This document shows positions 1 to 64,000 of a stretch of 64,000 nucleotides of DNA, one piece after another (position 1 is the first letter of the stretch; every line of letters begins with the position of its first letter). Source of the stretch: Paucibacter sp. B2R-40 (GTDB lineage: Bacteria; Pseudomonadota; Gammaproteobacteria; Burkholderiales; Burkholderiaceae_C); contig NZ_JAJIRP010000005.1 in the NCBI RefSeq assembly GCF_025717555.1, positions 372,001 to 436,000 of the forward strand, read 5' to 3'. Made by a program: the position numbers and the translations under genes. The notes under the pieces are model-generated. The model ran no database searches and was not told the origin of the DNA. It saw nothing but the letters and a program-made list of their open reading frames with translations.

Positions 1-320
1 ACGGTCAGCGCTGAAAACAGCGCGCCCTGCTGGAACAGTACACCCCAGCGATTGCGCACTTGCGCCAAATCGGCGGCCTCGCAATTGCCCAGCTGATGGC
101 CAAAGATGCTGACCGTGCCGGCAGCAGGACGCTGCAGCCCCAGCATCAAACGCAGCAAGGTGGTCTTGCCACTGCCCGAACCACCAATGATGGCCAGCAC
201 CTCGCCGGACATGACGTCCAGACTCAAGCCGCGATGAATCACCGCACGCCCCAAGACCGTCGTGACGGCGTCTATTTCGATCACCGGGATGCGTCGCTCG
301 GCAGTTTGCAGCGTCGCCAT
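1..320 (-). CDS. mlaF: MlaF-like ABC transporter ATPase, 3' end missing
   Basis: This is the N-terminal 106 codons of an ABC ATPase that runs off the left edge. The Walker A motif GGSGSGKTT is visible at about residues 48-56, and a Q-loop-like LFQQGALFSALT lies just before the edge. The ATG (318-320) directly abuts the stop codon of the upstream mlaE gene, so the two are surely co-transcribed and probably translationally coupled. In the known Mla system this ATPase energises phospholipid transport between the outer and inner membranes. The assignment to Mla rather than another ABC family rests on the MlaE partner. The signature motif, Walker B and C-terminus are outside the window. Confidence 0.88.
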   Translation of the reverse strand, partial: MATLQTAERRIPVIEIDAVTTVLGRAVIHRGLSLDVMSGEVLAIIGGSGSGKTTLLRLMLGLQRPAAGTVSIFGHQLGNCEAADLAQVRNRWGVLFQQGALFSALT

Positions 321-1487
321 CTAAATACCCACGCTCTGGAAAATGATCGCAAAAGCCGCGTCGGCAATGATGACGACGGTGATGGAACTGACGACCGAAC
401 TGGTCGTGCCCACGGCCAAGCTCTCACTATTGGGTTTGATTCGTAGGCCGAAATAGCAGGCCACGAACGCAATCAGCATGCCGAACACATGGGCCTTGCC
501 CAGGCCCAACCATAAATTGGCTTCGGGCACCGCCGCCGGTATGCCATGCAAAAACTGCACATAGTCCAGCCCCAGCGTCGCGCGGGCAGCCACCATGCCG
601 CCGGCCAAGACCATGCAGCTGGTCCATAGAGCCACCAAAGGCATCGCCAGCCCGAGCGCAAAAATCTTCGGCAAGACCAGGCGTATCGTGTGTGAGATCC
701 CCATCACCGACAGCGCATCGAGTTCCTGAGTTACCCGCATAACGCCGAGTTGCGCCGTCATCGCCGAGCCACTGCGCCCCGCCACCAGAATCGCCGCCAG
801 CAAAGGGCCCAGCTCGCGCCAGACGCTCAAGCCGAGGATGTTGATGACGTAGATGTCGGCACCAAACAGGCGCAGTTGGCGCGAGGTCAGGTAAGACAGC
901 GTGACCCCGACCAGAAAGCCGACCAGCGCGGTGATGCCCATGGCCTGCGCTCCGGTGCGGTAGATATTGACCGAGATATCCCGCCATGCGATCAGGCCGG
1001 GAGACTTCAGCAAATGCCAGCAGTCAATCGCCAACTGTCCCAGCAGGCGTGTGGCGGCCACCAGATGCTCGATCATCAAGAACAGATCGCCGCCAAAAGC
1101 GGTCACGCCGGCAGGCATGCGGCCACGCCGCGCCGTCGGTAGCTTGGGAACATTCAGCTTCGCAAACATCGCTTGATGCTCGGGCAGCCATACGACCTCG
1201 CCCGCCATGCGCTGACCCCAGGCATCCCACAGCATCATCGCGCCGGCATTGTCCAGGCGTTGCAAGGAGCAAAGATCCCAGGCCACACCTTGGCGCCAAA
1301 GTTCGGCCGCCTGCGCGCTCAGCGCCTCGAAATGCCCACGCAAGGGCAGCAAACTCCAGTCTCCTTCCAGGCGCGCAACACCTGGACCAGCGGGGTCGCC
1401 TTCATTCGGTCGATGCACGATACGCGGCAGCACCGCCGTACCGTCTTGCTCTGCTGGTTCGCCCACCGCCATCGTGCCTGTACTCAT
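321..1487 (-). CDS. mlaE: MlaE-family ABC transporter permease with N-terminal STAS domain
   Basis: The protein has 388 residues. The first ~115 form a STAS-like domain (motif DLCSLQRLDNAGAMMLWDAW), and residues ~150-388 are the MlaE permease domain, with hydrophobic segments such as ITALVGFLVGVTLSYLT and the conserved ELGPLLAAILVAGRSGSAM. The known role is the inner-membrane permease of a phospholipid/retrograde lipid transporter. E. coli MlaE lacks the fused STAS domain and uses a separate MlaB; here the STAS part appears to be built in. The gene sits directly before the ATPase gene, in the usual Mla order once the transcript is read on the minus strand. No clear Shine-Dalgarno sequence precedes the ATG, so Met6 is an alternative start. 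Confidence 0.9.
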   Translation of the reverse strand: MSTGTMAVGEPAEQDGTAVLPRIVHRPNEGDPAGPGVARLEGDWSLLPLRGHFEALSAQAAELWRQGVAWDLCSLQRLDNAGAMMLWDAWGQRMAGEVVWLPEHQAMFAKLNVPKLPTARRGRMPAGVTAFGGDLFLMIEHLVAATRLLGQLAIDCWHLLKSPGLIAWRDISVNIYRTGAQAMGITALVGFLVGVTLSYLTSRQLRLFGADIYVINILGLSVWRELGPLLAAILVAGRSGSAMTAQLGVMRVTQELDALSVMGISHTIRLVLPKIFALGLAMPLVALWTSCMVLAGGMVAARATLGLDYVQFLHGIPAAVPEANLWLGLGKAHVFGMLIAFVACYFGLRIKPNSESLAVGTTSSVVSSITVVIIADAAFAIIFQSVGI

Positions 1488-2013
1488 TGTGTGTGGTGAT
1501 GCATCAGCATCGTGCGCTTGCGAGCAGCCATTCCGCTCGAACTCGCGCGCGATGGTCGAGGTCGAGGTAGACGTAAAGGCTCCATGGCTCTAGCCTCGGC
1601 CCAATGGCGCAAGTCCTGCGTTTTCAATACCCTCAGCGGCATGCGGTCTTCCATGCTCAAGCTTGAATACTGCGTTTCCATGCTCGCTGTGCCCGTCGTC
1701 ATTGATCTTGTTGCACATCAGTTTAGAGCCCGCGCGGCCTTCTAACGCCGAGGATTTTTCGCAGGCAGTCATTGAGCAGGCTTTCGATACGGGCCAGGGC
1801 TTGAGGCCTCAGCTTGCAGCCATTGATCTGCGTCAACAACATTAAGCGTTCGTTCTGAGGTGAATCACAGTATCGATACTTCGTATCCGCTTGGCCACTT
1901 CGCCGAGTCCGATGTAGTGCTGGACTTAAGCGACAGCGAGCGCAGGCCAGCGGACCGCGACATAAGCCAAGCTGTGCGCCGCTCAAGCTGGGCCATTGCC
2001 AGAAGACTTCTCG
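1488..2013. other. intergenic stretch without a convincing gene
   Basis: This 526-bp gap between two minus-strand genes holds only short frames (under 90 codons) on both strands. None has a recognisable domain, a good ribosome-binding site or the codon bias of the neighbours. The region is less GC-rich in patches (around 1660-1720) and may hold the promoter of the mla operon near 1490-1560. It could be remnant sequence of a decayed gene, but no homology can be claimed by eye. Confidence 0.5.
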
Positions 2014-2994
2014 CTAGGGCCTGCGCAACAAGAACTCAAGCGGGATATCCAGCCGTGCGGCCCAGGCATTTTCGTTGTGTCCACTGCCTTCGAAAACCCG
2101 CGTCTCGAAATTGAGGCCATCCACATAGCCACGCTCGCGCGCCAGCTCATTCACCATCACCTGGTAGGGTGCATACAGCGCGTCGAGTTCGGTCGTGCCG
2201 TGGTCCTGGTAAAGCCGGTGAGTCTCGGGCGAAGCGAGGTGCGTGCGCAGATAGTTGAAGGCCGCCAAGGGGATCGCCGCGTTGGGCTTGGAGATACCAA
2301 CCCAATGCGTCGACAAGCCGGCAGCGCCGCCGAAAACCTGCGGATACTCATTCATCGCATAGACCGAGATCAGCCCGCCCATGCTGGAGCCCATCAGGAA
2401 GGTGCTGGCGGGCTCGGGCCGGGTCGTGTATTTGGCATCGATGACCGGTTTGAGTTCCTCGACCAAGAAGCGTAGATAGGCATCGGACTGCGGCTTGTTG
2501 AGCAAGCGTTCAGTGATCAAACGCTCGCGTTGCGGGGCGGGCATCAGTGCGAGGTATTTCTGCGGAAAATACTCGCTGTGGCGGTACTTGCCGTTATTCC
2601 AGATGCCGACGATCAGGGTCTGAGGAATGCGCCCCGCCGCGACCAAGCGCGCCACGCTCAAGTGCACATCCCAAGCCTGCTGGTTCCATGTTCTGCTGGC
2701 GTCGAACAGCATCTGGCCATCATGCATATAAAGCACTTGGTAGCGCTTGTCAGCCGAATAGCCCTCAGGCACCCAGACATCCACATGGCGCGCATCCACC
2801 CATTTGGACGGGAAGTTGGCCAAGCGCTCAATGCGGCCCAGGCTGACCAGGGGAAGCGCTTGCGTGCCCTCGGCGCTCTCAACTGGCGCCCCTGCCCCGG
2901 AGCCCTGAGCTCCCGCAGCACCCACCGAAATGGCCAAACTCATGGCAGCCATTGCCCTGCTGTAAATCGATTTCATGGTTTTTTTGATTTTCAT
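2014..2994 (-). CDS. secreted alpha/beta hydrolase, esterase (Fes/IroE-type) family
   Basis: The protein has 326 residues and a basic, hydrophobic signal peptide ending near AAGAQ (residue 30). The serine hydrolase elbow is MGSSMGGL with Ser204 as likely nucleophile; the oxyanion/strand motif YMHDGQMLFD lies at about 89-98 and a C-terminal GSGHNENAW supplies the probable catalytic His. This arrangement fits the putative-esterase family (enterochelin esterase-like, IroE, esterase D relatives). It is probably exported to the periplasm. No siderophore genes flank it, so a specific substrate cannot be named. The start at 2994 (MKIKKTMK) gives a normal signal peptide; Met7 is an alternative. Confidence 0.82.
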   Translation of the reverse strand: MKIKKTMKSIYSRAMAAMSLAISVGAAGAQGSGAGAPVESAEGTQALPLVSLGRIERLANFPSKWVDARHVDVWVPEGYSADKRYQVLYMHDGQMLFDASRTWNQQAWDVHLSVARLVAAGRIPQTLIVGIWNNGKYRHSEYFPQKYLALMPAPQRERLITERLLNKPQSDAYLRFLVEELKPVIDAKYTTRPEPASTFLMGSSMGGLISVYAMNEYPQVFGGAAGLSTHWVGISKPNAAIPLAAFNYLRTHLASPETHRLYQDHGTTELDALYAPYQVMVNELARERGYVDGLNFETRVFEGSGHNENAWAARLDIPLEFLLRRP

Positions 2995-3050
2995 TGAGTG
3001 GCGCTTGCCCGGCAGTGGCGTGGCAGGTGGGCGGCGGGCCTGACCAAAGC

Positions 3051-4526
3051 TTAGTCAATTTCGGGCTTGGCGATGTCAGCGCTCTTGACCACACCATAGC
3101 GTGCCAGGGTCAGGCGGCGAGCCTCATCATGGTTGATGAGGGGCCAAGGGTAGTCCGTCCCCAAGCTCAAACCACAAGCTTGCAAGGCCAAGGGTTTGGC
3201 GGTCCAAGGTGCGTGAATCAGCTTAGGCGGCAGCTTGGCCAATTGCGGCAAATAGCGCTTGATGAATTTGCCCTCCGCGTCGAACTTCTCACTCTGGGTG
3301 ACCGGGTTGAAGATACGGAAATAGGGCTGTGCGTCGCAACCGCTGGAGGATGCCCATTGCCAGCCGCCGTTATTGGCGGCGAGGTCGAAGTCCAGCAACT
3401 GCTGGGCGAAATAGGCCTCGCCACGGCGCCAATCAAGGCCCAAGTCCTTGATCAAAAAGCAGGCCGTCACCATGCGCAACCGGTTGTGCATATAGCCGCT
3501 TTGATTGAGCTGCAGCATCGCCGCATCGACCAGCGGATAGCCTGTCGCACCCGCGCACCAGGCCTCAAACAGACGATCCGCGTCCGGGCCAGTCTCCCAC
3601 TGGATAGCGTCATAGGCCGGGCGGAAGGCGCTGCTCATCGCATGCGGATGGTGGTGCATGATCTGGTGATAAAAATCGCGCCAGATCAACTCGGACAGCC
3701 AGACTTCGGCACCATGCTGGCCCGCTTGCATGCGCTGCCAGGCTTCGCTCGCCAACTGCCGGATCGATACGGTGCCAAAGCGCAGGTGCACGCTGAGGTA
3801 ACTGGGCCCTTTGACGGCAGGGAAATTGCGGCTGTCGTCATAACGATCAATGCGCTGCAAAAAGTCATCCAGCAGTTCTTGCGCACCGGCGCTGCCGCAA
3901 CCCAGATGAGGGCTCAAATTGGACCGCTCAAAACCGATCTCCGCCAAGCTGGGCACGCCGTCTGCGAGCGCAGTGCTGGCCAATGCGTCGGCATATGGAG
4001 CCACAGGGTAGGCGCGCAAATAAAAGGGCTCCAGCTTGCGCAGCCAAGCGTTCTTATAGGGCGTGAACACGCTGTAGGGCTTGCCCACGGCCGTCAGCAC
4101 CTCGCTGCGCTCGAAGATGACATGGTCCTTGAAGCTCTTGAAACAACAGCCAAAGCTCGCCAGGCGCTCGCACACCTGCGCGTCGCGGGCCAGCGCGGCG
4201 GGTTCATCATCATGGTTGCAGAACACCGCTTGAATCTGCAACTCGGCCGCCAGCTTCGGGATCAGGTCGATGGGGCGGCCCTGCCGGACGATCAAGCCGG
4301 CCCCGGGTTTGAGGCTGCGCAGGTCGCCATCCAGAGCAGCCAAGGCACGCCAGATGAACTCGACCCGGCGGTCCTGGCGCGGCAGCGGGTCCAGGATGTC
4401 GCTGTCGAGCACAAAGACACAGAACACTTGCTCGGCCGACTTCAGGGCGTGGTGCAAAGCAGCTTGATCGCTGGCGCGCAGGTCCCGCCTGAACCAGATC
4501 AGCGCGCGTTTGAATTTCTTTTCCAT
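3051..4526 (-). CDS. phrB: deoxyribodipyrimidine photolyase (class I CPD photolyase)
   Basis: The 491-residue protein has an N-terminal photolyase domain (LIWFRRDLRASDQAAL) and a C-terminal FAD-binding domain containing WASSSGCDAQPYFRIFNP and a preceding run of Asn-Asn-Gly-Gly-Trp. It repairs cyclobutane pyrimidine dimers with light energy. The start at 4526 (MEKKFKRAL) is chosen because the longer frame to 4577 would overlap the divergent algH start at 4571 and adds no conserved residues. The gene is divergent from algH/yqgE with only 44 bp between the two starts, so the promoters must overlap. Length is typical for the family. Confidence 0.93.
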   Translation of the reverse strand: MEKKFKRALIWFRRDLRASDQAALHHALKSAEQVFCVFVLDSDILDPLPRQDRRVEFIWRALAALDGDLRSLKPGAGLIVRQGRPIDLIPKLAAELQIQAVFCNHDDEPAALARDAQVCERLASFGCCFKSFKDHVIFERSEVLTAVGKPYSVFTPYKNAWLRKLEPFYLRAYPVAPYADALASTALADGVPSLAEIGFERSNLSPHLGCGSAGAQELLDDFLQRIDRYDDSRNFPAVKGPSYLSVHLRFGTVSIRQLASEAWQRMQAGQHGAEVWLSELIWRDFYHQIMHHHPHAMSSAFRPAYDAIQWETGPDADRLFEAWCAGATGYPLVDAAMLQLNQSGYMHNRLRMVTACFLIKDLGLDWRRGEAYFAQQLLDFDLAANNGGWQWASSSGCDAQPYFRIFNPVTQSEKFDAEGKFIKRYLPQLAKLPPKLIHAPWTAKPLALQACGLSLGTDYPWPLINHDEARRLTLARYGVVKSADIAKPEID

Positions 4527-4570
4527 CGCACTAGTGTCGCCGCTTGCTTGCGGGCGAATAAAATGCCGCC

Positions 4571-5149
4571 ATGTCACAAACCCGCATCGTTCTCACCAAC
4601 CAGTTTTTGATCGCCATGCCCGGCATGCTTGATGAAGGCTTCAAAGGTGCCGTGATCTATATGTGCGAGCACAACGAGAACGGCGCCCTGGGTCTGGTCA
4701 TCAACCGGCCGATGGCGATGACGCTGGGCAATCTATTCGAAAAAGTCGATCTGACCCCGCCCAAAGATGCGCTGGCCGACAGACCCGTTTTTTACGGCGG
4801 CCCGGTGCAACCGGAACGCGGCTTCGTCTTGCACGCGCCGCTGGACGCCGCCGGCAACCATTACAACGCCACCATGATCGTGCCCGGCGGCCTGGAGATG
4901 ACCACCAGCCGCGATGTGCTCGAAGCCTTGTCCAACGGTGCCGGTCCCAAGCGGGTCTTCGTCACGCTGGGCTATAGCGGTTGGGCAGCGGGTCAGTTAG
5001 AGGAAGAAATCGGCCGCAATGGCTGGCTCACCGTCGAGGCGACGAAAGAGATCATTTTCGACACACCGGTTGAGCTGCGCTATGAACGCGCACTGGGTCT
5101 GCTCGGTGTCGATCCGCGCATGCTGAGCCAAGAGGCCGGCCACGCATGA
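4571..5149 (+). CDS. algH: YqgE/AlgH family protein (DUF179)
   Basis: The 192-residue protein carries the family hallmarks: NQFLIAMPGM near the N-terminus, GALGLVINRP, VFYGGPVQPERGFVLH and a C-terminal GYSGWAAGQLEEEI. The biochemical role of the family is not settled; it was named from an alginate-regulation phenotype in Pseudomonas and is widely found beside the ruvX gene, as here. It is the first gene of the plus-strand operon running through pyrR, pyrB and plsC; its stop overlaps the ruvX ATG by 4 bp (ATGA), which implies translational coupling. Confidence 0.93.
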   Translation: MSQTRIVLTNQFLIAMPGMLDEGFKGAVIYMCEHNENGALGLVINRPMAMTLGNLFEKVDLTPPKDALADRPVFYGGPVQPERGFVLHAPLDAAGNHYNATMIVPGGLEMTTSRDVLEALSNGAGPKRVFVTLGYSGWAAGQLEEEIGRNGWLTVEATKEIIFDTPVELRYERALGLLGVDPRMLSQEAGHA

Positions 5150-5547
5150 TCACATCGGCGAGCTCCGCGCAGTCCCTGCTGGCTTTCGACTTCGGCATCA
5201 AACGCGTCGGCGTCGCCAACGGCAGCCGCTTCACCGGCCGGGGCGAGCCGCTCAAGCACATTGCCATGGAGGGCGAGGCGCGTTTTTTGGCCATCGCCAA
5301 GCTGATCAAGGAATGGCAGCCCGATGCACTGGTGATTGGCGTGCCTTTTCATCCCGACGGTGCCGAGCATGAGATCACCCAGCGCGCGCGCCGCTTTGGC
5401 CGCCAGCTCAAAGGGCGCTTCAATTTGCCGGTGTTCGAGGTCGATGAGCGCTACACCAGCGTCGAGGCGGAGAGTTATGGCGTGCGTGATGTCGACTCCA
5501 CCGCTGCCGCCCTGATTCTTGAACAATTTTTTAATGAAAACCCATGA
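5146..5547 (+). CDS. ruvX: RuvX/YqgF Holliday-junction resolvase-like nuclease
   Basis: The 133-residue protein shows the RNase-H-like fold motifs: the first catalytic Asp in LLAFDFGIKRVGVAN, the glutamate strand ALVIGVPF, DERYTSVEAE and the C-terminal DSTAAALILEQFF. Family members process pre-16S rRNA 5' ends and have been proposed to act on Holliday junctions. The start overlaps the algH stop (ATGA) and its own stop overlaps the first of four repeated mini reading frames (ATGA at 5544-5547). Confidence 0.93.
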   Translation: MITSASSAQSLLAFDFGIKRVGVANGSRFTGRGEPLKHIAMEGEARFLAIAKLIKEWQPDALVIGVPFHPDGAEHEITQRARRFGRQLKGRFNLPVFEVDERYTSVEAESYGVRDVDSTAAALILEQFFNENP

Positions 5548-5630
5548 CTAGCCCCCAGCAAACCTTGTTTGCAGCCCCCCACGGGGGCTCCGTCCTTTCT
5601 TGGGGCGGTCCGGCGAAAGGACTTGTATGA
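5544..5630 (+). CDS. repeat-encoded mini-ORF 1 (28 aa)
   Basis: The 28-codon frame begins MTSPQQTLFAAP and ends SWGGPAKGLV. Its ATG overlaps the ruvX stop (ATGA) and its TGA overlaps the next ATG at 5627. It is the most diverged of the four copies at the protein level, yet the second half is unchanged. Expression is unproven; it may be a translated spacer rather than a functional peptide. Confidence 0.4.
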   Translation: MTSPQQTLFAAPHGGSVLSWGGPAKGLV

Positions 5631-5713
5631 CGACCCCCACGCAAACCTTGTTTGCTGCCCCCCGAGAGGGCGCAGTCCTTTCTTGGGGCGGCCCGGCGAA
5701 AGGACTTTTATGA
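5627..5713 (+). CDS. repeat-encoded mini-ORF 2 (28 aa)
   Basis: The frame begins MTTPTQTLFAAP and ends SWGGPAKGLL. GAAAGGAC at 5615-5622 is a good ribosome-binding site 4-5 bp before the ATG. The stop overlaps the start of the third copy in an ATGA. One silent C/T difference (Thr codon) separates it from copies 3 and 4 in the first third. Confidence 0.42.
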   Translation: MTTPTQTLFAAPREGAVLSWGGPAKGLL

Positions 5714-5796
5714 CGACCCCCACGCAAACTTTGTTTGCTGCCCCCCGAGAGGGCGCAGTCCTTTCTTGGGGCGGCCCGGCGAAAGGACTTTTATGA
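5710..5796 (+). CDS. repeat-encoded mini-ORF 3 (28 aa)
   Basis: The peptide is identical to that of copy 2 and is preceded by the same GAAAGGAC element. It is coupled to the fourth copy by ATGA at 5793. Because the unit length (83) is not a multiple of three, the open frame is kept only through these stop/start overlaps, not by read-through. Confidence 0.42.
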   Translation: MTTPTQTLFAAPREGAVLSWGGPAKGLL

Positions 5797-5879
5797 CGAC
5801 CCCCACGCAAACTTTGTTTGCTGCCCCCCGAGAGGGCGCAGTCCTTTCTTGGGGCGGCCCGGCGAAAGGACTCGCATGA
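5793..5879 (+). CDS. repeat-encoded mini-ORF 4 (28 aa), coupled to pyrR
   Basis: This copy begins MTTPTQTLFAAP and ends GPAKGLA. Its TGA (5877-5879) overlaps the pyrR ATG (5876-5878), so ribosomes finishing it are placed at the pyrR start. The GAAAGGAC before the pyrR ATG is the terminal arm of the unit's inverted repeat. Confidence 0.42.
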   Translation: MTTPTQTLFAAPREGAVLSWGGPAKGLA

Positions 5880-6376
5880 GCACCCTCCTACTTGATGCCG
5901 AGGCCATCTACGCCGATCTTTTGAAGGGCGTGCAAAAGTTGCTCAGGCCCGAGGCCGCGCTGGTGGGCATCTGGTCCGGCGGCGCCTGGCTGGCCGAGCG
6001 CTTGCAGGCCGATCTGGGCCTGCCCGGCAGTGCCGGCGTGATCTCCAGCTCGCTGCACCGCGACGACTTCGGTTCACGCGGCATGTCAGCCAGCGCAGAC
6101 CATACCAAGCTGCCGTTTGACGTCAGCGCTAGGCACATCTTGCTGATCGACGATGTGCTGTTCACCGGTCGCACCACCCGCGCGGTGATCAACGAGCTGT
6201 TCGACTTTGGCCGCCCGGCTAGCGTGACGCTGGCGGTGTTGGTGGACCGAGGCGGGCGCGAGCTGCCGATCGAGCCGGCCTTCTCGGCCGCGCGCATCCA
6301 TCTGGCCGCCGAGCAACGCGTGCGACTGGCCAAGAGTGCCGACGGCCGCTTCAGCTTCGACCTCAAAGGAGATTGA
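5876..6376 (+). CDS. pyrR: PyrR-type uracil phosphoribosyltransferase / pyrimidine regulator
   Basis: The 166-residue protein has the PRPP-binding loop ILLIDDVLFTGRTTRAV at about residues 85-101 and the PyrR-type SSLHRDDFGSRG segment. Family members convert uracil and PRPP to UMP, and in Gram-positive bacteria bind pyr mRNA to cause attenuation. The start at 5876 is chosen because the longer in-frame extension runs only through the 83-bp repeats. The gene is followed 3 bp later by pyrB, so a role in pyrimidine supply or regulation is likely. Whether it binds RNA here cannot be told from the sequence; no Gram-positive style anti-terminator is evident upstream. Confidence 0.9.
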   Translation: MSTLLLDAEAIYADLLKGVQKLLRPEAALVGIWSGGAWLAERLQADLGLPGSAGVISSSLHRDDFGSRGMSASADHTKLPFDVSARHILLIDDVLFTGRTTRAVINELFDFGRPASVTLAVLVDRGGRELPIEPAFSAARIHLAAEQRVRLAKSADGRFSFDLKGD

Positions 6377-6379
6377 CCG

Positions 6380-7342
6380 ATGCTCAGCAAACGCAATCCG
6401 CAACTGAACAAACACGGCGAGCTGGTCCACCTGCTTTCCATCGAAGGTCTGCCGCAGGCCAATATCCAGCAAATTCTGGACACTGCCGGCAGCTTTCTCT
6501 CGGTCAATGACCGCGAGGTCAAGAAGGTGCCGCTGCTCCGCGGCAAGTCGGTATTCAATCTCTTCTTCGAGAACAGCACGCGTACCCGCACGACTTTTGA
6601 GATCGCCGCCAAGCGGCTGTCGGCCGATGTCTTGAATCTGGACATCGCACGCAGCTCCACGGCCAAGGGCGAGACCCTGCTCGACACCGTGGCCAATCTG
6701 TCGGCCATGCACGCGGATATGTTCGTCGTGCGCCACAGCGAGAGCGGCGCGCCCTACCTGATCGCCCAGCATTGCGCGCCGCATGTGCATGTGGTCAACG
6801 CCGGTGACGGCCGCCACGCGCACCCGACGCAGGGTCTGCTGGACATGTACACGATCCGGCATTTCAAAAAGGACTTCCGCAATCTGACGGTGGCCATCGT
6901 CGGCGACATCGTCCATTCGCGCGTGGCCCGCTCGGACATCCATGCGCTGAACATCCTCGGCGTGCCCGAGATTCGCGCTGTTGGCCCCAAGACCTTGGTG
7001 CCCGGCGATCTGCGGGAGATGGGCGTGAGGGTCTGTCACGATATGGCCGAGGGCGTGCGCGGCGCCGACGTGATCATCATGCTGCGCCTGCAAAACGAGC
7101 GCATGAACGGCGGCATGCTGCCCAGCGCCGGTGAGTTCTTCAAGAACTTCGGCCTGACGCCGGAGAAGCTGGCGCTGGCCAAGCCCGACGCGATCGTGAT
7201 GCACCCGGGGCCAATCAACCGCGGCGTGGAAATCTCGTCCACGGTGGCCGACGGCGCACAAAGCGTGATCCTGCCGCAAGTGACCTTTGGTATCGCGGTG
7301 CGGATGGCCGTGATGTCTATCTTGGCTGGAAACGAAGCATGA
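6380..7342 (+). CDS. pyrB: aspartate carbamoyltransferase catalytic chain
   Basis: The 320-residue enzyme makes N-carbamoyl-L-aspartate from carbamoyl phosphate and aspartate. Visible motifs are the carbamoyl-phosphate loop [29 protein letters not shown] and the C-terminal MHPGPINRG. No pyrI regulatory-chain gene follows; instead the stop overlaps (ATGA) a gene for an inactive-looking dihydroorotase, as in the PyrB-PyrC' type of ATCase described from Pseudomonas. The likely holoenzyme is therefore a PyrB/PyrX dodecamer rather than a PyrB/PyrI enzyme (inference from gene order). Confidence 0.96.
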
Positions 7343-8661
7343 AGATATTGATCAAGAACGGTCGATTGATCGACCCCGCCTCGGGCCTGGACCGCAGCGG
7401 CGATCTGGCGATTGCCAATGGCCGCATCGTGGGCTTGGGTGAGCCTAGCGACTTCGCCGCCGACCGCGTCATTGACGCGACAGGCCTGATCGTCGCACCC
7501 GGCCTAGTCGATCTGGCCGCACGCCTGCGCGAGCCCGGCCATGAGCACGAAGGCATGTTGGACAGCGAGCTGGCTGCAGCCGCGGCCGGTGGTGTCACCA
7601 GCCTGGTCTGCCCGCCCGACACCGAGCCGGTGCTCGACGAGCCCGGCCTGGTCGAGATGCTGAAGTTTCGCGCCCGCAAGCTCAGCCGCTGCCGCCTGTT
7701 TCCACTCGGCGCCTTGACGCAGGGCTTGGCGGGTCAGGCCTTGACCGAAATGGCCGAGCTGACCGAAGCCGGCTGCATCGGTTTCTCGCAGGCCGAAGTG
7801 CCGGTGCGCGACACCTTGGTGCTGGCACGCGCCCTGCTCTATGCGGCAACCTATGACTACCAGGTCTGGCTACGCCCGCAGGACGCTTACCTCGGCGGCG
7901 GAGTGGCGGCCAGTGGCGCGATGGCGACGCGCTTGGGCCTGAGCGGCGTGCCGGTGATGGCCGAGACGGTCGCGCTGCACACGATTTTCGAGCTGATGCG
8001 CTCGACCGGCGCGCGGGTTCATCTGTGCCGCATCTCCAGCGCGGCCGGCGTCGAGCTGGTGCGCGCCGCCAAGCGCGAGGGGCTGAAGCTGACCGCCGAT
8101 GTGTCGATCAACTCGCTGCACCTGACCGATGTGGACATTGGTTATTTCAACCCCGCGATGCGGCTCACGCCGCCACTGCGCCAGGGCCGCGACCGCGACG
8201 CGCTGCGCGCCGGCCTGGCCGACGGCACGCTGGACGCCTTGGTCAGCGACCATATGCCGGTCACCGCCGACGAAAAGAACGTGCCGTTCGCCGAAGCCAC
8301 ACCGGGTGCGACCGGACTGGAATTGCTCTTAAGCCTGGCGCTGCGCTGGGCCGCCGACGAAGGCTTGCCCGTGGCGCGTGCGCTGGAGGTCGTCACCGCC
8401 AAGCCGGTGCAGGTTTTGGGCGTCGCCTTGGGGTCGCTGGGTGCCAGCGCCGGCCGCTTGGTGGTGGGCGGCGTCGCCGATGTCTGCGTGTTCGACCCGG
8501 CAGCCAGCTGGGCCGTCACACCAGAACTATTGAGCAGCCAGGGCAAGCACACACCGTTTGCGTTCGAGACCAGCGGTTTCGAGTTGCCGGCACGGGTGCG
8601 CTACACCTTGGTGGCCGGGCATATGGCGTTCGAATCCAGCCAAGAGGCGGCTAGCGCTTGA
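7339..8661 (+). CDS. pyrX: dihydroorotase-like protein PyrX (probably non-catalytic ATCase subunit)
   Basis: The 440-residue amidohydrolase-family protein aligns with dihydroorotase through [21 protein letters not shown] and [15 protein letters not shown]. The metal-binding HxH that should precede LREPG is replaced: the sequence reads [13 protein letters not shown], with no histidines. Active enzymes have D-x-H-x-H at this place. This matches the inactive PyrC' (PyrX) homologues that hold PyrB in an active assembly in pseudomonads. The start overlaps pyrB by ATGA. An active dihydroorotase must be encoded elsewhere if the cell is prototrophic. Confidence 0.9.
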
Positions 8662-9401
8662 TGAGAAATTTGCTGGCGGTCTATCGGTTCTTTCGTTTCA
8701 GTCTGCATGTGCTTTACGGCTTGGCGCTGATCAAGCTGCGCTTTGGCAGCTTGGATTTGGCGGCACGGCAGCTTCATATCAAACGCTGGTCCGGCAAGAT
8801 GCTGGCCATTTTCGGGGTGCAACTCGAAGTGTCAGGTCTTGCCGGAAGACCTGGCGCCAAGCTTCTGGTCGCCAATCACATCTCCTGGCTGGATATCGCC
8901 GCCGTCCATGCTGTGCTGCCTGAAGCACGCTTTGTCTCCAAGGCCGACGTCAAACATTGGCCGGTGGTGGGCTTGCTGGTGGACGGCGTCGGCACGCTCT
9001 TCATCGAGCGCGCCAGCAAGCGCGACGCGCTGCGGGTCGTGCATCAGACGGCCGATGCTTTGAAGGCCGGCGACACGGTGGCGGTCTTCCCTGAGGGCAC
9101 GACCAGTGCTGGGCCTGAGTTACTCCCCTTTCACGGCAATCTGCTGCAAGCGGCGATCTCGACCGAGACGCCGATTCAGCCCCTGGTCTTGCGCTGGTTC
9201 GAGCCGGGCGAGCGTTTCAGCTCCTCCGCCCGTTTCATTGGCGACACCACCCTGGTGCAAAGCCTTTGGAGCGTGTTGACCGCCAAGGGCTTGAGCGTCA
9301 AAGTGGAAGTGTTGCCGGCAATGGCGACGGCACATGCCGACCGGCGCTTGCTGGCCGAACATGTGCGGGATGCAATTCAACAAGCCTTGGATCGAAGCTG
9401 A
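8661..9401 (+). CDS. plsC: 1-acyl-sn-glycerol-3-phosphate acyltransferase family (PlsC-like)
   Basis: The 246-residue membrane-associated protein has the acyltransferase boxes NHISWLDI (HX4D), the FIER-containing GTLFIERASKRDA segment and VFPEGTTS. PlsC transfers an acyl group to lysophosphatidic acid; some relatives act on other lipids. The ATG at 8661 shares its A with the pyrX stop TGA, so this is the last coupled gene of the operon. A TTG one codon upstream is an alternative start. It ends 21 bp before a convergent gene. Confidence 0.88.
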   Translation: MRNLLAVYRFFRFSLHVLYGLALIKLRFGSLDLAARQLHIKRWSGKMLAIFGVQLEVSGLAGRPGAKLLVANHISWLDIAAVHAVLPEARFVSKADVKHWPVVGLLVDGVGTLFIERASKRDALRVVHQTADALKAGDTVAVFPEGTTSAGPELLPFHGNLLQAAISTETPIQPLVLRWFEPGERFSSSARFIGDTTLVQSLWSVLTAKGLSVKVEVLPAMATAHADRRLLAEHVRDAIQQALDRS

Positions 9402-9422
9402 GCCCGCATTGACTGAAGCGAC

Positions 9423-11060
9423 TCACTCGCTTCGCTCGACGATGCGACGGCCACCGTCCACATAGCGCTGTTGCAAGTCGTCCAGGCTCTCGGCCATGCG
9501 CTGCGCAACTTCCGCCGCCAGATGACGGCCATGATGCGTCAGCGTCGCCTGAGCCAGCTTGATGATGCGTGAATTCAAACTGCGCCCGGCCAGCTCCAGC
9601 AAGGCCTCCAAGGTGCGTTGATGCTGTTTGCTGACCAGATGCGTCATCGCGTCGCGTGCGGCTTCATTGATGCCCGCCGCCGCATTGCGCACCACCGTTT
9701 CCAGTGAAGGGAGTTGCCCTGCGGCCATTTCCAGCAAGCGAGTGCGAGGCTTGGAGATGGCAAAGCGCTGCGCCGCCAATTCGGCCCAACGCATCGCACC
9801 GGGCACGCGTTGATTGCGGGCGCAACGAGACAAGAGCTGCAAAAGATTGCAGGCCATCTCGAACGTGAATTCAGCTTGGTCGAGTTGCGCAGCCATTTGC
9901 CCCAGCGCAGCCAATGCCGCCTCTTGGCGGCGCAAGAGCAAACTCATTGCCGTCTCCAAGGCCACGGACAGCAATTGCAGACGAAAGCTGTAGGCTGGGT
10001 AACGGGCAATGGCGTCCTGCAGGCATTTTTGTGCGCGGTCGCAGCCGTCCTCGTCGCCAATATCCAGGCAAGCAATACCAAGCGCCACCACGCCTTGAAA
10101 GTCGAGCGCGCGCGAATGCAAGCCAATCGTCAGCGCCGCACCCAAATTTCTGGCCGCACTCTCACTGTCACCGACGAAAAGCTGCAAGGAGCCCAGCTTT
10201 TGCAGCCGCGCCACGTTGCCGGGCGTGATCTGCACGGCCTTGGCCAGCATCTCGACGGCGGGCTCAAACTTCATCTCTTCCAGCAAGGCCCGCCCATAGA
10301 CATCGTAGGCATCCACATAGGCCGGGTTGTCGGCCAGCAGGGTTTCCAGCGTGCGGCAGGCGGTCGCTGAGTCCGCATTGGCGAGCTCGATTTTTGCCAG
10401 CCCTAAGCGCGCCCAGGGCACCGCCTTGGTCGCCAGCAAGGCCTCGAACATACGTTTGGCAGCGTCGATTTGACCCAGGCGCAAATACAGCTCGGAGCCG
10501 ATTCGTGCGGCATACACACGGTAGGTGGCGCTGGCCGCGAACATGGCCTCGCACAGGCTGGCAGCCTGCCCGAATTCGCCGGCATCGATGGCCTCGAAAA
10601 CCTCCCGCAGCGCATGTTTGCGCTCAAGAATCACCCGCAATCGCTCATCGAATTGGCGCGCATTGAAGGGCTTGAGCAGGTAGTCATCGAGCGCGCCCTC
10701 GACGGCGTCGGCCACATGCTGATAGCGCGCCTCATCGGTCACCATGATGAAGGCGGTTTGCATCGGCAGGCCGCGCGCTTGGCGCAGCTCATCGAGCAAG
10801 TCCTGGCCGGTCAAATCATGCGAGCTTTGCGGCGTGAAATGGAAGTCGGTGATGATGATGTCATACGCAGGTGAGGCGTTCTTGATCATGCTGCGCGCGG
10901 CTTCCGGCCGACGCGCGGAATGCACGGTCGGCACCCCCATATCGCGCAGCATATTGCTGAGCACCGAGCGCGAAAGCTCGCCCTCATCAATGATCAAGGC
11001 CCTCATCCGACTTGGATCGAGGCCGCCGGACAAGCCGCGCAGCCGTTTGTGCTCCAACAT
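9423..11060 (-). CDS. orphan response regulator with TPR-like helical repeats
   Basis: The protein has 545 residues. A CheY-like receiver domain covers about residues 18-140, with acidic pocket ALIIDEGE, the probable phosphoacceptor Asp in DIIITDFHF and the conserved Lys in DYLLKPFNARQF. The remaining ~400 residues are Ala/Leu-rich helical repeats that resemble TPRs (for example GRALLEEMKFEPAVEMLAKAVQ, cut here). There is no DNA-binding or enzymatic output domain and no adjacent histidine kinase. Similar REC-TPR proteins are known in Burkholderiales and Pseudomonas without firm function. Protein-protein output is the likely mode of action. Confidence 0.87.
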   Translation of the reverse strand: MLEHKRLRGLSGGLDPSRMRALIIDEGELSRSVLSNMLRDMGVPTVHSARRPEAARSMIKNASPAYDIIITDFHFTPQSSHDLTGQDLLDELRQARGLPMQTAFIMVTDEARYQHVADAVEGALDDYLLKPFNARQFDERLRVILERKHALREVFEAIDAGEFGQAASLCEAMFAASATYRVYAARIGSELYLRLGQIDAAKRMFEALLATKAVPWARLGLAKIELANADSATACRTLETLLADNPAYVDAYDVYGRALLEEMKFEPAVEMLAKAVQITPGNVARLQKLGSLQLFVGDSESAARNLGAALTIGLHSRALDFQGVVALGIACLDIGDEDGCDRAQKCLQDAIARYPAYSFRLQLLSVALETAMSLLLRRQEAALAALGQMAAQLDQAEFTFEMACNLLQLLSRCARNQRVPGAMRWAELAAQRFAISKPRTRLLEMAAGQLPSLETVVRNAAAGINEAARDAMTHLVSKQHQRTLEALLELAGRSLNSRIIKLAQATLTHHGRHLAAEVAQRMAESLDDLQQRYVDGGRRIVERSE

Positions 11061-11146
11061 CCCACCCCTTCGATTACGCCTCGCGACACAGCCGCTAGCG
11101 TAACCCTTGTTGCAGCGCTTGCATGCTTGGGCGGGTCAGCAATCGC

Positions 11147-12919
11147 TCATTCGCGGCGGATTCGGCCCGACGCGATTTGCGTCACCACTTCCGGGTTTTC
11201 GCTCAGCAACTCGACCATGGCATCGATATCCACACCGACACTGACCCGCTCGGTGCCTTGGCGCAGCACGCTCTGCCCATCGCCCCCTTCGGCCATGAAG
11301 TTATTCACCACCAAACGGTACTTGCGTTGATCATTCAGCGGCTGCCCACCTACGCTGACTGCGCCGAGTTTCGCTTGTCCGTCGGCGCCCACGCTGTATT
11401 GGTAACGCAGGCTGCCCGAGACCTGCAAAAGCCGCGGCGACGCATCGTCCTTCGGTAGTTGACGCTGCAAGAGCTCGCGCAGCTGCGCGCCGCTGATCGT
11501 CATTACTACCAATTCGTTCGCGAAGGGCTGGATCGCAAACAAATCACTCATGGTGACCGGCCGGCCAGGCTCGACCGTCAAATCTGCGCGGATGCCGCCG
11601 GTATTCATCAAGGCCAGATCGGCGGACCCGCGCTTCTTGGCGTAAGCCAGTTGGGAATCAGCGATCAAATTACCCAGCGTTGAGTCCCCAAAAGGCGCTT
11701 GCACGCTGCGCTGCGCGCCTTGCTTCAACTCAGCCACCGGCTTGTTGCGCACCGCCGCCGTCAACGCGGCCGCGCGCTGCACCAAGGCGACAAAAGCCGG
11801 GTTGGGCGTGTAGGCGGACTGCAAAACCGGGTGATTCACCGACTGCGCATCGAGCACTTTGCCACTGGCATCCAGCGTCAGTCGGCTCTCTGTCACCCAG
11901 CCGCCATAACTTCCCGCCTGCACGAGCAGGCGGCCATTGATCTTGCAGGTATAGGCCTGATGGGTGTGGCCGCTGATGATGATGGCGTAGGCGGGGTCGA
12001 GCCGGCGAGCAATGTCTACACCCCGCCCTTGCAGGCCCGGGCATTCGTAGCTGGGATCATTGGCGCCGCCGGAATGACTCGCACCTTCATGCATCACCGC
12101 GACCAATACTTGTGCACCTTCGGCCCGCAATTGGGGCAGCAAGGCGTTGAGCGTGTCCGCCTCGTCCGCAAAACGCAGGCCGACGATGGACTTCGGGATC
12201 ACGACCATAGGCGTATCGCGCGTGACCGCACCGACAAACGCGACCTTGAAGCCGGCCACTTCCTTGATGATGTGGGTCGCCAAAATCGGCTTGCCGGTCT
12301 GCGCATCCAACATATTGGCCGCCAGGTAGGGGAAGCCCGGGCCTTTGTAATCGGGCCAGGCACAGCCAAGCGCGGGGCACTCGCCATTGGCCTTGCGCTT
12401 GAGTTCCATCAGGCCTGCGTCCAACTCATGATTGCCCAAAGCACTGGCGACCAGATCGAGTTCGCCCAAAGCGGCCAGGCTGGGCTCATCTTTGAGCAAG
12501 GACGAATAGAGCGGCGAGGCGCCGATCAAGTCACCCGCTGCGACAAAGACGGCGTGCGCTCGCCCGGCACGCAGCTTGCTCATCGCCGCCGCCAGATAGG
12601 CGATGCCGCCGGCCGCTTGCGCCTTGATCTCCCCGGTCTGCGCATCGGGCAAGCGCGGCATCAAGGGCGTCGGTGACTTGGCTTGGATATGACCGTGGAA
12701 GTCATTGATCGAGAAGATGCTCAACTCGCGCGGGGCGGATTTTGCGTCCACCGGTGTCGCTTGCTCAACCTGCCCAGCCAGCATGGGCCGTGCGGTGGAG
12801 CATGCCGCCAGCACCGTGGCGACCAGCGCGGTGGCCAGCATATTCAAAGCCGCCTTCGGCCGGGCGCTTGAAGTTCGAGCCCAAAGATGCGCAAGGCGAA
12901 GGGAATAAGTGGACGGCAT
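11147..12919 (-). CDS. UshA-family 5'-nucleotidase / 2',3'-cyclic phosphodiesterase, putative lipoprotein
   Basis: The 590-residue protein has a metallophosphoesterase domain with SINDFHGH, the GNHELD motif and ISGHTHQAY, followed by a 5'-nucleotidase C-terminal domain (NTGGIRADL, NFMAEGGDGQSVL). It should dephosphorylate nucleotides in the periplasm or at the outer membrane. The signal peptide ends in VLAACSTA, a lipobox, so the product is probably a lipoprotein. The start at 12919 has GGAG nine bases upstream; a TTG five codons earlier is less likely. It is divergent from the large TonB-receptor gene, with PurR/LacI-like palindromes in the shared 590-bp region. Confidence 0.9.
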   Translation of the reverse strand: MPSTYSLRLAHLWARTSSARPKAALNMLATALVATVLAACSTARPMLAGQVEQATPVDAKSAPRELSIFSINDFHGHIQAKSPTPLMPRLPDAQTGEIKAQAAGGIAYLAAAMSKLRAGRAHAVFVAAGDLIGASPLYSSLLKDEPSLAALGELDLVASALGNHELDAGLMELKRKANGECPALGCAWPDYKGPGFPYLAANMLDAQTGKPILATHIIKEVAGFKVAFVGAVTRDTPMVVIPKSIVGLRFADEADTLNALLPQLRAEGAQVLVAVMHEGASHSGGANDPSYECPGLQGRGVDIARRLDPAYAIIISGHTHQAYTCKINGRLLVQAGSYGGWVTESRLTLDASGKVLDAQSVNHPVLQSAYTPNPAFVALVQRAAALTAAVRNKPVAELKQGAQRSVQAPFGDSTLGNLIADSQLAYAKKRGSADLALMNTGGIRADLTVEPGRPVTMSDLFAIQPFANELVVMTISGAQLRELLQRQLPKDDASPRLLQVSGSLRYQYSVGADGQAKLGAVSVGGQPLNDQRKYRLVVNNFMAEGGDGQSVLRQGTERVSVGVDIDAMVELLSENPEVVTQIASGRIRRE

Positions 12920-13280
12920 CACGACAGGCTCCAAAAAACGAAATTTGCACCCTGAGCAAGTTCAGGGCGGCGGATCTTAACGCCGGGATCGGTCGCCGCC
13001 CGGGTCGGGCGCGACCGGGCCGGCGCACGCGTCATGTCGCGGCAACGCGACAAAATCCAAGTCAATCCACAACTGTCACACAGCATGCACATTTGAATTG
13101 CAAACTGCCGCCCTGCTTTTGGGAATTTTGGCTTTTCGTGCTTGCTGCGCCGATGAGCTGCTGCCCACTCTAGCATCTGCTCTCAGAGCAGCCTGCCTGG
13201 CTCCATGCATCCATTTAGACTTGCCCGCCCAATTGCGAAAGAAACAGCAAAGCAGGCATAAAAATTGCGCAAGTCGAATG

Positions 13281-13294
13281 GCGCAAACGTTTAC
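13281..13294. promoter_or_regulatory. LacI/PurR-like operator half of a pair (site 1)
   Basis: GCGCAAACGTTTAC contains the perfect palindrome AAACGTTT with a central CpG, as in PurR and many LacI-family operators (GCAAACGTTTNC type). It lies 220 bp upstream of the receptor start. Binding factor unknown. Confidence 0.5.
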
Positions 13295-13423
13295 TGGATC
13301 GACAAATCGACTTTTCGTTGAAATTGCCCGGGGCTGCAGGCTCTTGCACAAGAGCGGCATTTTGGCAAGACGTGCTTTCTTCAATGTGGCGATAGCGCGC
13401 ATTTACGCAGCAAGTAGAGGTTT

Positions 13424-13440
13424 GCGCTAAACGTTTGCGC
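13424..13440. promoter_or_regulatory. LacI/PurR-like operator (site 2)
   Basis: GCGCTAAACGTTTGCGC repeats the AAACGTTT core of site 1 with GCGC on both flanks, 144 bp further downstream and 70 bp before the receptor ATG. Two such sites at this spacing would permit looping repression, as is typical for LacI-family proteins. Confidence 0.52.
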
Positions 13441-13509
13441 GCTTCTTCGATGTACATTTTTGTTAACGGTTTTTTTCGCATTTTTGCGTTTTTTTGAGGA
13501 GTTTTCACG

Positions 13510-16500
13510 ATGAGCAATAGGTCCTGGTCGGAGTTTTCAAGGACGGCGATTTGCGCTGCCATTTCAACGATTGCCATCGTGGCAACGGCGCCCGCTTTGG
13601 CGCAAAACACGACTTCAGCAATCAGCGGCCGCATCACCACAGCCGAGGGTAAACCCGTCGCTGGCGCAAACGTTGTCGTCACGCACCAGGAATCTGGCTC
13701 TGTCAACAATTTGCTCACCGACGCCGACGGCCGCTACTCGGTGCGTGGCTTGCGCGTGGGTGGCCCCTACACCATCACCGTGATCAAAGGCGAGGACAAG
13801 GCAATCCGCGAAGCGGTCTATTTGCAACTGGCCGAAAACCAGGCCATCGACCTGACGCTGGGCGCCCAGCAACTGAGCACCGTGGTGATCGCCGGCACAG
13901 CGGCTTCGAGCCGCTTCAACTCGGCCTCCATGGGTGCAGGCACCAGCATCGGCCGCAAAGAGCTGGAAGCGCAAGCCTCGATCGCGCGCAATTTGCAAGA
14001 CTACGCCCGCGCCGACCCACGCGTGGCACAGACCGATAAAGAGCGCGGCGAAATATCGGCCCTGGGCCAGAACACCCGTTTCAACTCGCTGACCATCGAC
14101 GGTGTGCGCACCAACGACACCTTCGGCCTCGAAGCCAACAATATGCCGACGGCCAAGCAGCCGATCTCGATCGATGCGATCCAGGCGGTGCAGGTCAACA
14201 TCTCTAACTACGATGTCACCCAGCAGGGTTACACCGGCGCCAACATCAATGCGGTGACCAAGTCCGGCACCAATGAATTCAAGGGCAGCGTCTACTACGT
14301 TTACCGTGATGACAATATGGCCGGCCAGCGCTACAACCGCGTCCGGGACACCTTCTTCGACCCGCCAAGCTTCAAGGAAGATACCAAGGGCTTCACTTTG
14401 GGCGGCCCCATCATCAAGGACACGCTGTTCTTCTTCGGCAGCTATGAGGAGCTGAAGAGCACTCGCGCCGCGCCGGCCTATGGCCCGGTCGGCAGTGCCA
14501 TGACCAATGTGGGCATCACGCCCGCGCAAATCGCTGCGGCCCAGAAGGTCGCCAAGGACAAATACGGCATCGATATCGGCAGCTCCGACATCCCGGCCGG
14601 CACCGAGTTGGCAGTCAAGGACTATCTGCTGAAGCTGGACTGGAACATCAACGCCCAGCACCGCGCCAACTTGCGCTATGCCAAGACCGAGCAGGCCGAG
14701 CCGACCTTTGCCGGCTTCGGCTCGACGGCACTGTCAATGAGCAGCTACTGGTGGAGCCAGAAGAAGGAGATCGAAACCGTCGTCGGACAATGGTTCGCCG
14801 ACTGGACGCCGGACTTCTCGACCGAGTTCAAGCTGTCCAACCGCAAGTACGACAGCACGCCGACCAATAACGCCAATCTTCCGCAGATCGCACTGGTCTA
14901 CCCGGGCGATCCAAAGGCCGGCGGCATCTACCAAAACGACCGCACGCTGTTCTTCGGCACCGAGAACAGCCGTCATTTCAACGAGTTGCACACCAAGACG
15001 CTGGACGCCTATCTGGCCGGCAACTGGATCAAGGGCGAACATGAGATGAAGTTCGGCGGCGACTACTCGTCCAACGACACTTTTAACGCCTTCTTGCAAA
15101 ACACCAAGGGCACTTACAGCTTCCGTGGCACCGACCCGGCCGCTTTGTGGAGCGCCGGTGTGCCCTCGTCCTACAGCGTGCAGTTGCCTTTGAACGGCAA
15201 CACAATCGACAGCGGCGCGGCCAACTGGTCGCTGCAAAACATCGGCCTGTTCGCGCAAGACACCTGGACGGTCAGCGATCAGCTGACCGTCACCGGCGGC
15301 GTGCGCTTGGACATGGCCAAGACCGGCGACAGCCCCCTGTTCAATCAAGCGGCGCTGACAAAGTTTGGCTATGACAACCGCCAGACCATTGATGGGCAAA
15401 CCTTGTTCCAACCCCGCGTTGGCTTTAACTATGCCTTTGCCGGCCTGGAGAAGAAGAAGGCACAACTGCGCGGCGGCTTCGGTTTGTTCCAAGGTGCGGC
15501 GGCCAATGTCTGGCTGTCCAACCCCTTCTCGAACACCGGTATGGCGACGGCCAGCTTCAGCTGCGGCGCGACCACCGTTGCTTGCAACACGGTCAAGTTC
15601 AATGCGGACCCGGCCAAGCAGCAAGAGATCACCGGTGTACCACCGGCAGCCAATATCGACTTCATCTCCAGCGAGCTGAAGCAGCCTTCGGTCTGGAAAA
15701 TGAATCTGGCCCTGGACACCGAGCTGCCATGGGCTGGCCTGGTGGCAGGCGCCGAATGGCTGCACACCAAGACGCAAGATGCCATTTTCTACAAGCATCT
15801 GAATCTGGGCGCACCAAGTGCCGTCAAGGGTGTCGACGGCCGCGAGCTGTACTACGACGCCAAGGGCTTGAGCACTGGCTGCTGGACGGCCGGTGGTTCC
15901 ACCGTGACGACCGGTTGCGGCGCCAATTCCAAGGCTTTGCGTGACACCAAGTGGGGCAATGTCTTGCTGGCCGATCGCACATCGCAAGGCGGCGGCGACG
16001 CTCTGACCTTGAGCTTGTCGCAGCAAAATCTGGGCTGGGGCTGGCAAGCCGCTTACACCCGCACCAACGCCAAGGAAGTCAGCCCGCTGACCTCCTCGAC
16101 CTCGGGTTCCAACTATTCCAACCGTGCGGTCTTCAACCCGAACGAGGAAGTCAACTCGACCTCTTCATCCTTGATCAAAGACCGTTTCAACGGCTCGCTG
16201 AACTGGTCGCAGGCCCTGGTCGGCAAGTACCGCACGACCTTCGGCGTTTTCTATGAAGGTCGTGCCGGCAAGCCCTACAGCTGGACCTTCAAGAACGATA
16301 TGAACGGTGATGGCTACAGCGGCAATGACCTGATGTACATCCCCAAGGCTCCAGGTTCGGGTGAGGTGCTGTTCCGCCTGCCTGGCCAAACCGTGGCCGC
16401 GTCCGGCGCTGCCGCCGAAGCCAAGTTCTGGGAAGTCGTGGACGGCAACTCGGACCTCAGCTCGGCCAAGGGTGGCGTGATCGGCCGCAATACGGCCAAG

Positions 16501-16815
16501 TCCAAGTTCGCCAATACCTTTGACTTGCGCCTGAGCCAAGAAGTGCCCGGCTTCTTCGGCAACCAGAAGGGTGTGTTCACCGTCGACATGCTGAACTTCG
16601 GCAATTTGCTGAACAAGAACTGGGGCCATATCGACGAAATCCCGTTCACTGCCGGTGGCGGCGCAGGCGGCAATCGTCGCGGCTTCGTCAACTTCGCCGG
16701 CATGGAAAACGGTAAGTATGTCTACAGCGTCGTTGGGGCCGATGACTACGAAACCCGTCAGACCAAGGGCGAGTCGCAGTGGGCGGTTCAAGTCACGCTG
16801 CGCTACGAGTTCTGA
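13510..16815 (+). CDS. Oar-type TonB-dependent receptor with carboxypeptidase-regulatory-like domain
   Basis: The 1101-residue outer-membrane protein starts with a signal peptide (ending APALAQ), then a carboxypeptidase-regulatory-like beta-sandwich (ISGRITTAEGKPVAGANVVV, residues ~37-105), a plug domain (TIDGVRTNDTFG ... GANINAVTKSGTNEFKGSVY) and a long beta-barrel ending in the aromatic VTLRYEF. GAGGAG stands 8 bp before the ATG. Oar-like receptors import large or polymeric nutrients, or secrete proteins in Myxococcus. The substrate here is unknown; the divergent nucleotidase gene and shared operators make nucleotide- or nucleic-acid-derived substrates a reasonable guess. Confidence 0.93.
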   Translation: MSNRSWSEFSRTAICAAISTIAIVATAPALAQNTTSAISGRITTAEGKPVAGANVVVTHQESGSVNNLLTDADGRYSVRGLRVGGPYTITVIKGEDKAIREAVYLQLAENQAIDLTLGAQQLSTVVIAGTAASSRFNSASMGAGTSIGRKELEAQASIARNLQDYARADPRVAQTDKERGEISALGQNTRFNSLTIDGVRTNDTFGLEANNMPTAKQPISIDAIQAVQVNISNYDVTQQGYTGANINAVTKSGTNEFKGSVYYVYRDDNMAGQRYNRVRDTFFDPPSFKEDTKGFTLGGPIIKDTLFFFGSYEELKSTRAAPAYGPVGSAMTNVGITPAQIAAAQKVAKDKYGIDIGSSDIPAGTELAVKDYLLKLDWNINAQHRANLRYAKTEQAEPTFAGFGSTALSMSSYWWSQKKEIETVVGQWFADWTPDFSTEFKLSNRKYDSTPTNNANLPQIALVYPGDPKAGGIYQNDRTLFFGTENSRHFNELHTKTLDAYLAGNWIKGEHEMKFGGDYSSNDTFNAFLQNTKGTYSFRGTDPAALWSAGVPSSYSVQLPLNGNTIDSGAANWSLQNIGLFAQDTWTVSDQLTVTGGVRLDMAKTGDSPLFNQAALTKFGYDNRQTIDGQTLFQPRVGFNYAFAGLEKKKAQLRGGFGLFQGAAANVWLSNPFSNTGMATASFSCGATTVACNTVKFNADPAKQQEITGVPPAANIDFISSELKQPSVWKMNLALDTELPWAGLVAGAEWLHTKTQDAIFYKHLNLGAPSAVKGVDGRELYYDAKGLSTGCWTAGGSTVTTGCGANSKALRDTKWGNVLLADRTSQGGGDALTLSLSQQNLGWGWQAAYTRTNAKEVSPLTSSTSGSNYSNRAVFNPNEEVNSTSSSLIKDRFNGSLNWSQALVGKYRTTFGVFYEGRAGKPYSWTFKNDMNGDGYSGNDLMYIPKAPGSGEVLFRLPGQTVAASGAAAEAKFWEVVDGNSDLSSAKGGVIGRNTAKSKFANTFDLRLSQEVPGFFGNQKGVFTVDMLNFGNLLNKNWGHIDEIPFTAGGGAGGNRRGFVNFAGMENGKYVYSVVGADDYETRQTKGESQWAVQVTLRYEF

Positions 16816-16857
16816 GGTCGCGCCCAAGTACCGGGAGGTACTTGGGGCTACCGAAGG
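16812..16857 (+). repeat. hairpin repeat element, copy A
   Basis: The element reads CTGAGGTCGCG, then a perfect 10-bp stem (CCCAAGTACC / GGTACTTGGG) closed by a GGGA (GNRA) tetraloop, then GCTACCGAAGG. Its first bases include the stop codon of the TonB receptor. It has no T-run, so it is not a simple terminator. Confidence 0.75.
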
Positions 16858-16882
16858 CCTAGGCGCGATTCAAGCGACGGGG

Positions 16883-16928
16883 CTGAGCTCGCACACAAAT
16901 GCCGGAAGGCATTTGTGGCTAGCGAAGG
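16883..16928 (+). repeat. hairpin repeat element, copy B
   Basis: This copy reads CTGAGCTCGCA, a 10-bp stem of different sequence (CACAAATGCC / GGCATTTGTG) with a GGAA (GNRA) loop, then GCTAGCGAAGG. Length and arrangement equal those of copy A exactly; copies start 71 bp apart. The stems keep pairing although five of ten positions differ. Confidence 0.75.
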
Positions 16929-16980
16929 AAGCCGCAGGACTGACGACCTTCGAACAGAGACCGCCCCGGTGGCTGGCAGC

Positions 16981-17012
16981 AAAAAAAGGCCCCTCGTGGG
17001 GCCTTTTTTTTT
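16981..17012. terminator. bidirectional intrinsic terminator
   Basis: Seven A, a GGCCCC/GGGGCC stem with TCGT loop, and nine T. It lies between the convergent receptor and TonB-C-like genes and would work in both directions. Confidence 0.9.
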
Positions 17013-17057
17013 ACGGCAACATGTTTGTGGGTAGGTCTGTGTCCCCACCGAAACCCA

Positions 17058-17729
17058 CTAGCGCCCCAGCAAAACCCGATCGAACTTCGGGACACGGAAA
17101 TCGACCGGCATCGCATCGACGGTGCTGAGCTGAACACTCATGATGTATTCCCCTTCGACTGCCCGGCCATTGAGCTCTTGTGGCTCAAAGACCCATTTCT
17201 CCAGCGAGGATTTAGCAAAACGGCGCACCGAATCCGGCATCCCGGGCAAGGCCTCCACCTGGATAGCCGAGCAGACACCGGTGATGCCGACCGTGCAGAT
17301 GGCCCTGACCTGCCCCTCCCAGCCGCCGACCCTGCCGATGTCATCGGGATAGCTTGCAAAATAGCGCTGCAGCGGCAGCGGTTCCACATTCAAACTTTGA
17401 ATTTTGACGGTGGCACCGGCCTCATTCGGGCTGATTAACATCTCCAGTCGCACACCGGTCCGGAAGGTCGCCGGACTTCTGCCCTCAAATTGAGGCGGAA
17501 TACGGGCATTTACAAAGCGCGACTTGATGCCTTGTAGGAACTGCGGCGGCAAGGTCTCTTCATCCAAGACATTGAATTCACGGGCCCTGCCGTCAACATC
17601 GAACAAAACCGTGGCCATGACGGTGACCGGATAGGGTTCCTTGCTAGGTTCTCCCGACCAGACCGGCACGGCCAGCAAAGTCAACAACAAGGGCAAGCCG
17701 CGGCGGACAGAATTCAGGCGAATTTTCAT
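17058..17729 (-). CDS. secreted protein with two TonB-C-like segments
   Basis: The 223-residue protein has a signal peptide ending near PVWSG and no other membrane segment. The C-terminal half (GQVRAICTVGITGVCSAIQV, then FAKSSLEKWVFEPQELNGR) has the pattern of a TonB C-terminal domain, in which a beta strand of the form V-x-C-x-V-x-x-x-G is followed by an amphipathic helix and W-x-F-x-P. The N-terminal half has a similar though weaker outline. Without a transmembrane anchor and proline linker it is not a classical energy transducer. It is convergent with the TonB receptor across the terminator; no functional link is proved. Confidence 0.65.
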   Translation of the reverse strand: MKIRLNSVRRGLPLLLTLLAVPVWSGEPSKEPYPVTVMATVLFDVDGRAREFNVLDEETLPPQFLQGIKSRFVNARIPPQFEGRSPATFRTGVRLEMLISPNEAGATVKIQSLNVEPLPLQRYFASYPDDIGRVGGWEGQVRAICTVGITGVCSAIQVEALPGMPDSVRRFAKSSLEKWVFEPQELNGRAVEGEYIMSVQLSTVDAMPVDFRVPKFDRVLLGR

Positions 17730-17779
17730 GGTCTATTTATCAACATGGAGCGGTGCGGCGGGCCATCAACGCTGATCGT

Positions 17780-19270
17780 TTAGCGCTGGATATCGCCCAG
17801 ACACAAATATTTGATCTCCACATAGTCATCCACACCCTGGTGCGCGCCCTCGCGGCCCAAGCCGCTTTGCTTGACACCGCCAAAGGGCACTTCGGCCGTG
17901 GCGATCAGGCCGGTGTTGATACCGACCATGCCGTACTCCAAGGCCTCGCCGACGCGGAAAACGCGGCCGATATCGCGGCTGTAGAAATAGCTGGCCAGAC
18001 CGAACTCGGTGTTATTCGCCAAGGCGATCACCTCGGCTTCGGTCGTGAACTTGAACACCGGCGCCACCGGGCCGAAGGTTTCTTCACGCGAGCACAACAT
18101 CGCCGGCGTGACGTCGGCGAGCAGGGTCGGCTCAAAGAATTGCGCCCCCTGTGTGACCGAGCGCTGCCCGCCGGCCACCAAGCGAGCGCCCAGCGCCAGC
18201 GCGTCGGCCACATGGGACTCAACCTTGGCCATTGCCGCCTCATCGATCAAGGGGCCGACATTGACGCCGGCCTCGAAGCCATTGCCCAGCTTCAAGCCGC
18301 CCACCTTGGCGGCCAGTTTCTCGATGAAAGCGTCATACACGCCAGCCTGCACGTAGAAGCGATTGGCGCAGACGCAGGTCTGGCCGGCATTGCGGTATTT
18401 GCTGGCGATGGCACCCTCGACCGCGCTGTCCAGATCGGCGTCATCGAACACGATGAAGGGCGCATTGCCGCCCAACTCCAGGGACAGCTTCTTGACCGTC
18501 TGCGCACATTGGCGGGCCAGAATGCGGCCGACCTCGGTCGAGCCGGTGAAGGACAAATGCCGCACCACATCGCTGTCGCACAGCACATGACCGATGGCCA
18601 CAGAGTTGTCGGCATCGGCCGTCAGCACATTCAAGACCCCGGCAGGCATGCCGGCGCGCTGCGCCAACTCGGCCACGGCCAGCGCCGACAGCGGCGTTGC
18701 CTCGGCCGGCTTGATCACCACCGTGCATCCTGCGGCCAAGGCCGGCGCCACTTTGCGCGTGATCATCGCGACGGGAAAGTTCCAGGGCGTGATCGCCGCG
18801 CAAACCCCCATCGCCTGCTTGATGACGAGGTAGCGTTTGTTGTTGTCGGTGGTCGGGATGGTCTCGCCGTAGATGCGCTTGCCTTCCTCGGCAAACCATT
18901 CGATGAAGCTGGCGCCGTAGACCACCTCGCCGCGCGCTTCGGCCAGCGGCTTGCCTTGCTCGGCCGTCATGATGCGGGCCAGGTCATCGGCATGCTTGAT
19001 CAGCAATTGCTGCCAACGCATCAGGATGGCGCCGCGCTCCTTGGCCGTCTTGGCGCGCCAAGGGCCCAGTGCATTGTTGGCGGCTGAAATCGCGGCTTCG
19101 GCCTCCGCCCCGCCAAGATTGGCCACCTCGGCCAGCAAAGCACCGGTGGCCGGGTCGGTGACGGCGAACTGGGCACTGCCGGCGACCCATTCGCCATTGA
19201 TCAGCGCCTGCGTGCGCAAAAGGCTGGCGTCATCCAGGCTGGCCAGCGGGGAAGTCGTGTTGCTTGTCAT
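17780..19270 (-). CDS. gabD: NAD(P)-dependent succinate-semialdehyde dehydrogenase
   Basis: The 496-residue aldehyde dehydrogenase has the catalytic Glu in [12 protein letters not shown] and the catalytic Cys in [13 protein letters not shown], both typical of GabD; the C-terminus carries [13 protein letters not shown]. It oxidises succinate semialdehyde to succinate in 4-aminobutyrate breakdown. Start at 19270 (MTSNTTSPL) is preceded by GGAGAT at a suitable distance; a start nine codons upstream is possible. No gabT lies next to it, so the physiological substrate is inferred from family only. Confidence 0.9.
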
Positions 19271-19348
19271 CTGTTCATCTCCAACTTGAGTCCGCACTCT
19301 AACCGCTCTTCAAGCTCGCGCTGTCTCAGCGAAGCCACCCCCCGCCCT

Positions 19349-19354
19349 TATAAT
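19349..19354 (+). promoter_or_regulatory. -10 element of the alaS promoter
   Basis: TATAAT is a perfect -10 hexamer 67 bp before the alaS ATG. The -35 region (about 19326-19331) is poor. The region also holds the divergent gabD start. Confidence 0.5.
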
Positions 19355-19420
19355 CAAAAGCTCCAAAAATCAAGCATTTACTGCACTCACCCGTGCAGTC
19401 ACAGCAGAAAGCCCCCGGGA

Positions 19421-22051
<2,631 letters not shown>

Positions 22052-22072
22052 TTTAAGTACCATGCATCTGAC

Positions 22073-22107
22073 AAGGGCCCTCGGGAACTACCCCAAGGGC
22101 CCTTTTT
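22073..22107 (+). terminator. intrinsic terminator after alaS
   Basis: AAGGGCCC pairs with GGGCCCTT around a 16-base loop that can add GGG/CCC pairs, followed by a run of five T. Confidence 0.85.
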
Positions 22108-22142
22108 CTACTTCGTTGTTTTTCCCTTTTCAGGAGTCCGCC

Positions 22143-22859
22143 ATGAGCGACACCACCACGATTGACCACGCCAACGCCGAACGCCTGGCTGCCCTCTTGC
22201 AAATGTTGGCCGCCAACACGCCGGAAGACGAGGACGCGGTGCCGATCGACACGCTGGACGGCTACCTGACCGCCTTGATCGTCGGCCCAACCGACGCCGG
22301 CCCACTGGAGGCGATGGACGCCTTGTTCGGCGACGACTGGGCCGATGAGCTCGACGAGCAAGACGTCACCGAAGAGTTCATGACCGTGCTGCATGAGCGT
22401 TGGAACGAGATCACGCTGAGCCTGGAGCCGGTCGCACTCGGCGCCGACCCGGAAGCGATGATGATCGAGCCGCTGATCACCGAGTTTGACGAAGCCACCA
22501 AGGCCGGTCTGCTGAGCCAGGGCGTGCTGACGGCCGAGCAAATCGAGCAGTTGCCTCCGAACGGCCTGATGTGGGTCGAAGGCTTTATGCAGGCGGTTGA
22601 GGACAATGAGGCCGACTGGTATGTGTTCGACGAAGACAGCGACGATGGCCAGATGCTGGACGCCATGCTGATGGGCGTGGCGGCAGTGGCGATGCCTCCG
22701 GGCGATCAACTCGAAGCCTATATCGACGAGCAATACGACGAAGACGAAGAGGTCGACCAGGACGTCTTGCTCGACGACGCGCTGTTCTCAGTGCAAGACT
22801 TGCGCACCTTCTGGCTGCAGCAAAAGCTGGCGCAACAAGCGCCAAACTTGGCTTCCTAA
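22143..22859 (+). CDS. YecA/UPF0149 family protein
   Basis: The 238-residue acidic protein contains IDTLDGYLTALIVGP and GLMWVEGFMQAVEDNEADW, the signature of the YgfB/YecA (UPF0149) family. No SEC-C zinc motif is present at the C-terminus, so it resembles the shorter branch. The function of the family is unclear. CAGGAG stands before the ATG at 22143; the open frame upstream to 22062 overlaps the alaS terminator and is not used. The tail (EQYDEDEEVDQDV) is strongly acidic. Confidence 0.85.
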   Translation: MSDTTTIDHANAERLAALLQMLAANTPEDEDAVPIDTLDGYLTALIVGPTDAGPLEAMDALFGDDWADELDEQDVTEEFMTVLHERWNEITLSLEPVALGADPEAMMIEPLITEFDEATKAGLLSQGVLTAEQIEQLPPNGLMWVEGFMQAVEDNEADWYVFDEDSDDGQMLDAMLMGVAAVAMPPGDQLEAYIDEQYDEDEEVDQDVLLDDALFSVQDLRTFWLQQKLAQQAPNLAS

Positions 22860-22867
22860 GCGGCCAT

Positions 22868-23422
22868 CTATAGCTTGCCGCTGCAGTTCGCAGCGCCGCA
22901 GCGGCAGCTGAGCCGCCCCTCATGGTGGCTTTCACCGTAATGGCAAGTTAGTTCTTCACCGGCTGCGATATCTCGCAGCGCATAAAACTCGACCCGCCCC
23001 TGGCTGATGCGCAGCACGGCATTCGGTGCACAGCAATGGTTGATATTGCGCAGCGCGGTGAGCGAGTCGGTCGCATCGACTGCGCGGGTTTCCGACACTT
23101 CGACGATATGGATGCGCGCCCTTCCCCTGGCGCGCCGCCGCGCTTCGCGTACCGAGATCGATTCACCGCGCAACTCGCCAATCTTGCGCCGCGCGGGAAT
23201 TGCCTCCTCGGCAAACACGCCCAGCCCATCGATCGGGCTTGCAGCCACCCGCAAAGCAAAGCGCTCGGCTGGCTGCAACTCGCGTTTTTTGGGCTTGGCG
23301 AATGCCAGCGATGCGTCGGGCTGAGCCGTTGGGTCAACTGGGCAGAGGACTGGGCTGAGGACTGGGCTGAGGATAGGACTGAGTCTGGGCATGATGGGGT
23401 GATTGTCGTTGGCGCGCCGCAA
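22868..23422 (-). CDS. SET-domain protein (putative lysine methyltransferase)
   Basis: The 184-residue protein carries a SET domain from about residue 50: SPIDGLGVFAEEAIPAR, then RNINHCCAPNAV (the NHxxxPN pseudoknot motif), ALRDIAAGEELTCHYG and a cysteine-rich post-SET-like tail CRCGAANCSGKL. SET enzymes methylate lysines with S-adenosylmethionine; bacterial targets are mostly unknown. The N-terminal ~30 residues are a low-complexity S-P-V-L repeat encoded by a 12-bp tandem repeat, so the true start is uncertain: 23422, 23392 or later. It is convergent with the YecA-family gene, 8 bp apart. Confidence 0.85.
   Translation of the reverse strand: MRRANDNHPIMPRLSPILSPVLSPVLCPVDPTAQPDASLAFAKPKKRELQPAERFALRVAASPIDGLGVFAEEAIPARRKIGELRGESISVREARRRARGRARIHIVEVSETRAVDATDSLTALRNINHCCAPNAVLRISQGRVEFYALRDIAAGEELTCHYGESHHEGRLSCRCGAANCSGKL
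23345..23380. repeat. 12-bp tandem repeat in the SET gene N-terminus
   Basis: GAGGACTGGGCT occurs twice in direct succession, followed by a third, degenerate copy GAGGATAGGACT. On the coding strand it encodes repeats of Ser-Pro-Val/Ile-Leu. Copy-number change would keep the frame. Confidence 0.8.
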
Positions 23423-23435
23423 ATTTCAATAGCGC

Positions 23436-23465
23436 TTGACCGAGCCTCGCCAGGGCCTGCATACT
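23436..23465 (+). promoter_or_regulatory. putative sigma-70 promoter, possibly leaderless
   Basis: TTGACC (23436-23441) and CATACT (23460-23465) are separated by 18 bp. A start seven bases after the -10 would fall on the ATG of the 38-codon gene at 23472. Confidence 0.45.
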
Positions 23466-23471
23466 GAGCCG

Positions 23472-23588
23472 ATGCAAGCCCTTCAAGCATCTCTAACTTC
23501 AATCATCAGCGCGCTGATGTGCGCGGCGCTGGGCGGTCTATTTATGGCCCCTCAGCAGCCCGAGCTCGGTCAGCAGCGGCAGACCTAA
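23472..23588 (+). CDS. small hydrophobic protein, 38 aa
   Basis: The frame begins MQALQASLTSIISALM, continues with a hydrophobic Ala/Leu/Gly stretch and ends in a polar QQPELGQQRQT tail. It looks like a one-pass membrane peptide or a short secreted peptide. It is framed by a plausible promoter immediately upstream and a strong terminator 30 bp downstream, which makes a dedicated transcription unit likely. No Shine-Dalgarno sequence is present, consistent with leaderless translation. No family is recognised. Confidence 0.5.
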   Translation: MQALQASLTSIISALMCAALGGLFMAPQQPELGQQRQT

Positions 23589-23617
23589 GTTCCAGAGATC
23601 AGAAAAATTCCCCTTCC

Positions 23618-23646
23618 AAAAGCCCGCTGCCTCAGCGGGCTTTTTT
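23618..23646 (+). terminator. intrinsic terminator
   Basis: AAAAGCCCGCTG pairs with CAGCGGGCTTTT around a CCT-type loop and is followed by six T. It ends the unit of the small 38-codon gene. Confidence 0.9.
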
Positions 23647-23695
23647 GTTTTATGCGTCCCTTCTCACCATCTGCCATCAAACCAGGAGAACTCCC

Positions 23696-24220
23696 ATGCA
23701 GATCACCATCCGCCGCGCCCAAGTCAGCGATGCCGCAGCCTTCGCCGAGATGATGGCTCACCCCGAGGTGTTCTCGGGTCTGCTGCAAAACCCGTTTCCT
23801 AGCGAAGAACAATGGCGTCAGCGCCTGCAGGAAGGTGCCGCGCCAGGCAAGGCTGATTTACACCTTGTGGCGATCAACGAAGAAGGCCGACTGCTGGGCA
23901 GCTCCGGCCTGCACGCAGCCGGTGCCGCCTTGCGCCGCCGCCATGTAGCGAGCCTGGGCGTGAGCATTGCGCAATCAGCACAGGGTCAGGGTGTGGGTAC
24001 CGCCCTGCTGGCGGCACTGCTGGACTATGCGGACAACTGGGCACAGGTCTTGCGCGTCGAGTTGACGGTCTACGCGGACAACGCCCGCGCAATCAAGCTC
24101 TATGAGAAATTCGGCTTCGAGCCTGAGGGCCGCATGAAGGGCTATGCGCTGCGGGCCGGCGCTTATGTGGACACTCTGGCGATGGCCCGCTTGCACCCGA
24201 AGCCGCCGAGCTGGAACTGA
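23696..24220 (+). CDS. GNAT family N-acetyltransferase
   Basis: The 174-residue protein starts MQITIRRAQVSDAAAFAEMM and has the acetyl-CoA loop QGQGVGTALLAALL plus the motif B end VYADNARAIKLYEKFGFEPEG. It acetylates an unknown amine, possibly a protein N-terminus or small molecule. AGGAGAA is correctly placed before the ATG; upstream frame extension overlaps the terminator at 23618-23646. Confidence 0.88.
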   Translation: MQITIRRAQVSDAAAFAEMMAHPEVFSGLLQNPFPSEEQWRQRLQEGAAPGKADLHLVAINEEGRLLGSSGLHAAGAALRRRHVASLGVSIAQSAQGQGVGTALLAALLDYADNWAQVLRVELTVYADNARAIKLYEKFGFEPEGRMKGYALRAGAYVDTLAMARLHPKPPSWN

Positions 24221-24251
24221 AAGGCTCAAACGTAGAGCGGACCAAGCCGAC

Positions 24252-24557
24252 TCAGATCGGATGGAATTGCGCCCGTTTGCTCTCTGGCACGCGCAAGAGT
24301 ACGACTTGCTTCTCGCCTTGCTGGCTCTCGCTTTGCCCCTGCACCACCACACGTGGCAATTGCTCTGCCACAACGCGGTGCTGGGGCATCGCGCTGAGGC
24401 GCTTGCCGGTGATCACCAAACGAGCGAGCTTGACGACTTCGCTGGCCTCGGCCGGCGTGCTTGGCAGCAGACTTGAGCCAAGCACCGCAAGAGTGAGGCA
24501 CAAGGTCGAGGCGAGCAAGCGGCCCTTTTTTTTGCAGTCCTCTTTGCTGAACAACAT
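24252..24557 (-). CDS. small secreted protein of unknown function
   Basis: The 101-residue protein begins MLFSKEDCKKKGR, has a signal peptide (CLTLAVLGSSLLPSTPAEAS) and a short mature part with two similar strands, LARLVITGKRL and LPRVVVQGQSE. Small exported proteins with such a (L/P)-R-V-V-V-x-G motif are frequent in Burkholderiales, from memory, and have no assigned role. The start at 24557 is chosen because it gives a good signal peptide; the frame is open 10 codons further upstream. Confidence 0.6.
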   Translation of the reverse strand: MLFSKEDCKKKGRLLASTLCLTLAVLGSSLLPSTPAEASEVVKLARLVITGKRLSAMPQHRVVAEQLPRVVVQGQSESQQGEKQVVLLRVPESKRAQFHPI

Positions 24558-24716
24558 CTGCGAACTCCCCGCCCCCCAAGGGGGCAATATTTGTGATCGG
24601 AGTATCGCGAGATCGTCACGCGCCCTCCAGCGCTGAGTGACGAACTGCAGTTTTCAGCGCTCCAAGCGCAGCGCCGTGGGGTGAGAGTCAGCTTGCATCA
24701 GTTCCGCGTCGTCCAT

Positions 24717-25727
24717 TCAGGCGTACTTCAGCGCGCCCGACTTGCCCCAGAACACCCGGTAGGCGAATACCGTGTAAATCAGAATGGCCGGCACCGTTGC
24801 GGCCACGCCCCAGAGAATGAACTGCAGGGACTTGGGCGCGGCCGCCGCCTGCCAGACCGTCAACTGGTCGATCAGCACATAGGGATAAAGGCTGTAGGCC
24901 AGGCCCAAGAAGCTCATCAGCATCACCACCACCATCAGCGCAAATGGCAGCCAGCACAGCTTGCCCAGCACCCGGTGTGAGTTCAAGAGCGCCCGCAAGG
25001 CCAGCAAGGCCAGCGCGGTCGACAAGGGAATGGGCAGCAGCGCGATCAGCTCCGGCATCCGGAACCAGCGCTCACTGACGGTCTGGCTCAGCAATGGCGT
25101 CGTGATGGACACCAAGGCCAGGCCCAGCACCACCGCCGGCCAAGCCAGCTTGGCGCGCCGCACTGCCAGAGCCTGCAAGCTGCCCTCGCCCTTCATGATC
25201 AACCAGGCCGCACCCAGCAAGGCATAGGCGGCAGCCAGCGCCAGCGCGATCAAAAGGGCAAACAAGGTGTAGCCCCAGCCCTGCGCAAAGCCGGTGATAT
25301 AGCGTGCCAGCATCCAGCCTTGCGACAGCGCAGCGAGCGCGGATCCGGCCATGAAGGCGCGGTTCCACAGCGGCTGCCAGCGCGTCTGCGCCTTGACGCG
25401 GAAGTCAAACGCCACACCGCGCAGCGTCAGACCCAAAAGCATCAGCGCCACCGGCAAATAGAGCGCCTGCAGGATCACGCCATGCGCCTTGGGGAAGGCG
25501 ACCAGCAAGATGCCCACGCCCAGCACCAGCCAGGTTTCATTCGCGTCCCAGAACGGGCCGATCGAGGCCACCATCTGGTCTTTGTGCTCGCCGCTGGCGC
25601 CCAGCATCAAGAGCCCGACACCGAGGTCATAACCATCCAGCACCACATACACCAGCAGCGCCAGCCCCATCAGACCCAGGAAGACCAGCGGCATCCAGCC
25701 ATCGGCACTCATCAGCGCCGCGTTCAT
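24717..25727 (-). CDS. cydB: cytochrome bd-type quinol oxidase subunit II
   Basis: The 336-residue membrane protein starts MNAALMSADGWMPLVF and has the subunit II motif LDGYDLGVGLL plus WDANETWLVLGVG. It is the structural partner of CydA in a terminal oxidase with high oxygen affinity that does not pump protons. The ATG overlaps the cydA stop by 4 bp (ATGA). No cydX-like small hydrophobic frame follows. Confidence 0.95.
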   Translation of the reverse strand: MNAALMSADGWMPLVFLGLMGLALLVYVVLDGYDLGVGLLMLGASGEHKDQMVASIGPFWDANETWLVLGVGILLVAFPKAHGVILQALYLPVALMLLGLTLRGVAFDFRVKAQTRWQPLWNRAFMAGSALAALSQGWMLARYITGFAQGWGYTLFALLIALALAAAYALLGAAWLIMKGEGSLQALAVRRAKLAWPAVVLGLALVSITTPLLSQTVSERWFRMPELIALLPIPLSTALALLALRALLNSHRVLGKLCWLPFALMVVVMLMSFLGLAYSLYPYVLIDQLTVWQAAAAPKSLQFILWGVAATVPAILIYTVFAYRVFWGKSGALKYA

Positions 25728-27070
25728 GCTGCGCTCCCGGCGAGCTTGGGCTCCGCTTGCGGCACAGGCTCGCTTTTCTCGGCCATGTACTTGATCACCG
25801 ACACATAGGCAATGATCAACGCCAGGTAGAGGGTGATGTAGCCGGCCAGGGTGGCGGCGATCATCGGTGCCGGCGTGGCGGAGGCCACATCGGCGGTACG
25901 CAACAAGCCGTAAACGATGAAGGGTTGGCGGCCGATTTCGGTCACATACCAGCCGGCAATCGTGGCCAGCCAGCCGGAGAAAGTCATCCAGGACAGGCCG
26001 ATCAATAAAGCTCGGGGTAGGCTTTCAGCAGCCCAATGCCGGTGCCGGAACAGCCACAAGCCGCCCCAGCTGAAGGCCAGCATCAAGAGCCCCGTGCCGA
26101 CCATGATGCGAAAGCCAAAGAACAAGGGCGCGACGGGAGGATGGGCTCCTTTGAACTCATCCAAGCCCTTGATCTCACCGTCGGCATGATGCGTCAGCAC
26201 CAGGCTGGCTAGCTTGGGGATGCCGATCTCGAAATCATTGCTGCGCGTCTTGGCGTTCGGCCAGGCGAATAGCAGCAGCGGCGCGCCGCGTTCGGTCTGC
26301 CAGACCCCTTCCATCGCCGCGATCTTGGCCGGCTGGTATTTCAAGGTGTTGAGCCCATGCATATCGCCGACCAGGATCTGCAGCGGGATCAGCACGGCAG
26401 CCAGCGTCAGGCCGACCCGCAATACCCGCGCCGTGTGTGGCTGCACCTTGCCCTTGAGCAGCTGCCAGGCGCTGACGCCGGCCAGCAAAAAGCTGACCGT
26501 CAAGCCCGAGGCCAGCAATTTATGCGTCAAACGGTAGGGGAAGGACGGATTGAAGACCACCGCCCACCAATCCACGGCATGGAACTCGCCGTTGATGATC
26601 TCGAAGCCTTGCGGCGTGTGCATCCAGGAATTCAGACTCAAGATCCAGAAGGCGCTCAGCGTGGTGCCGAAGGCCACCATCACCGTGGCAGCCAGGTGCA
26701 CGCGTTCGCTGACCCGGCCATGGCCGAACAGCATCACACCCAGGAAGCTGGCTTCCAAAAAGAAGGCCGTCAGCACCTCATAGCCCAGCAGGGGGCCGGC
26801 GATATTGCCGGCCTTCTCCATAAAGCCAGGCCAGTTGGTGCCGAACTGAAAGCTCATCGTGATGCCGCTGACCACACCCAGGGCAAAGCTCAAGGCAAAA
26901 ACCTTGGTCCAAAAGCGGTAAGCACTCAACCAAGCTGCCTCATGTGTGAGCAACCAGCGCGCGCGGAAGAACAGCAACACCCAGGCCAGGGCGATGTTGA
27001 TGGTGGGGAACAGAATATGAAAAGTAATATTGGCGGCAAACTGCATGCGGGCCAGAACGATTGCGTCCAT
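25724..27070 (-). CDS. cydA: cytochrome bd-type quinol oxidase subunit I, short Q-loop (CioA-like)
   Basis: The 448-residue protein begins MDAIVLARMQFAANITFH, with the haem-ligand His18, and has GDMHGLNTLKYQPAKIAAMEG. The quinol-binding Q-loop is short, as in Pseudomonas CioA, since the protein lacks the insertion seen in the longer E. coli CydA. This class is often called cyanide-insensitive oxidase. The start at 27070 lies 1 bp after the end of the regulator gene, so regulator, cydA and cydB form one operon. A longer frame to 27127 overlaps the regulator and is not used. Confidence 0.94.
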   Translation of the reverse strand: MDAIVLARMQFAANITFHILFPTINIALAWVLLFFRARWLLTHEAAWLSAYRFWTKVFALSFALGVVSGITMSFQFGTNWPGFMEKAGNIAGPLLGYEVLTAFFLEASFLGVMLFGHGRVSERVHLAATVMVAFGTTLSAFWILSLNSWMHTPQGFEIINGEFHAVDWWAVVFNPSFPYRLTHKLLASGLTVSFLLAGVSAWQLLKGKVQPHTARVLRVGLTLAAVLIPLQILVGDMHGLNTLKYQPAKIAAMEGVWQTERGAPLLLFAWPNAKTRSNDFEIGIPKLASLVLTHHADGEIKGLDEFKGAHPPVAPLFFGFRIMVGTGLLMLAFSWGGLWLFRHRHWAAESLPRALLIGLSWMTFSGWLATIAGWYVTEIGRQPFIVYGLLRTADVASATPAPMIAATLAGYITLYLALIIAYVSVIKYMAEKSEPVPQAEPKLAGSAA

Positions 27071-27071
27071 C

Positions 27072-27659
27072 TCATTCACCTTCAGCTTGATTTGACCGGC
27101 CACTGACCGCACGCCCCATTCGCCCAATTCGCCCGGGCAGCTCCAGCATCTTTTGCACCTTGGAGCCCATCTTCATCAGCTGGCCCAGGGTCTGCGAGTC
27201 CATCTTCTGGATGTCATCAAACCAGGTCGTCATCAGCTCGATCAGGTCGTGCATGCCGCGCATGCGCTCCTGCGCCACGCGGTCTTCTTCGCAAGTGGGC
27301 GTCTCCAGCAAGGCATTGCGCAGCATCGACAGCGTCGGCTCGATCTCGCGTCGGCGCCGCTCTTCAGCCAGCGTGCGGAAAATCTCCCAGGCGTCGCTGG
27401 GCGCTTCGAAATACTCGCGCCTGTCGCCGCTCAGGTGGCGCAGCTTGACCAAGCGCCAGGCCTGCAACTCCTTCAAACCCATGGACACATTAGAGCGACT
27501 GAACTCCAGGCCTTCGGCGATGTCATCGGCGTTGAGGGCCTGCGGCGAAACGAAAATCAAAGCGTAGATTTGGCCCACCGTACGGTTGATGCCCCAGCGG
27601 CTACCCATCTCGCCAAAGTGAGCGACAAAGCTGCGGACCAGCGGACTCATTGCATTCAT
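27072..27659 (-). CDS. GbsR/MarR-type transcriptional regulator of the cyd operon
   Basis: The 195-residue protein has a winged helix-turn-helix segment (LNADDIAEGLEFSRSNVSMG followed by LKELQAWRLVKLRHLSG) and a long helical C-terminus. This is the GbsR-like branch of the MarR superfamily. It is the first gene of the operon with cydAB. AAGGAG stands before the ATG at 27659; the TTG one codon upstream is less likely. A perfect palindrome about 100 bp upstream is a candidate autoregulatory operator. The signal sensed is unknown. Confidence 0.88.
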   Translation of the reverse strand: MNAMSPLVRSFVAHFGEMGSRWGINRTVGQIYALIFVSPQALNADDIAEGLEFSRSNVSMGLKELQAWRLVKLRHLSGDRREYFEAPSDAWEIFRTLAEERRRREIEPTLSMLRNALLETPTCEEDRVAQERMRGMHDLIELMTTWFDDIQKMDSQTLGQLMKMGSKVQKMLELPGRIGRMGRAVSGRSNQAEGE

Positions 27660-27755
27660 CAATCAAACTCCTTGCCTGGCATTGCCAGACATTGCCCGAC
27701 CTTGCTTTGGCGCAAACAAAAGCGACAGCGCTTTTGACTTGGCGCAAGTTTATCC

Positions 27756-27779
27756 AATTTTCAGTAATTACTGAAAATT
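27756..27779. promoter_or_regulatory. 24-bp perfect palindrome, candidate operator of the GbsR-like regulator
   Basis: The core TTTTCAGTAATTACTGAAAA extends by AA/TT on each side to a perfect 24-bp dyad. It lies in the A/T-rich promoter region between the cyd operon (minus) and a hydrolase gene (plus), about 97 bp before the regulator ATG. Confidence 0.65.
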
Positions 27780-27875
27780 CAGCAAAAACAATAAACAGGG
27801 CATGGGGATTGCCGATCGACTCAAGCACGTCTGCACAACGGAGGTGCCCCATGAGCAGGATCAATAATCGCGCCC

Positions 27876-28769
27876 ATGCGCAATTTCCAAACATCTTTTC
27901 CGAAGCTTGGCCGGGGCGTACTCCTGGCCACGCTGCTGACCCTTGCCGCCGGCGCTGCGCGGGCCGAGCCAGTGCAGATCCCAAGTCTTGATCAGCACGG
28001 CGGCCAACCCTTGGCCTTGCTCGGCCACTGGTTCCCAGTCAAGGCCTCGCCCAAGCCCGCGCCCGCCGTCTTGCTGCTGCATGGCTGCGGCGGCCCTTAC
28101 GACAAAAAAGGCGCTCTGTCCGAGCGCCTGCTGAATTACGTCAGCGTGCTCAACGCCGAAGGCTGGCATGCCTTGGTGCTGGACTCGCTGACGCCACGCG
28201 GCGAAAAAGAGTTGTGCACGCAGAAAATCGGCACGCGCGCCGTCACCATGACCGAGCGCCGCCGCGACACGTTTGGCGCACTGCAATGGCTCGCGGACCG
28301 CCCCGAGGTGGACGCCCAGCGCTTGGCGCTGCTGGGCTGGTCCAATGGCGGCAGCACCGTTTTGGCCAGCAGCAACACCCTGCATCCCGAGGTCAAAGCG
28401 GCGACACAAGATGCACCGAAGCCGCGCGCAGCCGTGGCTTTCTATCCGGGCTGCGAGGCCGATTTGAAGCGCGGCTATTCGCCCAGCGCGCCGCTGCTGA
28501 TTCTGAGCGGCGGCAGCGATGACTGGACCGCGGCCGCCCCTTGCGAGGCCTTGGCCAAAGCGTCCGAATCGCGAGGCGAGACGCCCCCGCAGCTCAAGGT
28601 CTACCCCGGCGCCTTCCATGGTTTTGACTCCTTGGCCCCGGTACGCCTGCGCGCCGATGTACCCAACGGCGTCAAGCCCGGCACCGGCGTGCATGTCGGC
28701 GGCCAAGCCGCTGCGCGTGAGGCCTCGCGGCAAGACCTGTTGAGTTTTTTACGCGAGCATTTGAATTGA
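27876..28769 (+). CDS. secreted dienelactone-hydrolase-like alpha/beta hydrolase
   Basis: The 297-residue protein has a signal peptide ending GAARAEP, the oxyanion motif LLLHGCGGPYDKKG, the nucleophile elbow LLGWSNGGSTVL, an acidic residue in LSGGSDDWTAAAPCE and the catalytic His in YPGAFHGFD. The pattern matches periplasmic dienelactone hydrolase relatives; the substrate is unknown. Its stop overlaps the start of the next gene. Confidence 0.83.
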   Translation: MRNFQTSFPKLGRGVLLATLLTLAAGAARAEPVQIPSLDQHGGQPLALLGHWFPVKASPKPAPAVLLLHGCGGPYDKKGALSERLLNYVSVLNAEGWHALVLDSLTPRGEKELCTQKIGTRAVTMTERRRDTFGALQWLADRPEVDAQRLALLGWSNGGSTVLASSNTLHPEVKAATQDAPKPRAAVAFYPGCEADLKRGYSPSAPLLILSGGSDDWTAAAPCEALAKASESRGETPPQLKVYPGAFHGFDSLAPVRLRADVPNGVKPGTGVHVGGQAAAREASRQDLLSFLREHLN

Positions 28770-29350
28770 TAAGCCCCGTCCCCTTGCAACTGCACACCGC
28801 TCGCCTGCTGCTTCGGGCGCCTTCGGCCGCGCTGGCGCCCGCTGTCAATGGCTTTCAGATGCGCAATCTGGCCCATTTCGCAACCTGGGACCCGCCCTAC
28901 TCGGCCGACTATTTCGAGCCCGAAGGCGTCAGGGCGCGGCTGGAGCGGGCGGAGCAGGACTTTGCCGCCGGCAGCGCTTACGGCTTCTGGGTCAGCCTCC
29001 TGGAGGCGCCGGCCGACCTGATCGGCAAGGTCAACGTGACACAAGTCAGCCGCGGCCCTTTTCAAAGCGCCTCGCTCGGCTATGCCATCGACGCTCAGGC
29101 GCAAGGTCAGGGCCTGATGCATGAAGCCTTGCAGGCGGTGATCGCGCTGATGTTCGCCCCGCCGGTGCGCCTGCATCGCTTGCAAGCAGCGGTACGGCCT
29201 GAAAACCACGCCAGCTTGGCGGTGATGAAACGTCTGGGATTTGCACATGAGGGCCTCAGCCGGCGCTACTTATTCATCGCCGGCGCCTGGCGCGATCACG
29301 AGACTTTTGCGCTGATCAATCCTGACTGGGGTCTTGACGAGCCCCCCTGA
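28766..29350 (+). CDS. GNAT acetyltransferase, RimJ/RimL-like
   Basis: The 194-residue protein has LQLHTARLLLRAP at the N-terminus, typical of RimJ/RimL, and the motifs AQGQGLMHEALQAVI and RPENHASLAVMKRLGF. Relatives acetylate ribosomal-protein N-termini or small amines. The likely start is TTG at 28766, which overlaps the preceding stop (TTGA) and so suggests coupling; no better ATG exists before the first conserved strand. Confidence 0.83.
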   Translation: MISPVPLQLHTARLLLRAPSAALAPAVNGFQMRNLAHFATWDPPYSADYFEPEGVRARLERAEQDFAAGSAYGFWVSLLEAPADLIGKVNVTQVSRGPFQSASLGYAIDAQAQGQGLMHEALQAVIALMFAPPVRLHRLQAAVRPENHASLAVMKRLGFAHEGLSRRYLFIAGAWRDHETFALINPDWGLDEPP

Positions 29351-29389
29351 ATCCGTGTGGCCTGGCTATTTACAATAATTTTTTATTGT

Positions 29390-29400
29390 TTTACAGTAAA
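29390..29400. promoter_or_regulatory. A/T-rich dyad region before the DUF2975 gene
   Basis: TTTACAGTAAA is an 11-bp perfect dyad. Directly upstream lies a second inverted repeat, ACAATA / TATTGT (29372-29389). The stretch 29365-29420 is far more A/T-rich than the surroundings and probably holds promoter and operator for the DUF2975-HTH pair. Confidence 0.4.
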
Positions 29401-29422
29401 CAATTATTGCAATTACCTAAAC

Positions 29423-29989
29423 ATGCCCATGGACTCAAGGCCCCATCAAGACAGTGACAAGCTTGCCCGCGTGCGCAGGCTGAGCTGGTGGGTGCGGCTT
29501 TTTTGCCTGCTGGGCGCGGTGGCCCTGGTGCTGGCCCCGGCGCTGCTGTGGAGCCAGCCAGAATGGCTGGAGTCGGTTGCGCGCACCAGTTGGATCAGCA
29601 AGAGTGGGCCTTTGCAACTCGACGCCGGCAGTCGCTTTTGGGGCTGGCTGGGCAGTTGCCTGCCGAGTGCCGTCTTGTTGTTTGCGCTCTGGCAGATCTG
29701 GTCCCTGTTCGGCTACTACCGGCGCGGCGAGATTTTCAAAGCCGGCCCGGCCACTCATTTGCGTCGCCTCGGCGCGGCGCTGATGGTGAACGCCGTCGCC
29801 CAGCCACTGTCCACCACCTTGGGCGTGCTGGCGCTGACCATGGGCAACCCACCCGGCCAACGCCAACTGGTGGTCGGCCTAGGGTTCGAGCATTTCACCA
29901 GTTTCGGTTTTGGCCTCGCGGTTTTGGTCATCGGCATCGTGATGCAAGAGGCGGCGCGGGTGGCACAAGAGAACGCGGAGTTCGTCTGA
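29423..29989 (+). CDS. DUF2975-type membrane protein
   Basis: The 188-residue protein has four predicted membrane spans (for example LFCLLGAVALVLAPALLW and FGLAVLVIGIVMQ) and the family feature of a Y-x-R-G-E-I-F segment (FGYYRRGEIFKAG). The gene is followed, with a 1-bp overlap, by a small Cro/C1-type regulator. This DUF2975-HTH pairing is widespread, and the membrane protein may control or be controlled by the regulator (inference). The start at 29423 follows the A/T-rich promoter region; an open frame to 29357 runs through it. Confidence 0.78.
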   Translation: MPMDSRPHQDSDKLARVRRLSWWVRLFCLLGAVALVLAPALLWSQPEWLESVARTSWISKSGPLQLDAGSRFWGWLGSCLPSAVLLFALWQIWSLFGYYRRGEIFKAGPATHLRRLGAALMVNAVAQPLSTTLGVLALTMGNPPGQRQLVVGLGFEHFTSFGFGLAVLVIGIVMQEAARVAQENAEFV

Positions 29990-30216
29990 TGCCGATTCAA
30001 GTGACGCTGGACGTGATGCTGGCCAAGCGCAAGATGCGCTCGCGCGAGTTGGCCGAGGCGGTGGGCATCACCGAGGCGAATTTGTCGCTGCTGAAATCAG
30101 GCAAGGTACGCGGCGTGCGCTTCGACACCTTGGCGGCCATCTGCCAAGCCTTGCAATGCCAGCCCGGTGAACTGCTCATTTATCTAGACGGACCCGAGTT
30201 GCCGCCGCAAGCATGA
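29989..30216 (+). CDS. small Cro/C1-type HTH regulator (YozG-like)
   Basis: The 75-residue protein is a single helix-turn-helix domain: MLAKRKMRSRELAEAVGI then EANLSLLKSGKVRGVRFDTL, and the tail CQPGELLIYL typical of YozG-like regulators. The ATG shares one base with the stop of the DUF2975 gene (TGATG), and the stop overlaps the next ATG. It probably regulates its own unit by binding the A/T-rich region near 29370-29400. Confidence 0.88.
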   Translation: MPIQVTLDVMLAKRKMRSRELAEAVGITEANLSLLKSGKVRGVRFDTLAAICQALQCQPGELLIYLDGPELPPQA

Positions 30217-30851
30217 TGACCTTTGAAGCGGACGCCGCACGACGCCGGCGCCAACTCGCTCTGCTGCCGCTGCTGGCCTTGCTGCACCTCGCAATTGGGC
30301 TGGGGCTGGCCTCGCAATGGCGGCACAGCAAGCCAACGCCGGCGACCACGGCGCGCATCGAGATGCGATTGCTGGCGGCACCTCTTGTTCCAAAACCAAA
30401 ACCGGCGGCGATGCCCATGCCGGCTGCGACCCAGCCGCCAGCGCAGCCCCTCGCGATGAAGGCCCGCGCCCCGATAACCGCCCCGATAACCGCCCCCAAG
30501 CCGCCCGCCATCCAAGAAGGCGTGACGCCCTCGCTGGCGACCGAGGCCATGGAAGCGGCGGCTTCGGCGCCGCTTCCAACAGCCGCTGTCGCCAGCCCCG
30601 GCCTCTTGATCAACACCGAGGCCACCCGGCGCGCGTTGCGCCAAGCCAGTCGCAGCCCCTTGTTGTCGGAGCGCGCAGCGACTGCGATGGGCGACGGCCC
30701 GCCACTCGAACGATCCGAAATACTGGGCCAGGAAATCAAGAAGGCCGGCACCGGTGACTGCCTGAAGGGCGACTTCCTAGGCGGCGGCATGGGCTTGCTG
30801 AGCGCACCGTTTTGGCTGTTGGCCGAAGCACGCGGCAAATGCGCAAAATGA
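30213..30851 (+). CDS. membrane-anchored proline/alanine-rich protein of unknown function
   Basis: The 212-residue protein has one N-terminal transmembrane helix (LALLPLLALLHLAIGLGLA), a Pro/Ala-rich linker and a C-terminal part GDCLKGDFLGGGMGLLSAPF ending with a second cysteine (GKCAK). The layout (membrane anchor, stiff linker, small periplasmic tail with a Cys pair) resembles TonB-like proteins, but the C-terminal domain is not TonB. ATGA-type coupling links it to the HTH gene upstream and to the similar gene downstream. No function can be named. Confidence 0.7.
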   Translation: MMTFEADAARRRRQLALLPLLALLHLAIGLGLASQWRHSKPTPATTARIEMRLLAAPLVPKPKPAAMPMPAATQPPAQPLAMKARAPITAPITAPKPPAIQEGVTPSLATEAMEAAASAPLPTAAVASPGLLINTEATRRALRQASRSPLLSERAATAMGDGPPLERSEILGQEIKKAGTGDCLKGDFLGGGMGLLSAPFWLLAEARGKCAK

Positions 30852-31537
30852 CGCGGGCTTCAAGCGGCTATCTGGACCAACGCTCGGTCGCCGCACGCTG
30901 GGGCTGGCTGCTCGTGCTGCTGCTGCACCTCTTGATGTGGGCTTTGCTGCGAGAAGTGCGTCGTTCTGAGCCCTCGGCGCCTGAGCCGAAAGTGAGCAGT
31001 GGATGGCTGATTCCAATACCTCTGTTGCTCGCCAAGAAGCAAGCTGCGGAGGACGTTGAGCCGCCCTTGCTTCGCTTGAAACCAAGCTTGGCGCCACGTT
31101 TAACAGCACAGCAGCGAACCGACAACTTGGCCGCGCGACCGGTGCCAAGCCCGGGCATTTCGATCAGCAACAGCGGCGCGGAGACAGCAGCGCTAAACCC
31201 TGCCAAAGAACTCAAGCCAAGCCCATTGGCGCCGAGCCCTGAACGACTCAAGCTCGGCCTGCCGGCGAGGCCGGCCTCCGCTGCGCAGAGCACGCCGGCA
31301 CAAATGGCGGCGCAGGATCCTCGCGGCAACTCACACCGCCCCGATATGGGTGAGCGCATGGCCGCAGCACTCGGCAGCGACCCCAGCCTGCGCGAAGAAA
31401 TCATCAATCCGGGGCATCGACGCTTTCGCCAGGGCAGCAGCTGTATCGACGTGCAAGACACCCGCAACTCGCAACTGAACCCGTTTGACGAGAGCGCCCG
31501 CATGGGCGCCAAGCTGATGTCCAAGTGCAAAGACTAG
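30848..31537 (+). CDS. second membrane-anchored proline-rich protein of unknown function
   Basis: The 229-residue protein repeats the design of its upstream neighbour: a transmembrane helix (WGWLLVLLLHLLMWALL), a long Pro-rich linker, and a C-terminal segment with a Cys pair (GSSCIDVQDTRNSQ ... MSKCKD). The start at 30848 overlaps the previous stop (ATGA); an ATG three codons earlier is possible. The two proteins may be distant paralogues acting together. Confidence 0.68.
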   Translation: MTRASSGYLDQRSVAARWGWLLVLLLHLLMWALLREVRRSEPSAPEPKVSSGWLIPIPLLLAKKQAAEDVEPPLLRLKPSLAPRLTAQQRTDNLAARPVPSPGISISNSGAETAALNPAKELKPSPLAPSPERLKLGLPARPASAAQSTPAQMAAQDPRGNSHRPDMGERMAAALGSDPSLREEIINPGHRRFRQGSSCIDVQDTRNSQLNPFDESARMGAKLMSKCKD

Positions 31538-31583
31538 CCCGCCCGCTTCACCAATTTTTTCGACCCAAACAAGCATCTCTACT

Positions 31584-32399
31584 ATGAAACTACCGACTCG
31601 ATCAATGCTCCTCGGCGCCGCCATGATGGCGCTGTCTACTGCGGCAGTGCAGGCCCAAGACACCCCCCCGCAACAAACCGAAGTCCTCGACGCCGTCTCG
31701 GTCAATATGAAACGTGACAACAGCATTCAGCCCTACGGCCGAATGAACGAGGTGCTGAGCATGGTGCAACGCTACGGGCAAGGCCTGTTCCGACTGGAAT
31801 TCAAGTTAGAGGCCAAGGACCCCAAGGTGCCACTACCGGCGGCGCCGAAGCTGGCCGTGATGCATGCCGATGCCTATGTGCCGATCGTCATCAAGGCAGA
31901 CGGTAGTTTCGAGTTGCCCGTGCTGCCCAAAGAGCAGGCCAAAGACGCAGAAATCGCGACTAATTTGGTCAAAGGCACGGCCAAGATGAGCGGCAAGCTC
32001 TTATTGACCGTCAAGCCCGAGCAGCTCGATTTGGCGACGGTGCGAAAAATCATGAACACCGCCAGAACCATGCGCAGCGAAATCCTGCCCTGGTATCTGC
32101 GCTGGGCCTTTCCGCAAGCGGAAGGCGTGCGCATTTGCAGCGCGCAAGCCAACTGGGAGCTGGAGTGGCCCGATCCGGCCGCCGGCAAATCCGCCAACAC
32201 CGCCGGCCAGTTGCTGACGATTGCGCTGAGCGCCGAGCCGAAGGAGTTGGACCCCGACGAGGTCGGTGCCGCAAAGAAAACGGCCGCCGCCCGGCGCCAA
32301 TGCACGACGCTGACCGGCCAAGAACGCTGGCCCGATACAGCCCGTCTGCTGGCACCCACCGACACGACCCTAAGCCTGCGCGTCAGCGGCCAGAATTGA
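31584..32399 (+). CDS. exported protein of unknown function
   Basis: The 271-residue protein has a clean signal peptide (MALSTAAVQAQ end) and no further membrane segment. The mature part contains YGRMNEVLSMVQRYGQGLFR, VPIVIKADGSFELPVLP and a C-terminal Cys-containing region with WYLRWAFPQAEGVRICSA. I do not recognise a family. It lies 46 bp after the two Pro-rich membrane-anchored proteins on the same strand and may belong to the same unit. Confidence 0.65.
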   Translation: MKLPTRSMLLGAAMMALSTAAVQAQDTPPQQTEVLDAVSVNMKRDNSIQPYGRMNEVLSMVQRYGQGLFRLEFKLEAKDPKVPLPAAPKLAVMHADAYVPIVIKADGSFELPVLPKEQAKDAEIATNLVKGTAKMSGKLLLTVKPEQLDLATVRKIMNTARTMRSEILPWYLRWAFPQAEGVRICSAQANWELEWPDPAAGKSANTAGQLLTIALSAEPKELDPDEVGAAKKTAAARRQCTTLTGQERWPDTARLLAPTDTTLSLRVSGQN

Positions 32400-32407
32400 T
32401 GGTCCGC

Positions 32408-34150
32408 TCAAACCAGTGCGGCTTGACGCTTGGCGCGTGAACTCTTGTGCTGGGCGCGCTGCTCCTCTTGCAGGCGCAGCACGCGGCGTTGCAGCTTGCC
32501 GCTGGTCGTCATGGGCAGCGAGTCTGTGAACTCGATTTCTTTTGGCGCCTCGTAGGGCGCCAAAGCCGCACGCACATGGGCTTGCAACTCGGCCACCAAA
32601 TCGGCCGATTCAAAGTGCCCCGGGCTCAAGACCACATAGGCCTTGACCAGCGCACCGCGCTCGGCATCCGGCTTGGGCACCACCGCCGCGTTGGCCACCG
32701 CCGGGTGTTTGACCAAGCAGTTCTCGATCTCACCGGGTCCGATGCGGTAGCCGGCGGACTTGAACATATCGTCGCTGCGGCCCTCAAAAAAGAAATAGCC
32801 GTCGGCGTCCATGCGGGCCCGGTCGCCCGTGCGACACCAGCTATTGGCCGGGTCGCCGACGAACTTGGCGTCGGTGGCCGCCTGATTGGCCCAGTAGCCC
32901 AAAAAGAACACCGGGTCGAGCGCGCCATGCGTATCCCGCCTGTGCACCGCCACCTCGCCGCTGATGCCGGGCTCGCAAACCTGGCCCGCCTCATCAATCA
33001 CCGCCACCCGGTGGCCCGGCAACGCCCGCCCCATGCTGCCTGGCCGAGCCGGCCAGAAGCGGCTGCAGTTGCCGACCACATAGTTGATCTCGGTTTGGCC
33101 GAACATCTCATTGACCGTCACGCCGAGTTGGCTCTGGCAATAAGCGAACACCGCCTCACCGACCGCCTCGCCCGCACTCATGATGGCCTGCAGCTTGAGC
33201 ACATAGCGTTTAGTCGGCTGAGGCACAGCCTTGCGCATGGCTTTTAGGGCCGTAGGGAACAAGAAGGTGTGGGTGACGCCGTGGCGCTGCATCAGCTCGA
33301 AAGCCTTCTCCGGCGCAAAACGCCCCTGGTAGGCAACGATGGGCCGGCCGAAATACAGCGTCGGCAGCAAGGCATCCATCAAGCCGCCGGTCCAGGCCCA
33401 ATCAGCCGGGCTCCAGAACACCGCGTCCGACTTCTTGCCCGGATCGGCCGGGTCAAAGCCAAACCAATTCTGGCTGGCGACAAAGCCACTCAGGTTGCCG
33501 AGCAAGGCGCGCTGCGGGATCAAGGCACCTTTGGGGTCGCCGGTCGTGCCGCTGGTGTAGATCAACAAGGCGGCATCATCGGCACCGGTGTGCACGGCGC
33601 TGAAGCGCGCGGCCTCGGCCTGCAAGGCCTGCATCCAGCACACCTCGTGCTCGCCCTGCGGAACCCCGCCCACCGCGATCAACTCGCGCAGCGCCGGGCA
33701 ACTGGGCCGCAAGGCCTGCAGCAGCGGCAACCCAACTTCATCGGCAATCGCCAGCACAGCGCCGCTGTCGCGTAAACGAAAGCCCAGTGCATCCGCGCCG
33801 AACAGATGCGACAAGGGCATGGCCACCGCGCCGAGTTGGCTGATGGCGATATGGGCCACCGCCGTCTCAAAGCGCTGAGGTAGCACGATGGCGACCCGGT
33901 CACCGCGCTGCACACCACGGCGCCGCAAGGCATTGCTCAAACGGTTGGCGGCGCGCTGCAACTGGCCATAACTGTACTGGGCACGGCAACCTCCATCGCC
34001 CTCGAAGATGATCGCCAAGGCATCCGGCGTGTCGCGCGCCCAGCGGGCGCAGCAGACCTCGGCCAGATTGAATTCAGCCGGCACCGCCCAACGGAACTCG
34101 GCATACAGGGCAGCATAGTCATCACTTGATTGAACAACAGAGTTTTCCAT
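32408..34150 (-). CDS. AMP-forming acyl-CoA synthetase
   Basis: The 580-residue enzyme has the AMP-binding motif LLIYTSGTTGDPKGAL, MFGQTEINYVVGN, the hinge region YFFFEGRSDDMFKSAGYRIG and the C-terminal catalytic Lys in PMTTSGKLQRRVL. It activates a carboxylic acid to its CoA thioester; the overall layout is that of acetyl-/medium-chain acyl-CoA synthetases. The start at 34150 (MENSVVQSS) is preceded by an AAGGG element; the longer frame to 34246 crosses the divergent promoter region. No pathway genes adjoin, so the acyl substrate is unknown. Confidence 0.9.
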   Translation of the reverse strand: MENSVVQSSDDYAALYAEFRWAVPAEFNLAEVCCARWARDTPDALAIIFEGDGGCRAQYSYGQLQRAANRLSNALRRRGVQRGDRVAIVLPQRFETAVAHIAISQLGAVAMPLSHLFGADALGFRLRDSGAVLAIADEVGLPLLQALRPSCPALRELIAVGGVPQGEHEVCWMQALQAEAARFSAVHTGADDAALLIYTSGTTGDPKGALIPQRALLGNLSGFVASQNWFGFDPADPGKKSDAVFWSPADWAWTGGLMDALLPTLYFGRPIVAYQGRFAPEKAFELMQRHGVTHTFLFPTALKAMRKAVPQPTKRYVLKLQAIMSAGEAVGEAVFAYCQSQLGVTVNEMFGQTEINYVVGNCSRFWPARPGSMGRALPGHRVAVIDEAGQVCEPGISGEVAVHRRDTHGALDPVFFLGYWANQAATDAKFVGDPANSWCRTGDRARMDADGYFFFEGRSDDMFKSAGYRIGPGEIENCLVKHPAVANAAVVPKPDAERGALVKAYVVLSPGHFESADLVAELQAHVRAALAPYEAPKEIEFTDSLPMTTSGKLQRRVLRLQEEQRAQHKSSRAKRQAALV

Positions 34151-34260
34151 CAAGACTGCCCTTTTTGTGTCGCCAGCAAGTCGGCCATGGTAGCGATGAG
34201 CGGCCGAACGGCTCTCATGGAATGCCCTAAGGACTGCCTTGGCCAAACTAAACTTCGCAC

Positions 34261-34620
34261 ATGCATATCCGTTTGATTCATAACCCCCGCTGTTCGAAGT
34301 CCCGCGAGGCGCTGAGCTTGCTGCAAGTCAGCGGCCACGCCGTCGAAGTGATTGACTACTTGAAAGCCCCCTTGTCTTTGGCTGAGCTGAGCTGCTTGCA
34401 ACAAAAATTGAATCTGCCGGCACGCGCGATGCTGCGCAGCGGTGAAGACGAGTACGCCGCGCTGGACTTGGCTCGCCCTGAACTGAGCGACGCCGAACTC
34501 TTGGCCGCCATCGCGGCTCACCCCAAGCTGCTGCAGCGGCCGATCGTGGAGTTGGAGGCCAAGGCGCTGATCGCGCGGCCGCCCGAATTACTGACCGAGT
34601 GGCTGCTTCAGGCCTTGTAA
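34261..34620 (+). CDS. arsC: ArsC-family protein (glutaredoxin-type arsenate reductase)
   Basis: The 119-residue protein carries the catalytic cysteine in IHNPRCSKSREAL and the C-terminal RPIVELEAKALIARPPE. Active ArsC reduces arsenate with glutathione and glutaredoxin. No other arsenic gene is nearby, so a different redox role in this broad family is possible. The gene overlaps the convergent acetyltransferase gene by 13 bp. Confidence 0.86.
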   Translation: MHIRLIHNPRCSKSREALSLLQVSGHAVEVIDYLKAPLSLAELSCLQQKLNLPARAMLRSGEDEYAALDLARPELSDAELLAAIAAHPKLLQRPIVELEAKALIARPPELLTEWLLQAL

Positions 34621-35087
34621 CGCGTCAAGGCATCGCCGCTGAGCCGGCAGATTCGCCAGTCAGGCATCACGCTGGCGCCCATGTTTTCGTAAAAGCGGAT
34701 TGCGTCTTCGTTCCACTCCAGTACGCTCCATTCGAAGCGGCCGTAGTCACGCTCATTGGCGATCTGCGCCAAACGGGTCAGCAAGCCCTTGCCCAGGCCG
34801 GTCCGGCGGTGCGCATGGCGCACATAGAGGTCTTCCAAATAGAGGCCGGGCTTGGCCAAGAAGGTACTGAAGTTGGTGAAGAAAAGCGCGAAGCCGACCA
34901 CCTCGCCCTCAATCTCCCCGACCAAGGCCTCAACCACCGGTTTGGGGCCGAACAGATAGGGCTCCAGCTTGTCGGCCGTCAGCGTCAGCATATGCGTGAG
35001 TTGCTCGAACTCGGCCAAGTCGCCAATCAAGCCGACGATGGCCGGCACATCGCGTGCTTCGGCGGGACGTATGGAGTAGGGATTCAT
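34608..35087 (-). CDS. GNAT acetyltransferase, spermidine/diamine acetyltransferase-like
   Basis: The 159-residue protein starts MNPYSIRPAEARDVPAIVGL and has FALFFTNFSTFLAKPGLYLE, VRHAHRRTGLGKGLLTRL and VLEWNEDAIRFYENMGA. The run F-x-N-Y/F-S-T-F and W-N-x-x-A-I-x-F-Y is characteristic of the SSAT branch that acetylates polyamines or related amines. The 3' end overlaps the arsC 3' end. Confidence 0.86.
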   Translation of the reverse strand: MNPYSIRPAEARDVPAIVGLIGDLAEFEQLTHMLTLTADKLEPYLFGPKPVVEALVGEIEGEVVGFALFFTNFSTFLAKPGLYLEDLYVRHAHRRTGLGKGLLTRLAQIANERDYGRFEWSVLEWNEDAIRFYENMGASVMPDWRICRLSGDALTRYKA

Positions 35088-35188
35088 GCCGCGGATTCTG
35101 CCCGTGAATTTATGTCGCTGTTTTGACGACTCAGACCTGTCACGCAGCCGACAGCCACATCGTCTGTCGCCGGGCTACAGTGCGCCGC

Positions 35189-36097
35189 ATGACTGCCCCC
35201 ACCTACCTTGCCCGCCGCACGCACCAAAGTCGCTTCATCGAGCTGCGGGGCTTGCGCCACCATGTCTTGCAATGGGGCGGACGCCTGGATGCTAACGTGC
35301 CAACCCTGGTGATGCTGCATGGCTGGATGGACGTCGGCGCCTCTTTCCAATTCGTCGTCGACGCGCTGCAAAAGCAGCCAGCGCGCCAAGTGATCAGCAT
35401 GGACTGGCGTGGTTTCGGGCTGACTGCCGGCAGCGGCGCCGACGCCTACTGGTTCCCCGACTATCTGGGCGACCTCGACGCCTTGCTGGACACGCTCAGC
35501 CCCGAGCAGCCGGTGGACCTCTTGGGCCACAGCATGGGTGGCAATGTGGTGATGAGTTATGCCGGCGTACGCCCGGACCGTGTGCGCCGCTTGATCAATC
35601 TGGAAGGCTTCGGTCTGCCCGAGACGCAGGCTAGCCAAGCGCCCGGTCGGCTGGCGAAATGGCTGGACGATTTGAAGCAGCCGCAGGAGCTGAAAAGCTA
35701 TCCGGATCTGGCGGCGGTGGCCGCACGCCTGATGAAGACCAACCCGCGCTTGCCGGCCCTTAAAGCGGCCTGGCTGGCACCGCATTGGTCGCGCGAAGTA
35801 GGCGGCGCTTGGCACATCCTGGCCGACCCGGCGCACAAGCGCGCCAACCCCATGCTCTACCGCAAGGACGAAATCCTGGCCACCTGGGCGCGTATTGATG
35901 CGCCCTTGCTCTGGGTCGAGGGTGCCTGCACCGACCTGACGAAGTTCTGGGGCACACGCTACCCGCGCAGCGACTTTGAGAGCCGCTTGAGCGTCGTGCC
36001 AAACGTACAACGGCAAATCTTGGCCGACGCCGGCCATATGTTGCATCACGATCAGCCGGAGGCACTTGCAGCAGCGATCGAATCCTTTCTGAGCTGA
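35189..36097 (+). CDS. alpha/beta hydrolase
   Basis: The 302-residue cytoplasmic protein has LVMLHGWMDVGASFQ, MDWRGFGLT, the nucleophile elbow DLLGHSMGGNVVM and a C-terminal ADAGHMLHHDQPEA with the catalytic His. The overall form is that of serine hydrolases of the MhpC/EstB type; the substrate is unknown. The start at 35189 is supported by the first conserved strand; 22 additional codons upstream lack such features. The 3' end overlaps the convergent DUF4212 gene by 46 bp. Confidence 0.85.
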   Translation: MTAPTYLARRTHQSRFIELRGLRHHVLQWGGRLDANVPTLVMLHGWMDVGASFQFVVDALQKQPARQVISMDWRGFGLTAGSGADAYWFPDYLGDLDALLDTLSPEQPVDLLGHSMGGNVVMSYAGVRPDRVRRLINLEGFGLPETQASQAPGRLAKWLDDLKQPQELKSYPDLAAVAARLMKTNPRLPALKAAWLAPHWSREVGGAWHILADPAHKRANPMLYRKDEILATWARIDAPLLWVEGACTDLTKFWGTRYPRSDFESRLSVVPNVQRQILADAGHMLHHDQPEALAAAIESFLS

Positions 36098-36372
36098 TCC
36101 CGGTAAGCCTCGTCGAGCTTGCGCGCAGCCCATGCGTAATAGGCAATCAAGACGCAGTACAGCAACAACAATCCTTGCGCGGCCAGCCAAAAACTGAAGG
36201 GCCAGCCGAAGAAGCTGAAGTTCAGCTCGCGGGAAAAAAAGATGCCTCCAAAGGTGGCCACAGCCCAGATCAACAACAGCCCAAAGCTCAGGCGACGGCT
36301 GCGCTGCCAATAGATCGAGTGAGCCGCCAGTGACTCCATCGAAGGTGCAAGCTCGCTTTTGCTTGGACTCAT
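36052..36372 (-). CDS. DUF4212 small membrane protein
   Basis: The 106-residue protein has two transmembrane helices (LSFGLLLIWAVATFGGIFF and FSFWLAAQGLLLLYCVLIAY) and the conserved RELNFSFFGWPFSFW between them, plus the tail AARKLDEAY. The family usually forms the small subunit of a sodium:solute (acetate-type) symporter encoded next door. Here no symporter gene follows; the next genes are convergent. The start at 36372 overlaps the upstream YggT-like stop (ATGA); an ATG two codons earlier is possible. Confidence 0.82.
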   Translation of the reverse strand: MSPSKSELAPSMESLAAHSIYWQRSRRLSFGLLLIWAVATFGGIFFSRELNFSFFGWPFSFWLAAQGLLLLYCVLIAYYAWAARKLDEAYRDQLRKDSIAAASASG

Positions 36373-36662
36373 AGGCATTGCGAGACACCCACGCTCAAGC
36401 AATATTGCAGCTTCAGCCCCGTCGAGATCAACCAGACCAAGCCCAGGGCTGCCGCCAGCAGCCAGCGCAAACGCGGCTCCGCTGCGGCCGGCATCAGCCG
36501 GCGCAACGGTGCCAGCAAGGGCTGGGTCAGCCATTGCAGCACCTGATAAATGGGGTTGCGCGCCCGCGACTGGCCGGCGAGCAGGGCCAACAATGCCTGT
36601 GCCGCCAAGGTCATCAAGGCAATTTCGGCCCACATCTTCAAGGCAGTGGTGAACAGCAACAT
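36369..36662 (-). CDS. YggT-like small membrane protein
   Basis: The 97-residue protein has a hydrophobic N-terminus, the segment NPIYQVLQWLTQPLLAPLRR that resembles the N-P-x(7)-T-x-P-L-L-x-P-x-R-R signature of YggT, and a second membrane helix near the C-terminus. The start is uncertain: ATG at 36662 or TTG at 36692. It overlaps the DUF4212 gene by 4 bp. YggT proteins have been linked to osmotic or envelope functions, without firm mechanism. Confidence 0.6.
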   Translation of the reverse strand: MLLFTTALKMWAEIALMTLAAQALLALLAGQSRARNPIYQVLQWLTQPLLAPLRRLMPAAAEPRLRWLLAAALGLVWLISTGLKLQYCLSVGVSQCL

Positions 36663-36827
36663 GGCCGCGAGTGTGCCGCAATCTGACCCCAAGTAACAGG
36701 CTGAAAGCCCTGATTCCGGCCCTGATGCTATGAGCCGGCCCGGCCGTGTGAAAATAGCGGACTCTGGACGGTCGAGAACTGCTGCACTTCAGCGCATTCA
36801 GTCGACCGGTGCCGCAAGGAAAAGAAC

Positions 36828-37932
36828 ATGGACATCGAACACATCAACGCCATCGGCGTCTCCCTGACCGATCTGACAGCGCGGACTGCCGCGCTAAGGG
36901 GGTATCTTTGACTACGACCGCAAAGCCCTGCGCCTGAACGAAGTCAATGCCGCTTTAGAAAACCCCAGCGTCTGGAACGAACCCAAGCGCGCCCAGGAGT
37001 TGGGCAAGGAAAAACGCACGTTGGAGAACGTGGTTGAGACCATCAATCACCTCGAAAGCAATCTGGCCGACAACCTCGAGTTGTACGAGATGAGCAAGGC
37101 CGATGAAGACTTCGACGGTCTGGCTGCTATCGAAGGCGATGCAGCCAAGCTGAAGGAAACCGTCGAGCAGATGGAATTCCGCCGCATGTTCAACAACCCG
37201 GCCGATCCGCTGAACTGCTTTGTCGACATCCAGGCCGGCGCCGGCGGCACCGAGGCCTGCGACTGGGCAAGCATGCTCTTGCGCCAATACCTGAAATACG
37301 CCGAGCGCAAGGGCTTCAAGACCACGCTGGAAGACGAAACACCGGGCGATGTGGCCGGCATCAAGAGCGCCACCATCAAGGTCGAGGGCGAGTACGCTTT
37401 CGGCCTGCTGCGCACCGAAACCGGCGTGCACCGCCTGGTGCGCAAGAGCCCGTTCGACAGCTCGGGCGGGCGCCACACCAGCTTTGCTTCGTTGTTTGTC
37501 TACCCCGAAGTGGATGACTCGATCGAGATCGACATTAACCCGGCCGATGTGCGCACCGATACCTTCCGCGCCTCCGGCGCCGGTGGTCAGCACATCAATA
37601 AGACCGATTCGGCCGTGCGTCTGACGCATATTCCGACCGGCATCGTCGTGCAGTGCCAGGACGGCCGCAGCCAGCATGGCAACCGCGATGTGGCCTGGAA
37701 GCGCCTGCGCTCACGCCTGTACGATTTCGAAATGCGCAAGCGCATGGAAGAGCAGCAAAAGCTCGAAGACACCAAGACCGATGTCGGCTGGGGCCATCAG
37801 ATTCGCAGCTATGTGCTGGATCAGAGTCGCATCAAGGATTTGCGCACCAACTACGAGACCTCGGCCACCCAGAAAGTGCTGGACGGCGACCTCGACCCCT
37901 TCATCTCTGAAAGCCTGAAGCAAGGCGTCTGA
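36828..37932 (+). CDS. prfB: peptide chain release factor 2, made by programmed +1 frameshift
   Basis: RF2 recognises UGA and UAA. The first frame (36828-36911) encodes 27 residues and stops at an in-frame TGA; translation continues in the +1 frame from GAC (36910) to 37932, giving 367 residues. The anticodon-like tripeptide SPF lies in [16 protein letters not shown] and the catalytic GGQ in [17 protein letters not shown]. Both fit RF2, not RF1. The gene is intact; the internal stop is the regulatory device, not damage. Confidence 0.97.
36898..36912 (+). promoter_or_regulatory. prfB: RF2 autoregulatory frameshift signal
   Basis: AGGGGGTATCTTTGAC holds an internal Shine-Dalgarno-like AGGGGG, the slippery CTT and the in-frame TGA followed by C. 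The same arrangement drives +1 frameshifting in E. coli prfB when RF2 is scarce. Confidence 0.95.
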
Positions 37933-37970
37933 GCCTAGGACCCAAGTACTTCGCTCTGAACTCCTCAATG

Positions 37971-37994
37971 ACCCCGCGCCGTTTGCGGGGTTTT
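37971..37994 (+). terminator. short intrinsic terminator after prfB
   Basis: ACCCCGC / GCGGGGT with a 7-base loop followed by TTTT. It separates prfB from pepN. Confidence 0.75.
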
Positions 37995-38025
37995 CATCCC
38001 ATCAAGCCACCCAAGGATGCCCGCC

Positions 38026-40710
38026 ATGCGTGAAGGCACTGCCACCCTGATTCGCCGCGAAGACTATCAAGCTCCCGCGTTCTGGATTCGCACCATCGAC
38101 CTGACTTTTGATCTGGACCCGGCCAAGACCTTGGTCACGGCCAAGATGCAACTCGAGCGCAATCGCGACGTCGCCCATGGCCCGCTGCGCCTGCACGGCG
38201 AGGCGCTGAATGTGCTGCGTGTGCTGATCGATGGCGAGAGCGTGTCCTTCCGCCAGGACGGCGATCAACTGGTGATCGACAACGCGCCCGACGCCGATTT
38301 CGCCTTGGAGCTGCGCAACACCTGTGCGCCCGACAAGAACACCACGCTGAACGGCCTCTACACCTCGGGCGGCAGTTTCTTCACGCAATGCGAGGCCGAG
38401 GGCTTCCGCCGCATCACCTACTTCCTGGACCGCCCCGATGTGATGGCCGTCTACACCGTGCTGCTGCGTGCCGACAAGGCCAAGTACCCGGTGCTGCTGT
38501 CGAATGGCAATCTGCTGGAAAGCGGTGATCTGCCGAATGGCCGCCACTTCGCCAAATGGCATGACCCCTTCCCGAAGCCGAGCTATTTGTTCGCACTGGT
38601 GGCAGGTGATCTGGTGGCACGCGAGCAGCGCGTACGCACGCGTGCCGGCAAAGATCATTTGCTGCAGGTCTATGTGCGTCGCGGCGACCTGGAAAAGACC
38701 GAACACGCCATGAACTCGCTGATCGCTTCCATCGTCTGGGACGAAGCGCGCTTCAATTTGCCGCTGGATCTGGAGCGCTTCATGATCGTCGGCGTGTCCG
38801 ACTTCAATATGGGCGCGATGGAAAACAAGGGCCTGAACATTTTCAACACCTCGGCGCTCCTGGCCTCGGCCGCCACCGCCACCGACGCGGACTTTGGCCG
38901 CATCGAGTCCATCGTCGCGCACGAGTACTTCCACAACTGGACCGGCAACCGCGTCACCTGCCGCGACTGGTTCCAGCTCTCGCTGAAAGAAGGCCTGACG
39001 GTCTTCCGCGATCAAGAATTCAGCATGGACATGGCCGGCAGCGCCTCGGCCCGCGCCGTTTGCCGCATCCAGGACGTGCGCAATTTGCGCGCCGCGCAGT
39101 TTCCCGAGGACTCCGGCGCCATGGCCCACGCTGTGCGGCCAGACAGTTATGTGGAAATCAACAATTTCTACACGACGACGATTTACGAAAAGGGCTCGGA
39201 AGTCGTGCGCATGTACCAGACCCTGGTCGGGCGCGCTGGCTTCGAAGCCGGCCTCAAGCTCTACTTCGAGCGCCATGACGGCCAAGCCGTCACTTGCGAT
39301 GAGTTTGCCGCCGCCATCGCCGATGCCAACCCTGGCTCGGCGCTGACGACTCGCCTGGATGCCTTCAAGCGCTGGTACTCGCAGGCCGGCACGCCTCATG
39401 TGAAGGCGCGCGGCGTCTATGACGCAGCCGCGCAAACGTACACGCTGACGCTGAGTCAACATTCACGCGCCACACCGGGCCAGCCCGAGAAATTGCCGCA
39501 GGTGATTCCGGTCGCCATGGGCCTGTTGAGTGCCGAGGGTCAGTCCTTGCCTTTGCATTTACAGGGCGAAGCCGCCGCAGTCGGCACGGACCATGTGCTG
39601 GTGCTGGAGCAGGCCGAGCAAAGCTTTGTCTTCATCAACGTCAGCACGGCGCCGGTGCCCTCGCTGCTGCGAGACTTCTCCGCGCCGGTGATCCTGGACG
39701 ACGGCCTCAGTGACGCCGAACTGCTGGTGCTGTTGCAGCATGACAGCGACGCCTTCAATCGATGGGAAGCTGGCCAGCGCCTGGCGCTGAACCGCATCCT
39801 CGCGGCATTGCAGAGCGGCGCCGCGCTGCAACTTGATCAAGCCTACTTGGATGCGATGCGCGCCGTGCTGCGCCACCCACAGCTGGACGCGGCTTTCAAG
39901 GAACTGGCGCTGACCTTGCCGGGCGAAGGCTATATTGCCGAGCAGTTGGAGGTGGTCGATCCGCAGGCTATTCACGCGGTCGTACAAGCTGCCCAAGAAC
40001 AATTGGCCGCAGCACTGCGCGACGATTGGATCAGCGCCTTCGAGGCCAACCAGGTCAAGGGCGGCTACTCGCCGGACCCGGTCTCCAGCGGCAAACGCGC
40101 GCTCGCCAATCTGGCCCTCAGCATGTTGGTGCTGGACGCGCCGCGCGTGCAAGACAGCGTCTGGCCGGGCCGCGCCTACCAGCGTTTCAAGGACGCCGGC
40201 AATATGACCGACCGCCTGGGCGCCTTGGCCGCCTTGGTCAATGCACATGCCGAACTGGCCGACAGCGCGCTGGAGCGCTTCCACGAGCTGTTCAGGGACG
40301 ACCCGCTGGTGGTCGACAAATGGTTCGCGCTACAGGGCCGTGCGCCCGAGCAAGACGGCAAGACCTTTGCCCGCGTCAAGCAATTGACCAAGCATGCCGA
40401 CTTCACGCTGAAGAACCCGAACCGTGCGCGCAGCCTGCTGTTTTCGCTGTGCATGTACAACCCGGCCGCCTTCCACCGCGCTGATGCAGCGGGTTATGTG
40501 TTCTGGGCCGAGCAGGTCTTGGCACTGGACGCGATCAACCCGCAAATCGCCAGCCGCCTGGCCCGCGTGATGGACCGTTGGAGCAGCTTGGCACCCGCCT
40601 ATCGCAGCGCCGCGCTGGAGGCAATTCGCCGCGTTGCGGCCAAGGCCGACTTGTCCAATGATGTGCGCGAAGTGATCAGCCGCGCGCTAGCTTCAGTCAC
40701 GGCTGCTTGA
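38026..40710 (+). CDS. pepN: aminopeptidase N (M1 family)
   Basis: The 894-residue zinc metallopeptidase removes N-terminal residues from peptides in the cytoplasm. The exopeptidase motif FNMGAMENKGLN and the zinc site VAHEYFHNWTGNRV with its distal Glu (SLKEGLTVFRDQEF) are intact. Length equals the gammaproteobacterial PepN class. AAGGA lies 8 bp before the ATG at 38026; an ATG three codons upstream (38017) overlaps that sequence and is less likely. Confidence 0.97.
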   Translation: MREGTATLIRREDYQAPAFWIRTIDLTFDLDPAKTLVTAKMQLERNRDVAHGPLRLHGEALNVLRVLIDGESVSFRQDGDQLVIDNAPDADFALELRNTCAPDKNTTLNGLYTSGGSFFTQCEAEGFRRITYFLDRPDVMAVYTVLLRADKAKYPVLLSNGNLLESGDLPNGRHFAKWHDPFPKPSYLFALVAGDLVAREQRVRTRAGKDHLLQVYVRRGDLEKTEHAMNSLIASIVWDEARFNLPLDLERFMIVGVSDFNMGAMENKGLNIFNTSALLASAATATDADFGRIESIVAHEYFHNWTGNRVTCRDWFQLSLKEGLTVFRDQEFSMDMAGSASARAVCRIQDVRNLRAAQFPEDSGAMAHAVRPDSYVEINNFYTTTIYEKGSEVVRMYQTLVGRAGFEAGLKLYFERHDGQAVTCDEFAAAIADANPGSALTTRLDAFKRWYSQAGTPHVKARGVYDAAAQTYTLTLSQHSRATPGQPEKLPQVIPVAMGLLSAEGQSLPLHLQGEAAAVGTDHVLVLEQAEQSFVFINVSTAPVPSLLRDFSAPVILDDGLSDAELLVLLQHDSDAFNRWEAGQRLALNRILAALQSGAALQLDQAYLDAMRAVLRHPQLDAAFKELALTLPGEGYIAEQLEVVDPQAIHAVVQAAQEQLAAALRDDWISAFEANQVKGGYSPDPVSSGKRALANLALSMLVLDAPRVQDSVWPGRAYQRFKDAGNMTDRLGALAALVNAHAELADSALERFHELFRDDPLVVDKWFALQGRAPEQDGKTFARVKQLTKHADFTLKNPNRARSLLFSLCMYNPAAFHRADAAGYVFWAEQVLALDAINPQIASRLARVMDRWSSLAPAYRSAALEAIRRVAAKADLSNDVREVISRALASVTAA

Positions 40711-40749
40711 TAAGCTGCTCAAGCCACTAACTCTGGATTTCCCAACATC

Positions 40750-41778
40750 ATGACCCGACGCATCAGCCTGACCCAATACCTGATCGAACAGCAGCGCCAA
40801 TATGGCCAGATCCCGCAGGAACTGCGGCTCTTGATCGAGGTGGTGGCGCGCGCTTGCAAGCGCATCTCCATCAGTGTCACCAAGGGCGCTTTGGGTGAAG
40901 TGCTGGGCACGGCAGGCAGCGAAAACGTGCAGGGCGAGATCCAGAAGAAGCTCGACATCATCGCCAACGAAGTGCTGATCGAAGCGAACGAATGGGGCGG
41001 CCACTTGGCGGCGATGGCCTCCGAGGAAATGGAAGGCATCCACATCGTGCCCAACCGTTACCCGCAAGGCGAATACCTGCTGATGTTCGACCCGCTCGAC
41101 GGCTCCAGCAATATCGACGTCAACGTCTCGATCGGCACGATCTTCTCGGTCTTGAAGAAGGCCGAGGGCAGCAAGGGCGTGTCGGAAGACGACTTCCTGC
41201 AGCCCGGCACCGCGCAGGTTGCAGCCGGTTACTGCGTCTACGGCCCGCAGACCACGCTGGTCTTGACCTTCGGCCAAGGTGTGGCGATGTTCACCTTGGA
41301 CCGCGAGCAAGGCTCCTTCGTGCTGACCAGCGAAGACGTCAAGATCCCCGAGGACACCAAAGAATTCGCCATAAATATGTCGAATATGCGCCATTGGGAC
41401 GAACCGGTAACGCGTTATATCGACGAAGCCTTGGCCGGCAGCACCGGGCCGCGCGCCAAAGACTTCAATATGCGCTGGATCGCCTCCATGGTGGCCGACG
41501 TACACCGCATCCTGACCCGTGGTGGTGTCTTCCTCTACCCCTGGGACAAGCGCGAACCCAACAAGGCCGGCAAGCTGCGCCTGATGTACGAGGCCAACCC
41601 GATGGCCTTCCTGGTCGAACAAGCCGGAGGTGCCGCCACCAACGCCCGCCAGCGCATCATGGACCTGCAGCCCACACAGTTGCACGAGCGTGTCGCCGTG
41701 GTGCTGGGCTCGAAGAAAGAAGTCGAGCGCGTCACCGACTACCATCTGGCCGCCGACAAAAATAAAGCTAGAATCTAG
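40750..41778 (+). CDS. fbp: fructose-1,6-bisphosphatase, class 1
   Basis: The 342-residue enzyme hydrolyses fructose 1,6-bisphosphate in gluconeogenesis. The metal/substrate site [28 protein letters not shown] and [20 protein letters not shown] are all present. It follows pepN by 39 bp. The stop lies only 8 bp before the tRNA-Thr gene, so transcripts may run into the tRNA. Confidence 0.97.
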
Positions 41779-41786
41779 GGCTTGAT

Positions 41787-41862
41787 GCCGGTGTAGCTCA
41801 GTCGGTAGAGCAGCTCATTCGTAATGAGAAGGTCGGGTGTTCGATTCATCTCTCCGGCACCA
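41787..41862 (+). tRNA. tRNA-Thr (anticodon CGT)
   Basis: The 76-nt gene folds into a cloverleaf with anticodon loop TTCGTAA and encoded CCA end. The acceptor stem GCCGGTG / CTCCGGC has a T-T mismatch at the sixth pair, and the anticodon stem GCTCA / TGAGA has a G-A mismatch at its first pair; the T-stem contains two G-T pairs. It should read ACG codons. It is less perfectly paired than usual but has all conserved landmarks (TA at 8-9, GGTA in the D-loop, TTCGATT in the T-loop). Confidence 0.88.
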
Positions 41863-41866
41863 TCAA

Positions 41867-41913
41867 CACAAACAACAAAGCCCAGACTAACCCTCTGGGC
41901 TTTGTTGTTTGTG
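41867..41913. terminator. long perfect-stem bidirectional terminator
   Basis: A 20-bp perfect inverted repeat (arms 41867-41886 and 41894-41913, loop CTAACCC) ends the tRNA unit and also faces the minus-strand peptide-binding gene. The base of the stem is A/T-rich and supplies interrupted T-runs on both strands. Confidence 0.8.
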
Positions 41914-41962
41914 GTCGGCGCTTGGGAGGGCCGGCGCGAGCCTACCAAGCGCCGCAGGTCAA

Positions 41963-43549
41963 TCAATTCCCCACCGTCACCCAAGCCAGCTCCAGCCAGT
42001 TGTCGGCCCGGTGCACTACATTGACATTGCTGCGCGCCGCCCAGGGGATCATCTGGCGGTGTAACGGCAGCACATGGAATTGCTCTTTGTACTCGGTCAG
42101 CGCGGCCTTGATCAATTGCTCGCGCTTGGCCGCATCGGGCTCGACCGATGACTGCGCCGCCAATGCATCGAACTTGTCGTTATGCACATTGCCATAGTTA
42201 TACAAACCGACGCCCCTGTCACCGCGATTACGGTAAACCGGCGTCATGATGGACTCGGCGTCATTGATGGCACCACCCCAGCCGTAGAGAAACAAGCTGG
42301 TGTCTAGCTTTTCCAGCTTGGGGAAAAAGGTCACCCGCGGCATCGCCGAGACCCGCACTTTGACCTTCAACTGCGCCCACATCGCGGCCAAGGCCTGGCA
42401 AATCTCTTCGTCATTGATGTAGCGGTTGTTCGGGCAATCAAGTGTGACTTCGAAGCCGTCCGGGTAGCCGGCTTCCGCCATCAGCTTGCGCGCGGCGGCC
42501 ATGTCATAGGGATAACGGGCTTCCAACGCGGCATCATAAAAACTCGCCGTCGCCGAAGGCGTCGGGCTGCCGGTAGGCTGGCTCAGGCCGTTCATCAGCT
42601 TGACGCGCATCGCCTCCACGTCAACCGCTTGATAGAGTGCTTTGCGCACGCGAATGTCTTTAAATGGGTTTTTGTCGCCGGCCACATTGGCGTAAAGCAG
42701 CTTGTCGCGGGCCTGATCCATGCCAATGAAGATGATGCGGTTCTCTGGCCCATCAATCACCTTGACGCCGCTGGTATTGCGCAGGCGCGGCACATCGCGT
42801 GGCGCCGGGTCGAGCACAAAGTCGATCTCGCCCGACACCAGGGCCGCCAAACGCGTGGCGTCATTACCGATCGGCGTGAACACCATTTGCTGCACATTGC
42901 CATCAAACTTGCCCCACCAAGCCGGATTGCGCTTGAAGACCGTCTTGACGCCAGGTTGGCGCGTTTGCAGCATAAAGGGGCCGGTGCCGTTGGCATTCAT
43001 GCTGGTGAAGCTCTCCTCCTTGTTCTTGAAGTCAAGCGGTCGCACTGCGCGATTGGCCTCGGACCATGATTTGCTCATGATCCAGAGCGTGTCCAGATGC
43101 TGCAGAAAGATCGGGTTATAGCTGCTCAGCTGAAACTCGACCGTCAAGTCATCGACCTTGCGCGCGGTGCCCACCGCATTGGCGTAAACGGATATTTGCG
43201 AGGTCGGTGCGGCGGCGCGCTGGACGGAGAACACCACATCGTCGGCCGTAAAGGGGCGACCGTCATGAAACTTCACGCCGGGGCGCAGCTTGAAGCGCCA
43301 CAGCAGCGGCGAGACTTGCGTCCATTCGGTGGCAAGACCCGGCACGATATTCAGCTTGCGGTCGCGCCGAGTCAGGCGCTCATAAATCTGACCGTTGACC
43401 ATATTGGTCATGCTCTCGTTTTGCGAATGCGGGTCCATGGTCTGTGGGTCGCCCTGGCTGGCCCAGCGCAGTGTCTGCGCCTGCGCCACTCCCATTTGGC
43501 CCAGCTGAGCGAAGGCCAGCAGAACAACAGCAGCTATATTTTTCTTCAT
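41963..43549 (-). CDS. ABC transporter periplasmic peptide-binding protein (OppA/DppA family)
   Basis: The 528-residue protein has a signal peptide (ending GVAQAQ) and the family-5 solute-binding fold: LRWASQGDPQTMDPHSQNE, then LRPGVKFHDGRPFTADDVVFS and NGTGPFMLQTRQPGVKTVF. Such proteins deliver peptides or nickel/dipeptide-like solutes to an ABC permease. No permease or ATPase gene adjoins, so it is an orphan binding protein that must share a transporter. GGGAG precedes the ATG at 43549; the longer frame upstream overlaps the neighbouring gene end. Confidence 0.92.
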   Translation of the reverse strand: MKKNIAAVVLLAFAQLGQMGVAQAQTLRWASQGDPQTMDPHSQNESMTNMVNGQIYERLTRRDRKLNIVPGLATEWTQVSPLLWRFKLRPGVKFHDGRPFTADDVVFSVQRAAAPTSQISVYANAVGTARKVDDLTVEFQLSSYNPIFLQHLDTLWIMSKSWSEANRAVRPLDFKNKEESFTSMNANGTGPFMLQTRQPGVKTVFKRNPAWWGKFDGNVQQMVFTPIGNDATRLAALVSGEIDFVLDPAPRDVPRLRNTSGVKVIDGPENRIIFIGMDQARDKLLYANVAGDKNPFKDIRVRKALYQAVDVEAMRVKLMNGLSQPTGSPTPSATASFYDAALEARYPYDMAAARKLMAEAGYPDGFEVTLDCPNNRYINDEEICQALAAMWAQLKVKVRVSAMPRVTFFPKLEKLDTSLFLYGWGGAINDAESIMTPVYRNRGDRGVGLYNYGNVHNDKFDALAAQSSVEPDAAKREQLIKAALTEYKEQFHVLPLHRQMIPWAARSNVNVVHRADNWLELAWVTVGN

Positions 43550-43640
43550 CCCGGGTCTCCCGCCGATTGATGCTGCGCCGAGTTTAGGCAAGGAGCGCCG
43601 ACCAGCGGCTCGGGGTAAACCTATGGGAGCTTGATCTAAC

Positions 43641-44918
43641 TCAGACCTTGCGCCAAATCTCATCCAAATGCGTAAAGCCCCAGTCCTGCGGCGACTCGCG
43701 ACCGACGACGCGGTCAGTCACGGCCGCGTCGGACAAGTCAAGCGTCTGCACCGAGATGGGCAGCTTAGAGCGGGTTGAGTAAAACACGCGCACCACCGGT
43801 GCGGCCAAGTTCTGAGAGTTCAAATCCAGTACCACCGCCAAGCGACCTGACTCCAGCTTGACCAAGCTGCCAACCGGGTAGATACCCACGCACATGACGA
43901 AAGCCTTGAACACGACCGGATCAAACTGTCCCGTCCATTGCGCCATGCGTTGAATCGAGCCGGCCGGATCCCAGGCCGCCTTGTAGGGCCGGGTCGAGGT
44001 GATCGCGTCATAGACATCGCAGACCGACCCCATGCGCGCCAGCAAGCTGATCTGCTCGCCCTTGAGCTTTTGCGGGTAGCCGGTGCCGTCCATCTTTTCA
44101 TGATGGTGCAAGCAGACATCCAGCGCTGAAGCGGACACACCGCCACTTTCCTTGAGCATTTGATAGCCCCGCACCGGATGCGAGCGAATCACCGTGAACT
44201 CGGCATCAGTCAAGGCACCGGTTTTGTTCAGTATCTCCAAAGGCATCGCCATCTTGCCGATGTCGTGCAAAAGTCCGGCCATGCCCGCCTCACGGGCCTG
44301 GTCTTCATCTAGGCCGAGCTGCCGACTCAAGGACACCATCAATGCACATACCGCGACCGAGTGCATATAGGTGTAGTCGTCCTTGGTCTTGAGCCGTGCC
44401 AGGCTGATCAAGGCCGACGGGTTGCGGGCGACCGAATTGGCGATCTCCTCCACCAAGGGCTGGCATTGCTCGCTGTTGATCGCGTTGCCCATACGGGCCT
44501 CGCCGAACAAGGCCGTGATCTGCTCGCGCGAGCGGTTCATCAACAGCGTGGCCTGCTCCATCTCTGCGCCCATGGTCACACGTGCAGCCCGGGCGCCGGG
44601 CTTGGGCGGAGGATTGATTGGGCTGCCAAGGGGCAGTTGGGGTTCCAGGGGCGCTACAGGAGCTGCAGGCGCTGCAGCCGGCAAGTCTGCCGCCGCCAAG
44701 TCGGTCGGCGGGCCGCCGGGTTCTTCTGCGGCCAAGTCAGCTCCCTTGCTGACATCGATCCAAACCGCCGGCACGCCGCTCCTCAGCAAAGCATCCAAGT
44801 CGGCTTGATCCCGCAACACAAACTTGGTCTTCCAAAAAGGATGCGATAGCCATGAGCCCTCCATCGACTGGAGAAACATGCCCAACTCGACCTGCTGGGT
44901 GGGTATCTTTTTTAGCAT
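43641..44918 (-). CDS. HD-GYP domain protein (putative c-di-GMP phosphodiesterase) with DUF3391
   Basis: The 425-residue protein starts with a DUF3391-like segment (QQVELGMFLQSMEGSWLSHPF), then a Pro/Ala-rich linker (about residues 65-110) and a HD-GYP domain with LLHDIGKMAMPLEIL, HHHEKMDGTGYPQKL and SVCDVYDAITSTRPYK. Catalytic HD and GYP residues are present, so it is likely an active hydrolase of cyclic di-GMP. No receiver or sensor domain is fused. It is probably a single-gene unit. Confidence 0.92.
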   Translation of the reverse strand: MLKKIPTQQVELGMFLQSMEGSWLSHPFWKTKFVLRDQADLDALLRSGVPAVWIDVSKGADLAAEEPGGPPTDLAAADLPAAAPAAPVAPLEPQLPLGSPINPPPKPGARAARVTMGAEMEQATLLMNRSREQITALFGEARMGNAINSEQCQPLVEEIANSVARNPSALISLARLKTKDDYTYMHSVAVCALMVSLSRQLGLDEDQAREAGMAGLLHDIGKMAMPLEILNKTGALTDAEFTVIRSHPVRGYQMLKESGGVSASALDVCLHHHEKMDGTGYPQKLKGEQISLLARMGSVCDVYDAITSTRPYKAAWDPAGSIQRMAQWTGQFDPVVFKAFVMCVGIYPVGSLVKLESGRLAVVLDLNSQNLAAPVVRVFYSTRSKLPISVQTLDLSDAAVTDRVVGRESPQDWGFTHLDEIWRKV

Positions 44919-44997
44919 CGCTGGCCCAAACGACTCATTGCGGAGTCAACACTTGAGTATCTGCCCTGTGCATCATTTTGCATTTGCCGAATTGCAT

Positions 44998-45027
44998 AAA
45001 AAAAGCCGCCATTTAGGCGACTTTTTT
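44998..45027. terminator. intrinsic terminator
   Basis: Seven A, then a GCCGCC / GGCGAC stem with a short ATTTA loop, then six T. It terminates the cytochrome c gene on the minus strand. Confidence 0.75.
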
Positions 45028-45068
45028 GCGTTTCAGGCCAAACCAGCAGGCTGGTTCAATGCGTGGGC

Positions 45069-45752
45069 TCAGCGGAACTTGCTCTGCGGCACAGTGCGCA
45101 ACTCGCCCGGCAAAGAGGCCAGGTAATTGGCCAGCGCCTTCAACTCGGTGTGGCTGAACTGCTTGACCTGGCCCGCCATAATCGCGTTGTTGCGCCCATA
45201 GGTCGCCTTACCTTCGGCTTGATAGGACTTCAGCGCCACATACAGATAGTCGGCATGCTGACCGGCCAGCTTCGGGTAAGCGCCGTCAATCGGCTTGCTG
45301 AAGTTGGCGCCGTGGCAGGACGCGCAGGCCCCCTTGCTCAACAACTCGGCCACTTGAGCGCTAGGCGGCGTGACGGTCTCGGGCACCGGCGGCACGCCGG
45401 CTTGTTTCTCGTAATAGGCGGCCACATCGGCCATGTCTTGCTCGCTCAAATGCTGGCCGATGCCGCGCATCGTCGGGTGCTTGCGCTCACCCTTGTTGTA
45501 GGCATTCAAGGCCGAAATGATGTACTTGGCGTTTTGCCCGGCAATCATCGGCACCTTGTGCACTTCGGGAAAGCTGGCTTGGTAGCCAGGGATGCCATGG
45601 CAACCGATGCACATGGCAACCTTGGTTTGTACCGAGGTCTGAGCCGAACCATTCGCCTTGGCATCGGCCGGGGCCTGGGCTTGGGCATTAGCGGAGGCGC
45701 TGGCGCAAAACGAGGCGGCCAAGGCGAGCGAGATCTGCAGCAGTTTTTTCAT
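45069..45752 (-). CDS. di-haem cytochrome c (c4-like)
   Basis: The 227-residue periplasmic protein has a signal peptide and two haem-attachment motifs, CIGCH and CASCH, in two similar halves; Met ligands are likely in HPTMRGIG and NAIMAGQV. Cytochromes c4 donate electrons to terminal oxidases. It is divergent from the moxR gene. Confidence 0.92.
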   Translation of the reverse strand: MKKLLQISLALAASFCASASANAQAQAPADAKANGSAQTSVQTKVAMCIGCHGIPGYQASFPEVHKVPMIAGQNAKYIISALNAYNKGERKHPTMRGIGQHLSEQDMADVAAYYEKQAGVPPVPETVTPPSAQVAELLSKGACASCHGANFSKPIDGAYPKLAGQHADYLYVALKSYQAEGKATYGRNNAIMAGQVKQFSHTELKALANYLASLPGELRTVPQSKFR

Positions 45753-45840
45753 AGTCCCAGGGGTCTTGTTCTGAATCCGATCGGCATTATAGAGGCCGCC
45801 CCTATACTCATTCGAACCTATATTACGTTTGATCTAAGCC

Positions 45841-46695
45841 ATGAAATTTGCAGGTTCCGACCAATACGTTGCCACCGCTGACTTGATGCTGGCCGTCAAC
45901 GCCAGCGCCACCTTGCAGCGCCCCTTGCTGGTCAAGGGCGAACCCGGCACCGGCAAGACCATGCTGGCCGAGGAAGTGGCCGCCGCTTTGGGCATGCCGC
46001 TGCTGCAATGGCATATCAAGTCGACCACCAAGGCCCAGCAAGGCCTGTACGAGTACGACGCCGTCAGCCGCCTGCGGGACAGCCAGCTCTCCGGCATTGA
46101 AGGTGCCGAAAAGGTCAAGAACATCGAGAACTACATCGTCAAGGGCGTGCTCTGGCAGGCTTTCGAGGCCGATCAACCGGTGGCCTTGCTGATCGACGAG
46201 ATCGACAAAGCCGACATCGAATTCCCCAACGACTTGTTGCGCGAGATCGACCGGATGGAGTTCTATGTCTACGAGACCCGTCAACTGATCAAGGCCAAGC
46301 ATCGCCCGCTGGTTTTCATCACCTCCAACAATGAAAAAGAGTTGCCCGACGCGTTTTTGCGCCGCTGCTTCTTTCACTACATCAAGTTCCCCGACCCGGC
46401 GACCATGCAGGCCATCGTCGACGTGCATTTCCCAGGCCTGAAGAAAGAGCTGCTGGCGGCCGCGCTGAAGACCTTCTTCGACGTGCGCAACTTGCCGGGC
46501 CTGAAGAAGAAACCGTCCACTTCGGAGCTGCTCGACTGGCTCAAGCTGCTGGTGGCCGAGGACATCCCGACTTCAGCGCTGCAAAGCCAGGATGAGCGCG
46601 TCAGCATTCCGCCGTTGGTTGGCGCCCTGCTCAAGAACGAGCAAGACCTGACCCTGTTCGAAAAGCTCATACAGATGCAGCGCCATAACCGCTGA
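45841..46695 (+). CDS. MoxR-family AAA ATPase
   Basis: The 284-residue protein has Walker A GEPGTGKTMLAEE, Walker B VALLIDEIDKAD and sensor 1 VFITSNNEKELPDAFLRRC. MoxR proteins act as chaperones with a VWA-domain partner. The expected partner (CoxE-like VWA gene) is not adjacent; the only candidate in the window is at 57236-58417. Confidence 0.93.
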   Translation: MKFAGSDQYVATADLMLAVNASATLQRPLLVKGEPGTGKTMLAEEVAAALGMPLLQWHIKSTTKAQQGLYEYDAVSRLRDSQLSGIEGAEKVKNIENYIVKGVLWQAFEADQPVALLIDEIDKADIEFPNDLLREIDRMEFYVYETRQLIKAKHRPLVFITSNNEKELPDAFLRRCFFHYIKFPDPATMQAIVDVHFPGLKKELLAAALKTFFDVRNLPGLKKKPSTSELLDWLKLLVAEDIPTSALQSQDERVSIPPLVGALLKNEQDLTLFEKLIQMQRHNR

Positions 46696-46726
46696 CTTGA
46701 GCAGATCCAAAACCACAAGACAGACC

Positions 46727-46963
46727 ATGACCTCTCCCCTCAAAAATGCTGCCCTTGAAGGCTTGGCCGATGCCGGTGGTTTCGTACTGGGCGCCCTGGC
46801 TGGCTGGCAACTTGGCATTCTTTTTGGCTATGACTTCGTCAACACGCCCGGCTGGGGCTTGCCGCAAGTCACCGGCCTGCTCTTCATCGTGCTCGGCTGC
46901 GGGGCCGGGCGCCTGCTGTTTCGTCGCCTTTTGAAGCAATTTTTTCCATCGGATAAAGCATGA
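46727..46963 (+). CDS. small membrane protein of unknown function
   Basis: The 78-residue protein has two membrane helices (GGFVLGALAGWQLGILFGY and GLLFIVLGCGAGRLLF) and a basic C-terminus. It starts at 46727 (MTSPLKNAA) and its stop overlaps the next gene by ATGA. No family is recognised. Confidence 0.68.
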   Translation: MTSPLKNAALEGLADAGGFVLGALAGWQLGILFGYDFVNTPGWGLPQVTGLLFIVLGCGAGRLLFRRLLKQFFPSDKA

Positions 46964-48969
46964 GCAAGACTCGTAAATTTGATGTCGACGCACTCTGGCA
47001 AATCGAGCGCGTCGGCGCGCCCAGCCTGTCGCCCGATGGCGCACAAGCAGTGGCCAGCTTGTCGCAGTTCGATATGGCAGAGAACAAGAGTCGCTCCAGC
47101 CTGTATCTATTGTCCGCGCTGGGCGGAGAGCCGCGCCGCTTGACCAGTGCAGGCGACAAAGACGGCACACCGCAGTGGAGTCCCACGGGTGAGTTGATCG
47201 CCTTTTTGGCCAAGCGCGAGCAAGAAGGCGTCAAGGACGAAGAAGCGCAGCTTTATGTGATTGCGCCGGACGGTGGCGAAGCACGACGGCTCGGCCCCAT
47301 CGCCACTGGCGTGGAGGCCTTCAAGTGGTTCCCCGACGGCCGCCGCATCGCCTTCATCTCCTGGGTCTGGCCCGAGCTCAAGGGCTCAAAAGCGCAGGCC
47401 AAGGCGCACAAAGATTTCAAGGCGCGCAAGCAGACCGGCTATGTCACCAGCGAAGCGTTTTACCGCTACTGGGATCACAGCATTCCGATGGGGCGGGTCG
47501 CCCATCTGCATGTCATCGACGTCAAGAGCGGCAAGACCCAAGACCTGTTTGAAGGCAGTGACTTCGAACTCAGCCGCGCCGACGCGGGCAATGAATGCTT
47601 CGACATCTCGCCCGATGGCCGCCGCATCGTCTTTGCCTTCGATCCTGCGGCCGAGAAGAAAGTCGGCAACTGCTTTGCGCTGGCCGAGCTAACGCTTAAA
47701 TCAGGCGAATTCCGCACCCTCTTGCAAGACGCGGCCTGGGATTTTGGCGCACCGCGCTACAGCCACGGCGGCCGGCATCTGGCGTTTTTGGCCAGCAACC
47801 AGGGCCTCAAGCACACGATGCCGGCGCAACTGGCGGTGCTGGATACCCATGGCCAATGGGCGGTGGTGTCGGCCGACTGGGACCGCGAAGTCGCCGCACC
47901 CCTGGTCTGGGCCGAGGATGACTTATCGCTGCTGTTTTGCGCCGAGCAGGCCGGCCGGCGCCACCTCTGGCGCTTTGACCTGCCAGCCGCCTCGGCTGCG
48001 ATCGAATTCGAAGGCGGCCATGCAACAAGCTTCGCGGCCGCTGCGGGCGTGATCGTCATCAACCACGACAGCATTCACTTCCCGCCGCGCTTGTCGGTGC
48101 TGGATGAGGAGAAGAAGGCGCAGCGCATCGAGTCCTTCAACGCTGACTTGCTGGCAGCGCACAAATTCTCCAAGATCGAGGAAGTCTTCTACGCCGGCGC
48201 ACAGGGCGAGCAGGTGCAAATGTGGCTGGCCTACCCGCCCGGCTTCGACGCCAAGAAGAAATACCCGGTCATGCATCTGATCCACGGCGGCCCGCACACC
48301 GCCATGGGTGACAGCTGGCATTGGCGCTGGAACCATCAGCTCTTTGCCGCCGAGGGCTATGTCGTCGCCGCCGTCAACTACCATGGCTCATCCAGCTTCG
48401 GCCATGCTTTTCTGGACTCGATCACGCACCGCTGGGGCGAGCTGGAGTTGCAAGACATCGAGGCCGGCACCGATTGGATCTTGAAGAAGCCTTGGGCCGA
48501 CAAAGGCCGCATTTACGCCACCGGCGGCAGCTACGGCGGCTTCATGGTCGCATGGATGAACGGGCATGTGGAGCCTGGGCGTTACCAAGCCTATATCTGC
48601 CACGCCGGCTGCTTCGACTGGCAAGCCATGTATGCCGACGATTGCTACACCTGGCATGTCAAAGAACTGGGCGCCAACTACTGGGTCGACCCGGCAAAAG
48701 TCGCCGCCCAAAGCCCGGTCAATTTTGCCCAGCACATGCAAACGCCCACGCTGGTCATCCACGGCGCGCTCGACTACCGTGTGCCCGACGCCCAGGGTCT
48801 GGCCTACTACAACACGCTCAAATCGCGCGGCGTCGACGCGCGCCTGCTGTGGTTCCCGGACGAAAACCATTGGGTGCTCAAGCCGCAAAACAGCAAGCTC
48901 TGGTACGGTGAGTTTTTTGATTGGCTCAAGCGCCACGGCGGCAAAGGGACGCGCGGCCTAAAGAGCTGA
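46960..48969 (+). CDS. S9 family serine peptidase (acylaminoacyl-peptidase/DPP-like)
   Basis: The 669-residue protein has an N-terminal beta-propeller (repeats such as GTPQWSPTGELIAFLAKRE) and a C-terminal alpha/beta-hydrolase domain. The catalytic triad is visible: Ser in YATGGSYGGFMVAWM, Asp in HGALDYRVPDAQG, His in PDENHWVLKPQN. It cleaves oligopeptides, probably in the cytoplasm since no signal peptide is seen. It is coupled to the small membrane-protein gene upstream by a 4-bp overlap. Confidence 0.93.
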   Translation: MSKTRKFDVDALWQIERVGAPSLSPDGAQAVASLSQFDMAENKSRSSLYLLSALGGEPRRLTSAGDKDGTPQWSPTGELIAFLAKREQEGVKDEEAQLYVIAPDGGEARRLGPIATGVEAFKWFPDGRRIAFISWVWPELKGSKAQAKAHKDFKARKQTGYVTSEAFYRYWDHSIPMGRVAHLHVIDVKSGKTQDLFEGSDFELSRADAGNECFDISPDGRRIVFAFDPAAEKKVGNCFALAELTLKSGEFRTLLQDAAWDFGAPRYSHGGRHLAFLASNQGLKHTMPAQLAVLDTHGQWAVVSADWDREVAAPLVWAEDDLSLLFCAEQAGRRHLWRFDLPAASAAIEFEGGHATSFAAAAGVIVINHDSIHFPPRLSVLDEEKKAQRIESFNADLLAAHKFSKIEEVFYAGAQGEQVQMWLAYPPGFDAKKKYPVMHLIHGGPHTAMGDSWHWRWNHQLFAAEGYVVAAVNYHGSSSFGHAFLDSITHRWGELELQDIEAGTDWILKKPWADKGRIYATGGSYGGFMVAWMNGHVEPGRYQAYICHAGCFDWQAMYADDCYTWHVKELGANYWVDPAKVAAQSPVNFAQHMQTPTLVIHGALDYRVPDAQGLAYYNTLKSRGVDARLLWFPDENHWVLKPQNSKLWYGEFFDWLKRHGGKGTRGLKS

Positions 48970-48996
48970 GCCAAGCAAACCTGCTAAGCCCAAATC

Positions 48997-49031
48997 GCCC
49001 TGCCCGCTGAATGCGGCGCAGGGCTTTTTTT
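48997..49031 (+). terminator. intrinsic terminator after the S9 peptidase
   Basis: GCCCTGC pairs with GCAGGGC, with an inner CGC/GCG, followed by seven T. Confidence 0.88.
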
Positions 49032-49050
49032 CGTCAGCAGCCCCAAGCAA

Positions 49051-49094
49051 TTGGCCATTGAATGGCCGTTGATTGGCCACTGACTGGCCGCAGG
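49051..49094. repeat. four phased 11-bp direct repeats
   Basis: TTGGCCATTGA, ATGGCCGTTGA, TTGGCCACTGA and CTGGCCGCAGG follow each other without gaps. TGGCC recurs every 11 bp, one helical turn. Such arrays are typical binding sites for OmpR/PhoB-type response regulators. Confidence 0.78.
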
Positions 49095-49095
49095 C

Positions 49096-49101
49096 TTGAC
49101 A
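49096..49101 (+). promoter_or_regulatory. consensus -35 element (TTGACA)
   Basis: TTGACA lies one base after the repeats and 163 bp before the TpsB start. The -10 region at the proper distance (49119-49124, ACAGCG) is poor, suggesting an activator-dependent promoter. Confidence 0.45.
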
Positions 49102-49263
49102 CAAAAAGCGACCTGTTCACAGCGTACTTCATCACCACCAACAGCAGCTGCCATTGACACAATCAGGCAAGGACTCGAACTGCGCCTCGGCCGGCCTGCG
49201 TCCGTCGAATTCATCAGCACGGACCAGTCAGTCAAATCACCGCTCCTCTCCCTTAGGCCAAGA

Positions 49264-51030
49264 ATGTCTTCAAGCCCTCGCGTCGCATCTCTACTGTCCT
49301 CGCAAGGCGATGGCTTTAAACCGAACCTGCCAAAGCAGTTGCTGCTCTGGCTCTGTGCCTCGCCCCTGCTGGCCGTGCAAGCAATGGCGCAGACCCCGCC
49401 GGACGCCGGTAGCCTGCTGCAGCAACAGCGCCAAAGCTCGCCGCAACTGCTGCCACCCAGCAAGGACCAAACTCCGCGCCTGCGCCAGGCCGTGGAATCC
49501 ACCTTGACCGGCGGCCGCCAAGTGCAAGTGCAGCGCTTCGAGTTGGCGGGCAACCTTCTGCTCAATGACGCTAGCTTGCAAAGCGCGCTTGCAGACTACC
49601 GGGGCCGCAAGCTCGGCCTGGGCGAATTGCAACGCGCGGCGGCCGCAGTAAGCGAGGCCTACGCACAAGCCGGCTGGCTGGCCCGGGTGTATTTACCCCC
49701 GCAAGACATCACCGACGGCGTGATCAGCCTACAAATCGAAGAAGCCCGTTTCGGCGCGCTGCGCTTTCTTGACTCCGGCAACACTCGATTTAACCGAGAG
49801 CGCGCCCAAGCGATGGTCGCCGCTCAACAAGCGCCCAGCGCGGCGCTGAACCTCAACGCGCTGGACCGCACCTTGTTGTTGCTCAGCGACTTGCCCGGCG
49901 TCAGCAGCAGCGGCAGCCTGGTGGCCGGCAGCGCGGCCGGTGAAACCGATCTTTTGCTCAAACTGGAGGATGGCCCGCTGCTAATCGGCGATGTCGGAGG
50001 CGATAACGCCGGCAGCCGCTCCACCGGCGCCGCACGCTTGAATGCGGGACTAGGCTTGAATGGCTGGCTGGGGCGTGGCGATGCGCTGAGCGCCAATCTC
50101 AGCCACACCGAGGGCAGTGACTATGGGCGCTTCGCCGTATCCGCGCCTCTTGGCGTGCAGGGTTGGCGGGCTGGAGCCAATGCATCAAGCATGCGCTATC
50201 AACTGGTCGGCGCCGATTTCGCTGCCCTGCAGTCCAAGGGCCGGACCAGCACCCGGGCGCTGGACGCGAGCTTTCCGCTGCTGCGCAGCCGCGAGCGGAA
50301 TCTAACGGTGCAATTCAGCGTCGAGCACAAGGATTTTTACAACGAAGCCAATGGCAGCGTCAGCAGCGACTATCGCTCTCGCACGGTCTCGGCCGGCCTG
50401 AGCGGCAATCTATTTGACAGCCTGGGCGGCGGCGGCGCCAATGCCGCCGGCCTGCTACTCAACCAGGGCGAACTCAAGCTTGCCGGCTCGCCCAATGCCG
50501 CCGTCGATGCGGCCGGCCCCAAGACGCAGGGCAGCTTCACCAAGCTGCGCTACGCCTTCAGCCGCCAGCAAATGCTGAGCCGCAGCCTGTCAGCCTACCT
50601 CGGCCTGGCCGGTCAATACAGTGACCGCAACCTCGACTCCTCCGAGAAGTTCTATCTCGGAGGTGCCCAAGGCGTACGCGCTTACCCCAGCAGCGAGTCC
50701 GGCGGTGCGCGCGGGCGGATCGTCAATCTGGAGCTGCGCGCGAGTTTGCCCGGCATCGTGCCCGGTGATTTGCGCGGCGTGGCCTTCTACGACTGGGGCC
50801 GCGTCCAGGTCAATGTCGACAACAGCTTCGCCGGGGCGCCCAAGATCAATCAGGCGACGCTGCAAGGCGCGGGCCTCAGCATCGCCTGGACGGGGCCGCA
50901 AAACCTGGATCTACGGGCCACGCTGGCGCGGCGCAGCGGCGGCAACCCCTTGGCCAACCCGGCAGGTCTCGACCAAGACGGCACGCTCAAGCGCAGCCGC
51001 TTGTGGCTGCAAGCCAGCCTGCCCTTCTGA
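49264..51030 (+). CDS. TpsB outer-membrane transporter (ShlB/FhaC/HecB family)
   Basis: The 588-residue protein has a signal peptide (ending QAMAQ), POTRA domains (AGWLARVYLPPQDITDGVI, LQIEEARFG) and a 16-stranded-type barrel with the lid-lock-like motif YLGGAQGVRAYPSSE, ending in the terminal Phe of LWLQASLPF. It secretes the adhesin encoded 51 bp downstream. The start at 49264 gives a normal signal peptide; the frame is open for another 56 codons upstream but these include the promoter region. No good Shine-Dalgarno sequence is present. Confidence 0.92.
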   Translation: MSSSPRVASLLSSQGDGFKPNLPKQLLLWLCASPLLAVQAMAQTPPDAGSLLQQQRQSSPQLLPPSKDQTPRLRQAVESTLTGGRQVQVQRFELAGNLLLNDASLQSALADYRGRKLGLGELQRAAAAVSEAYAQAGWLARVYLPPQDITDGVISLQIEEARFGALRFLDSGNTRFNRERAQAMVAAQQAPSAALNLNALDRTLLLLSDLPGVSSSGSLVAGSAAGETDLLLKLEDGPLLIGDVGGDNAGSRSTGAARLNAGLGLNGWLGRGDALSANLSHTEGSDYGRFAVSAPLGVQGWRAGANASSMRYQLVGADFAALQSKGRTSTRALDASFPLLRSRERNLTVQFSVEHKDFYNEANGSVSSDYRSRTVSAGLSGNLFDSLGGGGANAAGLLLNQGELKLAGSPNAAVDAAGPKTQGSFTKLRYAFSRQQMLSRSLSAYLGLAGQYSDRNLDSSEKFYLGGAQGVRAYPSSESGGARGRIVNLELRASLPGIVPGDLRGVAFYDWGRVQVNVDNSFAGAPKINQATLQGAGLSIAWTGPQNLDLRATLARRSGGNPLANPAGLDQDGTLKRSRLWLQASLPF

Positions 51031-51081
51031 AGCAAGCCCGCTCGCCTTCCCCAAAAGATTTCTCGCCGAGACCACCTTCCC

Positions 51082-54000
51082 ATGAACGAGCACGCCAGCA
51101 TCAACCGCCTCTACCGACTGATTTGGAACGCAAGCACCGGCACCTGGGTCGCGGTCAGCGAACTCAGCCGCGCGCGGGGCAAGCGCAGCAATGCTGGCGC
51201 CAGCGGAATCAGCGCGCTCCTGGCCGCGCTCAAAGCCTTGCCGCTCTCGCTTGCGCTAGGCCTTGGGTGCGTGCAAGCTGCGCCGCCCGTCAACACCGTC
51301 CCGCAAGGTGGCCAAGTGGTGGCCGGCCAGGCCAGCATCTCGTCCGGTACTTCGGCCGGCGGCGCTCGCCTGGATGTCAATCAGAGCAGCCAACGCGCCG
51401 CCATCGACTGGCAAAGTTTCAATCTCGGCGCCAACGCACAAATTAACTTCAAGCAGCCTGATGCGGCCAGCGTGATCTTGAACCGCGTGCTGGACGCGCA
51501 GCCGAGCCAGATCTTTGGCCGCATCACGTCCAATGGTCAGGTCTTCTTGAGCAACCCGGCCGGCATCTATTTCAGCCCGACAGCCAGCGCCGATGTCGGC
51601 GCCCTGGTGGCCACCACACACAGCATCTCCACCGCCGACTTCATCGCCGGCAAAACCACCTTCGACCGCAATGGCTCGACGGCCAGCGTCATCAACGCTG
51701 GCTCCATAACCTCCAGTCTGGGCGGCTATGTCGCCCTGCTGGCGCCCGAGGTGCGCAATGAAGGCGTGATCCTGGCCCAAGCCGGTACGGTGGCGCTGGC
51801 CGCCGGCGAAATGATAGAGCTGCAATTCAACGGCACGCGCCTGAGCAAATTGCTGGTCAGCCCGGCCAGCGTGGCTGCCTTGGTGGACAACCGCCAGGCA
51901 GTGCTGGCACCCGATGGCCTGATCCTGCTAACGGCCCGAGGCGCGCAAGAGCTGAGTGGCGGCGTAATTCAACACAGCGGCAAGTTGCAGGCCAACTCGC
52001 TCAGCGACAAGGGCGGCCGCATCGTGCTGGAGGCCGACACCATCACGCTCGCCGCCGGCTCATCGCTGGACGCCAGCGGTGCAATCGGCGGCGGCCAGGT
52101 CCTGGTCGGCGGCGACTGGCAAGGCGCGGGCGCCATGCATCAGGCCAGCAATGTCACGATGGCGGCCGGCGCCAAGATCGACGCCTCGGCCGGCCAGGTC
52201 GGCGACGGCGGTACGGTGGTGCTGTGGAGCGATGTTCACAATCCACTCGGCGTGACCAGCGCGCATGGCGAGATCCTGGCTCAAGGCGGGTCGACCAGTG
52301 GAATTGGCGGCCAGGTCGAAACCTCGAGCCATAAGCTGGACGTGAACGGCATTCGCGTCAGCACCGCAGCACCGACGGGGCAGCCTGGGCAGACCGGGCG
52401 CTGGTTGCTTGACCCCTATGACTTCACCATTGCAGCCAGCGGCGGTGACATCAGCGGCGCCGACCTGGCCACGCTGCTGGTCAATAGCAACATCACGATA
52501 CAAACCGCGCTGTCACCCACCGCCTCGCCAACAAACCTGATCGGCAACAGCGGCACGGCAGGAGACATTTTGATCAAGGACGCGTTGTCCTGGAGTGCCA
52601 ACAAGCTCACCCTCAGCGCCTATAACAACATCACCGTCAGCGCCAACCTGAATGCCAGCGCCACGGCCAGCCTGGCGCTGGAGTTTGGCCTGGGCGCCGT
52701 CGCGACAGGCAATACCAGCAACTTCACCACCGCCGCCGGCGCGGCAGTGAACCTGCCGGCGGGCAGCAGCAACTTCACAACCCGTCAGGGCTCGAACGGC
52801 ACGCTCAAGAACTACACCGTCATCAACAGCGCCGGCGTGACCGGCAGCGTCACCAAGACCGATCTGCAAGGCATGCATGGCGACAGGACGCTGAACTATG
52901 CCTTGGGCGCCAATATTGACGCAACCGGTGTGGACTTCCTCCCGATCGGCACGAATATCGGACCTTATGCCGGCAGCTTCGATGGCCTGGGGCATCAAGT
53001 CAGCAATTTGACGATCAACCAAGCCGGCAAGAGCGACATTGGGCTCTTCAACAAATTGGCCGCAGGTGCAACGATCAAGAACGTCGGGCTGCTGGGCGGC
53101 AGCATCAGTGGCCTTAGCAATGTCGGCGCTCTGGTCGGCGACAACGCCGGCACCGTCAGCAACAGTTACGCCACCAGCCAGGTCACGGGCAGCGGCAGCT
53201 CTGCCGGCGGCCTGCTTGGCAAAGTCAGCGCTGGCACGGTCAGCAACAGCTTTGCCACCGGCCCGGTGACTGGCAGCGGCAGCGCGGTCGGCGGCTTGGT
53301 TGGCACCGTCACTGGCGGCACGGTCAGCGCCAGCTACGCCAGCGGCAATGTGTCGGGCGCCAGCGACGTCGGTGGCTTGGTGGGCTTGAACTCAGGCGGC
53401 AACGGTTTGACGCCTGCGAGCCAAAGGAGTCCAGGTACTGGAGTAGCCGGTGCTAATGGCAGCAATGCGCTGATCACCAATAGCTATGCCACGGGCTCAG
53501 CGACGGGAACGGGCAGCAATGTAGGTGGCCTAGTCGGCCGCAATCTCGGTGGCAACGGAGGGCGCGGTGGTGACGCAACCACAGTGGGAGCGATTGGTGG
53601 CAAGGGTGGAAACGGTGGCTCGGCAAGCATTTCTAACAGTTACGCCACCGGCGCGGCAACGGGATCCACGCTTGGCGGACTGGCTGGTGCTCGCAGCAGT
53701 GGAAGCAGCGGAACTATCGGCAGATACCTCTCTGGATCCACTGCCGGCGCAGGCGGCAGTGGCGGCACAGCCAGCACCAACGCCAGCTACTGGAACACCA
53801 GCACATCCGGCAACGCCACTTCTGCGGCCGGCACCGGCAAAAATACCGCGCAGATGCAGGCCATGGCCACGTTTTCGGGCTGGACGATATCCACATCGCC
53901 CGCGAGTTCGGACATGTCCCCTTGGTTCATTTACGAAGGCCAGACCGCGCCCTTGTTGCGCAGCTTTCTGACCCCGCTCAGTGTGACCGTGGGCAATGTC

Positions 54001-57000
54001 AGCAGAACCTATGACGGTCAGACCTATGGCGACGCGCCGGCCCTCAGCTATTCGCTCACACCGAATGCCAATCTCTTGGGCAGCCTGAGCTGGGTCAATG
54101 CAAAGAACGCCGGCAGCTACGCCGCCAGCGGCAGCTTGCACTCCAATCAGCAGGGCTATCTGATCAGCGTCGCCGGCGGCACGTTGACGGTGAATCCCGC
54201 CACATTGAACCTGCAAGGCACGCGCAGCTACGACGGGAGCACCGCTTTTGCAGGGGCGCAGCTGAGCGCCATCGGCGTCCACGGCGAGACCTTCTCGGTC
54301 AGCGGTGCGGGCCAGAGCGGCAATCTGAGCAGCAAGCAGGTGCAGACCAACCAAGCGCTGGCCAGCATTGACGGCCTGAGCCTGGGCAGCAGCAACAACG
54401 GTGGCTTGGCCGGCAACTACAACGCGCTCGGCACGGCGGGCAGCTCGGTCAGCATCACGCCGGCGAGCGTGACGGTCAGCGGCCTCACGGCCCATAACAA
54501 GACCTATGACGGCTCAACCACCGCCAGCTTGAACAGCGGTGCCGCAGCCTTCACGGGCATGATCGCTGCCGATCACCTCAATGTGGCCAGCGCCAGCGGC
54601 GCCTTTGTCGACAAGAACGCCGGCAGCGGCAAAACGGTCAATATCAGCGGCATCACCCTGGGTGGCGCCGATGCCGGCAACTACGCCTTGAGCAACACAT
54701 CGGCCAGCAGCACGGCCGATATCAGCAAGGCGCCACTCACCGTCACGGCGGACAGCAAGAGCCGAATTTATGGCGCAGCCAATCCGGCACTGACGACCGC
54801 GATCAGCGGCTTTGTAAATGGCGAGACGCTGGCGAATTCCGGCGTCACAGGTAGTGCCGGCGCAACGACTTCTGCAACAACTGCCACCGGCGTCGGCAAC
54901 GCCATCATCAGCGCCGGTATCGGCTCGCTGACCGCCAGCAATTACGTTTTCAACAGCTTCACCGATGGCACGCTGACCATCAACAAGGCGCATCTGAGTG
55001 TCACCGCCGATGACAAAAGCCGAACGTATGGCGCCGCCAACCCGTCACTGACGACAACAATCAGCGGCTTCGGCAATGGCGAGACATTGGCAACTTCTGG
55101 CGTGAGCGGCAATGCTGGCGCGACCACTTCCGCAACAACTGCTACCGCCGTTGGATCTGCCATCATCAATGCCAGCCCCGGCTCGCTGGCGGCCAGCAAT
55201 TACGATTTCACGACGCTCACGAACGGCACGCTGAGCATCGACAAAGCACATTTGACCGTCACGGCCGATGACAAAAGCCGGCTCTACGGCGCAGCCAATC
55301 CAGCGCTGACGACAACAATCAGCGGCTTCGTCAATGGCGAGACGCTGGCCAACTCAGGCATCAGTGGCAGCGCCAGCGCCAGCACGCCGGCTGGGGCCGC
55401 CACAAGCGCTGGCCTTAGCAACATCACACCGGCCATCGGCACACTCAGCGCCAGCAACTATGACTTCCCGCTGCTGGTCGATGGCCGGCTTGACATCAGC
55501 AAAGCACCCTTGCTGGTCACTGCCACGCCCTTCAGCAAGACCTACGACGGCCAAGCGTTTTTCGGCGGCAACGGCGCCGCCTACAGCGGCTTGGTCAATA
55601 GTGAAAGCGCAGCGGTATTGGCCGGCGCTTTGAGCTTTGCCGGCAGCAGCCAAGGGGCACGCAAGGTCGGCCGCTACGTCCTGACGCCCACAGGCCTGAG
55701 CAGCGCCAACTACACCATCAACTATGCCGACGCCGCACTGGAAATCACACGCGCCAGCATCAGCGCCGTTACCGGCATCAGCGCTGCGGACAAAATCTAT
55801 GATGGATCAACGGCAGCCTCGCTCAATAACGCAGGCGCAGCCTTCACCGGCATGATGGTGGGCGACCGCCTGACGGTGGCCAGCGCCAGCGGCAGTTTTG
55901 CCGACAAAAATGCCGGCATTGCAAAGTCGGTCAGCATCAGCGGCTTGAGCCTGGGCGGCGAGGATGCCGGCAATTACAGCTTGAGCAGCAATGTCGCCAG
56001 TGCTCAAGCCACTATCGAGCGCGCCGCCATTTCAGACGTCAGTGGCATCAGCGCCAATAGCAAAACCTATGACGGCACAAACGCGGCAACGCTGAATGCA
56101 AGCCAAGCGGTCTTCACGGGCAAGCTGGCCGGCGATGCCTTGAACGTCGCGGCGGCCAGCGCCAGCTTTGCCGACAAAGGCGCCGGCACCGGCAAGCCCG
56201 TCAGCATCAGCAACATCACCCTCGGCGGGGGCGATGCCGCCAACTATCGCCTATTGAATCCATCGGCCAGCAGCCAGGCCGACATTGCCAAGGCATTGAT
56301 CACTGCCATCACCGGCATCACTGCCAATAACAAGGTGGAAGACGGCTCAAGAGTCGCCAGCTTAAAACTCGACCAAGCCATTCTCACCGGGCGCATCGGC
56401 GCTGATCTCGTCAGCATCGCCCAGGCGCAAGGGAATTTCGATAACGCGCTGCCTGGCCTGCAAAAAACGGTCATGATCAGCGAACTGCAACTGGGCGGCG
56501 CTGACGCCGGCAACTACCAACTAGCGGCCGGCATTGCCAGCACCCAGGCGGACATCGGCAAAAAGGCCGCGCTCAGCGAACCGACGGTGTTGCCGCCCTA
56601 TCCCCCGCAGCCATCGGTGACACCGGCCACGCGGTCCCAGGCGCCAAGCACTGCCGGTTTGGTAGCGTCTTCGCCGCCTGCAGCGGCAGCCCCAGCCGCG
56701 CTCGCCGGCCCAAACGCAGTGACACCAAGCAATGGCGGCAACAGCAACAGCAACAGCAGCAGCAATGGCAATGGCAATGGCAATGGCGGACGCAGCAATG
56801 CCGGCGTCACGGCGGTTTTGACGCGTCTTCCTTCGGCCGAACAGCCCGGCATTGCCAGCATCTTGATCCCACTCAGCAGCGCCGCCGCCGGGGAAGGATT
56901 CAAGTTCAGCTTGCCACAGGAATTGGTCGCGGCCATGGGCAGCAGCGGCGCCGCAGCAAGTGTCAGCAGCTTGAATGGTGAAGCCCTTCCGAGCTGGCTG

Positions 57001-57126
57001 CGCTTCGACGCGGACTCACGCAACTTTGTGGCCAATGCGGTGCCCGCTGGCGCCTTGCCCTACCAGGTCCGCATCACTGTTGGCGGGCAAGTCACGGTCA
57101 TCATGATGGGCGCAGCAAGCGACTGA
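51082..57126 (+). CDS. TpsA filamentous-haemagglutinin-type adhesin with GLUG and MBG/YDG repeats
   Basis: The 2014-residue exoprotein starts with an ESPR-type extended signal (INRLYRLIWNASTGTWVAVS) and a signal core ending VQAAPP. The TPS secretion domain follows (about residues 70-330; NTVPQGGQVV, GRITSNGQVFLSNPAGIYFS). Residues ~640-860 hold GLUG-type repeats (VGGLVGTVTGGTVSASYASG) and ~970-1830 ten MBG/YDG-like modules. After a Ser/Asn/Gly linker a ~90-residue C-terminal domain with putative-Ig character (LPSWLRFDADSRNFVANAVP) ends the protein. It is probably a surface adhesin. There is no toxin domain or VENN motif and no immunity gene behind it. Confidence 0.92.
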   Translation: MNEHASINRLYRLIWNASTGTWVAVSELSRARGKRSNAGASGISALLAALKALPLSLALGLGCVQAAPPVNTVPQGGQVVAGQASISSGTSAGGARLDVNQSSQRAAIDWQSFNLGANAQINFKQPDAASVILNRVLDAQPSQIFGRITSNGQVFLSNPAGIYFSPTASADVGALVATTHSISTADFIAGKTTFDRNGSTASVINAGSITSSLGGYVALLAPEVRNEGVILAQAGTVALAAGEMIELQFNGTRLSKLLVSPASVAALVDNRQAVLAPDGLILLTARGAQELSGGVIQHSGKLQANSLSDKGGRIVLEADTITLAAGSSLDASGAIGGGQVLVGGDWQGAGAMHQASNVTMAAGAKIDASAGQVGDGGTVVLWSDVHNPLGVTSAHGEILAQGGSTSGIGGQVETSSHKLDVNGIRVSTAAPTGQPGQTGRWLLDPYDFTIAASGGDISGADLATLLVNSNITIQTALSPTASPTNLIGNSGTAGDILIKDALSWSANKLTLSAYNNITVSANLNASATASLALEFGLGAVATGNTSNFTTAAGAAVNLPAGSSNFTTRQGSNGTLKNYTVINSAGVTGSVTKTDLQGMHGDRTLNYALGANIDATGVDFLPIGTNIGPYAGSFDGLGHQVSNLTINQAGKSDIGLFNKLAAGATIKNVGLLGGSISGLSNVGALVGDNAGTVSNSYATSQVTGSGSSAGGLLGKVSAGTVSNSFATGPVTGSGSAVGGLVGTVTGGTVSASYASGNVSGASDVGGLVGLNSGGNGLTPASQRSPGTGVAGANGSNALITNSYATGSATGTGSNVGGLVGRNLGGNGGRGGDATTVGAIGGKGGNGGSASISNSYATGAATGSTLGGLAGARSSGSSGTIGRYLSGSTAGAGGSGGTASTNASYWNTSTSGNATSAAGTGKNTAQMQAMATFSGWTISTSPASSDMSPWFIYEGQTAPLLRSFLTPLSVTVGNVSRTYDGQTYGDAPALSYSLTPNANLLGSLSWVNAKNAGSYAASGSLHSNQQGYLISVAGGTLTVNPATLNLQGTRSYDGSTAFAGAQLSAIGVHGETFSVSGAGQSGNLSSKQVQTNQALASIDGLSLGSSNNGGLAGNYNALGTAGSSVSITPASVTVSGLTAHNKTYDGSTTASLNSGAAAFTGMIAADHLNVASASGAFVDKNAGSGKTVNISGITLGGADAGNYALSNTSASSTADISKAPLTVTADSKSRIYGAANPALTTAISGFVNGETLANSGVTGSAGATTSATTATGVGNAIISAGIGSLTASNYVFNSFTDGTLTINKAHLSVTADDKSRTYGAANPSLTTTISGFGNGETLATSGVSGNAGATTSATTATAVGSAIINASPGSLAASNYDFTTLTNGTLSIDKAHLTVTADDKSRLYGAANPALTTTISGFVNGETLANSGISGSASASTPAGAATSAGLSNITPAIGTLSASNYDFPLLVDGRLDISKAPLLVTATPFSKTYDGQAFFGGNGAAYSGLVNSESAAVLAGALSFAGSSQGARKVGRYVLTPTGLSSANYTINYADAALEITRASISAVTGISAADKIYDGSTAASLNNAGAAFTGMMVGDRLTVASASGSFADKNAGIAKSVSISGLSLGGEDAGNYSLSSNVASAQATIERAAISDVSGISANSKTYDGTNAATLNASQAVFTGKLAGDALNVAAASASFADKGAGTGKPVSISNITLGGGDAANYRLLNPSASSQADIAKALITAITGITANNKVEDGSRVASLKLDQAILTGRIGADLVSIAQAQGNFDNALPGLQKTVMISELQLGGADAGNYQLAAGIASTQADIGKKAALSEPTVLPPYPPQPSVTPATRSQAPSTAGLVASSPPAAAAPAALAGPNAVTPSNGGNSNSNSSSNGNGNGNGGRSNAGVTAVLTRLPSAEQPGIASILIPLSSAAAGEGFKFSLPQELVAAMGSSGAAASVSSLNGEALPSWLRFDADSRNFVANAVPAGALPYQVRITVGGQVTVIMMGAASD
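53000..53650 (+). repeat. GLUG-type repeat region in the adhesin
   Basis: Short degenerate repeats of the form VGGLVG-x(n)-SNSYATG-x-VTGSG recur at least six times between about residues 640 and 860 of the protein. A Gly/Ser-rich insertion interrupts them near 53390-53460 and 53550-53620. Confidence 0.75.
54000..56570 (+). repeat. ten MBG/YDG-like modules in the adhesin
   Basis: Modules of roughly 80-90 residues start with motifs like KTYDGST or KSRTYGAANP and end in YDF/YALS plus a DISKAPL-type linker. Modules 4-6 (about 54735-55500) are the most alike at DNA level (shared CCGATGACAAAAGCCG and AACAATCAGCGGCTTC), pointing to recent duplication. The last module has VEDG in place of YDG. Confidence 0.8.
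56739..56787 (+). repeat. hexanucleotide repeats encoding an Asn/Ser/Gly linker
   Basis: AACAGC units are followed by about four AATGGC units. The six-base unit keeps the frame, so copy-number changes would only alter linker length. Confidence 0.8.
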
Positions 57127-57235
57127 GCCGAGCCGGAACAGCGAGCAAGCGCCAAGCTTGGCCACCCAGCCAGGCAGGCTGCACGGCCCGGCATGGATAA
57201 TCGCCAACAACGCCCACGCCCTCTCCTTCGCTGCC

Positions 57236-58417
57236 ATGCTGATCAAATTCTTCTACACCCTCAGAGCCGCCAAGTTGCCGGTCTCGGTGCGGGAGTTTTT
57301 GAGCCTGCTTGAAGGGCTGAAAGCCGGCGTGATCGGCGCCGAGGGCGCCGCTTCTATCGATGACTTTTATTATCTGGCCCGCACCACCCTGGTCAAGAAC
57401 GAGGCGCTGTTCGACAAGTTCGACCGCGCGTTTGGCGCCTATTTCAAGGGCGTGGAGTTGCTGACCGATTTCAGCAAGGACGTGCCGCTTGACTGGCTGC
57501 GCCAGCACCTGCAGCTGGAGCTGACGCCTGAACAAAAGGCCGCGGTCGAAGCGATGGGCTGGGACGAGCTGATGGAGACGCTCAAAAAACGCTTCGAAGA
57601 GCAGAAAGAGCGCCACGAAGGCGGCAATAAATGGATTGGTACCGGCGGCACCAGCCCTTTTGGCAACAGCGGCTACAACCCCCAAGGCATACGCATAGGC
57701 GGCAGCGGCAAGAACAAAAGCGCGGTCAAAGTCTGGGAACAGCGCGCCTACAAGGACTACGACGATCAGCTCGAACTCGGCACGCGCAATATCCAGGTCG
57801 CATTGCGACGCTTGAGGCGCTTCGCCCGCGAGGGCGCGGAGTTAGAGCTCAACCTCGATGACACGATTCAGAAGACTGCGGCCAACGCCGGTTTTCTGGA
57901 CATCCGCATGCAGCCGGAGCGCCACAACAAAGTCAAGGTGCTGCTCCTGATGGATGTGGGCGGCACCATGGACGAACATGTGCACCGGGTTGAGGAGTTG
58001 TTTTCGGCCGCCAAGACCCAGTTCAAACACCTGGAATTCTTCTACTTCCACAACTGCGTCTATGACTTTGTGTGGAAGAACAACCAGCGCCGCTTTGCAG
58101 AAAAGACCGCCACCTGGGATCTGATCCGCAAGTACAACAAGGACTACAAGCTGATCTTTGTCGGCGACGCGACGATGAGCCCTTACGAGATCTTGCAGCC
58201 CGGCGGCAGCGTCGAATACAACAACGAAGAAGCCGGCGCCGAGTGGCTGCAAAGGCTGACCCAGGGCTTCCCGAATTACACATGGATCAACCCCGAGCCG
58301 CAAGGCATCTGGCAATACCGCCAGAGCATCGCCCTGATTCAACAGCTGATGCATCAACGCATGTTTCCCCTCTCGCTCAGCGGGCTCGAAGGCGCGATGC
58401 GCTTGTTGAGCAAATGA
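57236..58417 (+). CDS. CoxE-like VWA-domain protein
   Basis: The 393-residue protein starts MLIKFFYTLRAAKLPVSVRE, as is typical of this family, has a basic middle part and a C-terminal VWA domain whose metal site reads LLLMDVGGTMDEHV, a variant (D-x-G-x-T) of the usual D-x-S-x-S. Further family motifs are FFYFHNCVYDFVWK and IFVGDATMSPYE. It is the likely partner of a MoxR ATPase, here encoded about 10.5 kb upstream. Its stop overlaps the tamA ATG (ATGA). The longer frame to 57158 has no support. Confidence 0.9.
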   Translation: MLIKFFYTLRAAKLPVSVREFLSLLEGLKAGVIGAEGAASIDDFYYLARTTLVKNEALFDKFDRAFGAYFKGVELLTDFSKDVPLDWLRQHLQLELTPEQKAAVEAMGWDELMETLKKRFEEQKERHEGGNKWIGTGGTSPFGNSGYNPQGIRIGGSGKNKSAVKVWEQRAYKDYDDQLELGTRNIQVALRRLRRFAREGAELELNLDDTIQKTAANAGFLDIRMQPERHNKVKVLLLMDVGGTMDEHVHRVEELFSAAKTQFKHLEFFYFHNCVYDFVWKNNQRRFAEKTATWDLIRKYNKDYKLIFVGDATMSPYEILQPGGSVEYNNEEAGAEWLQRLTQGFPNYTWINPEPQGIWQYRQSIALIQQLMHQRMFPLSLSGLEGAMRLLSK

Positions 58418-60546
58418 GGGCTAAGGGCGAATTCAAACTGGTTCTGGGTCTTGGCTTGGCTGGCCTTGCCTTGCTGAATCTGGCCGGCTGCAGCGCCTTG
58501 CAAGAGTTCAGAGACAGCCTCAACCCCAAGGCGGCGGTCGAGCGCCAAGCCAAGGCCGAGCAAAGCAGCGGCCGGCTGGTGGCCGAGTACAAATTGGTCG
58601 TGATCGCGCCCAAGAAGTTGCGCGACTTGCTCGAAACGCATTTGGACCTGGCGCGCTTTCGCAGCGCACCGGAAGACCAACGCCTGAGCCCGCAAGAGCT
58701 GCGGCGCTTGAGCAGCGCGGCCCCCCAACAAGCCCGCGCGCTGCTTGAAACCGAAGGTTTCTTCAATGCACAAATCGAGGTCGAGAACAGTGCGCCCGAT
58801 GCCAACAGCGAGGACTACCAGCGCCCCACCATCACCGTCAGGGTTGAGCCCGGCCCGCAAGCCAAGGTCACCGCGCTGACGCTGAATTTCAGCGGCGAGT
58901 TGCTGCAGCCAGTGGCTACGGACGCCGCCGCCAGTGCGCCCGAAGAACGGCTGCTGACGCAAAAGACTCGTCAGCGCGAGCGCATGCTCAGCGACTGGGG
59001 CCTGCAAGTGGGCGAGCCCTTCACGCAGGGCGAGTGGAGCGGCGCCAAGTCCGCGATGTTGGGCCGTGCGCGTGCGCAGGGTTACCCGCTGGCGCGCTGG
59101 GCCAGCTCGGCCGCCCGCGTGGACACCGAAAGCAATAGCGTCGAGCTGAACCTGGAGCTGGCCAGCGGGCCGCTGTTCCGCCTGGGCGAACTCAGAATCA
59201 GCGGCCTCAAGCATCTGCCCGCCTCGGTGGTGGAGCGGCTGGCCGGCTTCGAACCGGGCGAGCCCTATACCGAGCGCGCAATGCTGGACTTTCAAGAGCG
59301 CTTGCTGCGCACCACCTTGTTCGACAGTGCCAGCGTGGACATCCGGCCCGAAACGGCCGTGCTGGAAATCGCCGAACTTGAAGCGACGGCTGAAGCGGCT
59401 GATGCCAATCAAGCGCCTATGGTTCCTGCTCCTGCTCCCGCAGCCTCCTCTGCCTCTGCTGCGTCCGACGCTTCAAGTGCCGCTGCCGAGCCCGCGCCAG
59501 CGCAGTCGCCGGCGCCGGCCACCTCGCCCACCACCGACCCTGCCCCTGCGGCTGCCATCAGCCCGGCCACCGCCAGCCCGGTCTATGTGCTGCTCAAAGA
59601 AGCGCCACGCCAGCAAGTGACCTTGAGCCTGGGTTTTGATACCTCGACCGGCCCCCGCGTCGGCGCCGACTACGTCCACCGCCAACCCTTTGGCTGGAAC
59701 TTGCGCTCGCGTACCCAACTCAAACTCGGCAAGCAAGAAAGCTCGGCCGATGTGGAGCTGAGCTCCTACCCCTTGAGCGATATGCAGCGCAATGTGGCCG
59801 CGCTGTTCGCCGAGCGCCTGAGCCAGGACGGCACCGTCAACAGCAATTTGCGTGCGCGCCTCGGGCGTAACCGCGAAACCCCGCAGCAAGACCGCACCTA
59901 CTTTTTGGAAGTGCTGCGTGCGCGCGATGAGACGCCGCAGCTGGTCACCAATGCGGGCGCCGTCTCGGCCAATATTCAGTGGACCCGGCGCCGGGTCGAC
60001 AGCACTTTGCGCCCCACCAAGGGCTATACGGGCCAGTTGCTGGTGGGCGCCGGCTATGCCGACAGCACGACGGCAGACAACGGCGGCTTTGGCCGCGGCC
60101 AGCTCAGGGTCTATGGCTACTACCCGCTACCGGCCGGCTTTTACGGCGCAGCACGCACCGAGCTAGGCCAGATCTTTGCCTCCGACAGCGTCGGCCTGCC
60201 CGAGAAGCTGCGCTTTCGCACCGGCGGTGACGAGTCGGTGCGCGGCTATGGCTTTGAAGGCCTAGGCCCGGTGGATGCATACGGCAACCCGACAGGCGGG
60301 CGGGTGCAATGGAGCGGCAGCCTTGAGATTGCGCATGGTCTGATGGAAAGCGTGCCCGATCTGCTCGGCGCGCTGTTTGTTGACGCCGGCCAAGCCGCCG
60401 CGAGCTGGAGCGAACTCAAGCCCGTCACCAGCGTCGGCCTGGGTCTGCACTACCGCAGCCCGCTGGGTACGCTGCGGCTGGACTATGCCTATGCGACCGA
60501 ACCGAAGAAATGGCGCCTGCACTTCAGTGTCGGCATAGCCCTGTGA
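58414..60546 (+). CDS. tamA: TamA-like outer-membrane assembly factor with lipobox and low-complexity insert
   Basis: The 710-residue BamA-superfamily protein has POTRA domains (LLETEGFFNAQIEVE; FRLGELRISGLKHLP) and a C-terminal barrel with the conserved FRTGGDESVRGYGFEGLGP, ending in HFSVGIAL. TamA works with TamB in inserting certain outer-membrane proteins. Two odd features are seen: the N-terminus ends in LLNLAGCSALQ, a lipobox with Cys26, and about 65 Ala/Pro/Ser-rich residues (about 323-389) interrupt the last POTRA domain before VYVLLKEAPRQQVTLSLGF. It is coupled to the VWA gene (ATGA) and followed by tamB. Confidence 0.9.
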   Translation: MRAKGEFKLVLGLGLAGLALLNLAGCSALQEFRDSLNPKAAVERQAKAEQSSGRLVAEYKLVVIAPKKLRDLLETHLDLARFRSAPEDQRLSPQELRRLSSAAPQQARALLETEGFFNAQIEVENSAPDANSEDYQRPTITVRVEPGPQAKVTALTLNFSGELLQPVATDAAASAPEERLLTQKTRQRERMLSDWGLQVGEPFTQGEWSGAKSAMLGRARAQGYPLARWASSAARVDTESNSVELNLELASGPLFRLGELRISGLKHLPASVVERLAGFEPGEPYTERAMLDFQERLLRTTLFDSASVDIRPETAVLEIAELEATAEAADANQAPMVPAPAPAASSASAASDASSAAAEPAPAQSPAPATSPTTDPAPAAAISPATASPVYVLLKEAPRQQVTLSLGFDTSTGPRVGADYVHRQPFGWNLRSRTQLKLGKQESSADVELSSYPLSDMQRNVAALFAERLSQDGTVNSNLRARLGRNRETPQQDRTYFLEVLRARDETPQLVTNAGAVSANIQWTRRRVDSTLRPTKGYTGQLLVGAGYADSTTADNGGFGRGQLRVYGYYPLPAGFYGAARTELGQIFASDSVGLPEKLRFRTGGDESVRGYGFEGLGPVDAYGNPTGGRVQWSGSLEIAHGLMESVPDLLGALFVDAGQAAASWSELKPVTSVGLGLHYRSPLGTLRLDYAYATEPKKWRLHFSVGIAL

Positions 60547-60562
60547 ATGACGAGTTAGCGCC

Positions 60563-63500
60563 ATGAGTGAGACAGCAGCGGAAACAAGGGATACAGCGGA
60601 TCAAGCGGATCAAGCGGCTTCAGCCCCTGCCCCTACGCCGAGCCCGCGCCCCAAGAAACCACTGTGGCGCCGTGGAACCGGCCTCTTGCCCAGCGTGCTG
60701 GCCTTGCCGATCTTGCTCGGCGTGGCCGGCAGCGCGCTGTGGTGGGGGCTGGCGACGCAAGCCGGCGGCGAATGGCTGCTCGGCCAAGTGCCCGGCCTGG
60801 AAGTCAAGTCCTTGCAAGGCAGCCTGATGGGCGACTTGTCGGTCAAGTCGCTGCGCTACACCCTGCCCGGCTCGCAGGACAAACTTGAACTCGTTGACTT
60901 GCGCTGGCAAGGCCTGAGCCTGGCCTGGAATGCCTCGCCCGGGCTCTGGGCCGACCTCAGACTGCAAAGCCTGCAGGCCAAGCGCGTGCAGTTGCACTTG
61001 AGCCCCAGCACCGAACCCAGCAAGCCGCCCACCGACCTGCGCCTGCCGCTGGGCCTGCGCATTGAAGCCTTGCGCATCGATGAGCTGGCCCTGCCCTCGC
61101 TGAGCAGCAAGCCGCTGACCGATCTGCGCGCCAGCCTGGCGCTGAGCGCCGAGGGCGGAGCGCAGCACCAATTCAGCATCGAGCAACTGCACTGGGACCT
61201 GCTGCAACTGCAGGCGGCAGCCAGCATCAAGACCAGCGGCGAGCTGCCGCTGCAGGCGAATCTGACGTTGCAGTCCAAGGCCAACGACAGCCAAAGCTTG
61301 CCGGCCTGGAATGCCCAGGCCAAGCTGAGCGGGCCATTGCAAAAGCTCAGTGCCAGCGCCGAGTTGCAGGCCTTGGCGCAGCAAATGCAAGTGCAAGCGC
61401 AGCTCTTGCCCTTTGCCGACTGGCCCTTGCCGCAAGCCCGGTTGACGACGAGCAATCTGGACTTGGCTGCCGTCGCATCAGGACTGCCGCGCACGTCTTT
61501 GACGGGTCATGCGGAGCTGCTGCAGCTTGGCCCCGCCAAGCCCGGCGCCAAATCCGGCGCCACAAGCAGCCCCACGCCCAACACCAGGGCCAGCACTGAA
61601 ACCACGCTGCACATCAAGAGTGAGCTGAGCAATTCGCTGGCCGGCCTGTGGGACGCGCAGCGCCTGCCGCTGCGGGCCTTGAATCTGGATCTGAATATCG
61701 CCCCCGGCGACCCGGCCGCGCTCAGCATCAAGCGCCTGGAGCTCATGCTGGGCAGTGCGCAGCAGCCCGCCGGCCGGGTCCATGCGCGCGGCGCCAGCTC
61801 CAAGCAAGGCGGCAGCCAAATGGTGATTGCGGTCGATGGCCTGCGTAGCGAAGGCTTGGATTCACGCGCCGTGGCGCTTCAATTGGCCGGCGAGATCGAG
61901 CTCAGCACCGGCCGCGCCATCAATCAGCTCGGCGCCGACGGGCCGCAGCCCATGCTGCTGAAAATGAACGCTAGGCTGGATGGGCGCTTGGGTGGCATGG
62001 GCGGCACGGGTACAGGTCCGGGCGCCAACAATCCCCGCAGCACGGCGCTCAGCCTGCAAGCCCAAGCACAGGCCTCGCGCAGCGAACTGAGCTTGCAGAG
62101 TTTGCGGCTGCAGTCGGAGGGCTCAGAGCTGCAGGCCAGCGGACAGCTGACGCTGAAGAAGGCCGCCAGCTTCGCACAAGGCTGGGCAGCGCAGGCCAAG
62201 GCCAGCGCTCAGCTGCCCGACCTGCGGCGCTTTTGGCGCGGCAAGGAAGGCAGCGTCTGGCAGCAAAACCCGCAAGCCGTTTCTGCGCTGTTCGAAGCCA
62301 ATTTGCAGGCCGGGCCCGAAGCCACCGGCCAGGGCAGCAGCTTGAAACAACAAGCACCGCTGGGTTCGGCCCGGCTGCAACTGCTGCCCACCGCCGTGGG
62401 CGGCGTGCCCATCAGTGCCGATGCCCACTATCAATTCAGCGACCGCGCCAGCACACCCAGCTTCAAGCTGGCCCTGCAGGCCGGCGCGCTCAACCAGTTG
62501 CTGGCGCAGGCCAGCCTGAACCCGGCCGGGCAGTTGATCGGCGATGCCGATTTGCGCTTTGAGCAACTGGCCGGCTTGCAGCCGCTGCTGGCGGCCTTCG
62601 GCCAGAGCAGTGGCAAACAAGCCATTCATCTGGACGGAAGCCTGGCCGGCAAACTCAATCTGCAAGCCCAGCCCAGCAAGGCCGCAGGCAAAGCTGCAGC
62701 AACAGACTTCGGCTGGACCTGGCAAACCCAAGCCGACCTGCGGGCGCAGACGCTGCAACTCAGCGGCATGGCCGCGCAGCCGGCCATCAGCTTGAAGAGC
62801 GCTGATCTGCACTGGGAGCTCGCCAGCGCCGACAACGCTGCGCTGGATGTCAGAGCCAAGCTGGAGCAACTCAGCGGCAGCGGCTGGAGGGTGCCCAGTG
62901 CCAGCGCCACCTTGCAAGGCACATGGGCCAAGCACCGCCTGAACTTGCAAGCCCTGGCCGAAGGCAAGATGCCGCCGGTCTTGATCCCACCGGGGCAGCC
63001 GGCCGAGCAAACCCTGCGCGGCCCCTTGACCCTGAGCCTGCTGGCCGGCCTGAGCACCAGCCCGAACCTGGCTTGGCGGGACGGCGCGCAGTGGCGCGCC
63101 AGCGAGATCAAGCTGTTGGCGCAAGCACAGCCAGACAGCTTGCCTAAAACACCGGCCTTAGCAACCGAGGCAAAGGCCGCAACAAAGTCCGTGCCCAAAT
63201 CGGCCTGGTTGAAAGCCGAGAACCTGGCTTTGACGCTGGAGCTTGCACCGCAGGCGGCGCTCAAAGAGCTGCGGCTTGAGCCGGGCCGGCTTGAAGTGCT
63301 GGGCGCCGGCCTGCGCTGGAAGAGCATGCAATGGGCCGCTGCGGACAGCAAAACAAGCCTCGACATCGACCTGGCGCTGGAACCGCTGGCGGTGGCGCCG
63401 CTGCTGCAGCGTTGGCAACCCGACTTCGGCTGGGGCGGCGATCTGCAAATGGTCGGCCATGCCCGCATCAAAAGCAGCCCGAGCTTCAGCGCCGACATTG

Positions 63501-64000
63501 CTCTGGAGCGCAGCGGTGGCGACTTGTCGGTCACCGACGACAGCGGCGTGCAAATGCTCAAACTCAGTGACGCCCGCATCGGCGTCATCGGCAGCCCCGG
63601 TGTCTGGCACCTGACCGAAGCGCTGGCAGGCAGCAATGTCGGCGTGCTCGCCGGCGCTTTGACTGCCCGCAATGCCGACCCCGCCCAGCTCTGGCCCAAG
63701 GCGGACTCCAAGCTGGAGGGCGTGTTGGAAATGCGCATCGCCAACCTCAGCACCTGGGGTGCTTGGGTGCCGACCGGCTGGCGCTTGGGTGGCAGCTTGT
63801 TTGCGAGTGCAGCCTTCGACGGGCGCCTGAGCGCGCCGCAGATCAAGGGCAATGCCGGCGGCGCCAATCTGGTGCTGCGCAACCCCTTGCTGGGGGTGGA
63901 CCTGCAGCGCGGCGAGTTCTCACTCAGCCTCGATGGTGAGAAGGCCCGGTTGGAGCAATTCAAGGCATTCGCTGGCGACGGCGAATTGACGGCTCAAGGC
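60563..64000 (+). CDS. tamB: TamB-like translocation and assembly protein, 3' end missing
   Basis: The frame stays open for 1146 codons to the right edge. A cytoplasmic Ala/Pro-rich start (MSETAAETRDTADQ) is followed by one transmembrane anchor (LPSVLALPILLGVAGSALWW) and a long periplasmic part rich in repeating beta strands (LQGSLMGDLSVKSLRYTLPG). The conserved DUF490 C-terminal domain lies beyond the window. TamB spans the periplasm and partners TamA; relatives also move phospholipids. It starts 16 bp after tamA. There is a minor tandem duplication GATCAAGCG near 60600. Confidence 0.9.
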   Translation, partial: MSETAAETRDTADQADQAASAPAPTPSPRPKKPLWRRGTGLLPSVLALPILLGVAGSALWWGLATQAGGEWLLGQVPGLEVKSLQGSLMGDLSVKSLRYTLPGSQDKLELVDLRWQGLSLAWNASPGLWADLRLQSLQAKRVQLHLSPSTEPSKPPTDLRLPLGLRIEALRIDELALPSLSSKPLTDLRASLALSAEGGAQHQFSIEQLHWDLLQLQAAASIKTSGELPLQANLTLQSKANDSQSLPAWNAQAKLSGPLQKLSASAELQALAQQMQVQAQLLPFADWPLPQARLTTSNLDLAAVASGLPRTSLTGHAELLQLGPAKPGAKSGATSSPTPNTRASTETTLHIKSELSNSLAGLWDAQRLPLRALNLDLNIAPGDPAALSIKRLELMLGSAQQPAGRVHARGASSKQGGSQMVIAVDGLRSEGLDSRAVALQLAGEIELSTGRAINQLGADGPQPMLLKMNARLDGRLGGMGGTGTGPGANNPRSTALSLQAQAQASRSELSLQSLRLQSEGSELQASGQLTLKKAASFAQGWAAQAKASAQLPDLRRFWRGKEGSVWQQNPQAVSALFEANLQAGPEATGQGSSLKQQAPLGSARLQLLPTAVGGVPISADAHYQFSDRASTPSFKLALQAGALNQLLAQASLNPAGQLIGDADLRFEQLAGLQPLLAAFGQSSGKQAIHLDGSLAGKLNLQAQPSKAAGKAAATDFGWTWQTQADLRAQTLQLSGMAAQPAISLKSADLHWELASADNAALDVRAKLEQLSGSGWRVPSASATLQGTWAKHRLNLQALAEGKMPPVLIPPGQPAEQTLRGPLTLSLLAGLSTSPNLAWRDGAQWRASEIKLLAQAQPDSLPKTPALATEAKAATKSVPKSAWLKAENLALTLELAPQAALKELRLEPGRLEVLGAGLRWKSMQWAAADSKTSLDIDLALEPLAVAPLLQRWQPDFGWGGDLQMVGHARIKSSPSFSADIALERSGGDLSVTDDSGVQMLKLSDARIGVIGSPGVWHLTEALAGSNVGVLAGALTARNADPAQLWPKADSKLEGVLEMRIANLSTWGAWVPTGWRLGGSLFASAAFDGRLSAPQIKGNAGGANLVLRNPLLGVDLQRGEFSLSLDGEKARLEQFKAFAGDGELTAQG

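Follow-up and report, generated by a model that had tools for sequence, protein, structure and literature searches.

The four tandem 83-bp units that lie between ruvX and pyrR in the window (the whole 64-kb stretch of DNA analysed) are probably copies of a Beta-proteobacterial Repeat Element (BRE)-type repeat that was inserted in the ruvX/pyrR overlap and most likely amplified there, and whose bridging frames preserve the coupling of the two genes. The units are copies of a dispersed repeat of about 75–90 bp that is not tied to pyrimidine genes. At ATGA junctions, the start-to-start distance across this element is mostly 2 mod 3, which leaves a frame open from the upstream stop to, or beside, the downstream start. 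That the insert's length tracks its reading context is a new finding. The repeat itself is very probably one already known; the new points are the frame-locked bridging of gene overlaps and a variable paired stem.

The array between ruvX and pyrR

The array spans positions 5544–5879, where Tandem Repeats Finder gives a period of 83, 4.0 copies, and 94% matches. Each unit holds a mini-frame of 28 codons plus a stop, with ATGA at both ends, and the stop of one mini-frame is shared with the start of the next unit. The first mini-ATG overlaps the ruvX stop, and the TGA of the last mini-frame overlaps the pyrR ATG (5876). The four 83-bp units chained in this way had been predicted from the ruvX stop to the pyrR start, and repeat finder and frame coordinates agree with that prediction to the base. 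RuvX, PyrR, PyrB, and the PyrC-type dihydroorotase all score above an NCBIfam cut-off. The features of the region are as follows.

5146–5547, + strand: ruvX (Holliday junction resolvase); Pfam PF03652, TIGR00250 above cut-off; stop TGA at 5545–5547
5544–5626, + strand: unit 1, the most diverged copy; mini-frame 5544–5630, peptide MTSPQQTLFAAPHGGSVLSWGGPAKGLV and stop
5592–5622, + strand: hairpin of unit 1; stem GTCCTTT (5592–5598), 17-nt core with one change (5599–5615), stem AAAGGAC (5616–5622) with SD-like letters
5627–5709, + strand: unit 2; mini-frame 5627–5713, peptide MTTPTQTLFAAPREGAVLSWGGPAKGLL and stop
5675–5705, + strand: hairpin of unit 2; 7-nt stem, 17-nt core CTTGGGGCGGCCCGGCG, 7-nt stem
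5710–5792, + strand: unit 3; mini-frame 5710–5796, peptide identical to that of unit 2
5758–5788, + strand: hairpin of unit 3, from the sequence, the core search, and the family stem statistics
5793–5875, + strand: unit 4; mini-frame 5793–5879, ending in the ATGA of pyrR
5841–5871, + strand: hairpin of unit 4; 3′ stem AAAGGAC just upstream of the pyrR start
5876–6376, + strand: pyrR (PyrR-type bifunctional regulator/uracil phosphoribosyltransferase); NF003545, 204.9 bits against a cut-off of 140
6380–7342, + strand: pyrB (aspartate carbamoyltransferase); NF002032 above cut-off
7339–8661, + strand: pyrC-type dihydroorotase gene; NF005791 above cut-off, start overlapping the pyrB stop by 4 nt

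Of 83 bases, 12–14 distinguish unit 1 from units 2–4, which differ among themselves at 1–4. ATGA-to-ATGA frames of 15–50 codons were sought on both strands of the window, and 11 occur on the + strand and 4 on the − strand; a chain of four occurs solely at the array, and no chain longer than one was found elsewhere in the window on either strand. Further tandem repeats, of 84 and 258 bp (each divisible by three), are present at 53145–53346 and 54756–55363, perhaps inside a large repetitive protein gene, and a solitary CCCCCAAGGGGG hairpin, without the core, is located at 24573–24584.

Among 18 same-genus genomes, the ruvX–pyrR junction contains four units in G000, one in each of G001 and G005, and none in the other 15, in which ruvX and pyrR overlap directly. 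The existence of empty and one-unit alleles indicates that the array units are an insertion, and the comparison of copy number in related strains that had been proposed as a check accordingly reveals alleles of 4, 1, and 0 units. The single units of G001 and G005 differ by 3–7 bases from units 2–4 of the window genome and by 12–13 from its unit 1. On the simplest reading of these sequences, the units were most likely amplified later, in the lineage of the window genome; unit loss in other lineages may have occurred instead.

A dispersed betaproteobacterial repeat

The element consists of GCCCCCACG, a hairpin of variable sequence, CCCCCCGAGGGGG, and a second hairpin in which a 7-nt stem, the 17-nt core, and a matching 7-nt stem follow one another. 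In the genome that contains the window (5.61 Mb, 50 contigs), the core TTGGGGCGGCCCGGC has 31 matches with at most one mismatch, and its reversed control has 4; the array accounts for four of these 31, and the full element is missing from some of the others. The exact 16-nt core TTGGGGCGGCCCGGCG is present in 156 of 200 sampled family genomes and reaches 123 copies in G214 (three control matches among the rows listed). Tandem arrays elsewhere in the family have core spacings of 75–88 bp.

A scan of named genomes found the element in at least 118 stretches. Most titles among the matches listed (118 stretches) belong to Burkholderiales (Burkholderia, Trinickia, Achromobacter, Bordetella, Pigmentiphaga, Variovorax, Polaromonas, Acidovorax, Delftia, and others), two are Rhodocyclaceae or Rhodocyclales, one is a Gammaproteobacteria MAG (L322), and several carry merely the title Proteobacteria or Pseudomonadota. 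Named loci with the element also include Rhodoferax, and two-core arrays are found in Bordetella petrii and Bordetella genomosp. 5. One contig among the matches listed that is filed as a Desulfovibrionaceae MAG (L319) bears a typical copy, perhaps by a binning error or by transfer. Eight plasmid records match the element; phage records gave no match, and no vehicle was found.

Both in the genome of the window and across the family, the element adjoins or sits within many other genes. Among 145 element groups, 80 start near the stop of an upstream gene, 65 of them at 1–9 nt past that stop. In some genomes (e.g., L363, L376, L391), a second core type, CTTCGG..CGGCCGGGCGG, replaces TTGGGGCGGCCCGGC, and CCTAGAG/CTTGAG..GGCTCG variants also occur in its place; copies with the second core type have the overall layout of the main type, with ATGA at both ends. 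A search of the array against Rfam gave no match at E values up to 1, and one sub-threshold match to a miRNA model lies outside the array; in six other loci, RNase P RNA and 5S rRNA alone reached the gathering scores, both outside the element. The core as a letter string is absent from the literature searched, in which CCCCCGAGGGGG occurs in one unrelated paper.

The repeat is very probably the BRE, an assignment based on length, host range, tandem arrays, and partly intragenic habit rather than on letter-by-letter comparison with the published alignment. In the consulted part of its description, the BRE is a G+C-rich element of about 90 bp (75–91 bp) whose function is left open, dispersed in Bordetella, Polaromonas, Delftia, Acidovorax, Rhodoferax, and others, mostly intergenic with some copies in coding sequences, and forming tandem arrays of up to eight with strain-dependent copy number (Hot et al., 2011, BMC Genomics 12:207, PMC3110155). 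The present element is 83 bp long in the window and mostly 72–90 bp at other sites of the same genome, its copy number varies at ruvX–pyrR and it forms other arrays in the family, and it is found in Bordetella and in the comamonad genera listed for the BRE. The G+C content of the units is 61.4–65.1%, that of the window is 62.3%, and values of 63.7–78.9% are given in the excerpts for Bordetella BRE copies (PMC3110155). A BRE beside lexA is reported there for B. pertussis, B. bronchiseptica, and B. parapertussis only (PMC3110155); the lexA loci examined in B. genomosp. 5, B. petrii (where the locus ends at the contig end), and two Achromobacter yielded no copy, and a text-motif search for LexA in the element loci gave no match. 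The same excerpts contain no report of a reading-frame relay, of insertion in stop/start overlaps, or of a variable paired stem (PMC3110155).

Phase, insert length and the paired stem

Phase, meaning how far the downstream start lies from the left ATG (mod 3), was determined for single copies that are followed by a downstream frame and whose left edge is an ATGA at the end of a real upstream frame, 66 codons long or more; the rows are partly related, with some likely orthologs. For the 13 loci whose retrieval preceded the use of any ATGA pattern (an ortholog, L075, is excluded), the phase is 2 mod 3 in 12 (binomial p = 1.7e-5, kinship ignored), and the mini-frame stop lies on the downstream ATGA in 10. 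A later set of 31 loci, 30 of them obtained with a pattern that requires ATGA at both ends but leaves the phase free and one (L452) by similarity, has 24 at 2 mod 3 (p = 6e-7, kinship again ignored) and 23 with exact overlap. Exact overlaps range in length from 77 to 116, so the phase does not reflect one fixed length. The CCCC run of the element falls in each of the three reading frames (4/3/3 in the earlier loci and 11/8/4 in the later), which indicates that the overlap is kept and not the peptide. A comparison of Ka/Ks between units had also been proposed, and the codon differences reveal no clear peptide constraint (nonsynonymous/synonymous: 5/4 for unit 1 and the G005 unit, 6/3 for units 1 and 2, and 2/2 for unit 2 and the G005 unit).

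A wider count, which includes other xTGA stops and orthologs, finds a phase of 2 mod 3 in 45 of 63 single groups and exact overlap in 42, and a cruder count gives 13 of 16 overlapping-stop groups. The intended non-overlap control, in which TGATG/TAATG cases are left in, also leans to 2 mod 3 (9/15), and 25 of the 47 element groups that have both an upstream stop and a downstream start are without a bridging frame.

Insert lengths were derived by querying 22 other sites of the window genome in six relatives; 16 sites were measured, and 14 have an insert relative to at least one relative. At the seven intragenic sites (26, 28, 31, 41, 42, 43, and 44), defined by a reading frame conserved on both sides in a relative, the length is a multiple of three in every row with an insert. 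Net inserts are 84–87, 78, 72, and 78–84 bp at the sense sites 31, 41, 42, and 44, respectively, and 81, 75, and 90 bp at the antisense sites 26, 28, and 43; rows without an insert are either an occupied relative (L135) or unaligned across the insert (L192, L190, L163). Site 29, at an uncertain gene end, has 60, 66, 72, and 75 bp, also multiples of three, and one relative is occupied.

At ATGA-type junctions (ATGA or TGATGA), the 83-bp unit at ruvX–pyrR is 2 mod 3, as are the inserts at sites 27, 53, and 25 in the nearer relatives. Site 27 has 83 bp in three relatives (50 and 54 bp in two distant ones with longer spacers), site 53 has 77 bp in three (72, 72, and 74 bp in three distant ones), and site 25 has 83, 86, 86, 80, and 80 bp in five, with one unaligned. 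Other gene ends have 82–83 bp (site 48), 79–82 bp (site 50), and 76–80 bp (site 51, with two further rows unusable). Sites 32 and 46, which hold tandem copies, gave no useful alignment.

In-frame copies within genes (L011, L012, L004, L005, and L014) add 26–30 residues, sense or antisense, to otherwise conserved proteins. Rickettsia palindromic elements are short dispersed repeats that occur in frame within protein genes. The same holds for enterobacterial RU elements (PMC2759123). Both have other hosts, and frame-locked bridging of operon overlaps is not claimed for RU in the part of that source consulted (PMC2759123).

The 7-bp stem around the invariant 17-nt core varies in sequence between loci, with its pairing usually kept. 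For the 7 nt on each side of the core, mean pairing is 5.47 of 7 in the named loci L224–L303 (n = 95), 5.33 in the window genome (n = 18), and 5.80 in the relatives (n = 41), against 2.49 (sd 0.12), 2.38 (sd 0.38), and 2.25 (sd 0.23), respectively, when partners are shuffled among copies; these are 154 of the 197 collected elements, with L304–L341 left out and tandem copies counted singly. In the named set, the excess drops between positions 7 and 8. The ruvX–pyrR copies of G000, G001, and G005 have one common stem sequence, which indicates that stem variety lies between loci.

Two further readings of the copies were considered and rejected. If the 3′ stem were host sequence and the 5′ stem its copied complement, the native 7 nt should match; at clean empty junctions (sites 31, 42, 46, and 51, compared by eye), they do so at just 1–2 of 7 positions, and the stem there is therefore part of the insert. 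At sites 48 and 27 and at ruvX, the stem resembles host sequence, perhaps because both contain SD-like letters. With tandem arrays included, there seemed to be a direct duplication of about 12 nt; among 122 single copies the signal is weak (z of 2.0–2.3 at single offsets; mean best-offset match 5.25 of 12 versus 4.94, sd 0.10).

Proposed coupling by bridging frames and alternative readings

Stop/start overlaps of the 4-nt ATGA type couple translation by termination–reinitiation, and every junction of the array is likewise such an overlap. The putatively coupled "genes" are here four successive 28-codon frames from a mobile-like repeat. In reporter work, as given in the consulted part of the paper, gaps of about 20 nt almost abolish coupling (Huber et al., 2023, PMC10666635). 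Genes that overlap by ATGA would on this basis be expected to lose their coupling when 80 bp are inserted between them, save where a short frame spans the insert; the prevailing phase suggests that inserts with such a frame are the ones that persist. Ribosomes that end ruvX would restart at the first mini-start, traverse each unit, opening its hairpin, and then restart on the next mini-start; termination–reinitiation coupling would thus be retained despite the insert. Selection for the survival of frame-keeping inserts would suffice for this, and a feature evolved for the hosts would not be required. The original prediction of a translational relay is supported indirectly as regards coupling, in that the element at ATGA junctions in many genomes retains a bridging frame and short gaps are so damaging in the reporter data cited. 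As regards the output of pyrR, that extra units may lower or retune its translation relative to ruvX is a guess.

No report of a frame relay by such a repeat was found in the literature searched, which is not proof of its being unpublished. The frame-locked bridge offers a directly testable hypothesis for many copies of the BRE, which was published in 2011 without a function. The relay would explain how genes in a dense operon can stay coupled after taking up an 80-bp insert, and the 0, 1, and 4 mini-cistrons between the same two genes are a natural series for measuring reinitiation. A bolder proposal, which is possible but doubtful, is that the BRE is a portable relay cassette: a mobile repeat with a frame open in any phase and a ribosome-binding site or start in the variable 3′ stem, tandem copies of which serve as a step-wise tuner of ratio. 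Such a cassette could enter stop/start overlaps without uncoupling them, and its tandem amplification would tune the ratio of downstream to upstream protein.

It is rather unlikely that the repeat acts instead as an RNA or DNA hairpin at gene ends (an mRNA stabiliser, an attenuator, or a protein-binding site, as has been proposed for REP-type repeats), with the mini-frames merely tolerated by selection. The clustering of element groups just past upstream stops and a stem conserved by pairing and not by sequence are consistent with this role, as is the transcription of the BRE-bearing bprJ1/bprJ2 region of Bordetella reported in the extracts of PMC3110155; however, a gene-end hairpin does not predict that ATGA junctions have lengths of 2 mod 3 and intragenic sites 0 mod 3, except as a translation filter, and antisense copies occur inside genes too (sites 26, 28, and 43). 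REP-type repeats, in the part of the source consulted, are likewise multi-copy hairpin repeats outside genes (PMC3733652), but are 20–40 bp long compared with 75–90 bp here, and their GTAG/CGTC stem-foot tag is missing from the present element; a fixed tetranucleotide tag was looked for within 24 nt past the core of 122 single copies and not found. The available RepRanger text contains no match to Burkholderiales or BRE terms (PMC12306157).

Chance chaining of a G+C-rich repeat with few stop codons is already disfavoured and very improbable. The scarcity of stops would make any 2 mod 3 length tend to chain, and the skew of 9/15 in the non-overlap control, by which phase is not perfectly even elsewhere, fits this idea; against it stand the 12 of 13 pre-pattern loci at 2 mod 3 and the absence of any other chain of four in the window.

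That the units form a leader-peptide array sensing the pyrimidine or translation state for the pyr operon, as also originally suggested, is hardly credible: the array does lie directly before pyrR–pyrB–pyrC and encodes repeated short peptides, but the element also occurs beside and inside many other genes, is missing here from 15 of the 18 genomes of the genus, shows neither a fixed reading frame nor a clear peptide constraint, and contains in the array a sole terminator-like site, one 5-pair stem in unit 1. Two terminator-like sites turn up in the region 5000–6500, where shuffled sequence averages 1.8, and the search gave no promoter-like site. The pyrimidine setting of the array looks accidental.

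Returning to coupling by bridging frames, a ribosome that crosses a unit could also open the next start, since the 3′ stem of the hairpin holds SD-like AAAGGA in all four units here and a start codon in some copies elsewhere (TTTTCAT/ATGAAAA). Predicted folding agrees with this idea in units 2 and 3; agreement is slight in unit 1 and lacking in unit 4. Predicted sequestration of the SD-like letters is strong in units 2 and 3 (mean unpaired 0.00–0.08, versus 0.53 without the 5′ stem), weak in unit 1 (0.05–0.36 with the 5′ stem and 0.39 without), and absent in unit 4, before pyrR (0.26–0.48 with and 0.26 without); the three units folded are moderately more stable than shuffles, by 1.6–1.8 sd. 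Across the family, SD-like letters precede the downstream start in 6 of 10 exact overlaps of the earlier loci and 7 of 23 of the later loci. In L347, L408, L417, and L404, whose stem is of the TTTTCAT/ATGAAAA type, the hairpin contains the start codon of the downstream frame; copies of this type also often have ATGAA at the left edge.
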